A stretch of 64,000 nucleotides of DNA from Lutjanus erythropterus. Taxonomy: Eukaryota > Chordata > Actinopteri > Lutjaniformes > Lutjanidae. Within the stretch, counting starts at the first letter, position 1, and each line of letters starts with the position of its first letter. The translations under genes and the position numbers were made by a program. Shown here one piece after another: positions 1 through 64,000 of the stretch. The notes beneath the pieces were generated by a model. That model had not been told where the DNA came from, did not search any database, and saw only the letters and a list, made by a program, of their open reading frames with translations. Location: positions 6,967,132-7,031,131 of the forward strand of contig CM034595.1 in the NCBI GenBank assembly GCA_020091685.1, read 5' to 3'.

Positions 1-55
<55 letters not shown>
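1..55. repeat. (TA)n microsatellite at window edge
   Basis: Uninterrupted TA dinucleotides from the first base; the array probably continues left of the window. Confidence 0.95.
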
Positions 56-61
<6 letters not shown>

Positions 62-836
62 CTTCCTCCCGCAAGTCAAGCACATGTCACCCATTAAACC
101 TGAAAAACAGTTTTTCATCATACATGTTTGACCACAATTTAATTAACGTGTACTGCAAACATTTGAAAGAAATTGTGAACAACAGTCACTGAAAAATTTT
201 CAGATTTATTCTTTGAAATTATCATGAGATATATACAGATATGAAAAATATTTGTATTTATTTGTTTGGTTTTTTTTATTTTTTATTTTTTTAATTGTTT
301 TTACAAAAGGTATTAGAGGTCAACAAATATTTTACTTTTGAAATTTTAAATAGTCATAGACTAACTCTTTATATATACATATATAGAGAGCGAGAGAGAG
401 ATAGATACACGTACATATATAGATATTTATTATGTGTGTATAATGGTCTAACTTCACTCCTTGCAACTATTTTCTAACATGTATAACCTCCCTTTTTCCT
501 TTACACAGCGTTTTTAAATAGCTGAACTTTGTGCTTTTAAAAGATTTTATAGCAACATCTTCTGTTTTTTGCTCATAAGTTTTACAGCTTACATTACCGC
601 ACAGCTGAATACAACATCTTGTTTATGTACTTTAGATTGAGTAGTCTGTCTTAATGCAGTCTCAGGTACTTGCAGGATTTTTAAAAAGATCCTAAATTTG
701 GTTTTCTGAAACCTGCAGATACCCTGCACACCCATTACACACACACACACACACACTATTCCAAAGATAGAGTACAGTAGGAACACATTCACGGCGTGCT
801 CTCATCATGTGCTGTGATATTAAACACTTTGGCTTC
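56..836. other. AT-rich non-coding DNA
   Basis: No gene is seen. It contains a GA-rich simple stretch near 385-405 and an (AC)n run at 737-756. The open frames here are short and overlap the simple repeats. Confidence 0.6.
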
Positions 837-1148
837 ATTATTGGGGCTGACGTGTGCTTCAGATTTAATGGGAGTCCATTTTGCGGGGGGAAAACACGGT
901 GTAAATCGAGAGCGTGCAGGGTAATTTCAGAAGTGGCTGTGGGAGCGGGCTGACACTGCAGTAAAGGGATGAGGTATAGAGTGAGCCCCGGGGTGCCTGG
1001 CAGCTCCTCAATAGAAGTGTCAGACTGACTTACAGGGGAGGTTTTACTGCCAGTCTGACTCAGTCAATGTCGACGCTCCATCGAGGAAGCACAAAAAGCA
1101 CACATGTACTCACGTCTGCCGAGACTGACAATGAAAGTCTCTTATACG
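837..1148. other. GC-richer unique block, candidate conserved non-coding DNA
   Basis: This block is less AT-rich than both flanks, has no simple repeats, and has no open frame with a recognisable product. It ends at an (AC)n stretch at 1149-1180. Blocks like this in a gene-poor flank may be regulatory, but that is inference from composition only. Confidence 0.25.
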
Positions 1149-1180
1149 CACACAAACACACTCACATACACACACACACA

Positions 1181-2281
1181 TAAATGATAGTCTGTGAGCA
1201 CATTTTATCAGCTACATCCACAACCATGATCCCAAACTTATATGCTAAATAAACCTCATCATAAAGGACCATTTCAAAAACTTTTTTCTAATCTCCATAT
1301 GGGGCATTCTACAGAATTGATTCAAAGTCAGATTGGAAAACATCTTAAAATAAAAGTATCTTTTCCCTTTTAAATTACATGAATCTATAAACATCTGAGA
1401 TACACATGTCTAGTAATTGTGCAGTTAATTCTCATTTTGTATTTTCAGACAGTTTCAGAAAGCTTATAGTATAGACTTATTGAGATTTTGTGTATATTTA
1501 AATAATATTTTTAATAATGATTTTTCTTAAAGTTTCCATGGGTTAATTATTACAAAATATATTTTTAACACATTTTAAGCATCATTTTTGAGATTCATTG
1601 TATTTTGAAACCATTTTTTCTTTGTAAAGGGCATACAATTTCTCATACTAATTTAAAAGTTAGAGAGTCATTAGTTTTAAAAACAGAGACCCAAAACTCC
1701 ATAATAACATGTCAGCTGATAATTTAATGTTTTATTTTGAAAAAACATCCCATACTTTGGTAGTGACTGTTTCGGTTGTGTTACATTTCAGCAGCTATTT
1801 GTGACATTACAGAATTAGAAATGGCATGGTCTTGGCTCAGTTTGACTGCTAGAAGTTTGAATTCATTTTAAAATGTATGTGGAACTTCAGTCACAGAAAC
1901 ACTACTCAATACTGTCTGTGGCACTGTGGCCAACGACAGTATTGAGGTTTCCATCAAAATCTATTCCAAATTTTAACCAAATTTTGAGAATGCAACCAAA
2001 TTCTGTTAATGCAAGTGTTTGTTTCCACCACCCTTATGCGATTATTGGGAGATGATTCCTTGAGATAAGCATTAGGTGGCACCTATTCTCCAGTTGGAAA
2101 ATCATTTTACCATTGCAGAAGAGGAGGACACAACAAGTGTCAAGTGTAACTAAATGACCACAGTCAAACAGTAAAAGTGCCATTTGGTGCCATGACTTTT
2201 GTACAAAATCTTTTTAAGCATTTAAATGTTCTGCAAATATAAAGAAGTCAGTATTTACTCCTATTGGATGACAGGCAGCAG
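1181..2281. other. AT-rich DNA, no gene seen
   Basis: No coding signal, no tRNA and no clear element ends are seen. The sequence is dominated by T/A runs. Confidence 0.5.
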
Positions 2282-2363
2282 GTTGTCATGGCCGAGTGGT
2301 TAAGGCGATGGACTTGAAATCCATTGGGGTCTCCCCGCGCAGGTTCAAGTCCTGCTGACAACG
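2282..2363 (+). tRNA. tRNA-Ser (anticodon UGA)
   Basis: The 82-nt sequence folds as a type II tRNA. The acceptor pairs GTTGTCA with TGACAAC, followed by discriminator G. Box A is TGGCCGAGTGG and box B is GGTTCAAGTCC. The anticodon loop CTTGAAA sits between GATGGA and TCCATT, giving anticodon TGA (serine). A long variable arm, TTGGGGTCTCCCCGC, is typical of serine tRNAs. No run of four or more T follows within about 60 nt, so Pol III termination would be weak. It could be a functional gene or a young retro-copy; all stems pair. The decayed Gypsy fossil starts about 40 bp downstream on the other strand. Confidence 0.85.
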
Positions 2364-2399
2364 ATTGGCTTTGTGTTTGAATTGTTAAAGCTTGATCAT

Positions 2400-4205
2400 G
2401 GCTTCACATTGCAATTTACTCCTCTGGCAGGTTTGTCTGAGGATTGTAATGGGACATCCATTTCTGCGTGAGGTTCCAACGCTTAAAGGTTTTCTTAAAA
2501 ACTAAGAACACAAACTGAGAACCTTGGTGTGACAGGATGAAAGTCAGCACACCCCAGCGAGTCAGAATCTCTTTTGTTAGGATCTGTGATACTGTCTCTG
2601 CTGTTGCTTTGCAAAGGGTAAACATGTCAACCTATCTGGTGTAATCGTCCACAAAGACAATGAAGCAGAGGTTGCTGTTGGAACTTAGAGGAAAATGTCC
2701 CATTGTTAAAGTTTCCCTGAGAGTTTCAGGGTCTCAGGTTTGTAGAGCTGGCAAACTTGGCAACATTGGACATGTTCTCTCACATCCTTGCTCATCTTAT
2801 GCCAATGCATAAGGGCTTGCAATTATGTCTTGCATCTCCTAAGATGGTCAAATAAAGGATCATCATGGTAATGATAAAAAAAGCTGTAGGAATGTAAAGG
2901 TGGTGGATGCTGGTAAAGGGTTTTCTGAGGTAATTGCACCACTCTGTACAATGTGTCCTCCAATACAATAAGCCTGATAGTAGGACTTTCAGGTACTTCT
3001 CCTGTTTCCATGGTTTTGTCGTACAGGCTCTGGATAACAGAATCCTTCTGCTGGGCTTTCCAAATGTCAGAGATTTTTGGTGTCTTTTTTGGAGTGTAGT
3101 GAACAAGTGGCAGGTTCATGTTGGGAGTCATCCACAGGAGCTCTTGACAGTGCATCTGGCACAGCATTGACTTATTTGTATTCTACCATAAAGGAGAACT
3201 CTTGGAGGTGAAGCGCCCACCGGATCAGTCGAGCACCACCAACAAGAGACGAATGGTCTGTCACCACTGTAAAGTGCCTCTCAGTAATACCTTCATTTTT
3301 CCAGGGCCCAGACAATGTTGAGGCATTCTTGCTTCATTGGGGAGTAATTCTGCTTGGATAAGATATGGCTGGTGAAGGCAAGGACTTGCTCTGCACTCAA
3401 TCGACTCTGTCAAGCCAAGACAGCTCCCAAGCCAACATCACTGTCATCGGCGTAAATAATGAAGGGGAGGTTGAAGTCAGGATGATCCAGGATTAGTAGA
3501 AAAAATAGATGCTGTTTCAGGGCCTCAGAAGCTGCCTAACATGAGGGTTTCCAAATGACCCTCTCCATTTAAAGTTGTTGAGTGGTACAGTCAGCTGAGA
3601 GAATCGAGGCATGGAGCAATGATACCATCCAGCCATCCAAAGAAACGTTTGAAGTTCCTGGGGTTCTGAGGGACCGGGACAGGTCCTTAGCTGCCTTTGT
3701 CTACTAAGCATCGACTTCTACTCTAGCAGAGGCCCAAAAGCTTCAGAGAAATTCAGAAGAAATGGCTCTTTTTCATGTTCACAGTAAGGCTCTTTCCTTA
3801 TCCAGAACTGCTTGTAAGTCATAGCTGTGCTGTTCAAATATGTCGGGAAAGATGATGATGTTGTCAAAGGACACAGAGCTGTTCTTTTCCTGCAGATCTC
3901 CTAGAACAAGCTTCATCACCTGTTAGAAAGTGTCTGCGTCATGCTTAAATCCAAACGGCATTACCTTCAACTGGTACAGGCCAAAGGGACAGACAAAGGC
4001 AATTTTTTTCTTGGCTGTCTCGATCCATTTGGGCTTGCCAGCAGTCACAGTTGAGGTCCAAGGTAGTGAACACTGCAGCTTCAGCAAATGATTCAGTATG
4101 TCTTGGACATTTTGTAAGGGATATACATCTGTGTGAGTAGCTGCATTCTCTTGCGTATAATCAATGCAGAACTTTAGTTTTGGATCTTGTTTTTTTCAGC
4201 ACTAT
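2400..4205 (-). mobile_element. Decayed Ty3/Gypsy LTR retrotransposon, internal pol fossil
   Basis: Read on the minus strand, blocks in the order reverse transcriptase (about 4200-3500), RNase H (about 3500-3180) and integrase (about 2700-2416) match Gypsy pol order. The integrase part shows the familiar TRWGV..FILS.QGSQFV pattern. The element is broken in many places, and no long terminal repeats are visible at either side, so it is an old internal fragment. A tRNA-like head lies just beyond its upstream end (4224). Confidence 0.75.
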
Positions 4206-4223
4206 TGTCACATTGCTGTATAT

Positions 4224-4296
4224 GGGGAGTGTAGCTCTGTGGTAGGCTGTGTGCTGTGCAACCAAGAGGTTCCAGGTTCAATCCTAGCCCTAGCAT
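4224..4296 (+). repeat. tRNA-Ala-like sequence, probably a SINE head or tRNA pseudogene
   Basis: Begins GGGGAGTGTAGCTCTGTGGT and carries a box-B-like GGTTCAATCC at the expected distance, as in alanine tRNAs. The acceptor stem does not close well and the anticodon stem is poor, so it is not called as a tRNA gene. Its place at the edge of the Gypsy fossil suggests a retroposed copy. Confidence 0.5.
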
Positions 4297-4299
4297 CTA

Positions 4300-5560
4300 C
4301 AGCAAGCATTATGTTCATGACAGTGTGACTACAGCACTTTGCTTTAGTTAGCTGCAAGAACTTCTGCACTGAATGTGATTAATACTCATCATACCATGTA
4401 CAGTTAATTTGTAGGTTTGCATGAGGAGCCACTGGTGAATCAAACCTTCACCACTGATTGCAAAGCAAACTCACATGGAATTCAACCTTTGTGAACTATA
4501 ACCAGCAAAGCACCAGTCTCAACCAGTAGCAAATAGTGGTTCTGTGTGTCGCACACCCTCCACTGCCCAAACTTTGATGAGGTCACTTGCCTGCATTTGC
4601 ATATGTGTGATGGTATCCTGAAGCCACAGTTGGCAACAACCGATCGTACACAATGTAAAACCTTTCAACTCTCTCTTTGCTGCCTGTATCACTCTTCTAA
4701 TCCCCTCCCACCAAACCCACAACCTTGAACAGCAGAAGTGGGAATAGGTTACTCAGTAAAAATTCTTTCCATAGCATGAGCCTCCCCAAGATCCCAGTCT
4801 CTCTCGTCATGACTCGTCTTCTCAAAGATGCCCCTCCAGCGCTTTACAACCCCAGGGCAGAGCGCCCCAGGCTTCAGAGGCAGGCACACTCAAAGTTATT
4901 CCCCACTGTTTGTCATCATGCTTCTTTGCATCCTGTTGATACAAGTGCCATGGCATCGCACATAATGATCACGAAGCTGCATGTGAAGCTGCAATTGGAT
5001 AAGGCTTTCACCATCTCTACAGACGTGTGGGTCTGCATTTGTGGAACAGCCAGTGGGAATCCCCTCTTTCTGTAGTGACCTGTGATTGGCTGAAGGCTTC
5101 CATCACAGGCTAGATTTTCTAAAGCTTAAAAACAGACAAGAGGATGTGCAAAAACCTAGTTCTCTCAGACCATTTGAATTATGTTTTGCTGAAAGGCTAT
5201 TATGGAATTTTTGCTCAACGATGCTGAAAAATGAACTGCCTCCTCTAGTTTTGAGAAAGACATAGGAACAGGTTGAATATTTCTTGCTCAGTAAAGCAAA
5301 GACAATTGTGTTTTTTCTTTGGTGCTGAAGAACTATCTACTGTTGCTTGTATTTCATTACAAGGTCTCAGTTGGGACAGTCAGACAGCAACACTAAAGAG
5401 TAATAGTCTTCGCCCTTACAAACAGAAGCCTCTTTGAAAGAATGCACTGTCTGTGAAGTTGTTTGAGAGATGAAAAAGTAACAGTTGAGCTGCAGTGAAG
5501 AATAGGTGATAAATGTATGCATTTATCATCCCAAAAACAGCAATTTTCTTTTTAAGGGTG
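4300..5560. other. Non-coding DNA with a possible old transposase scrap
   Basis: A 116-codon open stretch at 4725-5075 (+) ends in a segment containing KAFTISTDVW. This faintly recalls the hAT transposase block before the first catalytic Asp, but it has no flanking support. No other gene is seen. Confidence 0.2.
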
Positions 5561-5643
5561 GTTGTTGTGGCCGAGTGGTCAAGGCGATGGATTTGAAATC
5601 CATTGGGGTCACCCCCGCGCAGGTTTGAATCCTGCCAACAACG
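5561..5643 (+). tRNA. tRNA-Ser (anticodon UGA), second copy
   Basis: An 83-nt type II tRNA on the same strand as the copy at 2282. The acceptor pairs GTTGTTG with CAACAAC plus discriminator G. Box A is TGGCCGAGTGG and box B is GGTTTGAATCC. The anticodon loop TTTGAAA gives TGA. The acceptor differs from the first copy on both strands of the stem, so pairing is kept by paired changes. No TTTT terminator follows closely; the nearest T run is three. It may be a gene or a retained tRNA-like repeat. Confidence 0.8.
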
Positions 5644-8039
5644 TCTTTCTACACTGTGAGCCAGAAGGAATTTACACAGTCCTCTCCAAACAGACAATGC
5701 AGGCTTATGAAGAAGGCAAGTTTCTGCATCTGAAAATCAAAGTAGAGATATGCTTGCATGATGGAGGTGGACTGTGCTGCACATCTAACTGTAGCGTCAA
5801 CTCCTGGCAGTTATCTTAAAGAAGTACAAGGATCAAAACACTTTTAGTAAGTAAAGACAGACACTAGTTGAATGTGCGTGTGTAGTAAATGAATGACAGT
5901 CATGGACTTTAATTTAATGAAATCCTAAAAATCTCCTACTTCTCCTCCGCCTTTCCTCCTCCTATGCTTGTTGAATTCCTGACATAAAAAGCTGACTGCA
6001 GAGGAATTCCTTCATTTTGTTCACAGCGAAGGTGGTAAAATGGTGAGCACATCTGCCATATCTACCATCACTGAGGTGGGTTAATCTTGGCTTTTGCATT
6101 TCTTGAAGGTAGATCAGAAGGATTTGTTTTGTTTAATCTTTTTGACCATTAAGATAGTTGATTGTTGAGTCTCCTTCCCTGTCAAATACCAATGCTTTGG
6201 GTTAGTAAAATGTCTTGAATGCAGCAAAATAATGAAAAAATAAGGAAGTGCAGGCAAAGGGACAGGCTTTTTTTTGCAGATACAGACAACACCACACACA
6301 TCTAGTGGCTCACAAGTGATGATTGAAAGGGATTAGGCCTATGATTATATGAGTCTGTACACTGATTTTCAGGAAAATGTTGAAGCAACAGGTACACCAT
6401 TAGAAGAAGTAGGTCTAGTTATGAAAACAGGAGACACAACCACTTCAGTTGTGCTTTAGTGTTTGATAGTTCTTGCTCAGTTTTTACCTGTGTAAGTGAG
6501 AATTTTCTTGACAAAACTTTGGATTTTTGAAAGTTTTGTGGCAACCTTTGTCAGTTGCTACCAGTCCCACAATGAAACCTTGATCACTGAGCCTGACAAA
6601 CATTAGCACTCTTCATTGAGCTTTTAACCAAGTGTGAGCTGTCTTTCCGTAACATTTCTTTCAGTTTCTGTGCGAAACCAGTCACCATTTCCATTAATAC
6701 TGCCTTAAAATGGGGTTGCGATCGCATGAAGAGTCCACATGAATGCCTCCCTCATATGGTATTCACATTGGAAACTGAAAATTTTCCGAAAGCACCAAGT
6801 TCATGAGTCGTGTACACGACTTCCCATGCTGTAATTAAGAGTTCACAAGTTCCATTTGAAGGCAGCATATATCCAGGACTCTGACCTCATCCCTGGAGCT
6901 AATAGCTAGATAATTATCCACCCTGAGCTAATAGGGAGGTTTTCTTTCAAGATACTGAATATTTTCCAACCATTACTTTTGTGATTTGTGCTGTTGAATT
7001 CACAACAACTCCTCACATTGATCTTCTCATAAAGTTTCAGACATTCCAGTTTGCTTTCTGCAAATCACATGCATGTGCATCTCTCAGATGTCGTTGCTCA
7101 GAAACCTGTTTAAAGTTTGACTGATCCTTCAAACAAGCAAAGTTACACTTTAGTAAAGACAGCAAGTAGCTCCCATTTGTAATTCCACAAGCAAAAAGCA
7201 AAGGTGTTTTTTCAGCCTAGATCCTGTTGAAATATGATTGTTGTTTCATTTATAGTGCTGCATGGTACTACCTGACTAATGAAATTAAGAAAAAAAAGTA
7301 ACCACTCTTTGAATTCTGTGAGATGCAGCAGCAGCACAGGGGTTAGTGCAAACAACAGGAATTCATAGTATGCTCAAATGTGCTTCAATAATTACTGTCA
7401 TACATTGTATCAACCACTGGGGGCAGCAACCGCACCTTTAGCAGCTTCTCTGTCAGATATAAAACAGGTCAATATATGGTTACAGTGCAGCCAAACAAAC
7501 TAAACTTAAAAGATCTATCACTTCATGTCATTTTAATCAGAAATAAGTCAATAACTGGCCTTCTTCCATCAAACTGTGAGCCACTGTGATCTGATCTTGT
7601 GCTGAGTTTCTGCTTGCATTGTTTTCTGTGAATCTCTTGTGCATCTGTGGTCAGTTTGAATCCTGTTTGAGAAAGGTGGATGCAAACAATAAGAAAAAAA
7701 ACTATGACATACAATAGATAATCACCCATTCTTGAGAAGTGAGACGAATCATGAGCAAAGAAGCTTCAAAACATCAATACTCTAATTCCAATTCATAAAG
7801 TGAAAATGTGTTCTGTAAGGATATTGAAATACATGTAATTCATGAAATGTTTTGTTTTGCTTTGTTTTTCTAATTTCTAAACTTGCTCTGTGCCTGATCC
7901 CAGACCCTTTGAAATCTAAAAATAACCCCCACTGATAACATAGGTGTAAAAATGTGCTATTATAATATATGCTTTTTTCTTGAAAATTTTGGCCCTTTAA
8001 AGTTGTGTCACGGATTTCCATCAACTCAGATTTTTCCCA
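5644..8039. other. No gene seen
   Basis: AT-rich DNA without convincing coding frames, splice-bounded exons, RNA genes or element ends. The open frames are short and not bounded by gene signals. Confidence 0.5.
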
Positions 8040-8126
8040 AAACATGTTAGAGTGTGGGCATTGCCTCTCCCTTTCCCTTGTGTTTCCTGTTTTCCCTCTG
8101 TAGTGTGTCATGTTTGCCTCAGTCTG

Positions 8127-8210
8127 TCTCTGTGTTGCTGGGCGTGGACTCTCAGTTCTTTCCTCCTGTCTCTGTGTTGCTGGGCGTGGACTCTCAGTTC
8201 CCTCCTCCTG
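8127..8210 (+). repeat. 42-bp tandem duplication inside the solo LTR
   Basis: Two adjacent 42-bp units (8127-8168 and 8169-8210), each starting TCTCTGTGTTGCTGGGCGTG, differ at two positions. It looks like an LTR-internal duplication. Confidence 0.9.
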
Positions 8211-8223
8211 CCTGTCCATCTGA

Positions 8224-9683
8224 AGGCTGTACCACGAAGCAAGCTCAACACAGCCAGGCTTTCTTTGCATGATCTGGATTGACAAAGCCTAAAACTGCAG
8301 TCAGAGATAATAGGTACCACGACAGTGGTTATGAACTCGTTTTGTTAATCCAGGCTCTCATCTTTTTTGGTTTTGTGCGTCTTCATATAAAAGGGGCATT
8401 TGTTGCATGATTTGACTCTTCTTCTGCATGAAAAGAAGCGATTGTGTGCCACTTACTTAATTCAAAATCATCAAGTTGTTATAATTATGAGCTGTGGAAA
8501 ATATGCAAAATACATTACAATAAAAAGCAACATTGTTGCAAATAAAGCAGGAGAAGAAGAATGCTGTTAGAAAATTACTGATCGACTAAATGTGGTCTTA
8601 ATGCTGCCGTTTATTCTAACATGAAAACTGCACATTAAACAATAAAACTCCATACAGCAGATTTAAACATGATGAAGTCTGTCTGACACTGTCCTATGAT
8701 GACAGAGACGTGGACATCACAGAAGTTTTTGACCAAACCAACGTAAAAATGAGTGTAACTGATTTAAGATTGTCTGTGATAAATGATGATGAATTTTCTA
8801 ATCAGTGATCTGAGCTGCAATATCACCAAGACAAAACAGATAACAGTAAAAAGTATTCAAAGTGTCTGTAGTTGCTTCATCATTATTTTAGTGTGTGGAT
8901 TATATACGATGTCAATTTAAAGTGTTAATATGATCTGGAGCAAACTATGACTCTGCATCACCAAACAAAGGTTACCATGACAGATACAGTTTGTGCCGCT
9001 GTTTGTTCGGTGATATTACGAATATACAGCTCAACAACTTTTCATTTTTAATGTCTTGTTGCAATCCACAGGAGGAACCCAAATGCAAAGCATAGACTCA
9101 AAAACAGAGTGACGAAAAGGGGTTTATTGAAAAGGTGCGTGAGGCTGCAGGGTGTTAATATGATCTGGAGCAAACGGGAAAAATGTCTCTGCATCAACAA
9201 ACGGAGGTTACCATGACAGATACAGTTTGTGCTGCTGTTACATTTTCACATTATATGGATTCGTTCGGTGATATTACGAACGTTACATATGAATGAATGT
9301 TATCAGGGAACCAGGAGAGTGAGGGAGTTGCCACGCCTGCAGCACAGACACAGAGACAGACAGGGGGAGGGGGAAAACAGGACAAGGAAAAACATAACCT
9401 GTGACACGGCCTGGGCCGTGACATGTCTTTCCTCATTTTAAAAGCTATATCGCTCATAAACAACCTTGTTAGGACAATAATTAGTTAAAGAACGGCGCTT
9501 TTTACAGACGATTTAATCTGAAACTCTGAACATAACCTGCTGCCGACCAGGTTATGAGTTTATCATCAGTTACCATGGTGATCTAGCCAGGTTAAAAGAG
9601 AGACACTTTCGTGACACTGAAAATCCTGAGTTTAGACTCAACATAGCTCACTAACCCATTAATCTCGCTTCGTAGTACACCCC
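8224..9683. mobile_element. Non-autonomous DNA transposon inserted in the solo LTR
   Basis: The ends are AGGCTGTACCACGAAGCAAG at the left and the reverse complement of GGGGTGTACTACGAAGCGAG at the right. It is flanked by TCTGA at 8219-8223 and 9684-9688. Removing it rejoins the LTR sequence smoothly. It is about 1.46 kb including a nested solo LTR (9057-9423), about 1.09 kb without. No transposase frame is visible. The superfamily is not assigned. Confidence 0.7.
9057..9423 (-). mobile_element. Second solo LTR, nested inside the DNA transposon
   Basis: Plus-strand ends are TGTTGCAATCC and GGCCGTGACA, flanked by TGTCT at 9052-9056 and 9424-9428. On the minus strand it runs TG..CA, with AATAAA close to its 3' end. 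No internal region remains. Part of it (about 9151-9288) resembles DNA just outside it at 8922-9026. Confidence 0.75.
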
Positions 9684-10160
9684 TCTGATCCTCTGCAGCT
9701 GCTATCCTGCTCGTCTGGACCCAATCCACTAATCAAGCCACTGCAGTATATAACCCCGGCTCAGACATCCAGACTCTGTCAGATCATCCAGTCTCCTTGT
9801 GGTACAGACATCTAGGCCCTTCTTCAGAGGATTTTGCTCATTGTATTTTGTGGGGTGTTTTCCTGGACATCAGTTAACTCCGTTTTTTCTCTGTGCTTCA
9901 GATCCTCCATGCCATCTCCACCAGAACACCACTTCCAACCAGCCTTGTCTCCGTCTTCTGCCACCAGTTTGGATTATTCAACCATCAGCTCCTTTGCCTG
10001 CCCTGCTCAGCCATACCTTGCCCTCTGCAGCCTGCATCCAGTCCATTTCAGCCAAACCTTCAGACCGCCCTCAAGTATCCACAATAAACTGCCTAAACCT
10101 TTCTGTCTGCAGGCTGTACTTGTTTTTTGGGTCCAAATATTGAACGGTTGTAACAAAACA

Positions 10161-12104
10161 TGATTTAATCAGGCATAAAAAAGGGTTAGCTATACCCTAA
10201 GGACCCCTGTCTCACTTCCTGGTTTTAAAATAATGTGAATACTGCTTTCTATTTTTAGACAAATTCATTAGATAATATTTCTATCAGATGTGTCCCAACC
10301 ATAACATGTCAACTCTGTAGTCCTTCTAAATCAAAGCTAAATAAGGATTATCATTTAAAAATGTGTATTTTGATTAACATTAAGAGAACTCTGAGACACA
10401 AAAGATAAAATGCCCACTACAACTATGCTGTGAAATGAAAAACTGCAACATTTTGGCAACTCTAAGATTTTCCATCTGACAGAGTTGATGTCTACATTTC
10501 ATAAAAAATTGAATCACAAGAAGTTGAAGGAAGTTGACACGTTACAAGGTTTAATAGCATAAAGTTTGATCTTTTAAAATATATTTTCCAGCATAATTGA
10601 AGAGTAAAAATCAAAACCTCCTGAAAATACAGTTTTGTCCCAGTTCTCAAGAAAGAGTGAAATACATCAAAATGCAATGCAATGGAATGATCAATGCAAA
10701 AGAAACAAAAAACAAGCACATATCAAAAAGAATCATTTTTGTTTCAAGGTCTTGAATTATTCTATTTCCAAAATTAAATGTGAGATTATGGAACAGGAAC
10801 ACTGCAGTGTTTGTTGCTACTATTTGGCCCGTGGCTGCATCACAGGTGTGGGAGTTGGACTGTTGAACAGAGTCATGTATCAGCTGTCATCAAACACTAG
10901 GGGACTTGAGTTGTCACCAAAAAAAAGTTTCCAAATATCAAATTTTTTTCTTTACTTCTTCCTCTAGAACAGTGTGTTTTTGAAACGTGTGTTTATGGGG
11001 AAATGGATCAATGTCGCCATCCCGAACACAATGTTTTGCATTAACCCTTAATCAGATTCAGAGAAGCAGACATTGTCGAGTGATCTTAGCATGAAAAAGT
11101 CGAATGGATGGGATGAAAATACAGACCTTACAGTCACAATTCATGCAGTGAGCCAACAATGAAGCAGGGTTATTCTTCTGATGACTGTTGACTGCAACAG
11201 CAACTCTATTTACTGATCATCATTTTCTGCTTCACTGACTTCACTGAATCACTGGCTTGACAGACAGCAAACATGCAGCATACATACAAAAATACTCACT
11301 TCTAGTGGGAATAAAAAAAGAAAAAAATAGGGGTAAAAATAAAGCATTTCTAGAGGTGTTGTACAGGGATCAGTGGAAGTAAACCACTCAGGGAGCAACA
11401 GTAGGAGGGATGCAACAAGTCTGGAACTAAAATTGTGTTTTTATTTGCAATTTTTAAATGGAACCCTTTTATTTACAGCCTGTAGTTGGTTTTCAGACTT
11501 ACTTTGGCACTGTTGTTGCCAGCTGACAGGAGCTAACTGAGGGGGTGTGGTTAGCTAAAAGGTGAGAGGGAGTTGTCTCAACACACTCATGAAAAGTGAT
11601 ACTATGAAATCAAATGTGACATGAAATCAAAGTGTCTATAATAGACCTTTGAAAAAGTGCAATCTGAAATCAAAATGTCTACAGTGAAATGAACATCTGC
11701 TCCAATACAAGTTCATAGCCCATTTTATAAATGAGACCTCATTTATAACCTACCGTTAGGTCCACGTTAGGTTGTCTGACTTCATCACCATGATCTCATC
11801 TTCCAAAATGTTTGCTTTTCTCTTGACTGAACCCTCATTTGGGCTCCATTATATAAGAATGAACCACTGATTGTAAGGTAGGTGCCATCAATTTAAGTTA
11901 ATTTGAGATTTATAGATTATAGGTGCAAATTTTCCTCCCAGAACCAGCTTAAGCAAGTTTTTTTTTATGTTCAGTCTTTTATGAATTGAAGGATGAAATT
12001 ATCTTAAAAGTGTAAATCTAGGAACATTTTTATAAATTATTATATATTTCCATACTAACATACAAGCCACAGCAAAAATCCCTACCCAAAACCCAACCAA
12101 AACA
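10161..12104. other. No gene seen
   Basis: AT-rich unique DNA. No convincing exon, RNA gene or paired element ends are seen. Confidence 0.5.
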
Positions 12105-12148
12105 GACACACACGCACACACACACACACACACACAACACACACACAC
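12105..12148. repeat. (CA)n microsatellite
   Basis: Nearly pure CA dinucleotides with one AA interruption. Confidence 0.95.
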
Positions 12149-12540
12149 GGGGGATCCTAACACCTGCATTCATCATAATCAAAGATTAATAACACAAAAG
12201 CACATAACAGTTCATATCTTCCATGTGTGATTATTAGGCACAATCCATCACAAATAAAGATATGCAAGAACAAGAAAACCAAAAAAGGGAAAAAACACAA
12301 ACACAAACACCCAGTTGATATGTACATCCAAATGGAGTCCTCATTCAGATGCACTCATTGAGTCCAAATATTGTAAAAATGGACTCCAAACTTCTTCCCA
12401 TTTATGTGCACAGCTTTTTCATGTGGACAACCAAAACAAGTTCACACAGCCAATTTCTGAAGCATGGTGGAGTTGATGTCTTCCAGTCTTTTAGAGTGTG
12501 TTTTTTAGCTAGTTCTTAGCATATACTTGAACTCAGTCTT

Positions 12541-13120
12541 ATGGTGTTTTCACATCTGCCTTGTTTGGTCCAGTTAAAACGAACCGTGGTCCGTTTGCCT
12601 GGTTAGAGCAGTTTGTTTAGGCTGGTGTGAAAGCTGTCAATCAAACCCTGGTGTGGACCAAAGAACCCGACCGAGTCTGCCTAAAAAGGTGGGTCTTGGT
12701 ACGGTTCCAAGCGGACTCTGGTTCGGTTCCTTTCTGCTGTGAAAGCAAACGAACCAACCACAGGATTTTATGATCACCGATGTGATTTTAGCATGACTTC
12801 AAAAGCTAAACTGCTGATCAATCCTCAAGAGGCGATCAGGAGCAATAATTGATCAGTGTTATACCTTCAGTGCAGGTATTTTCCCTGATTAACGGGTCAA
12901 AAGCTGTTGAAACTGCTGTATTTGTATCCAACTCTGTGTGCTTTGTCGGAATTAAAAAGTGTGTGACAGCGATCCCTCAGTTACAACTGTATGTCACACA
13001 CACGAAAAAGTCAGGTGAAGGGCAGATGTGCTCCTCCCTCTGTCACTCTGTGAACTATGGCAAACAAAAATCCTGCTGCTTTCTGCTTAATCTTTTCTTC
13101 TCCTCCCAACACTTCTAAAA
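12541..13120. mobile_element. hAT-like MITE remnant
   Basis: The left end ATGGTGTTTTCACATCTGCC, followed by GGTCCAGTTAAAACGAACC-type sequence, matches a common teleost non-autonomous element whose ends read GTGTTTTCACACCTGCC. The matching right end is not found, so the copy is truncated. The 89-codon open frame inside it is not a gene. Confidence 0.5.
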
Positions 13121-15314
13121 ACTCAATATATAAAGATAAACAGTCGGGCTGACAGATGCAGCACTGCAGTACGCTGTGTCTGTGTAGATATTACACATAT
13201 GTGAACAACTGCAGGTCAGCGAGGTGCACACAGGTGCATATGTGCGGCTACAAGACGCCTCCTTTTCATCCTGTTTCTATCTGTCAGTCATTATTCTTAA
13301 CATGCCACAATTTGCTAAATAATGCGTATAATCGGTTATTTATTTGCGAGCATAAATATACACAACTGAAGCAGTGCTGTGTGAGCCTCTGTCAGTCAGG
13401 GGAATTAAATTTTCCTACTGATGATACACTGATGAAGCAGGATGACAGTCACCAAAACTGTCCAATCAATGAGTTACCTGTCAGCCTGTAAAGCTGAATT
13501 TTTTTCCTCTTGGTTTGTTTGTGAAAAGTCAGTATTAACATGAACCACACCAGGACTACAATGCAACAGTGTTCCTTTTTTGTTTTTTGCTCTTACAGGC
13601 ATGGAAACACCCTTAAGATCATTTCCAACAGTGCTTATGTTCAGTTCTTGAACATACATAAAAACTTTGCTTACACAGATTCTAAGAAGCCCATTTGTAA
13701 TTTGCGCACCTGTGATCTTTAAATCTCAAATTAATTGACAGCACCTGCCTCACAATCAGTGGATTTATACAGTATAGCACAAATGAGGGTTTGGTCAGGA
13801 GTAACCATGGACCAAAAGAAAAAAGCAGACTTTTTGGAAGGTGGCACATCAAAGTAAGGTTTTATGAATAACTATTTTGTCACAAACCGGCTCAAAGAAT
13901 GTGACAAGAAGGGAAGTCAACACAAGGGTTTAATGTAAAAACAAGAATAATCTATTAACTTAACTAACTTATTAACTAACTAACCGCCAGTCTCCAGCCT
14001 CCAAGACAGTGGGAGGGGTGTAACAACTTATATATGGTATTTTACCCAGGTCATACTAAAAATCAAAAGCTGTCCTGTCTCAAACTCTCTCTCCCAGGTT
14101 TTACTGCAGCATGCATGTGTTTAAGCTGGAGCAGACGTTAGCTAACACTGATGTAATATAACTTTATATACATGAGCTACATAGTTTCATATGTCCTGTC
14201 ATTGTTTGTCACAAGCAAAAACATAACTCAGCTGGCTAGTTTTGCTTTAGCTTAGCTTATCTTCCTTTATGCTGTCTGATAAAAGTTGAAAGTGGTTCCA
14301 GCCATCTCAGTAAGTATTGCACTGTAATGTAATGTAGTGATGTTAAATAAATCAGACAATGCACAGGCAATTTAGTGATATACCCTTGACCGGCCTTGGT
14401 AATAAAACTCTGAGTCCTCTTTGTCTGGGACAGACAAGACCGAGTAAAAATGCAGTTGATTCAGAGACAAGACTGATACCTTGAAAAAGACAGATCTGGA
14501 GTACTACAACACTGCTGATTACCCTAATAATCATTACAGATCCATGTGTTTCACTGCTGATTCAGTTATTTGTATGTGTGAGAATGGACTGTATTAATAA
14601 TGGAATGGACCCACTGAGACTGCTTATGCACTGAGTGCAGACTTTCTTGCATTATATTTTTCTTCAGCCGAGTGCTGAAGTGGTAACAATGATTAGAGGC
14701 AATGATTGAGGTTAATATTGTATCTGCTGCTCTTCTTCGCTGTTTGTGCTGTTGGGAGAAATCAGATGTGTACTGTAACATTCAGACAAACTATTAAAAC
14801 AGTTGAGATCCAGGTGAAATGAGTCCTGAGCCTCCAGGCAGAGAGCTGGACTTATTGTAGAGCTTCTTTTTTTTCTCTTTTTACAGTATATTTCCATTGT
14901 CCTTTTACCTGTGCCACATTCATTACAATTCTGTAGAAATGTGATAATAGTGTGTAAAGGCTCGATGTTTTATTCACACAGTAAACAACATAAATACTGA
15001 AGCCTGAACTGCTGTACATGCACAAAAAGATAGAGGTCACCTTAGTCTGGTGACATATTTGTACCCGACTGGAGGATTATCAGCATTCACATGAAACCAC
15101 AGCAGCTGCTATCACACAGGAAGTGCAGTGCAGTTACATTACTGAATGTGTAATAGTCCCTGCCTGCCTGATTATTTAATGTGAAATTTACAGCTACATA
15201 CATTAAAAAATAATAATAATCAGTGAAATCTGTCATTATGAACTACAGTATCTGTCATGTGCTGTGTTTTGGAAAGTAGTCAGGATATAAGGTTCCTGTG
15301 CTAAAACTCAGTGG
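13121..15314. other. No gene seen
   Basis: Unique AT-rich DNA. Open frames are short and lack support. Confidence 0.5.
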
Positions 15315-15974
15315 CCAGGTGCACCAACAGGACTTACGTCTGGTCTCTAGCTAAGTTGGTTTTAACTAAGTCACTGGTTGCACTATCTAGGCTTAAGCTT
15401 TCTTCTTGCAAAGACCGGGTGTAAATGTTACGCTTAGTCAGGAACAGGCGTAAACTGAAGATCTAGGTGATTAATACAGTCTTTAGTCAGGAATACTTTG
15501 TATTCTGTGACATGAACGCTCAAAATGCCGAGTTATTTAACAGAACTGTGTGGAAAATGAAAGCTTTGCAGATGGAAAATTAATATATTCAGTCAGTCAT
15601 AAGAATTAAATACCATGTGCAGAATGTTCAAGAAGCAAGAAAGACCCAAATAGTTAAGAATTTGAGCGTTCCACAAAGTTTATTAACTTTCTTCTCACTC
15701 AACAACTCTCAGATTTGCACATTTTTTAAGGAAGTCAGGGCATATTGTGGTTAATGGTGAAATCTATTTTACTGAACTGTTTACATCTTTTGTCAGCTGC
15801 TTCTTACTCATTACCACATTGGACTACTTAACAGTCAGTATTTTCTTTTTCTGGCTCTAGTCATTTTCTTTCCTCAACTGAGATGAAATTGCGTTTCTTT
15901 ATCTTTTGATCCTTCATAAAATTGCTGCAAATTAGAAATGATTAGCTACAAATCAGCAAGACAGTGGATTATTG

Positions 15975-16690
15975 TTAACCCTTTATAGGGCACTCATTGA
16001 AATACTTGGAAATTTAAAATTTCAACCCTGGAGTGTTATTGGTGGATATAAGAGGACATTTTTTCTTTTTTGACTTTTTAAAAAAGTTTCAGATTTAGGC
16101 TGCAAATCAAAGTCAAAGAAGTTACCGGTTCCTCGCCAGCCTAGGGTAAAAACAAAAATCCAAATAATATGTGAATAAATTATTGTAAAAAATACACTTA
16201 TAACAAGACGACTCTGACTCTTTGATCACCTGTCAAAGTCAATTATAGTCCAGTCACTTAGGCAACTGCTTCATGGTACTTTATGAAGCAGTTGCGGTCA
16301 GCATTGAGGCACAGGTGGACCTTACAGACTCTGCAGAGCACGTTTGACCTCAAGATGTGCCCCTTCCTGCTGCAGTGCTTGCAGGTCTGGCGGGTGGTGT
16401 AGACAGGAGCATGGAAAAGGGACAGGTCAAACCGGACAATATCTTCTGGGGTGTGGCTACGGTGTCCCCTCACAGGCTTTGGAACATTGACAGAGGTGCT
16501 GAGGCTTACTTGAGATGCTGAGCTCCTTCGTGGGCGAGACATGACTGGCCTCTGGGTGCTGGCAGACCTGAAAACCTGGATCCTGAAGTTCTTCAGTGAC
16601 AGGCCATCCACACCAAGAGCCTTGCAGTCCCGCTTGTAGATCACCCAGGCATTTGTGAGGCTGACATCAATGACATCAACTCTGCATTGA
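15975..16690 (-). mobile_element. piggyBac 3' fragment with transposase C-terminal domain
   Basis: TTAACCCTTTATAGGGCAC at 15975 is a piggyBac-type terminus at a TTAA target. Reading inwards on the minus strand, a 128-codon open stretch (16644-16258) encodes LSLKNFRIQV, then a basic linker, then CKHCSRKGHILRS...CRVCKVHLCLNADRNCFIKYHE, the cysteine-rich zinc-binding tail of piggyBac transposases. It lacks the N-terminal and catalytic parts; similarity stops near 16690 and the other terminus is missing. This is a truncated DNA transposon copy, probably inserted into the surrounding element. Confidence 0.75.
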
Positions 16691-17292
16691 GATTTTGGGT
16701 ATTATATATGTGGTCCGCGGATCACACGCGTGCAGAACCGTAGAGGGCGATCCATATGGGACACGGATCAACTGCGATGCGTTGCATCCCTAATAATTTA
16801 TATATATATGTAGTTTGGTGTTTACGGTGTAAGGCTTACAGTAAAAAACAAACAAACACCAAAACATGCCATAAAAGTGTGATAAAAACTGTCAGAACTT
16901 CATGAACTGGACCTAAATCATGGATATTTAACTATTATTGGCTTTAAAATCTTTATAAAAGGGTTACATTTTTCACTGGAATATTGTATAAGCTTATAGA
17001 ATTCTGTGGAAACGTCCAATGCACTATTGAGTACTGTTTTCTTAAATTATAATTCATTATTGGTGAAAAAATACATTAGCATGGCTTGCTATACGTTATT
17101 GGGCGTATGTCTATAAATAGACTTGCCAGCACTTGCCCTAGTTTTACGTGAGCAGGGCGTATGATCAAATATGGGGTCTCTTTTTTTCACGCGAGAATTT
17201 AATTACATTCTAGAAATCCAACACAAATGACACCTATGTTAACATTTAGCTAAACTACTCAATAACATGCTGAGTGAGTTTCATCCACTTAC

Positions 17293-17514
17293 CATTGGTA
17301 ATTTTGATGCTAGGACCGTGGTTTGAGATCCAGCAGTGTGCAAAAGACTGCGTTTTTTGACTTCTGGAGAAACAGAGAAGTTGGAGATGCACTGGCTCAC
17401 TCGTGATTGGTCAGAGGCCATAGTAACTGTGTTGTGATGTAGCCTGACCTTCGTTGATTGGCTGGATGAAGTTACATGATTCTGCCCGTTCTTTGAGAGA
17501 CGAGGGAGCGCCAT
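17293..17514 (-). CDS. Possible first coding exon of the surrounding transposon (unidentified)
   Basis: A minus-strand open stretch starts MALPRLSKNGQNHV, with a further Met at MASDQSRVSQ, and runs into a consensus donor GTAAGT at 17292. About 74 residues are encoded. It is Ser/Thr rich with no motif that I recognise. It lies at the right end of the 15.3-17.7 kb element, where a first exon of an encoded protein would be expected, but no downstream exon could be joined. It could be chance. Confidence 0.25.
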
Positions 17515-17672
17515 TTTTAAAGCCTGCGGAAGTTACCATATATGGTTCCTTGCCCGGTGTATTCTAGCAAACCATGCTGCAACCAATGTTAAGTCCATTC
17601 TAAAGACTGGCTTTAACTAAGACCGACTTAGCAGTTAGTTACCAGTTACCAGTTAGTACAACCCACCCCTGG

Positions 17673-19494
17673 GCATTCTTGTAAATTCTGCAAATGGTAT
17701 TTAATTCTTATGTCTGATTCCCACCAGACAAACTTTAAAAGCTTATGGGATCATCAGATTTTGTATTTCAGACATCTGTCACTTTTTATATTGTTAAGAC
17801 ACTTTATTTTCCTGTTTTGGTATTGTTGCACCAAACTCCATTCTAAGAACTGTTTTTTTTATGATAGAGCCATAGTTTTTCACAGTAAAAAGTTGAATTA
17901 CACCATCACTAACACTATTTACTGATTCACTCTCATCTAAAGACACAATCGGCACCTTTACTCAGTACCATTAATTAATATCATGTTAAGTGTTTACCAC
18001 TGATACACACATTGTCTCGCTGCTTTTATGGTGCTTGTATTCACCCAGTGGACAGCATGGTCACGGGACATGATGTATGGCTGCTCTCATCCATGAGTAA
18101 GAGGCACTGTGACATGGCTGCTTTTAATTTTGGAAGAAAAGACCAGCATGTCCTTCACAGCCCTTGGTGTCCCACCATCTATTCCATTCTATTAACTCGT
18201 CTTCGGGGCCAGTTGTAATTCGCTCTCTCCACTCAGCACCTCAGTCAGCTGGTTGAGCCACTACAACCTGTCAGCCCAGACTGGTGCTGAGACAAGAAGA
18301 GGATAAAAAGGGGAAAGTGTGCTACACTTGTCCAATAATGACTGTGGGCAAAGACAGCTCCATAGAGATGGATGTGTCGCTCTCTCATGTGTTTCCTGGG
18401 AGAATGCCTTTGGTGACCACTGATGTTATTTAGCTCTTTATATTTTTATCCTTGCAGCCATGTGTTTTGCAGTCACACTGCACGATGCTCCTCAATGTCT
18501 TCTTATGAAATGGTCAATCAAACTTCAACATTTTTGAACATTATCCATACTGTGTTTATCAAAAGTTGTGATTCCCCTGCAGGTCTCCACTCCACAGCCA
18601 GGTGCCTCTTTCACTTCTCTTTCTTGGCTAACTTTGTATCAGCCCCAAACGCCCCGCTGTGAATAACAAGCACAGTCTCCATGAGGTGAGGAGCAGAACC
18701 TGCCAATGGCATCTCGTTTGGGGAAGAGGTGCAGGTTCAGCCTATTAGCCCTTACTACTCTAAAGGCTGCACCATCATAAGCTGTGTCTCTCAAAGGAGA
18801 CAGCCCCCAAGACAGCTTAAAACTCAGCCTGAGTAACACAAACTCACCTGATGAGCTCTGCCTCACTTACAACAGCTAACAAACTAACTATCAAATACAC
18901 TCTTACAAATAAAGGTTCTAACAACAGACAGCTTGGATAAAGACTCTTGGCTCTTTAAAACACCACAGGTTTAAAACAATGAATATAATTTACATGTAGA
19001 TATACAGAAATGGCATAAATATCAAGTCAAGTCAAAAATGGGCATTGAGACTTTGTACACAGTGTAGACAATGTGTGGCCGTCTGATCACAACCATTTAA
19101 CAACCAAAGAAGAAGAAGAAAAATGCATACTGTATTTATCCCTCTAAGGAAAATTAGATTCTTTCACTCTTTACTCTCACTCTGTAATTTCATACATAGA
19201 GACCTGAAACACTCAGATCAAAAAACATCTTTTGAACATCTTGTCCTCTGAGGACCTGAAGTAAAAGTTTTTGACATCTTTTTTTCTGATTTCTGTCCAG
19301 TGTTGATGTTCAGTGCTAGCCATGATTTAGCACATAAAACTCTCTCATGCACTCTCTGTCCAGTAACAACAATAAATATGTTGTTAATAAATTATACATG
19401 CTATTTATTTGCTTAATCACAATTAAGAAATATTTCATAAATGAATCATGTCTTGCACATCCAGAGACATCCAAAAATCTCCTACTCAGACTTA
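17673..19494. other. No gene seen
   Basis: AT-rich DNA with no supported exon or RNA gene. Confidence 0.5.
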
Positions 19495-19852
19495 AGGCTG
19501 GGCAATATATCAATATTATGTCGTATTTTGATATGAGACTATATATTGTGATAGATTTTGGATATCATTATTATCATTATATGATTTATGTGTTGTCTTT
19601 TCCTGGTTCTAAAGGCTGCATTACAGTAAAGTGATGCAATTTTCTGAACTTATGAGTGTTCTAGCTGTTCTAAAATTTTCCTTTACTCACTTAGTCATTC
19701 CAGCCACAATACTGATGATTATTTGTTAAATCTCATTGGGGTAATATTTTGTGAAAGCACCAATAATCATCCTTACATTATTGTCACAATGTAGATATCA
19801 GGGTATTGGGTGAAAAATTATTATGATATTTGATTTTGTCTATATCGCCCAG
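19495..19852. mobile_element. MITE with AGGCTGGGCAATAT / ATATCGCCCAG ends
   Basis: The left end AGGCTGGGCAATATATCAAT and right end CTATATCGCCCAG are inverted copies of each other with drift. The interior (AAAGGCTGCATTACAGTAAAG) fits a very common teleost non-autonomous DNA repeat. It has no coding capacity. Confidence 0.65.
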
Positions 19853-20511
19853 TGATAATTCAACATACTCATGATACCATCTCAGCTGTTTTAACCCCAT
19901 TATTGATATTGACCGATATGAATCTTTACAATTGTAATTTCTTTTCAGCTATATCACCCAGGCCTTCCCAGATGTCTACCAGCCCACACTCCGGTCTGAC
20001 TCCTCTGAGCTGGACTTAAACTGGCCACCTTTCAATTCCTGAGCCAAGTCCATACAGCCTGAGATAAAATAAATTGTCAGCCAAATGTTTTTGTATAAAT
20101 AAAGCAAACAAAGTCACTTGCATTGGCTTTTTTCATAGCAACACTAAAACAAACAGTTCCTGGTTTGGAAGAGAGGGTCTGACTGGAGCACAATGTGTTT
20201 GCTGGGATGCAGTCAGCACAAGTTGGGATGCTGTTACTGCAACTGTCATGCTGTTACTAATCTGTTATCCTGTTGTAAAGCTGTTCTGTTGTGCTTCATT
20301 TGAGCAGATGTTATTCAGGTGTGACAGTGAAAGCAGAAGTAAAACACTGAACCATTCGTGGTCACAACCACAGATTTTCTTTGAGCTGAAATGTTGACTT
20401 TGTTAACACCATGGTGAAAGCATATAGACACACACATCCAAATACCATTTAAGGCAGGTGCTTGACCATTAGAAGACAGCAATGGCAACATAAAATGAGG
20501 TCCACACGCTC

Positions 20512-20555
20512 AAGTGCAATTTATTGGCTTGTGTATGTGCCAATAAATTGCACTT
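20512..20555. other. Perfect 17-bp inverted repeat (hairpin)
   Basis: Arm AAGTGCAATTTATTGGC (20512-20528) and its exact reverse complement (20539-20555) are separated by a 10-nt loop. It lies about 300 bp upstream of the leader-exon splice donor of the secreted-protein gene. It could be a small foldback repeat or a regulatory structure. Confidence 0.85.
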
Positions 20556-20942
20556 AAGGGAGCTGTGGTGTGGGAACCATCTTTTATGATTCCAGCATTA
20601 CATACAGTACACGGTTCCCTCTTAACTTGTCTAAATTTACACCAAGCTTTCTGCAGCAGGCTCCAGCTGTGCAGCCACTGCAGCACTTCCTCTTTCTTCT
20701 CAGATAGAGAGCGAAAATAGCTTTACCTCTGGTCAAAATGACAAGTGCGCTGCTTTCATCCTGCGCACAAAACAGAGAGAAGTCAACCACAGGGCCCAGA
20801 GAGCTTTCATCTGCAGCGGCAAGTATAGACTTAAGCTGAGAGCGCAGACGAACTGAGAGGTAAGTCGTGAAAAGATTCAGCTCTTGTGTTACATAAAGTG
20901 GCGTGTTTTCATCACGGGTCTTTTTTCACAGATAACTTCAAC

Positions 20943-21485
20943 ATGGCACAGGGTAAAGACATGCGGTTCTTGTTTCGTTTGGTGTTGGTGTTGTCAGTCA
21001 TTCTGGCCTCGACTCTGAAAACCTTAGATTCAGATCAACAGCTGCAGGACAGCGGGTTCGGTCGGCCACCGCCTCGCCACGGACTCAAGCTGCTGGTGTG
21101 GTACGTTAAGGAATGCCTGGACAACAACATGGTGGCTCTGTGCGACCCCACAAAAGGGGAGTATGGATTTCATGAGTTCCTGAACCGCGGGCCCCATCCT
21201 CTGCTTCCCGTGATAAAGGACAAACAGCAGTACAGGTACTACACCATCGGGAACCTCAACGCGCCTCACGCCAAGGACCTGCCAGACGAAGTCAGGAAGT
21301 ACTATGACCGCAAAAACCCTAAAAGCAACATGGACAGAGTTCTGGTGAGATACAACAAGAACAACAGACGCGTGGACGAGATCTACGCGTCTGCACATTA
21401 CAAAGCAAAACAGACGTATAGAATTGGCCCCAATCTCTTTGAGTCTCTTCGACGGCGAACAGCCCTCATTAGCATAGAAATGTGA
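20943..21485 (+). CDS. Small secreted protein, function unknown (180 aa)
   Basis: A single coding exon of 180 codons. Start ATG at 20943 is in good context (AACATGG). Upstream, a donor GTAAGT at 20860 and an acceptor TTTTTTCACAG ending at 20931 outline a 72-bp intron in the 5' leader; an earlier in-frame Met at 20886 falls inside that intron and is not used. Residues 7-23 ([17 protein letters not shown]) look like a signal peptide. The mature part has two cysteines (C58, C67) in [17 protein letters not shown], which could form a disulphide. It also has a Tyr-rich centre ([12 protein letters not shown]) and a basic tail (ESLRRR). There are no membrane spans. Codon use and the clean frame suggest a real gene. 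I do not recognise the family with certainty. No AATAAA was found close downstream. Confidence 0.75.
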
Positions 21486-21805
21486 TGCAAAATCTCTCTG
21501 TGACATCTTTAATAGCTCTGTGACTCTTCAGAAAGTCCTGATGGAATTTCAAACATTTCTTAAACAATCATGACTGACGTATTCGGCTGCTGCTTTTCTT
21601 TGTAGTCAGAATGAAAAAAAAAAGTGCCAGACTACTTTGTTGAGCTTATTTTAAGGCTCGAGTGTGAGTCAGAAGACTTGTGTAACCTTACACAGCCTGC
21701 CCGCTTTTACCATAGATACACCGTATAGAATACTTTGGAGTAAGTTTCTTGTACTGATAAAGTAAATGTTCAGATGTGCTGCCCAGGAACATCTTTTCTT
21801 TTACA

Positions 21806-21812
<7 letters not shown>

Positions 21813-21856
<44 letters not shown>
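21813..21856. repeat. (TG)n microsatellite
   Basis: Pure TG dinucleotides about 330 bp after the stop codon of the secreted-protein gene. Confidence 0.97.
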
Positions 21857-21858
<2 letters not shown>

Positions 21859-21870
21859 GTCTGTCTTTAA

Positions 21871-21962
21871 AGGGACAGCTCACCCAAAAATCAAAAGTAC
21901 ATATTTTTTTAGCTTGCATGTAGTGCTGTTTGTCCATCTAGATTTTCTTGGTGTGAGTTGTT
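21871..21962 (+). repeat. Dispersed repeat A, copy 1 (5' part)
   Basis: AGGGACAGCTCACCCAAAAA...GTCCATCTAGATTTTCTTGGTGTGAG is shared with copies at 41693 and 42848. It is a common teleost non-autonomous repeat; this copy is short. Confidence 0.6.
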
Positions 21963-22179
21963 AATATAATGGGACTACATTCAAAACCAGTATCTCTTTC
22001 CTTTTTATCTTTTCTGATAGAAAGAAAGCAGTTCCTACATGAAAATACTCACATCAAGCGAGACAACATGCACAACAGCATCACTGGTAACACCTGTATT
22101 TACTACTTTTCATGTCAAAATAGAGATATTGTAGAAAAAGCTCTGATTTAATCATAACTGTAAAGCAGTGCTCATTGCA

Positions 22180-23268
22180 GCCTAACTTTTTTTTTTTTTT
22201 TTGGACAGTTTGGTGGTTATTACATACTTATTATCAGGGTTAAGAGGGTTACTTTAAAAATATGCTCTGCTACGTAATGTAACTTGATTACTTTCCCTTA
22301 CTTTTGGATTACCTCAACACGATGAGGTATTAGTCTGGACTAATAGAATCTTTTATGTCCATTATAGATTTGAAGTCCTCCTCCAGTCATGTCTTATTTA
22401 ATATAAAATGCTCTGCAAAATTAATAAATTGTGTCTGATATGTTTTTTCTTTGCAAAATAAGTTCAAATACCTTGTAAAATGTCTGACATATAGCTCTAC
22501 ACCTTGTCTTCATTTAGTATTCAAGGATTCAGGGATATGCAAATAATCCCCGCCCTCTCCATACACAGTATTTGGTGATCTGTCACATTACCACTGGAAT
22601 GTGTCTTATATTCATCATCAGTACATTTAAGCTTGTTTCGATCAGAGTTGTGATTAAAAGTTTGGTTGAACCGCAGAAGATTTTCAGGTTTCAAATTGGG
22701 CCGTGGTGTTCTTAAATTTGGGATTGGCTGATCCAGGTCATTACAGACATTTAGATATACTTTGTTAAGTATGCTATTCACACTGCACACTCAAGTAAAC
22801 TATCATAAGTAGTATTGTCAGATAAGCTGGCTATAACAGGATGTTGGTGTAGCTCATGTTAGCGGTTGGTCTGTATGGTTAATATTAGTGGTTCATCTTT
22901 TCTGTAAATGTTTCTTTAAATAGTATTTTGAGTTCTTGGTTGATGACAGCATTTTCACAGCTGAGAGCAAAGCCGTCGCTATACTGTGATGTTGTTCCTA
23001 TTTTCTGATTTAAGAACTCCAGCAGAACACAGAACACAGAAGCATTTCTTCACCAGAGGCCACGATGATGAATCTACTGAGGTTAGCTGGCATTCAGAGG
23101 AGCACTGTGACCTCTGTGAAGGGCAACAGTCATTTGTTCTTTATGTTAAAATGTATTCTAAAATTGTATTTCTGCCTTTTTTCTGCAACTGTAATTGAAT
23201 ACAGTTCCCTTTTTTTACCCTAGTCATGTAATCTTGTTACATGTAATCTGTTTCTCCTCAAGCCTGTT
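22180..23268. mobile_element. hAT-like MITE remnant
   Basis: The left part (GTTACTTTAAAAATATGCTC...TAATGTAACTTGATTACTTT) and right part (GTAATCTTGTTACATGTAATCTG..CTCCTCAAGCCT) resemble the two halves of a known teleost hAT-type non-autonomous element. The ends are eroded. No host gene is seen inside. Confidence 0.4.
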
Positions 23269-24158
23269 TACATGCCCTCTGGCCAATCAGACGCAATTCT
23301 TAGTATCTTAAAAGAAATCACTGAAATATAAGACAAATTAAGAGGAGAAACTAAAAGGTTATGTAGAAGATGACTCTGCGCAGACCACAGAGGAAGAAAA
23401 CATGAAGCATGCAGCTTCATTGAAATAAATGAGAAAGGCAGAGGAATTAAATATAATTAATGAGTTTAAGGAGGAGAAATAGGAATGTCTGGTTCAGTTC
23501 GTCCTTCTGAGAATTTTAGATATTTCTCCTGCTGTCAAGGTCAAAACATACCACTATAAATATAAAAACTCTCAATATGAAAGTTCCACAGAGCTTTAGA
23601 AATTTGTATGAACTCCAATATCAGCTTGAATAGCAGGCAGTCAATCAAAATGTTGACTCTAATGAGTTGTGAAACAAGGCAGCACACACCTCCGTGGCCG
23701 AGAGGCACAAACTCTTGCAAAACTCACTTTCAATATTATGATGACAAAGCACCCTCATGCCTGCAGTCCTCAAAAGCCACGGAAAGGCCTCATTCATCTT
23801 CTGCTCTCCTCTGTTGCCAATGGGAGGACACCATTTGGACTGCTGTACGCTCACAGGTTGAATTCAGATTTGATTTGATACTCCCACTGAAAATATAACA
23901 GGGCTCCCGAACAAGCAGGACCAATCTGAGCAGATAAGAGAGATTTATAGGGTCCTTGCTCTGCACAGAAATATGTGGAACATTAAAGATACACTGGCTG
24001 ATTTTGTTAGAGTACCCAAAAGGTGCCTCAAGAGCCCAAAATGTCCTCTCAGCTTACTCTTGATGTGTTAAAAACTCAAACTGAGCTGTTAACATGCACA
24101 GTTAAAGTTAGAATCCTGAAGGTTTCAGTGCATTTGGCTACACGTGTGGTTATGTGGG
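23269..24158. other. No gene seen
   Basis: Open stretches near 23608-23898 overlap each other in several frames without splice or start support. Confidence 0.45.
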
Positions 24159-24222
24159 GATAATGTACAGTGAGCAGGTCGTTATTGTGAAATAAACCCT
24201 GACAGGATGATGCAGGATCCCG
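24159..24222 (-). repeat. Dispersed repeat B, fragment
   Basis: ACAGTGAGCAGGTCGTTATT followed by GTGAAATAAACCCTGACAGG matches one arm of the small inverted-repeat element at 51046-51175. Confidence 0.6.
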
Positions 24223-26029
24223 ATGTGAAGGGGAGCCCTGACGATCACCCTTAGGCACAAGAAGAAGGGCTCATACACTGGCATCATGCACACATCACCG
24301 TATGTGAATCCCTTGTGAACGGGTACAATTTGAAACTGATTCAGGATTACAGATTTGACCAGTGACAACGAAAACTACCTCACAGAGAGCTCAGTACACA
24401 ATCTGAATGGCTACTGCTGAACCAGTGCTAGGTATAAACAGTACACACAAATGGGATTTTGATATTATGATAGTGACTATAAATCTGAAACAAATTCTTC
24501 TCATTCAGAACATTACTCAATTTCACTAAATGTACAGCTGCAAATCCAATTTCAGGACACAACACTGGCATGAATCAGAAAAAAATTCTGATCCTTTTTC
24601 TGGAATCTTGTGATGTTGGTCAACTATTTGTCAAAAAATCCAGAAGAATATGTATGTAGAGTTGTGAGGCATGTCAGTGAGCTGTGTAGTTCACTCTGTG
24701 TGGCTCCATTCTATGTCAGGTCACAATAATCAACAGTTGCCCTCACCTGCCAACTCACCTGATGATCTGAACAGTGTGTATGCACACACTGATGACAGCC
24801 AGATGGCTGAAACCATTTTGTGTGTTAAGCAAAAGCTCATGAAATGATACTGCCTCTGAGTACGACCCTTTTTCTTGATGCAAGGACAAAAAAATTCCAA
24901 ATTATTAGTATAGATTTATATTGACACAACTTTTACTCCATGTTTAATTTACCTTCGTTCATCCTTCTATAATATTTTCTTATTTCATAATTCTTTTATA
25001 GTCAGGGAACATCATTTTTACATCAGTGATTGACCAATATGGGTTTTTCGATGGCCGATGCTCAGACTTTGAGAGCAGGGCAGCTGATGCCTGATGTATA
25101 GTGCTGATATCAAAACAAAGAAGAAGTCATGCATAATTCCACTATGCACACTGGTGGTAATTAATGAAAAATACCCCTGGTTATGCAGTAGATTTCAGAA
25201 CATGACTGGTATTTCAGGAACAGTGGGGTCCAGTATGTCAGAATCAACATCATTCAATCACATTTTTCTACACATGATAACATAATATAGTGCTAATTAG
25301 TTATAAATGATTTTCTGTCATTTAGGGTGGGAGAAATGTGTTAACATTAAGAAATGATTAGTATCTTCTTTAAATTAACTTTTGAAGACTTATTCTTATC
25401 CAAAGGCTTTCTTATAATTCCTTTTTTAAAAATTTATAGGTTTATTTTCATTCCTAATTTAATTTCACTAATTTATTCTTGCTGACACACTTCATTTTTT
25501 CATGTCGTCATTTGAAGTTTTCATTCACTCATTGTTTTTATATTTTTTCCTTGGTGTTTTATTCCTGTTTTTTAATTGTTTGTGGTTTTTCACTTTTATT
25601 CCTCTTTTATTTCTTCTGCCTGCGTCTTTATTCATACTTTACAGTGTGTTTGATTGTTATGTTTCATGTGTGAAGATATCGAGGTAATTTATTTATTTTT
25701 AGCATTTTGTGATGGTGGTTTTGATAAGTGCCATACAAATAAACTTTAGTATTAGTCTTATTAGAAAAAAAATGATGGTGACTGAGGAAAATTTAGGGAA
25801 ACTATTTCACATTAATCTTTTCTACAGCACCTACTGCACCAGCCTTTCAATCTAAGGCTCATTTCACAAACTATTTAGCTCTAAATTGTGTTTGAGGACA
25901 AATTTAGCATGTGGTGCAGCCTTGTTTAAGAATTCACCAGAGGTTTTGTGATTTCACTCATGTTAGTTCAAGGTTATGTTAAAGTGTGGGGTCAGTGATC
26001 CTCTGAAGAATGAATTTAAGTCAATACAA
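24223..26029. other. No gene seen
   Basis: AT-rich DNA. T-rich stretches near 25480-25690 give spurious hydrophobic open frames. Confidence 0.5.
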
Positions 26030-26560
26030 CGTCCCCAAAAGTGACATATGGAAATGTTGATGTGTGTGAGGGTGTGTCAGCTGATGACGTGCACATGCCC
26101 GACTGTTTTCCTCGATGACATGCGAGTTTGTTGCTCCATAAAACCAGCCGCGTGCAGATAATAGCACTGATTTACACAGTGCACCCCTTTTCCCCGCGTG
26201 TCCCCTTGTGTTTTGTTCGTCTTAAATTGGCTCGAATGGAAATCAAATTGAAGGCGGCTCTTAGCGGAGGCTGACTCTGATGTTTCACTCTGCCTGTCCA
26301 TGCTTAACGGAGGACAGGTTTTTCTGAGTGGATGGTCGGGGGGGGGGGGAGCGGGGGGGGGGGGGGCGCGGGGTGTGTGTGTGTGTGTGAGGGGGGGAGT
26401 CCGAGCTCTTTGACAGAATTGTAAAGCAGCAGAATGAACAGATGTCTCCCAATGATTAATGTTCCTCCCCGCCTTGCCTCAGAGGAGCTGCGTGCCCATG
26501 CATCCCTAACCCTACACCTCCTCCCCGCCACTCTATAAAGCTAATTTCTTTAACTCACAG
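26030..26560. other. GC-rich unique block with a G-run/TG microsatellite
   Basis: Unlike the flanks, this stretch is GC-rich and mostly repeat-free. At its centre are 12 G (26338-26349), 14 G (26353-26366), a (TG)n run (about 26373-26389) and another G run. No exon is recognised. Candidate conserved non-coding DNA (inference). Confidence 0.35.
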
Positions 26561-27831
26561 CTTTTTTCTCTTTTCTCCAACTTCACATCGCCTCTTCATC
26601 TTTTATATCTCTCCCTCTAGAAACATAAACTTCAATTTCTTGCATATTTTTGGAAAAAATTAGAAGAAAAGTGCTACCTTTCCTGATTTATGAGTTTCAT
26701 GGGGAAATCTGGGGTTCCAGGCGGTGCATTGGACCTGAAGGACAGTCTAATTTGCACATGCTGTACTGTAAATGGAAATCCCCTTCTACTGTAATGTGGC
26801 AAGACTATAGACATCAAGGCTGTGTGCTGAAGGGATCAATCATAGAGAAACAAACAGTCAGCCACTCCTCTTCTTACTGTAATTTAAAGAACACATGAAA
26901 AACCTTTATGAAGCAGTGTAAGCCTGACCCCTACTGGCTTAAGATGGATTTTTTTTTTTTTTTGCTTTGGGATGAATTAATAGAAAAGTATCTGATTTAT
27001 GTGTGTTGCCTTCACCTGGAGTTTTTCCCAGCATGCATTAATTGGATGACATGAAAACACACTTACATCACACAGCTGATGCCTCATCGTTGCTCTTTAA
27101 GCAGAGAACTATAGAATTAACCCAGTTTGTGACGTTCGGACCTATGGCTTTACAGAGAGTAAAAGCACACGGTAATTCACTGTGCAAAAACTGCATCTTT
27201 TATTTCCTCCAAGTACGTCTCTCTTCCTTTCTTTCTTTAGTTTTGGATGAGCTGAGCAAAGCTCGGAGCGCAGAGCAACAGCGCCCCCTGCTGCAGCTCC
27301 GAGGTGGAAAAAATAGGGGGGAACCCACACACAGTCTCAGGGGGAAATTGGCCATTAAAATCCAGCACTGCATGGTAATGAATACCAGGCCTATGGTAAA
27401 GGGCTCACATTAAATATTTACACTCTCTGTTAATATTTCATATGGTAATTTTGTATTTAAATTGGATTTAATATTTAATATAAATACAGAGCTAAGTGGG
27501 GTATACTATTCTCAAACAGCAATCCAGACACCTTCCATATGACCGGGGGAGTAAATATGACATGGACGGCATACATATGTAGATCGTCAGGGCCGGGACA
27601 CACACGCGCAGAGCAGGACACACAGACAGAACGTCCCACTGTCTGCAGCGTCGGGTTTATGGCTGTTTTCTCCTCTGGGATGAGATGGACTGTAGGGGAG
27701 AGTGGGGTCACAACAGCCATTTGAAGAATCTTCAAAGCGGTGACAGTGACGTCTCCAACTAAGATATTTACAGGATGTTATACGTCAGTGTGACTCATCC
27801 AGGATATTGTGCATCTCCGTGAATTATCACG
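26561..27831. other. No gene seen
   Basis: Moderate GC around 27230-27330 and 27540-27700, with several short overlapping open frames and no consistent splice signals. Confidence 0.4.
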
Positions 27832-28040
27832 TTATTACCTCCGCCAAGGAGGTTGTGTTTTCCAGACTGCTGTTTGTCTGTTTTTCAGCAGGGTTACAGA
27901 AAAATGACTGGCTCAGTTTTCAGAAAACTTGGTGGAAAGGTAGGCCAAGTAGGAACACATAAAATTTTGGGCTGTTTTTGAATCTTGGGGCAGATACATG
28001 AATTATTTTTCCCTAATTATTTTTACCCTACACATGAAGC
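27832..28040 (+). repeat. Dispersed teleost repeat (CCTCCGCCAAGGAGGTT family)
   Basis: TTACCTCCGCCAAGGAGGTT, then TTTCAGCAGGGTTACAGAAAAA and AACTTGGTGGAAAGG, is the start of a very common fish repeat. The 3' part has decayed. Confidence 0.6.
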
Positions 28041-29303
28041 TGTTCTCTGTTCACAGAGAGCAGCTGCTATAGAGTACAGAGAATAGTTGTTTCATGGGAG
28101 AACTAGTATAACTGTAATATGGCACGCATTTTCTCGAACTTATAGTAGAGGAACAAACCCCCCCAAAAAATACCCCTGTAGGAGGCAGAACAACGCACAA
28201 CCATGTTTTTCATTAGTTTAATATGTCTAAGTTTCGAAGTGGATTGTTTATTAAAAGTAATTCACTGCAAAATTATTTTTGGTTGATATCTGGATCTTCC
28301 CCAAAACCAAAAATAATGAAAATTTAAGCTTTTCTAAAAGGAAGAATGCCTACAACAAATGCCTATCACATATATGTCTGGAAATATTGATCAGAATGTC
28401 ACCAAATTTTCAACTGGATGTTAGCAGACAGTTATTGCATATAATGAAGATAAAAATCCATCAATACCTTTTTCTTTCTTTGAAATTTATACATCTAAAC
28501 ACACAGGAATTATAGGCGGAAATGGAATCAGAAATTAAAAGTTATATATATATATATATATATATAAATGTCTGTCATTATGACTATAAGGTGTAGCTGT
28601 GGAAACGTAAATACACAAATGTTGTGCAACTAATTATACTCTTACTGACATCCAAATATTGATTGTCTGCAATAAACTCCACCAGATATATTAAGGGAAA
28701 AATGGAAACTTCATTAGAGCAAGCAATAATGTTAACCATGAAGTTTGCATTTGCAGATTCACACATTAAGAGCATCACACATCTCTGTTGAAAACAATAT
28801 TATATAGTACAATTATGTAATATAACAATATTATACTGTTATTGGGTAAGTTTTTTAAATATAGATGCAGATATTTTATGACTAAACTTCAAACCATTGT
28901 AAGAATGAGCTAAAACTCTTGAGTGAGTCACTGACACTTGTTAATGAGACAAAGGCTCTTAAGTTGTTTCCATTAATAAACCTAATTCAAATATGATTGT
29001 AAATTAATTAAATCTGGTTTCTTTTTTATTCTTTTTTTTTTTTTTTTAATTTTGGTTTTACTTTTATTTTTACCTTTTTTAAATCATGTTTTGCTCAACT
29101 GCAGACAGATCTTAGATAAATGAGAGATGAATATGTACCTTATCTGTTTGTATTTGTCATGTGTTCAATAGAAGAGTGAACTATTGGCTTTGGCAGAGGT
29201 CTGCAGACTGTAGTTCTTAAAGGTGGGGTGAGTGATTCTGGAGAAAAATATGTTTTTGAGTCTCATTCCCAGATTATTTAATGCTGACACTTTGGGCAGG
29301 TGG
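28041..29303. other. AT-rich DNA with (TA)n at about 28542-28566
   Basis: No coding signal is seen. A short TA microsatellite and a T-run near 29033-29047 are the only structures noticed. Confidence 0.5.
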
Positions 29304-29705
29304 CTGGTAGGTTTGGGTATTGATTCTCCTCAATTCCATCAACGTTGATACATTCATACATTGTGCCAAGTACCAAGTAGTATTGAAACTTCAAACAAGA
29401 CCTGCATTTGATCCTTTTGCCAGCGTCTAGAAAAAATGACTATTTGTATGGTTTTGCAACCAAAACATTCAAAGATATGGCTATATTACACACCAATGGT
29501 CTCTGAAAAAATAAATGCATTCAATGTAGAAGGACTATTTCAGGAAAAACAGTGAATGTGACTGACATGATGAAGCACCTAATAAAGCATGAAGAAAACT
29601 TCATGGTGACAAAGACAAATAGAGTACTTAATTGATATCAGTATGACTTTAAGGGTACAGGTATTGGTACTGGTATCATAAATTTTTTAATGATACCCAG
29701 TCCTA
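29304..29705. mobile_element. Small MITE-like repeat
   Basis: The left part GTAGGTTTGGGTATTGATTC and right part ATGATACCCAGTCCTA form an eroded inverted pair around CAAGTACCAAGTAGTATTG-type sequence typical of a teleost non-autonomous repeat. Confidence 0.4.
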
Positions 29706-29885
29706 ATGGCCTGTACCAAGCCACTCAACAGTGAGACTTAACAATCAAATATATTTCTCCAGAATCACCTTCTCCACATTAAACACTATGAAAAATGCAG
29801 CTTGCTCCCAGATTAGTGCCAGTCTGATAAAGGTTAAACTGAGGATAAGATTATCTAAATTTTAACAACTTCTAATTTGTGGATC

Positions 29886-30514
29886 TTAAAGTGATAGTTC
29901 ACCCAGAAATGAAAATCTACTCACCCTCATGCTGACTGAAGGTCAGGTTTAGTTTTTCATTCAAAACACTGCTGGAGTTTCAGAGGAAAACAGTGCTGCA
30001 GAATCTCTCAAACAATGGAAGTGAATGGTGACCAGTTTTCAAATGGAAAAAACAACCCCAAAAAAAAAAAAACAAAAAAAAAACAACAACAACATAAAAT
30101 TGTTCCGCACAGCTCTTCTTGTGTAATCCACGTCTCCTAAAGTCCCGACATGCCGTTTGCACATCGTCACAACACACACACCTAGTTCAGACAGTGTGCA
30201 TGTGCATGTGAACCTGGCTCCAAGCTAAGGCTCTACAGTGAAGGTTCAGGCTAAGAACATGGTGCAAATGACATCTTTCAAGTCAACTTTGATTACACCA
30301 GATGATCTGTATGGGCATTTTATTTGTTTGGTTTTTTTTACATTTGAAAACTGGTCACCATTCACTTCCATTGTTTGAGAGATTCTGCAACACTGTTTCC
30401 CTGTGAAACTCCAGCAGTGTTTTGTGGACTAAAAAACTAAACCTGACCTTCAATCAGCATGAAGGTAAGTAGATAATGACTGAATTTTCACTTTTGGGTG
30501 ATCTAATCCTTTAA
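29886..30514. mobile_element. Foldback MITE with TTAA target duplication
   Basis: TTAA at 29886-29889 and 30511-30514 flanks ends AGTGATAGTTCACCC and the reverse complement of AGGATTAGATCACCC. The arms are about 160-170 bp long (about 29890-30050 and 30335-30510) and are near-complementary throughout, including GGTGACCAGTTTTCAAATG and its reverse complement. The family resembles the abundant fish TTAA-target repeat that starts AGGGATAGTTCACCC. The loop holds an A-rich run and about 250 bp of unique sequence. Confidence 0.8.
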
Positions 30515-33500
30515 GGAGAAAAGTACAATATACAAAACTCACACAACACCTGTACTCATTAGGCCTTATTCACAGCAGACACTTTACCTTGTTTTAGGTC
30601 CCATTTACAACATGTCATTTCAAGTGTGCTGCACTGATAAAATCCGGATGAGATTTAAGACACTTTAATTCACACTTTAGCCACAAATATGTCTCCCTTT
30701 GCATTTCCTGAAGAAAAAGTGTGTGATTGCTGCCTGTGCTACCGCTGCCTCTGCTGATTGATGTGTACAATAATTAAAGTCCTACTACAGGTGTCTCTTT
30801 TCAGACTGTTTTGAGGATGTTACACAGTAGACAGGATTGTGATTACTGTGATATTATTCCCCACTTTTCTTTCTCTGCAAATGTCAAAGGTCCATCATTA
30901 CATCATTAAGGTGGATCATTAGTCTGACACTGTGCTGCAGTGACAGGTTCATTTTACTGTTCAACAACAAACAAAAAGAAACAATGCTGACCCATGAACA
31001 AAGTGATCGCCCCTCTGAAAAAAGAGATCTGATTACAATCTGTCTTGGTTTACATGCAAATCAGTGACCTCCAGTTCAGGAGACGCTGAAGCAGTTTGTT
31101 AACTAACACAAGCAGAACAAGAAGAACATCTGCACTTCAGCTGTTTTGTTACAACAGTATGAACTGTGAGACAAAAGTTGTATCATCTTCATCTCCACAA
31201 ACAGAATATTTAGATATGTTTCTAAGTTTAAAAGTGCCCTACATTAAAATGTATAATGGTGTCTGTTACCTCAAAAGTCTGCAAGGAACTACAAGGAACT
31301 GTGTGCACATTTGCAAAAGAAACATCAGCCATTTTTTTTCTTTATGTTAACCATCATGCAGCTGGAACGTTTTGAAGTCAGAAGTCAGAAATTTCAGCTG
31401 AGAATGCGGCATTAGGTTATTTCAACTGATCGCACACCTCTGCCTCACTTTTGACCAAGTGTCCTGTGCTTTTTACCTTACATAAAATAGCATAATATTC
31501 AATACTAGAACTGTCACAATACTGCAATTTTAACTTTGATACAATACTAGTGTAAAAGAACAAAACTCAGTTCTTCATTTCAACAGGCTACCACTGCAAA
31601 AAGTAAAAAGGCAGGCACATAAAACAGGATCATTCTAGTCTTTTTTTAAAAATTAGCGACCTGCACACAGTTGCTGGTAGAAAAAAAGTAATTGAACACC
31701 GTCTTGTTTTGCTGCTGCAGGTTGAGCTGTCTTGAATGAGCACTAAGACCATTTTTTAATAGTTTTGGTACTTTTGATTCTATAATTAAAATCGTTTTAA
31801 ACATGGAATTAAAAAAAATATTGAAGTATTAATACTTAGGCAACCTTATGAAAACACAACTAATTTGCTCTGTCAAATTTACTTTTTCATTTAGCAGACA
31901 CTTTTATCCAAAGCAGCGTACATCTGAGAGCTGATGCCATGAAGCAAAGTTCGAGTCTGATAGTCTCGTGCTGTCAATCAAGTGTTCATGAAATAGCTGG
32001 GTTCAGTCTTCTCTGAAAGATTTAGAGGGACTCTGCCGATCAAACACAGTTAGGCAGCTTGTTCCACCATTGTGGAGCCACAGATATGTTTGGAGGGAAC
32101 ATAAATGCTGGTTGGATCACACTGCTAAAACACCTGGTTAACATTATGGGAACATTGTGGCTTTGATTAAATAATAAAATCCAACTTTCTCTATGCTATT
32201 TTTGAACTTCAAGGTTATATATGATAAGATGTTTTGTTTTAAGTATTGCCCTCTAGTGGCTGGCTGCAGTATAAATCATAAACCCCACCGTCTCCATGTA
32301 AGCAGATGAGACATGGGCCAAACTAAAAAATCAAATTACACGTCAAGAAAGTATTTTTTTCCAAAATGGTTTCTGTCATTTTGTCTAGTTCTTATAACAC
32401 TGATGTTTGTTCAAGTTTTCAGATTTCAGCTATAAAAAGGGAGCTTCACATCATGATTCACAGCTGAGCTCTGCTCACCACTGAGGTGGCCAGGTCTATG
32501 GGTGGGACTTTGATTCAAATGTCCAAAAGATGTCACCAGTGCAAGATGGCAGTGCTCATATCAGGGATATTTTGGCTAAATGGAGAAGTGTTGTCCATCT
32601 TTATTTACAATAAATGATTTTTAAGTCTGTGTAAAGAATAACAGGTTATTCTTTACAACATATTCTATAAAAAAAATAGTTGCTGAAAACATGTGAAAAC
32701 ACTAAGAGTTATGTAGTACTGAGTTGTGAAATTGGGCCGTTAAACTGGATTTTTTGGGTTCACTTCAGCTCACTTCAGTTCCAACAACCTGATACAGAAG
32801 AACAAAAAATACCATCCTGTCACTGTTCTCTGGCTCTGGTGGCTCAAACATGTCTGGACATGTCCAATACAGCTGCTAGACACAGTGTCCATGTTTCAAA
32901 TTATTTTCAGGTCATAGAGGCGTTTCACACTGAGACAGCGGAGCAGACACACCCCCAGTGTTTCAGAGCAGAGAAAACTGCTAATTTTTTCATGTTTTTG
33001 AGACCTAATTTTATATTCCTTTTTTTTTTCAATCATTCAAATTTGGCTGGGCGGCTTATAACATGTCTCTGTGGTGTGACAAACTCAGAACACACATTTA
33101 TTGTACACAAACTTTAACTCTACTGATTTTTAATTAATTTTTACAAAAAATTATAAAGCCAGTATACTAACTTAACATATTGTGCAGTTAGCATATAGCT
33201 GAATGAGTTCAAAAATTTGCACTCAGCGTTTTTATGTTCATGACATGTATTCACTTTCTTGTTCAATAAAACTAATAATATGTGTTCATTTAGCATAGGA
33301 AAAACACATTATTAAAACAAAAGTTGCAGTGTTTTGCTGAATACAAAAGGTTTTGCATTCTTAATATAAAACTGTAACAATTTCCAGTGTTTTTGCCAAC
33401 TAATTCTCAATTCAACTAACACTGAAGCTGAGACCCTTCTGTTTTGTAGTTTGAGGAAAACTTGCTGTGTCTCAAATCTGTTTGCATTTTTCAATGATTT

Positions 33501-33779
33501 AAATCTGCCTGAGTGGTTAACAACACATGTTTCTGTAGTGTGACAAACTCAGAACACACAATTATTGTTGCTTTAAATGACCTTGGAGCCTCTTCTGCTG
33601 TCCTCGGGTGGCCAAAAAAACATTCATATGTCCGTTATTGTTCAAACAAATAATAGGATGGTATGAAACAAATGATTTCCACTTTTCCCCTGTGCCTCCC
33701 TAAATCAATTAAATGAAACAAACTCTTTTGAAATATCTGGTCACGTGACCGATTTTGATTATAGTTTTCTGGAAACAAG
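30515..33779. other. No gene seen
   Basis: Repeat-like DNA. Two stretches (about 33045-33100 and 33500-33560) share GTGACAAACTCAGAACACAC, a local repeat. A 145-codon open frame at 32680-33117 lies in repeat-like sequence and is not accepted as a gene. Confidence 0.45.
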
Positions 33780-34380
33780 AGGCGGATGGCACCACTTCTC
33801 CACCAGCTTAAATCACCCTACTCTCCCATAGGAAAAATGAAGCTAATCCCCTCCACATATGGTATTGGCAGGCATCAATATGAATTTCAAGTGGCAGGAG
33901 ACCGCCAGAGAGAGTTTTATCTGGTTTTGATAAAATTCCAACTGGTAATTTCTTGGATAACACACACAAACGAGGCAGAGCACTTGACACACGGCACAGA
34001 CTACTGAGCATTAAATTGAATAAACATTTGACCTATTTGGCGTCGCTTTATCTGTGTGGGCACGGCACAAGACTGTGAGTGACAGCATCAGGAAGATTTC
34101 TCAACTCGACAACAAGAGCTGAGATAGCACACAAGGATATCTGAGGGGATGTCATCCTCGTCAGTGGCCGTTGGGTAAGCTGTCATATCAAACGTGCAGC
34201 CCAGAGGAGGAACAGGCAGCAGGAGAGACATGTCTCCAGGAGGGAAGTACTGAGCCACCCTACAATCATCTTTTTTTTTTTTGCTCTCAGCAGATATTAT
34301 GTGGTTTGCCCAAGAAGAAAGTGATGGAGAGGATTCACCAGGCCTGAGCTTTTCCAATCAAAGCGACTAGTGCAGACAGA
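33780..34380. other. Repeat-poor unique block, candidate conserved non-coding DNA
   Basis: Balanced composition with no microsatellites and overlapping short frames on both strands. Motifs such as GGCAGGAGACCGCCAGAGAG and GGTAATTTCTTGG look like unique sequence. Regulatory potential is inference only. Confidence 0.2.
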
Positions 34381-35206
34381 ACTAATCAATCACTGGAATG
34401 AGCTGCAGGTTGATGAGGTTCAGACAGACCGTGAGTTCTCCGGTGTGACACATTTTTTCACTCATTTATCTCTCGATTGTTTCATTCATCTTCATTTCAT
34501 CCCTCACCTCAAGGATCAGCTTTTTCCACTGTTGGCGCCTGAGATAAAACATCTCTTCACATTCCCCCCAGAGATTTATAGATTTGTGAGCTGTTCATTA
34601 CTGTTTGCCACTCTTTGATATCAAAATGATCAGAGTGTCATTTCCCATTAGTTGCATCATCTCATCTATAATGCATTGTTTAGCACAGTCACATAGATTT
34701 GTGGACGCTGAAATGCAGATTAGAGCTGGACACAGCGAGGGATAAAAAAAGCAAGTGTTCCTCCACCATTACACAGTAATAATGTGACAATATCAGGAAT
34801 TCTTCATGTTAAAAAAGAAAAAGAGACACCCACACACTGTCTTCACTTGTTCAATAAAGAACATTCTTAACAGACAACATTTCAAGGACCTTCTTCGGGT
34901 ATATGCTTACAAGCTGAGCAGACATCCATATATATAAAAGGCAGGGCTCACAGAGACCTGTCATCACAAGCTTATCAGGGTGAACTCCTCCTGCAAATTG
35001 TTACAAGTCATTTGACCTCAATTACAACATAAGTATATACAAAAAAGATTAAAATTGGCTCAATAGATCAGAGGTCTTGTCAATAATCAGAATCAGAATT
35101 GATCCCTGGGAGGAAATTGTTGATGTTACAGGTGCTCCCGTTCAAGAATAGAAAATATATATTAGCATAGAGAATTATGAGAAGAGAAAATAGGAATTAC
35201 GTAAAA
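34381..35206. other. No gene seen
   Basis: AT-rich non-coding sequence up to the left end of the next transposon. Confidence 0.45.
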
Positions 35207-37143
35207 GGGTCATTCCTACTATTCGGTGCCATTTGAGTCCCCATGCCATAATGTGGTATATTTTGTGTAAAAGTGGGCTAATATTTATTTTTAATATCTC
35301 ATCTTACATGGTTAACTCCCCTCTACCATAAAACACAACCATATGTACACAGGATAAATTGATTTAAAATAATTAATATGATTTTAATTGCAATTAGGGT
35401 GTTTGCTCAAATTAAGTTACAATTATAAGTAATAAAAATCAAATAAAGTCTATTTTTTTCATTATTTCTGTATAGCCTCATTTATAACGGTTCCCAACCA
35501 ATGTTTTTTTTTGTTATCAAAACATTTTAAATGTTTAAATTCTTAAAAATAAGTTGTGTCCCTGAGTCGACTGTCCACCCTGTTACTCTGACAAAAAACC
35601 CCTCCCCCTCCCTCCTGTCCATTCATCTAGTCACATAACTCACAGAAAGTAGCAGATATTCTTGAAGGGAAAACATCTACATGAAGCAGGGTCAGTATCA
35701 CTCTTTAATTAATCCTTTTTTCCAGTGTTTTAGAATGGTTCACTGATGTGGTAAAGCATAACATGTCCACTCTGTTACCCTTGTTTATATTGAAAACTCA
35801 TATTTTTTGTAATTTTGAAAAATGTTGTTAGTAAATACATTAAAAATCCTTCTCTGTAGCCACCATGTGCTAGCTTGTTGTTCATCACAGGACTAGTAAT
35901 ATCTGATGTTAGCTTAAAATGTCCCCCCTGTTACTGTCCACCCTGTTACTGTTTTGCATGGTAACAGGGTGGACGTAAGATAAGAGGGCTAGATGAATTA
36001 GTGTTTCCACCATTAATTCTTATTTACTATTGATTTATTATGAATTTGTTTGTCATTTATGCTTTTAAAAAAGATTGATCAAAACAATATGAATCTATTT
36101 GTCAGGGAATGGTGTCGTCTGCTGCAGAAAAAAGGCCTTAAGTTATTACAAAAGAAAACATTGGGCAGTGGTGCGTTGTCAGTTATGATGGTGAGCCACA
36201 CCCAGGAATCATCCTGGAGGTTGAAGAGGATGTTAAGGTGAAATGCACATATAGGAATGGGACCAACAAGTTTTTCTGGCCAAGTCGACAAGACGACATT
36301 AGCTGGTACAGGAATGACCAGATTGTGTGCCTAATGAGAGAGCCACAACCCCTAAACAAGAGGTCTGTCCAGCTGGACAAAAATGTGTGGAATTTCTTAG
36401 CAATTGAAAAATGTTTGTGATGTTTATTTTGGAGGTGCAGGACATTTGATTTGAGTTTGATGTGGACATGTTTCTGTTGTTGTTGTGATGGTTGTTGGGA
36501 GGTTGTAAGGTAAATGAACTGCCTTACTTTAATGAAATGCATTGCTGTTCACTGGTATGATGTCCACCCTGTTACGTCCTGTCCCCCCTGTTTCTCCTTT
36601 GTCCACCCTGTTACCTGTGTATTTTTTAAATTAATTGAATAAAAACAACAAGCATTATGCTTGTCTTTGTGAATACTGACAGTGAATGAATTAAATATAT
36701 CAGTCAATTAAAAATGGGGTGAAGTTTCATTGAAATTGCTTTTTATTCTTAAAGAAATGTGTTGAAATCACATTGTGCCTTAGTATAGAACGTCTCTTTT
36801 CAAGATAATGCTTGTTTATTAATACTTTTTAAAAAATACATTTAAAGGGCAAAGTAAGGGACATTTAAACTCTTAGGAAATGTAAATAGTAAATAATTGT
36901 CCTTTCAAAAACACTTACTAATAGAGATAAGAATGTCCTGTAACAGGGTGGACATTTGCCCCATGTCTTGTACCGGGAATTTGGTCAAAATCATTATAAT
37001 ATGATATCCTGAGCTTGACCAATATATTTTTCTTATAATTTAACAAGCCCTCCTTCAGATGAAATGATAAAATCCTGCAAAATTTTACATTTTTTAATCT
37101 AAGGTTACCATGGTCAAATGGCACCGAATAGTAGGAATGACCC
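35207..37143 (+). mobile_element. DNA transposon with perfect 30-bp inverted ends and internal 14-bp motif array
   Basis: Both ends begin GGGTCATTCCTACTATTCGG and are identical for 30 bp before diverging, so insertion is recent or the ends are well kept. The flanks are A-rich (TAAAA | AAAAA) and leave a short target duplication ambiguous. Inside are nine copies of GTCCACCCTGTTAC: 35573, 35765 (one change), 35921 (one change), 35936, 35961 (reverse), 36562, 36581 (two changes), 36601 and 36940 (reverse). Copies 35936 and 35961 form a perfect 14-bp hairpin with an 11-nt loop. One open stretch (36142-36420) encodes a conserved-looking domain. No full transposase is visible. I cannot assign a superfamily. 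Confidence 0.85.
36142..36420 (+). CDS. 92-codon open stretch in the transposon, Tudor-like character (unidentified)
   Basis: The frame is open for 92 codons and ends in TGA at 36418. It contains GQWCVVSYDGEPHPGIILEV, then VKVKCTYRNGTNKFFWPSRQ, DDISWYRNDQIVCLM and KRSVQLDKNVWNFL. Alternating aromatic/hydrophobic residues with YDG..PGII resemble a small SH3/Tudor-type barrel, and WC..YDG..PG patterns recur, from memory, in fish proteins of unknown function. It lacks a credible start Met near its beginning, so it is probably the last exon of a longer gene carried by the element; upstream exons were not found. Its intact frame inside a TIR element suggests that it is, or recently was, functional. 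Confidence 0.5.
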   Translation, partial: VITKENIGQWCVVSYDGEPHPGIILEVEEDVKVKCTYRNGTNKFFWPSRQDDISWYRNDQIVCLMREPQPLNKRSVQLDKNVWNFLAIEKCL

Positions 37144-37630
37144 AAAAATATATACATTCTACAACAATATATAACAGAGATAATATGGCAATAACAAATA
37201 CAGTGTGTAAAGGTGCATGTGCCGAATCTACAATATGTAACAGTAATGTATAAATCTAGAACTGCAATATATGGAAAATAAACAATGATAGAAATACAAG
37301 AATGGATGTAAAATTATGTACAATGATGTGGATCAAGCTACAATCATATATAACAGTGTAATAACAATGCTGTATGTGTCGCACGGTGAGTTATTACACA
37401 GTTATTGTATGACAGTCAGCACAGTTGAAGTATAAATAGAGAATAAATAATGAGGTTGTAGTTGCTGTCAGAAGTGAAATAAGTCCAGTATAAGTTTGTC
37501 AGACACTCTGAGTTAAGCATTAACTCTGAAAAAATTCTATATGCAGTGAAGTTATAGCCATAACACAGAAAATGACTAGGGACGACTGTCAGTATTCATC
37601 TGAGACATCTAATACTGTTGTCAGAGAAGT

Positions 37631-38200
37631 AGGAAAAAAGCATTAAAGTAAGGCAGACTGTACTGAACGTATTTCAGTTCATGACATGAAGTCACCCACT
37701 CCACCTACACACCTCTCACAAACACTTGTCAGGTGTGAAAGCGATTTTTTTTTTTCACCCATTCATTGTGTAAAAGTAAATCTGTGCCACTCCTCCTGTC
37801 CTTGCTTTAGGGCTAACGTGAGCCAATTTTCTTTCAGTTTGTTTTTTTTTTTTTCTAATAACAGGGGAGTATTTGTCATGTGGGTTGTGTTGACATTTTT
37901 TGTTTAATATACCTGAGTAGAAGCAGAAAAAAAGTACTATAGTAAGGCAGACTGTATTGAACAGATTTCAGTTCATGACATGAAGCCACTCTCTCCTCCT
38001 ACACATCTCTCACAAACACTTCTCAGGTGTGCAAAAGATTTTTTTTTAGCCATTCATCATGTAAAAGTAAATCTAAAATCCGAGCACCACTCTGTCTTTG
38101 CTTTGGGGGAGAATGGGGTAACATGAGCCACTTTTTACATTTTGATGATTTTCAGTTTAGTTTTTATTGTTTAAAAATGTTTAGTTTTAGTTTTTTTGTA
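37631..38200 (+). repeat. Tandem duplication, period about 294 bp
   Basis: AGGCAGACTGTACTGAACGT..TTTCAGTTCATGACATGAAG at 37651 recurs at 37945 with drift. Both copies include CACAAACACTT.TCAGGTGTG, a T-run, and TGTAAAAGTAAATCT. The copies differ by many small changes, so the duplication is not recent. Confidence 0.75.
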
Positions 38201-39494
38201 TTATAGTACGGGTGGTATGTGTCAGAGTCAAGACTTAAGAAGTTTAGAAAAGTTATTACAGTACAAACACAACACTTTGTAAAGGCAGTTGATTCTCAGT
38301 CAGGTAGACATCCCAGTCTCAATAAATATACTCACCAAAAAAAGTGGCCCCTTACTTCTTACATCATATCACTCTGCCAATTTTAATTATCACTCACGTG
38401 TAAGGAGCACCAGTTCCTGATCTGAATTAAGGAGCAAAATGCAACATTTAAAAATGTAGTTACAATTATCAGGTTATGTAAATTCTAAATAGAGAAAAAT
38501 AAGGTAATCTACAAAATAAATCTGCATAAAAATAAATCTGATCTTACATTATTATGATATCTCATAACTTACGTCAAAAATACTTTTGATTTTATTGTAT
38601 CGGCCAAGATGACAAAAAGACTGTAGCCTTGGCTATTAAGACGCCACGATGACCGAGTTTTTTTTATCAGTTATTACAACTTTATATTCTGTTTTTTCAA
38701 TTAAGTAATTGTCGACATAAGCAAAAACTCAATTTATTTTAGAAAAGAGCGTAAAGGTGAATGGGAAAATGACTGTCTGTTGCAAAAATCCAGTTCAGAC
38801 CCACTTTTGCATTCACGTTTGACCTTGTGTACTTGCCACAGCTGGGCATCCAGTTTCCTTTTCCACTGTTGAATTATTAGCAGCATTTTAGATCCACTCA
38901 CCGACAGTGATTAGATCAACGGAGGCTAATCTCTATTAACTGCTTCCTTGTTTCCTGTCTGATCGTCTGACTGCTTGTGTTTCTTGCCCTGTTGGACCCA
39001 TTTTGCAGATTTTGCCGCGTTAGTATGTGCATACACGTATCATGTAGTGTTGCCTCATGACTCATTGCAAGTCAAACAGCATCTCCTCACTGCTGGTTCT
39101 GCATTCAGCCAGAGTAGTGTTGTATAAAATTGGATAATGTGACATTGCCTTGATTGGAGACTCCTCCCTGTTAGATTTCCTTTCAGAGGTCAACACGTCT
39201 GAAGCATCACTTGAGTCTGCGGAGCAAATTCAATGAGTTTGACTTCCTCACATGCTTCACAGATACTATTTTTTCCCACTCGACTTCACTCCTTTATTGT
39301 GGTTGTCAGCTCCAACTGTGCTATTAAAGTCTCGCATTATTTATTTTTTTGGTTGTGACCATTTTAGTGTTCTGATTCTGATACCAATATCAGCCTAAAG
39401 ATACAGATGCAGCCTTAAATGCAGTACAAGGTGTTGGCACCAATCCAATCAGTAATTAGAATAAATATAGGTATCAGAATGAGAATCAGGAAGG
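38201..39494. other. No gene seen
   Basis: Unique DNA, slightly richer in GC at 38860-39310. No supported exon is seen. Confidence 0.45.
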
Positions 39495-40490
39495 AAAAAA
39501 TGGTTAAAGTACACATATTCTGTACTCAAGCAGAAGAATGTGAGTAAAAAAGACTTTTACGTTGTTTTTTTCTTACTACACCTTTATATCCTGGTACATC
39601 TTTTTCATCTTGTTACGATTTGTCACATCTTTTATGCCACCTTGTTACATGTTTTATGTTGTTTTTATCTTGTTACAGCTTTTACATCATTTTGTGCTTT
39701 TACATTAGTTTCAATTTGAGTTTTGTTATGTTGTTTTTGTATTGTTAAGTCATTTTACGAAGGTTTGGTCTTGTTATGTGTTTCATGTTGTGTTCGTCTT
39801 GTTACATCTTTTATGCCATTTTTGTCTCATCATGTTTTTTCCATCTTTTTCATCTTGTTATGTCATCTTTGTCCTGTTATGTCTTATACATCTTTGTTTT
39901 TCCATTTTTCACTTCATTTTAGTCTTGTTGCATCGTTTTTGTATTGTTAAGTCCTTTATGACATTTTTGTCTTTTATGTCTTTAATATCTTTTTTATCTT
40001 GTTATGTCTTTTATGCCGCTTTTGGCTTGTTTCATATTTGACATTGTTTTCATCTTGTTTCGTCTTTTTCGTGATTTTTGTGTTGTTTTACGTTTGTCAC
40101 ATAATTTTTCTTTTGATACATTTTTCACGTCATTTTAGTCTTGCTACCTTGTTTTTGTATTAAGTCTTACATACATTTGGTCTTGTCTTTTACATCGTTT
40201 TCGTCTCGTTATGTCTGTCGTGTGATACGCCGGAATCATCTTTTCTATGTGTTACTGTCCCATCCACTTAACATGAAGTTGGTCATGATGTTGAGAGGGT
40301 GGCATCCAGTGAAGCAAAATAAAAATAACAACATTTACCCTCAAATGCATTAAAACTTAAGTAACAAGCCTGTTTTGAAAATGTAAGGAGTAGAAAGTAC
40401 AGGTATTTGTGTTAACATGTTGGGAGTAAAAGTCAAAAGTTGTCAGAAAAAGAAATACTCAAGTAAAGTACAAATACTACTCATCTCTAG
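39495..40490. repeat. Degenerate T-rich tandem repeat inside an inverted-end element
   Basis: From about 39560 to 40230 the sequence is a degenerate array of units like TTTTGTCTTGTTATGTCTTT, roughly 20-30 bp each. The outer flanks (AAAGTACACATATTCTGTACTCAAGC at the left, TACTCAAGTAAAGTACAAATAC at the right) are an eroded inverted pair, so the array seems to have grown in a MITE. The open frames across it are artefacts. Confidence 0.6.
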
Positions 40491-41692
40491 TGCATTTCAC
40501 TTGTGCAGGTTGTGTACAGGTCACATTTTAAGATGTCCTGTTTATTTAAAACTTTGGGATCTTGGGACAGGATGTAGACTGAGCCATCTTCCTACACTCC
40601 TACATATTTGGAAGGAAACGAGACGAGGAGTTTGCAATCTGCGCGCTCATTGCTAGATGCCAATAAATCCTACACACTGATCCTTAAATTGAATCCAGTG
40701 GGGTAAAGTTGTGGCCGATGTATTTATCCACAGAACTGCACAGCCTGCTCACACTTACAGCGTCCACTGTCGATTTTAACATTCTGAATCGAAAACAGGA
40801 AGCTGAACCCTGCAGAAGGTGCACTTCACCGACGGTCACTCCAATTACCTGTGATGGAAGTGTATCCTCACAAGCCACTTTTCAAAAAAGAAGCGTCCAC
40901 GGAGGAATAGCAATCAGGATAAGGAGCGGGTGGGCGGGAGGATAAAGGTAGCTGTCCAGTTTTCACGGTTGAGATGGCGATCCCAATGTCAGCGTGACAG
41001 GAGAGGACGAAGCCTTCATTAGAGCAAGGAATTGCTACATTTACATCAGAGATACACATGAAAAAGGCAGAGCGCTGACCAGCATTCCCATCTCAATCAG
41101 TCAAGCAGCTATCATACAACAGTGACGGTCCTATCCAACCTTAAAATACAATATTAGAAGACATTAGACATTCATTTAGCTGGCAGGAGAAATTGTTAGC
41201 TTACGCCCTATCATTGTTAGAAGTCCTGGCCTCCCATTTCTTCACTCATTTGTGTTTAAAACAGCAGAAATGACGCAGCAAGTGAAGTGAAGTGGATATG
41301 TATGTCTGACTGCTTCTAGGAAATGAAAGGTCGGGAGGATTTTATTATAATCACTGTAAGCCCCAATTCACCCATGACACTAATTTTAGTGTAGAGTCCA
41401 CACGATCAGGCGTGAAAATTATATTCACTCGACACAAACACTCGTTTATTGTGAGACCAACATGTTTTTTGTGTGTGTGTGTGTGTTAGGTTGACTGATC
41501 TTTGAGTTCATTTTACTAAAATTTATAAAGCCGAGGTTCCAGGATGAATTAACATATCATGCAATTTACATATTTTGATAGTTGACTAAACTAAAAAGAA
41601 TTGTTGTAAAAATGTGTGCTCTGTGTTTTATGTTCATATCAATTTTAGTGAATTTCTTATTTAATAAAACAAATAATTTAACTAATATCGTA
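40491..41692. other. No gene seen
   Basis: Includes a repeat-poor stretch at about 40680-41100 and a (TG)n run near 41471-41487. No gene is recognised. Confidence 0.4.
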
Positions 41693-41955
41693 AAGGGATG
41701 GTTGACTCCAAAATCAAAAACTCAATTGCAGAGTTTTGGAGAGACGTCTGCCTTTTCTCTGGTACGAGATGGTACTAGTCCTGTGGTGCACAAAAATATA
41801 TATAAATATATATTATATATATATATGTATATATATGTATGTATACATACATACATATACAAATATATACATATATATATATATAAACTACTATAAAAGC
41901 TGTAAATAATCCACAGAACTTGTTGTGTCATTTAGGAACTACTTTCTTTCTGGTA
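41693..41955 (+). repeat. Dispersed repeat A, copy 2, with an internal AT-rich microsatellite
   Basis: AAGGGATGGTTGACTCCAAAATCAAAAAC and GAGTTTTGGAGAGACGTCTG match copy 3 at 42848. An imperfect TA/TACA microsatellite occupies about 41796-41885, between the two matched parts. Confidence 0.65.
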
Positions 41956-42294
41956 GAAAAGAAAGTCAGAAATTCTACTTCAGAAAGAAATTAGAAGAAT
42001 TAGAGGTAGAACTGTTCCTTTACGACATGTATTCTGAGCTAGTTTGTGCACCAGGACCCTGAAACTGAAGCAGCTAAATGGAATTAAGCCATGATTCATT
42101 TAATTACACATGTCAAAGTGTGTCAGGTCAAAAAGAGCTTTTATCTAGTTCCCCCACATAATAATCAGCTTCCATTACCTTTATATTGTGTTCAGATGAG
42201 AATAACTGTCAAACACACGATTATAATCCATTCATTGTCCTATATATCGCTTTATGAGCTTCATTTCCAAACACACACACACCATGAGCAGATA

Positions 42295-42331
42295 TTGTGT
42301 GTGTGTGTGTGTATGTGTGTGTGTGTGTGTG
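42295..42331. repeat. (TG)n microsatellite
   Basis: TG dinucleotides with one TATG interruption; the open frames across it are spurious. Confidence 0.9.
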
Positions 42332-42847
42332 CTATGTTGTCTGTGTTGACATGTGGCCATCAGAGGAATGAAGCTGTAGCACAGATCAGCAAAAACACAG
42401 CAGCCTATATGATGTTGTGTTCCCTCCTTGTATCCTTGACACACAGTGTGAGTGTTGGAAGAGTGTTTGCAAGGTTAGGAGGGACAGAGCCATATAGGGA
42501 GGCAGGTGAAAACAGAGTTTATATGGATCTGTCCTGACCTCTGAAAGAAAGAAAAGCGAGTAGGGCAGAGTTTATTAGATTACTACTGATCTCTGGTGAC
42601 GGACTGCCCTTCCAGGTACACTCACACAGGGAGGAGACACACTGATGGTCAGCTCAAGACTGCCACTAAGTGGTGGAAACATGACCTCTGCATACTGCTT
42701 CAAATATGTTACTTCTACATAAGAAGCAGTCCACACCGATTTGTCTTTGACTGACCAAAACACTGATTTAATCAATAATCGATTCACTTTGACTCTGCTA
42801 CCATACAACAAATTAGAAACATCGGGACATATGAATGACCCTGTATT

Positions 42848-43215
42848 AAAGGGACATTTCACACCAAACTCAAAAATACACATTTTTCCTCTGGCTTGTA
42901 GAGCTATTTATCCATCTAGACAGTTTTGGTGTAAGATGCAGAATTTTGGAGATGTCTGCCTTCTCTCCAGTGTGTGGGACTGAATGTCACTCGCCTTGTG
43001 GTGCTCAAAGCACCAAAAAATACATTTGAAAAATTCTAAATCAACGTCTCTTTCCAAAAATCATGACCCAGTTCCTCAAGATAATCCACAGACCTTGTTG
43101 TGATCAGTTTCATGTAGGAACTACTTTCTTTCTGCAGTAGAATCTATCGCAACTACTTTCGATCTAAAGTAGTTTAGGTAGATTCAAATCTCCGGAACTA
43201 CTCTCTTCTCTACTA
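42848..43215 (+). repeat. Dispersed repeat A, copy 3 (longest)
   Basis: Begins AAAGGGACATTTCACACCAA and includes TATTTATCCATCTAGACAGT, CAGAATTTTGGAGATGTCTG and AGGAACTACTTTCTTTCTGC, matching copies 1 and 2 in order. A non-autonomous repeat with no coding sequence. Confidence 0.65.
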
Positions 43216-43233
43216 GAAAGACTGATACAAAAG

Positions 43234-43543
43234 TACGGCTGCACAGTTAATCACAATAAAATCACAATGTCAAAATCATAGAACCAGGACCAAATTGCAA
43301 TTGTTTAAAAAAGGAGAAATGTGTGAGAAAACAACATTATAACGAGGCACTGTAGTGCTGCAGAGATGCCCTGGTCTAAAAATCTTGTTCTCCAGATGAA
43401 AGAAAATATGTCTATTTGGCACAGAACTCAATAACTATCACATCATCGTGATTTTATGTTTTTTTTTTTTGTTTTTTTTTTGTGATGCAAAACTGATCAT
43501 TTCCACTAATCGTATCACAATTGCAATTTGAGTCAAAGCCCTA
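43234..43543. mobile_element. MITE with TACGGCTGCAC / AAGCCCTA ends
   Basis: The left end TACGGCTGCACAGTTAATCA and the right end AAAGCCCTA are eroded inverted copies, and the interior AATCACAATGTCAAAATCATA matches a common teleost non-autonomous element. T-runs interrupt the right half. Confidence 0.55.
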
Positions 43544-44324
43544 CACTGAAGGTGATGATCAACTCTTTACACAAGCTTGGTAGCTGCATAAAGGCTTTGA
43601 CAGCCAAAACATTTTAACCACACATGGTCTTCTGCAGGTGAAGGGGTGAGTGCATCCATATGTACAAAAACTGTGATGATATATCACACATCATCTGTAA
43701 ATTGGTAATTGATAACATACATACGAGGAGATATGCCCAATCATTCATTGATCAGCTGATCACACAATGAATGCACATCATTTTTGGATTAACCATTTGC
43801 TATGTGTCAGAAAGTAGTTAAAAATGCCCACTGCGGTTTCCTAAAGGTCAAATTAATGTCTTGATGGTGTTGAGCAATAATCCAAACCCTGAATATACTC
43901 ACTTTATTATCACATAAGACAAGAGTAAGGCAGCAAATCCTCACAGATGAAAAGCTGGCATGAGGTAATGTTTGACACTTGTTGACTGGAATGATTCATC
44001 ATTTATCACAATAGTTGCTGATTCATTTTCTTTTTTTTCCACTTGTCTAATTGTTTCTGCGCTACAGAATGTCACATCAACTTAACAAGCAGCCAAGGAC
44101 ACAAACACAAGTTAACAAATGAATGAAAAAACAAACAACAAAATGCTCTATTTTATCACCAAAGGAAAGAAAGAAAAATGTTACGCAACAAGCATCTTCT
44201 TTAGAAAGCCTTAGGTAGTATTTACAGCCTTGTAGTGTCCTTTTTATTTAGCCTTCAAATGTGGGCTCTGATGGTCAGCATATCTTTAAAATATAGTCAA
44301 CCGTCAGAGAAACATGGTGATGAT
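43544..44324. other. No gene seen
   Basis: AT-rich unique DNA. Confidence 0.45.
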
Positions 44325-45228
44325 CAGTGTTGGGCAAGTTACTGAACATTAGTAACTAGTTACTAGGAAAAGTAACTTTTGCTTTACTTTTTTCTGCTTC
44401 AATACTCAATACTCAATTCAATACTCTTATTAATGCACATGTTATTTTAGTGTGGCACAGTGTGAGACAAAACAACTCAAACATCATCTCATCATTGTAG
44501 CCATTATCACTATGATGAAAAGTAAGTTGTGGACCAGTAAAATACAATAGATATGTTTTAAAACTTTTGATATTTTTGGCACATTTATTGTTGCCTCAAC
44601 AGGCCTTCAAATCAAGCATAAATATTAGTAAAAACTGTCTTAGCTTAGCAATTCAGGCTAATCTTTAGTGAATGATTCACATGGTGTTGTACATTGACAA
44701 ATCACCAACATGTATGATACACACAACAGATTTGCTTTGACTTAACAATCATTATACCTGATATCTATCCATCACATGACAACAAATGTGCATAACTGCC
44801 TCAAAATAGAGGCTGGGTCCACTTACCCATTAACTCAACTTACCCTACTTTCCCCTATTTAAGAAATTTAAAGCATGTGCTGTATTATTAGCATACAGTA
44901 TCAGCAGTGATGATCACTTTAAACAGGCAGTTGCAGTGCAGTATGAAATCACGTCCAGTCACAGCATCGTGTGAGTTGTAGCTGCAGAAGTCATCTGTGG
45001 CCACGTGCCACATCTGTATAGTTACACATGATGATAAAGCTCAGATGATAGTAAACCTTAATCCTCTGAAGTTGTCAGATTGTTTCAGTGAAGTTTTGAG
45101 TAACAAGCCCTTTTCAAATTTCAGTAATTGTAACAGCGTTGATGAATTTGAAAAGTAACTACATACATTATTACTTACCACAAAAAGTAGATGGAGTTAT
45201 GTAGTAGTACGTGTTATTCCCAACACTG
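44325..45228. mobile_element. hAT-like non-autonomous element
   Basis: The ends CAGTGTTGGGCAAGTTACT and GTTATTCCCAACACTG are inverted copies, and TAACTAGTTACTAGG-type sequence near the left end fits a widespread fish hAT MITE. The 8-bp flanks do not match, so the target duplication has decayed. No transposase is present. Confidence 0.65.
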
Positions 45229-47151
45229 CTTACAATCCATTAAAACCTTTCAAACCTTTTATAAACCAGTAAAATTCTGATCCGGAACACAGCTTTGATC
45301 CTTCAGATGTGACATCATCATTTCAGTGACATCACCAGTCCATCATTCCATCATTTAATGATTTGGTGATTTTTTTCATTTCCATACCAAAGATCAAAAT
45401 AATAATAAAAACCAACCACAACATACCTCTGGAGGATATGATGGACTCAGATGTTCTGGATGGAGTCCAATGGAGCCTCTCTGCCACTGGAAGGCTGAAA
45501 TGTAGCGGCTTCGGTTGCCGAATGAGGCGGCTACTCAGTGATGTCCAGTGATGGTCTGTGCGCTGGTAGGGTGGGCACTGATGGAACAGAAAGCATTTTC
45601 ATCAATAGTTGCTTCCTTGACGTTTGAAAATTTGGGGGACAAAATGTATAAACGTACAATAGGTATTTTCTGCCATTATGGGTCTCTGAGTTTGATGATG
45701 TTACGAGGTAGCATGGCATCATGGGAGTTTTTGACACCACTGGCAAACAAAATCTACCTGATGTGACATAATGTGTGGCAGAAATAATGCACATGGATGA
45801 GATGATGTTTAAAAAGCTTTTTTAACTTTAACTTTTTTAACTTTAACTAAAGTCACATTAAATCGTCACTTCATTCTCACGAAACAGCCACAAAGTACAG
45901 CTACTGTTGCTAAACTTATCTGGTGAATTCAATGACCAGGTAACTGACTGTGCTATCTGTGGTCAAATCAATCATACTCAAAATACATTTATGATTTTGT
46001 TGAACATGGTTGTTATAACATCACCATATCCTTTAGTTTGGCGCCTGGAAAGAGCCACTATTACAGCAGCACAGGAAGCTAGACTGAATTATATTGAAAT
46101 AATATAACATAAATAATATAGTATAAATACAGTCTCTGCTGAATTATTGTGTTTTGAGAATGCTGTATAATTGTATTGTATGACTTACACTATCCCAGGG
46201 GCATGTATGACTATTTACATGTTACATAATTGCAACTTGTCTTTGTGGTGGAACCACATTAATCACAACTGGGTGGAAAGGCCTGACTTGCTGATTATAT
46301 ATAACGTGACCTGCACATCGAGTCACTGCCACATAGACGTGGTCTTGAACCAAACCAGTGTGATAATTGATTAACACAAAATGACTGCAATTAACCATAT
46401 ATGCAATATAGTCACACCAAAATTACCCAGTTGAACTGACCAAATATATTGCAAAGTGATTTATGCATAAGTAAATGTAATAGCTAAAACATATGATAGC
46501 TCTATCGGTTTGCCACATATCTGTTGTAAAGTGATCATGTCCTCTCTGTATCTCAAGAACTTTGCATTTGCTTCTGCAGATATGTGAATATGTTGCAGGA
46601 AGATAAAGGTAGCTGACACCTGGAGCACTCCCTAACCCTACCCAGTGCCAGGATGGGCAGGATGGTGCAGGTGCACATGATGCAGAGAAATGCCAACTGA
46701 TGCTGATAATAAATGCTGTGGTATAACAGAGGCCACATGCATGTTTCTGTGTACATCCTGGACAAACATACATACTGCTTTCAGTAATTAAGCTACTGTA
46801 GTAACATTTCCGTATGTGCTGTGATGTCGCAGCTGTCACCCCTCTGTGCCTCGGATTGTGCAGCACACACAGAGTTAGGGCAAAGGGCCGCTCTTCAGCC
46901 CATTTCACCCACCTGCAGCCAATCCACTGTTAATCATAATGTTGTGTTAGCCACGAGAGCTGAGATGAAGGCTGGAGACAAATAAAGCCAACTATGCTGA
47001 GAAAGTGCAGACGAAGGTTATGTACTGTAACTGACTGCAAGCACCTGGCTGTCACCTGATCAATGAGCTGACAGGCTCCGATTGGCTCTGATTTTTGACA
47101 ACAAACACCACGTGTTGATTAAAATACTAATTTTCTGTGTAACTGTAATAT
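45229..47151. other. No gene seen
   Basis: A 161-codon minus-strand frame (46908-46423) has no motif, no splice context and odd composition. No RNA gene or element ends were found. Confidence 0.4.
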
Positions 47152-48378
47152 TTAACCCTCCTATCATCCTCAAATATCACTAACACATTTTATCCTCGGG
47201 GTCAATCTGACCCCAGGGATATTTGCCTCTGGAAAATGATTTACAGAAAATTGTTGACCAATTGATAATGAATTGAATGAATTGTTGACCTTGATAATGA
47301 AACCTTGACCTGTCCTCTAGCGCCACCATCAGGCATAGAGGATTAGAGGAAATTAATTAAAATTAATTTATCTTGAAAAGTTTTCATCCAAATCTTCTCA
47401 AATTTACTGCCAACATTAATGACCACAAGAGTATGAACCCTATTGATTTTGGTGACCTTTCCTGCAGCGCCACCATCAGGTCAAATTTTCAGTTTTAGAG
47501 TTAGTGTATCTTGAAAATCTTTCATCCAAATCTTTTCTAATTTGGGGTGCACATTCATGACTCTCACAGAATGAACCATATTTGTTGATGTTGGTGACCC
47601 TCCCTTTCCTCTCATAAACATATTTATTTACTTATTTTTATCTCCTTTTTTCATAATATATTTGTGGTTAGTCACTACAAAGTCTCACTCACCCCTCCTC
47701 TTTTGTTATCCTTTTTTTTTTTTGTGATTTGTTTTGTTTTTGTTTTTTTGTCTTTTTTGGTTGTTTTTTTTATTTTTTTGGTGTGTGTGAGGGGGTTTAC
47801 ATGTTTGAAAATTCACCCATTTATGAAACAGAAAATCATAATGAGAACATCAGTCAGATAGTCAGAACATGGAACAGTTCTTTATGCCCACAGTCAAGCT
47901 TCTAGTCTGCACTACTTTACAGAGGACGTGCAGAGAGTGTGTTCATGCTCCTTGCAGACATATTTCTTGCATAACAAACAGGTCATGCTGGTCTTAGAAT
48001 CATTTCGGGTGGGACAAACCTGACACCTGCCAATACTGTCTCCCCTCCCCCATGTCATGTATCAACTCAAAAGTATCAACTCTGCACCTGCAGGTGTGGG
48101 GATGTTAGGTCACACATGGGTCACACATAGACAGACAAGTTTTACACAGCTAAAACAGCTTGGGGTCAAACTGACCCCAGAGGAACACCGATGCGTGCAA
48201 TAGGTGTTCAGCGCATTGAAAAAATATCATCATGATAATTTTATGCTTAATCAATTGTACCCATCAAATTAGGAAAAGTTATGAAATATGAAGCAAAAAA
48301 ACAAAAGTCAACTATTATTTTTTGAATGATAAACATTGAATGGGGTCAAATTAACCCCAAGGACAATAGGAGGGTTAA
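47152..48378 (-). mobile_element. piggyBac-derived element, internally deleted
   Basis: TTAA at 47152 and 48375 flanks inverted ends CCCTCCTATCATCCTC and the reverse complement of CCCTCCTATTGTCCTT. Subterminal GGGGTCAATCTGACCCC palindromes occur near both ends. A partial direct duplication lies at about 47300-47440 and 47455-47590 (CGCCACCATCAGG...ATCCAAATCTT). The minus strand retains the transposase tail. The length (1.23 kb) is well short of a complete element. Confidence 0.8.
47912..48055 (-). pseudogene. piggyBac transposase C-terminal cysteine domain remnant
   Basis: The minus-strand frame reads GRGDSIGRCQVCPTRNDSKT, then SMTCLLCKKYVCKEHEHTLC, then TSSVK and a TAG stop at 47912-47914. 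The C..C...C..C...C..H..H pattern is the zinc-binding tail found at the end of many piggyBac transposases. The rest of the protein is absent, so this is a relic within the deleted element. Confidence 0.75.
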
Positions 48379-48595
48379 CATTGGATATATTAGTCTCACG
48401 CTGTGCAATGACGTTTTAATCTGTTAACAAGTGTATATTTTTTTGTCTGATAATAATAATAAAAGTTATATATATGACTTAGCAAATAAACAGTTACAAA
48501 AGTTATTTCAAGTGCGATCTCATTTATGATAAGTTATCTTTCATGCAGAACACAAAAGGTGTATTATAATTAAAGTATGTCTAATTGTAAAGAGC
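48379..48595. other. Short spacer, no gene
   Basis: AT-rich DNA between two mobile elements. Confidence 0.5.
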
Positions 48596-49665
48596 TGGAC
48601 TGTGGTCTGCTACAGGGCAGCTGTCTAGGACCACTCCTGTATTCCATCTTTACAATGACTTCCTATCTGTTTTTTACAAAAAGCAAGTATACAAATGTGA
48701 GCAGATGATTCTACACTGTATTATGCAGCAAATTAAGTTAAATTTGGTTTTTGATTGGATAAAACTAAACAAGTTGGTGTTAAATACATTAAATATCAAA
48801 ACTATAATTCTGGGATCTAGCCATAAGCTGTATGCTGAGTCTGAACTTGTTGTCCATAGAAACAGTTTGCAGGGTGGGCACTTTCAAACAACACTTGGCA
48901 GGTGATTGGATGAACCGTCTATCACGTCTGACACAGGCTAACTTCAACTAATCAGATCAACTCACCGAACCAAAGCCACCCAGAGGAAGAGGAAGACAGG
49001 AAGACTGACAAAGTACTCTCCAGTTCTGATATAAATGATGTTATCACTAATGCTAAAATATTCAAGAGCCACCACTGGACACTTCTCACACCTCTCACAC
49101 CTAAAACCACGCCAGTAGCTGCCAGTAGTCCCTCCAAGGATGCTGATTGGCTTGCACTACCTCTAGTGTGGACAGACATGGCTCACAAGGTAAATACAGC
49201 AGGTGCATATGGTTAGATTATTGTGAGCAATAATAAGTAGTCGATTGTCATGGGCAGAACATACTGTAAGATTGTTAGGAAATGGGAAATGGCATCTCCA
49301 TGGCAAGAAGGTGCCTTCCTTATATTCCAGCACACATACTGGGGCAACTAATTCAACCTCAAATTTCAAGTCACCTGGACTATTGCTCACCTGTTTGATC
49401 ATCTGCATCTAAAAGTGAACTGAGAAAACTGCAAACTGCCCAGAACAGAGCCGCTAGGCTTGTGTTGGATTGCCCCACATGAACGAACACAGAAAGCATG
49501 CATTGCACATTCAACAATAGCATATTCCACTGAAACAGAGTTTCTACACAGCCAAATCATAAAATGCAGTAACTTTCGCAATCATTTCACTAGAACAGCA
49601 AGTGATGGGCAAATCATGTTACTCTGCCCAAAATCGAACACCATTTATCGTGACGTCAATTATTG
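48596..49665 (+). mobile_element. LINE remnant (L2/Rex-like), reverse transcriptase pieces
   Basis: At about 48608-48860 a frame shows LLQGSCLGPLLYSIFTMTSY-like sequence, then FDWIKLNKLVLNTLNIKTII and GSSHKLYAES. These match the QGS.LGPLLF and NKLVLN..KT..M.FGS motifs of L2/Rex-type reverse transcriptases; the YADD region is decayed. At about 49420-49665 LRKLQTAQNRAARLVLDCP and then ASDGQIML match the C-terminal region. The middle (about 48880-49330) is non-LINE repeat DNA. The copy has several frameshifts and stops and cannot be active. Confidence 0.65.
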
Positions 49666-49671
49666 CAGTGT

Positions 49672-49818
49672 CTCAATCCTGGTTCCTTGCTCCAACTTAC
49701 CTGATTCAAGTGATCAGCTCATCATCAGGCTTCTGCAGAGGCTTGATGATGAGCTGATCATTTGAATCAGGTATGTTGGAGCAGGGAAACATCTAAAACA
49801 TGCAGGGCGGTGGTCCCT
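49672..49818. repeat. Palindromic (foldback) dispersed repeat
   Basis: CTCCAACTTACCTGATTCAA..GATCAGCTCATCATC is followed by the near-perfect reverse complement GATGATGAGCTGATCATTTG..GGTATGTTGGAGCAGGG. This matches a very common teleost hairpin repeat; the left outer arm is truncated. It ends about 220 bp upstream of the P2X7-domain gene. Confidence 0.75.
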
Positions 49819-50036
49819 CAGCAATCTCACTGATCAAACATTCAGCTGATGAGGACACAGTCCAGAAGAAGATGAAGCCAACTGCTTGTATTTTTGTTTG
49901 ATGGAAGCAATGATTTGGGGTTGAATGCCATACAGTCTTGGTGCTTATTGCGCAATATGCATCTGAAATTGAGTGATTTAATACATACAGATGATAAACC
50001 CACGCTGCTATGTTTACGCCAAACAGTAATATAGAT

Positions 50037-51437
50037 ATGGCTGGTGTCAGGCACGCTTCAGTTCAACCGTTTGATTTTGATCCAGAATCTGACCCAGACG
50101 GAGAGGCTCCTGCAGAAGTTGAAACACTGCGGATGCAGCAGGACGTTTCTGGATGGTAAGTCAACAACTGTGTGTCTTGACACTTTACAGGTAGTTGATG
50201 TGTGTGTTGTTACAGCGCTAAAATGTAGCTCGATAGCTAATGCTAACTGTAACTCACTCCGCTTGTTTATTATTGAGGGAACTTTTGGCCAATAAGTGAC
50301 ATTATAATTTGTGAATATAGTTAACCGTCATGCCTCTGGTGAGACACGTTAGTACTCTGAGGACAAAGGACTGCTACGGGTGTTTATGTCACCATTAGTA
50401 AGAGATATTTTGATGATTGCTGGCAGTAAATTATCTTCTTGTTTTGCAATAGAGATGCCTATCAAAACAGCGAGATGCCTATCAAAACAGCGTCCTTTAT
50501 GTAACCAATTTTTTTTGTTGTTTTTTTTACATAATACTGAACTTGTTTTGGTATACAGAAAATTTGTCAGTCTGTCAGTGTCATCATTAATTATCATTTT
50601 ATCATCAGTTTTCATAGGCTGAGGCTGTGTGCAGTGTTAAGTAAACTACACTGTGCTGTCTCAGCATACCTGTTACAAAGGTCCAATATTATGTATTTGA
50701 AAGTTTAGCAAAGTTTACTGCTCATCCACCACAGCTTGTCTATAATGTCTGTCAGATTTTGAATTTCATAAATTTAATATTTTGTTGAAATGTTTACATT
50801 TTTCTATATTTTTGGACAGGTGCACATGTGGAAACTGTGCAACAATGCCTACAGAAAATGAAAATATGTGCTGCAAGGAGATACCACATGTAATATTTTT
50901 TAGCTAAACTAATTCATTACATACTCATTACTAATTTCTGTATGACACCTTAGAATAGACTCTTGATGTGATGTAAAAATATGTTAAAATCAATTGTGTC
51001 AAATTATTTATTTTGGAGAGTCACTGCACTGAGAGTCACTCACTAATATACAGTGAGCAGGTCAATATTGTGAAATAACCCTCTTCTGGATGAATTAAAA
51101 CCTCTCCTTTTTGTGTTGAGGTCCTGCATCATCCTGTTAGGGTTTATTTCACAAGACTGACATGCTCACTATATATTATCCCATACTAGTCTGACTAGGC
51201 TATTTCTTATCTTTACCCATTACATTTGTCAGATACCATGATCCCTAATTTTGTATCTTACATTAGGTTACAAGACGGATGCAGGAGGTTGAGGAAGATT
51301 TATCATGTATGGTTGACCATCCTGGATTGGACCCTGTCTGCCTCAATGTGTCCTCCCTGCAGAACGCTTTCAACATTTACCGAGCTGACTATGGTTCTCT
51401 ACAGCTCAGAGGAATATTACAGTGGGTGCTTTTTTAA
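50037..51437 (+). CDS. P2X7 cytoplasmic (ballast) domain-like protein, three exons
   Basis: Exons 50037-50155, 50820-50889 and 51267-51437 join in frame through donors GTAAGT and GTAATA and acceptors TTGGACAG and TACATTAG, giving 119 codons. Exon 1 encodes MAGVRHASVQPFDFDPESDP then LRMQQDVSGW; exon 2 CTCGNCATMPTENENMCCKE; exon 3 VTRRMQEVEEDLSCMVDHPG then LDPVCLNVSSLQNAFNIYRA. The QQDV..WC.CG.C, CC.E and HPG...VCLN pattern is that of the cysteine-rich, zinc-binding cytoplasmic domain of P2X7, found in fish as many small P2X7-like proteins without channel segments. The frame stops after LQLRGILQWVLF, before the W-C-W/basic segment expected in longer relatives. An AATAAA at about 51498 supports a short transcript. 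It may be a truncated or domesticated copy. The reading frame is clean across both junctions. Confidence 0.7.
51046..51175. mobile_element. Small inverted-repeat element (repeat B) in intron 2 of the P2X7-like gene
   Basis: The left arm CAGTGAGCAGGTCAATATTG then TGAAATAACCCT and the right arm AGGGTTTATTTCACAAGACT then GACATGCTCACT are inverted copies about 35 bp long. One arm recurs at 24159-24222. Confidence 0.7.
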
Positions 51438-51497
51438 AATCCTAATCATTTCAATCTTTGTGTTTACGTGTAACCATATTGTAACCATTGTATTTAT

Positions 51498-51503
51498 GAA
51501 AAT
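51498..51503 (+). promoter_or_regulatory. Polyadenylation signal AATAAA after the P2X7-like gene
   Basis: AATAAA about 60 bp after the stop codon, followed by a T-rich stretch. It would end a compact mRNA. Confidence 0.45.
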
Positions 51504-51892
51504 AAATATTAAAGAATCTATGCACTTTGTTTCACAGTAATCCAGGGTTCATAAGATTACAGTGACCACAAAAACACCATGAATAAATAAACACACCTGA
51601 AATAAGCTTCACAGGGGACATTTTTTTTACAGATAAAGTAAAGCATTTATTGATTATCATATATATATATCACAACATATAATAATATTTTAAATGATGG
51701 ACCTATCATCCATGACAGAAAAAAAGGATTCACTGGATCCATATCAGTGGTTCCCCCAGCTTTTTTGCTTTGGGAGGGGGGAACACTGATTTGTGTTCAC
51801 ATTTTTTTTTTTATTTTAGCAATGGAACACTGTTTTTATTTAATTATTCAATCATTTATTTATTTATGCATCTATCCATCCATCCAACACCA

Positions 51893-52162
51893 GAACCCAG
51901 TCAACAATATTCTGGCTATCATACGGCAGGACTAACCAACAGACACTGCAGAGTCGAGGGCCCCCCTCCTGACATCTGCATTGAAATACTGGACTCTGAA
52001 GAAGCATCGGAACTCAGTCAGCAATATTCTGGTTGTCATACGGCAGGACCAGCCAATAGACACTGCAGCGTTGAGGGCCCGCATCCACACACGTGCATTG
52101 AAATACCGGACTCTGAAGAAGCATCAGAACTCAGTCAACAGTATCTGTTCCTACCATACTAG
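51893..52162 (+). CDS. Possible exon with a 39-residue tandem repeat (unidentified)
   Basis: After a plausible acceptor (CCAACACCAG), an open frame runs to a TAG at 52160. It contains two tandem 117-bp units starting at 51901 and 52018, about 86% identical, and the first residues of a third at 52135. Each unit encodes SQQYSGYHTAG.., NRHC.VEGP, CIEI.DSEEASEL. The IEI.DSEE part of unit 1 (IEILDSEE) fits the form of a SUMO-interacting motif followed by acidic residues; unit 2 has Pro in place of Leu. Most differences leave the frame open. It lies about 450 bp after the P2X7-like gene's stop and could be a 3' exon of an alternative transcript or an independent relic. I do not recognise a family. 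Confidence 0.35.
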   Translation, partial: EPSQQYSGYHTAGLTNRHCRVEGPPPDICIEILDSEEASELSQQYSGCHTAGPANRHCSVEGPHPHTCIEIPDSEEASELSQQYLFLPY

Positions 52163-52799
52163 ATGTCAGTACCAGAGAACGCTGACTGCACACTTGAGCT
52201 CCCCAGTGCCGACGAAGAAAGTTCATCCACCTGGATCAGAAAACAACAGGATGTCCAGCCTAAGACCAATGCTGACGTATGGTTATGGCATCTTGTCAGA
52301 TGGACTTCGGACACCGTCTATTACTACCCCCCCCACACACATGGCTGAACGGCCACAAACCTCCAATCCCCAAAGTCAACCTCCACCCTCCATCCCCCTT
52401 AATCCAACAGATAACAACTTTCAGAGCCACCACCACCCCAATGCTTACTCATGGTAGGAAGTGACTTGACTAGCATTGTCACCTTACAGCAAGTCTCTTT
52501 AATCACTTTCCATCAGTTATGCTGGCTCACCGATTGTTACCACATTCAACAATTATTTACCCTTTTCGCTTTGATATTGAAAATAAATTGGCTTACCAAA
52601 TCAATCGTGGCAAAGACCTAAAAAACTTTTCTTTCCTCAAGATGAATGCCATCAATAGACCTTTCTCATAGTGGGCATTTTGTGTTCCATTTAGGTGTCT
52701 ATGAGCCACATCTGACAAGTCAAACTGTCCACTGTGAGACACGTCCAGACACACGGAAGCTCAGTGTTTTATCACTGTGGCCTCACACAGCAGTGGTCA
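52163..52799. other. Open frames of doubtful status
   Basis: Two overlapping open frames (52163-52348 and the last part of 51981-52457) follow the tandem repeat. One contains the composition-biased PPPSIPLNPTDNN. No splice partners were found, so neither is accepted as a gene. Confidence 0.25.
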
Positions 52800-52926
52800 G
52801 GGTTGCCTCAAACTGTGCTGTATGGAGTTTCTATACTCCACCGTGTTGCCGTGGGTTTTCTCCGGGTGCTCCGGTTTACTCCCATAACAAAAAAAAAAAA
52901 AATCAAATAAAAAATAAATAAATAAA
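52800..52926 (+). repeat. Dispersed repeat fragment with A-rich tail
   Basis: GTATGGAGTTTCTATACTCC and CGTGGGTTTTCTCCGGGTGC then TCCGGTTTACTCCCATAAC resemble the end of a very common vertebrate/teleost repeat (GGAGTTTGCATGTTCTCC...CTCCGGCTTCCTCCCAC), followed by an A-rich tail of AAATAAAT units. Confidence 0.6.
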
Positions 52927-53291
52927 ATTCAACAATTTTTTAAAAAACTTCAAAAATGTTTCTTGTATGTTGTGTTATAAATAGTGATAAATACTAAGCT
53001 CAAGTTGACTCTAAAAAGAAATGTTGGCAGGTGTGCATTAAAGCTGACAAACCCCCTGGGCTGAGCATGCTGCTCATTAGCTGAACTCTAAGAACTAAGA
53101 TTCTTTGTCTGATAATTCCATTTTATGGCAACTTTTTTACACAAGAGTTTCCAACACTGAGTCAAGGTCTCACTGACAAAACATGCACGTGCAGCTGCAC
53201 TAGTACACTAGTAGGACAGCCAACAGGAACACCTGTTTGAGAAGACCTGTGATTGATTTAAATCTACCTTTACGGGTCAGATTCTCTAAAG
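52927..53291. other. No gene seen
   Basis: AT-rich spacer between repeats. Confidence 0.5.
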
Positions 53292-54705
53292 CAGGGGTCT
53301 CTAACTGGCGGACCATGGTCCGAGTCCGGACCCACACTCCGTCCTATACGGACCCGGACTTATAACCAATAAATTCTTAAGAGATTTTAAATTTTGACGG
53401 GACACTTCTATTTTAACTGGCGCAACTTTTCTAGTCTTTCCGGCGCTGGTTTATCTGATCAGGAAACGCACAGACCAACTGCAGAGAAGCTGCGTGTGGA
53501 GGAGACTGTTGTTAATGACGGAGTTTATTACAACAGAAACTAACGTGATGGTTAATGACATCGACACCAACCAGATGCTCTTATAAAATTAAACAACTGT
53601 ATAAGGAGGCCTATATGTAAAACAGGAGAGTCTGTGTTTCTCTGTGAGAAACTTTCAGACCTTCTCACAGCAGAGTGAACAGGTGAGGGAGGAGAGGAGG
53701 GCAGACTGATCACTAATCAATCACTGATAACGTCGTCCTCTCGGACTGAATAAAAAAATAAAAATGACAAAATTGGTGACCTAAACTACTAACTAAACCT
53801 GGGTGTCCACACAAATCAAGTCTTTGTGTGAAACACTGCAGAGTGTAACATCGTGTTGTTTACAGACAGTCTGCTGTCTGTAGTTTGACAGACAGACAGA
53901 GAGGGTTGTGTCTGGAAGGGAACCCTAGATCTGCGAAAGATCGTTTGATTATTTTAGTAGAAATAAAGGACACAAATCTTGCGAGAGTTGTGCAAATAAA
54001 GAGTTACCTTCTAGACACGACCAAAAAAGGTCTCAGCTCCAAAAATAGAAAGTCATGTCGTGGTGCCGATGTTTTTAATGTGGCGGGCCGCCATAAATAA
54101 AACACTATTCACTGATCCACAGAGAGTCACTGAAACACTGATCACTGACCTGCTGTGATGGAAAAATACTCACATTCTTTACTTAGGTATTTTTTCATTG
54201 TGGTATTAGTGTTTTTACTTAATTACAATTTAAATATTTTGCATGTTATTTTTTCCTTTTTTGAAAAATCAACATTTTTATTGCTGTTGTTGTACTTTAA
54301 TGATATTCTTTATTTCATTATTTTTTGATGACTAAATACAGACCTGCAAACTCATAAGAGGAGAAAAAGGTGTCATGTTGGTAAACCAGTCCTCTGTCCT
54401 CTGGGGGTCTTTACATTAAAAGTAAAGTTACTTTACTGAGTATTTTTACTTTAGCAATTTATAGTTGTTCATTTAATAGACCTGTCTTATTTTCTATTTT
54501 GTGTATTACCATTATTCTTAAATAAAGCAAAAGTAATGTAATAGAAAAAAATGCAGAACATGCAATATTTCTTACCTGATTACTTTATTAATCGGCAGAA
54601 TAATCGATACATTATGCTTTAATTTTACTGGTTCGGCCCACTTGAGATCAAATTGAGCTGTATGTGGCCCCTGAACCAAAATGGGTTTGACTACTACACT
54701 ACTTC
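53292..54705. mobile_element. hAT-family element remnant
   Basis: The left end CAGGGGTCTCTAACTGGCGG and the right part TTCGGCCCACTTGAGATCAA..GTATGTGGCCCCTGAACCAA..GGGTTTGAC fit a vertebrate hAT element whose ends read CAGGGGT. The right tip is eroded. The only open stretch, 53885-54100, has no transposase motif. Confidence 0.55.
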
Positions 54706-55371
54706 AGTATATATCACTCTCATAACACAAGTTAGACATTATGATGTTTTGGACCTTTGCTTTAGCAAATTTTCTCTAACTGGACCTCTTTGAATTTTAG
54801 TTGAATACCCCTGGAGTAAATGATCTGAACTTTTTGCAACTCGATAGTGTTATGTGATATTTACACTGTAACCTGTAGTGTTAAATTTGAATAACACTAT
54901 ACAGTGTAAGGTAGTGTTAAATTTTTACTTTATTTAGTTAATTTAAAAATTTTAAGACTCCGGCAAGAGTTAATTTAACCCCGATTCCAGGAAGGACCAA
55001 ATAGACTCAGGTATAGTCTTAAATTTAACTCTTTAAGTGTTACTTTAACACTCAGAATTGAATGTCTCAAAAACTTGTTTTACATTTGCAATATGCCTCT
55101 ACTCGAAGAGATATCTTAAAACACCATAAACTACTAAAGCGTGAACATGCAAGTGATCAAAAGCTCACTGAATAATAATGAAATTGCTATAGAAAACTTT
55201 ACTCGTATGTTTATATATACATAAAGGTTACATTTAGATTTGAAAAGATTTGATTTCTTTTTCCTTCTCAAATGATTTTTTTTTATTAGGACTGAAGATG
55301 AAAGCAAATCGGGAGAGAAAGCGGGGTAATGACTTGCAGCAAAGGGCCGCAGGCAGGCGGCTGTGATGGCT
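54706..55371. other. Non-coding, with an eroded GTGTTAAATT-type repeat
   Basis: At about 54860-55050 several GTGTTAAATTT / AGTGTTACTTTAACAC pieces form an eroded inverted repeat typical of small teleost MITEs. No gene is seen. Confidence 0.4.
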
Positions 55372-56362
55372 TCACACCATTTTGGCTCCTGTTGGGAACA
55401 TGGCTTGGGCTTTCCTTTCCACGTCACTGTGGTATTTTTCAGGGATCCCTGGAGCCCTGCGTATTGACAAACACAGGTTGCAGGTCAGGTTTATACTCAC
55501 ACAGGCTCACAATAGAGCCTGCATTTCCATCTGCGTCCTGTCTTTAACCCACCTGAGCTCTTTCAGCTTCTTGTCTTTGAGTTCACTGAGGCGCATCTGC
55601 GCTCTGCCGGGCTTCCTCCACGGCCTGATTAGCCTCAATGAACATCTCCCTGCGCTGAGCAGTGGCTGAGAGCTGATGGTCGGATGGCCTCTATGTGACA
55701 GAGTTTTTCCTGTTTGTGCTCCTCCTCCTCCTTCTGTTTAATGAGTGCTTCCTGTTGCACCCTGGGGGGACAAAGGTAGAAGGGCAAGGGAAAACTGATA
55801 TTAACTAGAAGAGTTCACTCAGTAGAGTGCAGGTGAAAAAAACTTTTTTTATTATGACTTTTGTACCTTTATGTGTTTAATGGCCAAAGGCATAATGTTT
55901 ACTTTACCATACAAGAACACTTTATTTAAAACTTAACAAATCTCTGTTGGTTGCAGGTGGCAGTTATGGTCCAGTAGGCGCTTCACCATCTGTTGCCAGG
56001 CGGAGATCTGAACTCTGAGCGCACTCTTCTAGTTAGTGTACAGATTCTTCACTTATAGCCAAAAATGTGATAGGAAGATCACAGTGACCGTGACCTTTGA
56101 CCAAAAAAATCTAAGCAGTTTATTACTGATGTGTTATTATCATAATTGATATTTGTCAGGTTTCTTACTTCAGCATTCTCTCAAACTCTGCCTTTTCCCG
56201 ACCAGCCTCAGTCAACAGGAACTGCTCTCCACAGTCAGCCTGCTCCAAGAGAGCAGCCTTCATCATGGGGTCATCCTGCTCTTTCTTCACAGCCAGCTCC
56301 TTCTCTTTTCTCCTCCATTGTTGGGCTGATCTTGCTCTTTCTCTCCAAAAACGAAGCTCACC
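55372..56362 (-). pseudogene. cfap45: CFAP45-like 3' gene fragment (last three coding exons)
   Basis: Minus-strand exons 56362-56169, 55761-55553 and 55456-55372 have correct donors (GTAAGA, GTGGGT) and acceptors (AAAG, CCCCAG, GCAG) and matching phases (2, then 2). They encode GELRFWRERARSAQQWRRKE..REKAEFERMLK, then VQQEALIKQKEEEEHKQEKL..., then KKLKELR/APGIPEKYHSDVERKA..GAKMV and stop. This coiled-coil ending with a G.PEKY..EVERKA tail is the signature of CFAP45 (CCDC19), a protein inside ciliary doublet microtubules. The middle exon needs two one-base skips (after IEAIR and after EEARQSA) to keep the conserved order, so it is probably a pseudogene; sequencing error is the alternative. No upstream exons are seen before the cep162 promoter, so only the 3' tail is present. 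Confidence 0.65.
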
Positions 56363-56722
56363 CTTTAAATGCACAGACACAAAAACACACGAAATGTAGA
56401 CATACCTTTAAAAATGTGCTTAAATAATATTAATCTGTAATGGGGTTAAATACAACAGTCACAGGGTGACTTTTCTGCATTGGGTAATTTTGCTTAGACT
56501 ACTTTATTTTCCTGAACATATTTCCATACTTTTACCTAAGTACCATTTTCAAGGCAGGACTTTTACTTGCAGTGGAGTGTTTTTACAGTGTGTAGAGCTT
56601 TATTACTGAGAGGATACGAATACTTTCACAAACACGCCATAGCAGCAGGGGGGTCCACATATTTTTGACCATGAAACATTTTTGCATGCCCTTACCAAAG
56701 CTCTGAGTTGCTCTCTCCGTTC

Positions 56723-56885
56723 ATTGGTCATCGTTTGTTGTGACGCTTTTTTCCTCGCCAATCAGGTTTGTTTTGTCAGCCGGGTGTTGTCGCGGGAACT
56801 AGCCGTCACTCAAAACAACAAACTGAGGAGTGGGACGACTCAACAACTGTTGAGCTGAGAAAGCTGTTAAAGTGGAGCCTTTCGA
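56723..56885 (+). promoter_or_regulatory. Promoter and untranslated first exon of the cep162-like gene
   Basis: Inverted CCAAT at 56723-56727 and CCAAT at 56758-56762 precede a GC-richer stretch (CAGCCGGGTGTTGTCGCGGG). A donor GTGAGT at 56886 would end a non-coding first exon starting near 56770. There is no TATA box, as in many housekeeping/cilia genes. Start site and exon limits are inferred. Confidence 0.45.
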
Positions 56886-58777
56886 GTGAGTTCTGTCGAG
56901 ACAAGACTGTGACTACGCTAATGAAACTGTGCTGCTTCATTGTGCATGTAGTGAAGACAGTTAGCTTGTGTTGTAGCCAGCTAACGACTAGCTAACGAGA
57001 TAAACTACTTAGCTTCTCTTGGCTGTGTCAGCTTCCTAAAAAAAGAGCGGAAGTAAGGCAAGACCTTCTTCAAAATAAAATTGGGGCGCCGACGTTATGG
57101 CACCATCATTGTGCTCCAGTAAGGGACAGTGACATATACATAAAAACTCTCCACTACAGTGTGTTTGCTTTAATAATAAATTACTTTCAGTCGTTAGAAC
57201 GTGAATATATTATGTTTGAGAAAAAAGCTAGAAAAAGGTAAAATTCTCATTTCCCATTTTTATCTTTATTAAGATTCCCCCGGTGAACTGAACTCGATTT
57301 GTATCAGGCTCTGCCTACATGTAATGTTTATCATAATAATTTATCAAGCTATAGTTTTACTGTACGTTAAGATACAGAATGTAGTATGTGGTTTTAGAGA
57401 ACGATAATCGCCACGGATTTATTTTGAAAATTGTAACAGGAAGTGGTACTGTCTTATTATGTGGTGTTCACACCTAAGCTACGCTAACTGACAGTGTCCC
57501 ATTCTCTCCTGAATGTATTTAAAAAAACTAAACCCTGTTTGTAAACCCAGTAATGTCGTGGTGCACTGTCTTCCGTTAAATTAATCATTAGATTGTTGTG
57601 AATGATTCGGCATACGATGTTTTACTCAGCAGCACTGTAATTGAGTCAAATGTCACTATTAGGTTCAAAGAGCTCACAGCATCATACAGGTAACTAATGC
57701 TCCTTGGTCAGTTGCATGCTGTGAATGAATGAAATGAGAACTGAAAACATAGCAGACATTTCTTCTCCATTTCTTCTTTTTTTTCTTAAAGCGTGTTTTT
57801 GAAAGCTTTCCTTAATGCGCATCTGAACGAATAGAAATAAACACTGACTCTAACAGATGAAATGAAATATGATTGAACTTTTTTCCCACATCACTTCTGA
57901 TAGGTTCTTGAAGGGATGTTTGCCTTTGCTGATTATCAACTTGTATACGTACAGTTAAAGTTTTTTGTTTAGTTTTGTTTTTTAAACATAAGGGTGATAT
58001 TATTTCTAAGAAACATAGAAGTATCTAGACACACAATATAATGGCCCAGGAGAGAAGGTATTCACCGTTCAGTTCACTCAAATACATCAGCCAAATGACT
58101 TTAGAAAATAAATCTTTTCACAGGGAATAATTCAGTGTTTTGTTGCATTTAAGTAAAACTACAATAAATGAAACACTTTACATTTTTATATTGGGGCTGC
58201 TGTTGCGAAAAAACACAAACCCAACATTTGTGGTGAAAAAAATCCACTGGCATGTTTTTGCAAAAGGTTGGTGACCCCTGGTTTAAACTGTTTTTTCTTC
58301 TTTAGCTGCCACTTTTAATGTTCCTCAACTAAAAAGGGATAGTTCAGATTATTTGAAGTGTGGTTTTATGAGGTACTTCTCCATAGTCAGTGGGAGGACT
58401 GGTGTAGGAAGCTATGCAATGTACTGCTGTGGACAGGGTCAGCAGCAACATGTGTTTTAGACACTTAAAACATCAATATCTGTTGAAGTGTTTGCTGTAT
58501 TTAGAATATTTTCATGCTTTACCTTGCTGTCAGACAGACTTTTCTGGAAACTGAAGCTGTGATATAAGCCAAATATCACTCGCTCCAAAGCTGCCAGATT
58601 CTGATCAAAATCTGTTTGGATTGATATCCACAATGAAAAGAACATAATCATACCTGTAAATACTACAGTCCACCATGCCACATTTAGCTCATATGGCATG
58701 GTGGACTGTAGTATTGCTCATATATTAGGTCTAATGTCTTTCCCCAAATTCTTTTTTGTCTTGATGTTAGTTATCAG
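56886..58777 (+). other. First intron of the cep162-like gene
   Basis: No coding signal is seen. At about 58170-58282 a sequence ending GGTTGGTGACCCCTGG resembles a hAT element end, and about 58336-58460 matches a common fish repeat (GGGATAGTTCAGATTATTTG). A perfect hairpin sits at 58659-58715. Confidence 0.4.
58659..58715. other. Perfect 22-bp inverted repeat (hairpin)
   Basis: The arms at 58659-58680 and 58694-58715 are exact reverse complements (AATACTACAGTCCACCATGC...) around a 13-nt loop. It lies about 60 bp before the acceptor of the first cep162 coding exon. Confidence 0.9.
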
Positions 58778-58792
58778 GCTTCCCATTGGCTG

Positions 58793-58828
58793 ATGGAGTG
58801 GACAGTAAGACTATGGCTCGCAGACTGA
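58793..58828 (+). promoter_or_regulatory. Short upstream ORF overlapping the cep162 start
   Basis: An out-of-frame ATG 20 bases before the main ATG opens an 11-codon frame (MEWTVRLWLAD) that ends inside the main coding sequence. Its context is weak (C at -3), while the main ATG has A at -3 and G at +4. It could lower translation of the main frame. Confidence 0.4.
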
Positions 58829-61800
58829 CCAAGGAGGAGCTGGATGAACAGTTTGAGCTGTTCCTGAAGGAGGTAATGAAACACTGTGTACTGGCTACTG
58901 TGGTATTGTTCAGAGCACACTGCTCTGTGATGGAACAAGTTGTTTTTATGAATAGATCTGATATGAGAGGAATCTCCTCAATAATTTTAAAATTGGCCCT
59001 GTTACCGTGTTTCCTGGTTTATTCACCTGATTTATTTGTGCATAAGGGATGAAAATTGAGACAATAAATGTATTACAGTGATTTTAGAAATCATTTACAA
59101 ATCAGAATCTAATAACACCAAAAACTCACAGTACAATAATACGACGATTAAAAAAGTCTTCACTGTGATGTTCACTGTGATATTTAAGAACATGTAAGAT
59201 AGTAAGTGTAAAAGTAAGAAATAAAATAAAATGACTACTTGAAAAAATGTCCTTTATTAAAATATAAATCTGATGCATAAATCTAAGCATTTTTTGCTTC
59301 CAGCATCCAAGCAGTGACTGTCCAAACTGACTTCATCACGCTGGCTGATATCAGAAATGCCACAATTATGACTGTTGAAACAAAACACAAAGGGTGTCAT
59401 GGTTTAATACACATGGTCTTATCCTGTCAGCATCTCTGAGACTTAAACCTACTTCCCTGTCAGTCTATTTCAGATGACTCGCTGGATTTGGGCGGCTCTG
59501 ACAAGCAAGCCGGTGCTAAAAGCGCTCAGAAATCAACCCAGAAACCTAAGGTGTCTTGGTGGGAGGATGACGAACAGAGCGGTGGAGGAGGTAATAATGA
59601 GGAGAGGATTCTCCATCATGTAACATCCATCACACTGGACACGTTAGCCTTTGTCAGCCAGCACTTTTCAGAAGGAGAATGTGTAATGTCAGCGGCTGCA
59701 GCTGGGTTGGTGTTTAAGCTCTGCAGCCCAGGGAGGAACTGAGAGAGAGTTTGACCATATGTTGCTGCAATTAACAGCTGGCAGCAATTAAACACCCATA
59801 AAAGTAGTCTTTAGTGGAAAAACCAAATAGAGGTCAGTGGCTAGCTGGGGAATATCAAAAGAAAGAGAGAGAGGGAAGCTTCAGAATTCCTCTTTTTTGG
59901 GTCTGAAGTCATTATGTAAAATTGTTACACAGACATAAATTTTGATATAATTAATTTTGATGTAATTATCAGTTGAATCTGTATAACAATCATTTACATC
60001 CACATGTGATACATCTATTTCAGGTAGAGCTGCAACAATTAATCGAATAATTGAATAGTTGAGTATTTTCTAGAGAAAAAAAAGTCAGAATTTTTTTATT
60101 TCAGCTTCATAAATGTGAATATTTTCTGGTTTCTTTCCTCTCTGAAAGTAAATTAAATATGTTTGGGTTGTGGACAAAACATTTGAAGAGTTTTGCGTTT
60201 TGGTAAACACTGATCAACGTTTTTCGCCATTTTTTTCAACATTTTATAGACCAAACAACTCTTAATCTATTAATCAAGGAAATAGTCAACAGATTAATCG
60301 ACTATGAAAATAATTGTTAGTTGCAGCTCTAATTTCACAGCAGACATATTGACATGAAATAGTGAAGTAAACAGAGGTAGGGATGTGTATTGGTAGGATT
60401 TTATTGATACCAGTATCGATACTGATACTGTTTATTGATACTGAGATGTGTTGATACTCTTATTAATACTTCTTTCCATAATACAAAAAAAAATAAATAC
60501 GTGGTAGGCAAAGATGTGAAAAAAGTCTTTTTGGTGGTGTAACTGGTATCTGTGGTTGAGGGCTGTGGTCATCTCCTGAGCACTGAAATGAGAATAGCTT
60601 GGTCGACCTTGAAGTTCAGCCCAGCTTATGGGAGCCTGTGTCGCAAGTTATCGCTGCTTCAGGGCTAACCGTCTCCAGCAGCATTCAAGTACAGGTACAT
60701 GACCTGGATCTTGAGGAGCTGTATCATTTATTCACCCACAAACAGCCTGAATTGTACAGACACTGCATGTCACTGTTGCATTTACTCTGTGACTCTTGAC
60801 GGCACCAGCATGGCTACATTAACCGGAGCAGTGTGCAGAGGAATAATAGAATCAGAGCCAACTTTTGCAGAAGCGTGATTATTTCATATACCCAGCTTTG
60901 ACATCTGTGTGGCCTCAGTTTAAGCTGCAAAATAGTGACACAAAGAAGCTTTGTTTGGTTTGTGTCAATGTGTTTGAGAGGGAGACAGAGAGCGTACAGG
61001 GTACAGACTGATGGGCAAAGAGACTGCTGAATCAGAGATATAAAATGTTAATTTCTGATTGTTTCACAGTGGTTATGTTCTAAGCACAACTAAAAACTAC
61101 CACACAGCCCTGCAGCTGATCACTGCAATACCTGATTCTGTCTGAATGTGGCCTTTAGAGCAAATTAACCTTGCATAAATACCAATAGCAGCAATGCTTA
61201 TCAATGCTTTGGTACTGACTGATAAGGCGTGTCACTGCTTCTCAACCAAGCAGCACGTCAGCAGAGGGTAAATATCCTGTGTTAATCATACCATTAGCTC
61301 CACATAGGCAGGCCTAGCAGAATTTTTTTTAACCAAGAAATAAATTAAAACAAATGCTGTGCAGTTATTTACTTATTTTATCAATTTTAGATGATGACAG
61401 GCAGACGAGCTACAGCCAAAATGTTTCCGTGCAAAAAAACGTGTGGTTTCCAAACAAGCTTCACCTCTGCTTCTTCAGCTCCATCCAGGGGGAGACATTG
61501 AGCATGATGGTTTCAAAATGCTGCTTGACTGTTTCATTTGTTTCTGTTTCTCTCATGACTCTGTCCTGTCTGCTTTGCTCGCTGGATATGAGCTTTCTTT
61601 CCTTCAACTTTTACTTTTTTGAGCTGTTTACATACAGTGCTGTGAAAACCTGCCCCAGCCCATTCTGAGCAGTGAGACACGTTTGTACAGCTGGCTCATG
61701 TATAGAGCATGCATTAAAGTGCTGTTTGACTACAGTTGGTCTTTAAGAAATTTAGTGTAAAAACCAGGTAAACTGCTTTAAGGAGACTCATTTAGACTTT

Positions 61801-63836
61801 AAATATTTCTAAGTAGTTTTTGGGAAGCATTGCCCTTTGTGAGATATTGTAATGTTGTTAATATGTAGTAACATCCAGTCAACAAATCTCTACTATGAAA
61901 TGTCAAAGCCTCTGCAGACATTTGGGTGTCCATTCACAGCTCTGTATGTCAGTTCATTGTCTCCTGATTTGAAAGACTGTCATTTTCTTTTTTTTTCCTT
62001 CTTTCCCCTGCAGAGACGACCAAAAGCAGATTTATCAAAACCAAAAAGTCTCAGCCTGAGAACAATGATGGTGAGAAAATAACAGAGAGCTTAGAGTTCT
62101 TTTAGACTTTGTGCGCATTTAGCTAGTTCAGCGCAAAATTTGGATTTAAAAGAAAATTGCAATGCAGTTAATAAGTTGCTGTCTGTCTGTCCTCTTTCTG
62201 TCGCTCAGTTGATGTGATGTATCTTCCATTGTGCAGAGGATTGTGGGTCAGAAATGTGACCAGATGCAGTAGGACATCCTGGTATTTTTGCATACTGCAT
62301 TTGCAGTATGTATTGGGACATACAAACCCTGCATTCCAGATCACATACTTTTGTTTTTTGTTTTTTTTACTTTTAGTAAGTATTGACATACTATGTATTT
62401 GGACATACTAACTGTGTTCCAATACCCATGCTACCATACTAGTTAGTATGCTAGAAATAGATATATATTTCTAAAAATCTGCAATTTTCAAATCACAGGA
62501 GGTGCAATATATGGTAAAGGTGAAATGTGTGTCAAAATAGCATTTAAATTAAATATTATTGTGCTGCAGAGATGTTCTGAGATACGCACCGTATTCTATA
62601 GACTTAAGAAAACAAACATCATTGTTTGGTACCCATGGAAAATTATCATTCCCCCTAATATTGCAAATCATATCATAATTGAAATATTAGTCAAAATAAT
62701 CACAATTAGATATAATTTTTCAAAATCATTCAGCCCTACCCAGAACATAGTGTGTCAGATGCAGAATGCCAAAAATACAAGGATATCCCAGTGCATCAGG
62801 TTGGACATTGCGGTATGTAAGCCAGCATGCTTTTCTGGGTAATCTGACCCACAGTCCTTTGTGATGGGTGCATCAGCAAGAGGGTAAAGTTCAAGACGCA
62901 ATGTTATGAGGAAATAGTAGCTCCCAATTGTATGTATACTTCAGCAGTGCAAATTTTGTAAGAGCAGCTGCCGTATGTACTTTTTCTACTACTAAGTAGT
63001 ATGGTAGTGGTGTATTGGATTGCACCCAGATGAGGAGTGTGATACAGACATCACTTGTGGCCTTCATCAGAATCATTGATGACCAGTTGTTGTTGTGCTA
63101 CAGATCTCTACTCTATATAGAAATGTGTTTTTCCATTATTTTTCTTGGTGTGGTTCCTGTGGTTGTGAAGGTCATGTGGCCCACACAGTGTCAAACTGCC
63201 ACACCATCCACTGAGGCTGCAGGTAGCTATGTGCTGTCATGTGCAGGCACAGAGGCACGGCTTTCTTGTCTTTAAGATGGCAGCAGGAACATCCACTGTT
63301 AAAAAAATATGACAGTCAAACCATTTTTTTGGCTATGAGCTTTGTGAAATTGCTACATATTTCGTCTGTGTTGACATGGGCAACGCCCCGCTGTCAAAAC
63401 ACATTTGATTACAGGAAATTTTGGTGACTGATGGCCAGTGTGTGAAGATGACTATAAACAAAGCCTTGTGTAGTTTTGAGTTCACATTCAAATAGGTGTT
63501 CCAGGTGTAACTGGACAGTGGATCATCATAATTTTTTCCTCTTGCTGTCTGAAGTTGTCAGAGAGCCCTTTTATAAGCCGGTCCCCAAACCTCGCAGCAG
63601 AGCTCTGGATAAACCGCTTCAATTGGACGAGACCCGCAGAGATCCAGTTTTGGAGGTTTCTCAAACTGTGGAGAGACACAGACCTCCATCCGATGACTCA
63701 CACTCTGACAGTGTGGGCAGCCACACTCATGAAAACCTCCAGTGTGAGTCAGGAGACAGGAGCTCTGATGGGACACACACTAATGATTCTCCACCAGCCA
63801 CCACTGATAGTCACTCCCAGGGGGACAGTGAAGATG
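58813..63836 (+). CDS. cep162: cep162-like centrosomal/ciliary transition-zone protein, 5' part (runs off window)
   Basis: Four coding exons join in frame: 58813-58872, 59464-59590, 62014-62070 and 63555-63836 (donor GTAACT), about 175 residues, with more beyond the window. The protein starts MARRLTKEELDEQFELFLKE, then SISDDSLDLGGSDKQ, WWEDDEQSGGGG, TTKSRFIKTKKSQP and a long acidic/Ser-rich stretch (VVREPFYKPVPKPRSRALDK...). KEELDE.FE.FLKE..SDDS, the WW..D patch and the KTKK segment follow the N-terminal order of CEP162 (KIAA1009), a large coiled-coil protein of centrioles and the ciliary transition zone. Exon 2 uses the acceptor CCCTGTCAG rather than one 10 bases further on, which would break the frame. 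A leader exon and promoter lie at 56.7-56.9 kb. Identity rests on a short, partly low-complexity N-terminus. Confidence 0.7.
60025..60331. mobile_element. hAT-type MITE in cep162 intron
   Basis: The ends TAGAGCTGCAAC and GTTGCAGCTCTA are perfect inverted copies, with AATTAATCGAATAATTG next to the left end. The flanks ATTTCAGG and ATTTCACA share six of eight bases, as expected for an old 8-bp hAT target duplication. Confidence 0.8.
60365..60500. repeat. Dispersed repeat (GTATCGATACTG type)
   Basis: GATACCAGTATCGATACTGATACTG.. followed by AATAC and an A-rich run resembles a common teleost short repeat. It lies in a cep162 intron. Confidence 0.4.
62230..63028. mobile_element. Nested MITE-like repeats in cep162 intron
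   Basis: One eroded inverted pair is GGATTGTGGGTCAGAAATG (62239) with AATCTGACCCACAGTCCTT (62841). Another is TGTTCCAATACCCATGCTAC (62414) with GTATGGTAGTGGTGTATTGG (about 62999-63018). They overlap, so one element probably sits within or beside another. No coding sequence is present. Confidence 0.45.
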
Positions 63837-64000
63837 GTAACTTCAGCTCAGACCCCCCAAACCCTTTGTTAGTGTTGCTGTAGTCCCTCAGCAGTAGTGT
63901 GATAGACACCATGAGCACCACTAGTTCTGTCTTTCGTCTCTATCATTGTTGTGTGTGTTAAAGTTATAGTTTTCCTGCCTGCTTTATGACCTGAAAACTA

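Follow-up and report, generated by a model that had tools for sequence, protein, structure and literature searches.

What are nine copies of one 14-bp word doing in a DNA transposon barely two kilobases long? This question is raised by an element in the window, that is, the whole stretch of 64,000 nucleotides of the Lutjanus erythropterus genome that was analysed. An earlier note, made from the letters alone, had suggested that the copies may be bound by a protein, either encoded or acting in trans. The explanation considered rather probable here is that of an internally deleted transposon, in which the nine words are putative docking sites of one DNA-binding protein, most likely its own transposase. 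The object as such, a non-autonomous transposon, is ordinary. Its uncommon feature is a scaffold of sites that is kept between two families, with a word that differs in step.

The element occupies positions 35207-37143 on the plus strand (1937 bp). Its terminal inverted repeats, with the end sequence GGGTCATTCC, lie at 35207-35236 (plus strand) and 37114-37143 (minus strand); they are 30 nt long and 100% complementary, exactly as they had been described before. A 4-bp target-site duplication, AAAA, flanks the element at 35203-35206 and 37144-37147. The nearest copies in the genome (937.6 Mb, with the window on contig C5) are 98-99% identical. Among the 27 copies examined, 23 retain both tips and could be scored, and exact 4-bp duplications are found in 21 of these 23, the exceptions being L017 and L026. 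In all 21, the longest direct flanking match is 4 bp, and the duplicated sequences vary (AGCT, TATT, TTCT, AGGT and others). The perfect ends, these duplications and the many close copies confirm that the element is a DNA transposon.

A consensus of 1959 bp, 22 bp longer than the window copy, was built from 16 close copies (the window copy and L009-L023). Fifteen of the 16 diverge from it by 0.05-0.41%. The remaining one, L023 (C2:3056650-3059778), diverges by 1.38% and has an internal duplication of 170 extra bp, in which the left-end stretch 59-233 occurs twice. The family is a young, recently amplified DNA transposon. In the older copies, the 60 terminal-repeat columns are 9.58% different from the young consensus, the highest value of all column classes, and in L025, L027, L037, L038 and others the difference in these columns is ~8-17%. 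Judging from these columns, the element ends may have changed between subfamilies.

The array starts with site 1, GTCCACCCTGTTAC, an exact match at 35573-35586. It continues with site 2, GTCCACTCTGTTAC, at 35765-35778 and site 3, GTCCCCCCTGTTAC, at 35921-35934, each with one mismatch. Site 4, again GTCCACCCTGTTAC, at 35936-35949 and the inverted site 5 at 35961-35974 are both exact and together form a perfect hairpin, a 14-nt inverted pair with an 11-nt loop. Further downstream, site 6 (36562-36575, exact), site 7 (GTCCCCCCTGTTTC, 36581-36594, two mismatches) and site 8 (36601-36614, exact) are followed by site 9, exact and inverted, at 36940-36953, 190 bp from the right end. Sites 5 and 9 are on the minus strand and all others on the plus strand. 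The earlier description of the array, with nine copies of which six are exact and two on the minus strand (35961 and 36940), and with a hairpin at 35936/35961, is correct in every point.

The word is largely confined to this family. Outside the element, the window holds no match with up to two mismatches, in agreement with the earlier remark that the motif is absent elsewhere, and seven matches with three mismatches. In total, 16 matches with up to three mismatches were found in the window, whereas 100 shuffles gave 3.8 on average and at most 9. Across the 938-Mb genome, exact GTCCACCCTGTTAC occurs 134 times against 8 times for the reversed control, and 132 of the 134 occurrences are inside family copies. 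This count is composed of 98 among the 100 matches listed and 34 exact words in the remaining copies (C16 to C23), equal in number to the 34 others. The 98 listed family matches sit in 33 copies or fragments, which represent 0.006% of the genome, two weak or very short matches being omitted. The hairpin pattern of sites 4 and 5 was found at 18 places genome-wide, 17 of them in the window family and one in a second family on C22 described below (control 0). A simple tandem expansion is ruled out by the 132 of 134 exact words in family copies and by the dispersed sites. Copies lacking the array, which the earlier note had named as evidence that would speak against its reading, are not what the family presents: the array is there in the other copies, complete or partial.

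Some further features of the window were recorded. A long degenerate T-rich array at 39580-40200, with units like TTTTATGTC..TTGTTA, includes a motif match with three mismatches at 39635; it looks like a decayed minisatellite and not like a part of the transposon group. Two tRNA genes lie on the plus strand at 2282-2363 and 5561-5643 (Rfam RF00005, 66.1 and 64.8 bits). A 204-aa stop-to-stop frame with a hydrophobic start at 20871-21485 looks like a real coding exon, and a tandem array at 51891-52144 (117-bp unit, 2.2 copies, 85% matches) overlaps an open frame.

The position of the sites within the element can be read from an older copy, L037 (C10). This copy, 4137 bp long, retains both ends and is flanked by a 4-bp duplication. 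In its interior, in the part that corresponds to consensus positions 738 to 950, lie ~2.35 kb of broken coding sequence, and its flanks are 92% and 86% identical to those of the short copies. The coding remnant includes HFFSDGPATQY and WNFFEANQGKGAPDG, is related to better-preserved frames elsewhere in the genome and ends in a C-terminal domain that is also kept by the window copy. There, this domain forms a 92-aa open stretch at 36142-36417 on the plus strand, which is found in the C22-family protein and in L063 as well. It belongs to no Pfam family, and no PDB sequence is convincingly related to it (best E 0.067). Judged by the ends and flanks it has in common with the longer coding copy L037, the window element is an internally deleted non-autonomous derivative, with the deletion junction approximately at 36130-36135.

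In the 2-kb copies, the start region (MVSSAAEK) is fused in frame to the C-terminal domain. The resulting mini reading frame of the window copy, at 36109-36420 on the plus strand, joins this 8-codon start region to the C-terminal domain of a transposase-like protein, with a stop at 36139-36141. This stop at codon 11 is present in the window copy, L009-L024 and L026, and absent in six older copies (L025, L027, L028, L038, L040 and L041), most of which have later stops. Its presence in the young copies indicates that the recent burst needed no intact mini-protein of its own.

L037 itself is without sites 3-5 and without the start region. Taking both kinds of copies together, the parental order would be sites 1-5 upstream of the start codon, then the gene, then sites 6-9 downstream of the stop codon. 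The earlier note had stressed that the motif also lies in the middle of the element. This is true of the window copy, but it is explained by the internal deletion, since the parental sites flank the gene. A motif that is central by design is ruled out by L037, in which the gene stands between two site groups. L037 has both ends, but its transposase-like gene is broken. No intact transposase of the window family was found in the genome among the best candidates, which were inspected. Two shorter deletion derivatives, L040 and L041 (~1.3 and 1.25 kb), have exact 4-bp duplications and keep three and four of the nine sites, respectively (with up to three mismatches). Judging by them, the full array may not be required, unless the missing sites were lost only once these copies had inserted.

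The L037 protein has its best relative on C22, with 55% identity over 147 residues, in an open frame of 344 aa in which the C-terminal domain is included. In the family to which this relative belongs, each of the nine sites has a counterpart, order and orientation being those of the window family, but the word is another, YTCAACCCCGTTAY. Before the gene, these counterparts are CTCAACCCCGTTAC, CTCAACACCGTAAC, CTCAACCCGGTCAC, CTCAACCCCGTTAT and the inverted CACAACCCCGTTAC, matching sites 1 to 5; after the gene they are TTCAACCCCGTTAC, TTCAACCCTGTTAT, CTCAACCCCGTCAC and the inverted TTCAACCCCGTTAT, matching sites 6 to 9. The start-to-start spacings are 190/156/15/24 and 18/20/335, followed by 189 bp to the end (GGAATGACTC), compared with 192/156/15/25 and 19/20/339, followed by 190 bp to the end (GGAATGACCC), in the window family. 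The difference is 0-4 bp. This nine-site layout was read from one element, in the pieces C22:1-4926 and 5200-5699, its 5' end being outside them.

A scan of the C22 pieces with YTCAACCCYGTTAY, allowing up to three mismatches, gave 12 matches: the nine sites, an extra inverted site adjoining site 5, a weak match in the coding region and one match past the element. Within the element there are thus 11 matches, whereas 100 shuffles gave 1.6 on average and never more than 5. Three more fragments of the C22 family (C8 twice, C13) match its 3' part at 96-97%, the query being the 3' part only, and keep the inverted site at an unchanged distance from the tip. In all, the tip-to-site-9 distance pattern is present at 22 window-family and four C22-family places. 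An older C22-family copy, L067, shows no sites with up to three mismatches; this is uninformative, since its 94.9%-alike part stops inside the coding region, short of the site positions.

The two words differ in step at three positions. Position 1 is G in 9/9 window-family sites and Y in 9/9 C22 sites, position 4 is C in 9/9 versus A in 9/9, and position 9 is T in 9/9 versus C in 7/9. Within a family, the mean likeness of sites is 13.17 of 14 in the window family and 11.58 of 14 in C22, where the sites were chosen with their own consensus, which inflates their mutual likeness, and where sites 2 and 3 depart from this consensus at two positions. Between the families, homologous sites are alike at 9.89 of 14 positions and non-homologous sites at 9.78. 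Among the 256 arrangements obtained by swapping homologous sites between the families, the true grouping gives the most uniform sets. Independent drift would have left the sites most like their own counterparts; as this is not so, a common binding protein would be the simplest cause.

Descent was considered as a source of the common layout. A blastn comparison of the 3' flanks of the two families gave no significant match (best E 0.023, on the opposite strand), nor did one of the 5' flanks, confined to the plus strand (best E 0.14, for 39 collinear nt that include site 1). An anchored global alignment of the 3' flanks scored 247, against 152 +- 11 in shuffles. Stretch by stretch, z values of 4.4, 2.1, 1.8 and 5.3 were reached in four of six stretches, with 0.3 and -0.5 in the others. 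By these alignments, the flanks of the window and C22 families still show common ancestry. Shared descent of the flanks is thus a partial explanation of the common layout, but it does not explain the in-step difference. Within the window family, columns were compared across 15 older loci, with matches of at least 200 bits. Motif columns are 3.33% different and other non-coding columns 4.27% (Fisher p = 0.14, not significant), and the coding columns of the same loci are 6.59% different.

Part of the layout recurs in a third family. A genome-wide search for the pattern of the direct pair gave 15 places (control 0), namely C22, C9, C23 and 12 copies of ACCCTGTTACCCTAATTTCAACCCTGTTAC. An inverted site was predicted from the window layout and searched for at a start-to-start distance of 329-359 bp; it lies at exactly +339 bp in 12/12 third-family copies (control 0), which as one family count as one independent event. 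This is the distance between sites 8 and 9 in the window family. With a direct pair 20 bp apart and the inverted site, the third family has a part of the 3' layout. The pattern searches gave no hairpin of the site 4/5 type and no tip-to-site-9 match in it, and it does not match the C22 3' flank. By itself, the pattern TTCAACCCYGTTAY shows no more than a mild enrichment (52 versus 34 in the control). Two further related transposase families are present in the genome, L061 with L063 (C4, C5) and L064 with L065 (C16, C3). No comparable array was seen in L061-L065, in stretches of 3.3-3.5 kb that mostly end short of the flanks; the look-up in relatives consisted of a repeat search on L060-L064 and a core scan on L060-L065.

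Could the sites bind a host protein instead of the transposase? Fish have large zinc-finger gene families. The element might be driven or silenced by a transcription factor or repressor of the host, such as a zinc-finger protein; the five sites upstream of the parental start codon are in a promoter-like place, and zinc-finger genes evolve against transposable elements (PMC10547256). However, four of the nine sites follow the gene in a fixed arrangement, the last of them 190 bp from the right end. Binding of a repressor should favour loss of the sites over their upkeep, and the in-step difference, which affects the sites before and after the gene alike, agrees with a protein that evolves together with the element. 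A host factor is regarded as unlikely.

It is quite improbable that the array is functionless, an ancient set of copies that passed into both families and was homogenised within each by gene conversion or chance. Such an origin would agree with motif columns that are not significantly slower than their surroundings in the window family and with the residual similarity of the flanks (3' flank 247 against 152 +- 11, and the z values by stretch given above). Conversion, however, is unlikely to homogenise nine distinct stretches of 14 bp, two in inverted orientation and some hundreds of bp from each other, without spreading the flanks, and the direct-repeat family covers only 18 nt around the 14-nt word. 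An action of the words in RNA (UTR stability, localisation or folding) and not in DNA, for which the perfect hairpin of sites 4 and 5 and the presence of sites before and after the reading frame might speak, is very improbable given that both orientations are in use and retained and that the inverted site 9 keeps a fixed distance from the DNA end at the 22 window-family and four C22-family places.

Docking of the element's own transposase would work as follows. The array would be occupied by several transposase subunits, which would bring both ends together in a single complex; sites 1-5, upstream, could regulate the transposase gene as well. The deletion took most of the gene and kept both flanks, leaving copies that could still be moved in trans. 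The earlier suggestion that an encoded or trans-acting protein binds these sites gains indirect support from the layout common with C22 and from the in-step difference, and the sites are best called putative. Some observations count against transposase docking: the motif columns are not slowed (p = 0.14), L040 and L041 have few sites, and no intact transposase was found among the best candidates. In addition, the nearest sites, 190 and 388 bp from the ends, are rather far for end recognition.

Beyond this element, an even chance is given to the wider claim that a transposon group retains a nine-site scaffold (five sites before the gene and four after it), constant in order and orientation and nearly so in spacing, in which the 14-bp word is rewritten in step at all nine sites in each lineage. 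If this is true, the group would represent a series of natural switches in transposase specificity on a large multi-subunit complex of fixed geometry. Multi-site transposon arrays are known, but the joint change of a transposase and its sites is hard to catch. Transposases that are ~55% identical (over 147 residues), with one layout and a word differing at three positions, would allow a test of the evolution of DNA specificity. The comparison of the two families would also test whether the geometry of the array is built into the transposition complex as a fixed part. It further suggests a way to find such elements, namely to search for the spacing and not for the word.

The assignment to a superfamily is provisional. 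By its 4-bp duplications, a length also found in superfamilies other than Sola2, the element is classed as Sola2-like, not as Sola2 proper. Pfam scans of the fragments returned no transposase model and sub-threshold matches only, for example to DUF4349 over a coiled-coil stretch. A candidate first D lies in H(V/I)D(F/Y)SE, present in the four related fragments that span this part (L037 does not), and a candidate second D in the SDGP/SDEP motif of 6/6 fragments covering that part intact. A candidate E lies in WNFxEAxxGKGxPDGV, present in 5/5 fragments covering that part. AT-rich duplications of 4 bp have been described in a study that regards this length as consistent with Sola2 (PMC3627910), and the 4-bp target duplications found here agree with it; site arrays go unmentioned in the available text of that source.

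A literature text search that included sequence words showed no report of a nine-site array among the papers listed, the listed word matches being to 10-base end words only. Elements of the CACTA/En-Spm group have CACTA ends, a 2-3-bp duplication and TnpA motif arrays, with many copies of short motifs in both subterminal regions. The repetition of a short motif is a point of likeness, but this group is disfavoured by the ends, GGGTCATTCC and not CACTA, and by the 4-bp duplication. The hAT elements, with 8-bp target duplications, are disfavoured as well, the duplication being 4 bp here and no hAT model appearing in the Pfam scans. Galileo, of the P superfamily, has a target duplication length that differs from 4 bp. 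The target of piggyBac is TTAA (PMC7351741), and this group is disfavoured by the variable duplications given above.

Two known systems have arrays that work in a similar way. In Galileo, one DNA-binding domain of the transposase serves several sites per element (THAP sites; PMC3688188). The inverted ends of Galileo are long, against 30 bp here, and a THAP domain had no match in the fragments scanned, which held no complete N-terminus of the window family. In Hermes, a hAT element, short repeated sites also lie inside the ends, with a different arrangement at the left and right and with palindromic pairs, and these subterminal repeats are bound by a BED domain (PMC10368747). Several of the Hermes repeats are within the first 55 bp of each end, whereas the 14-bp sites described here start at the distances of 190 and 388 bp given above. 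In principle, the proposed mechanism would be comparable to the action of the Hermes subterminal repeats (PMC10368747) and of the Galileo THAP sites (PMC3688188).
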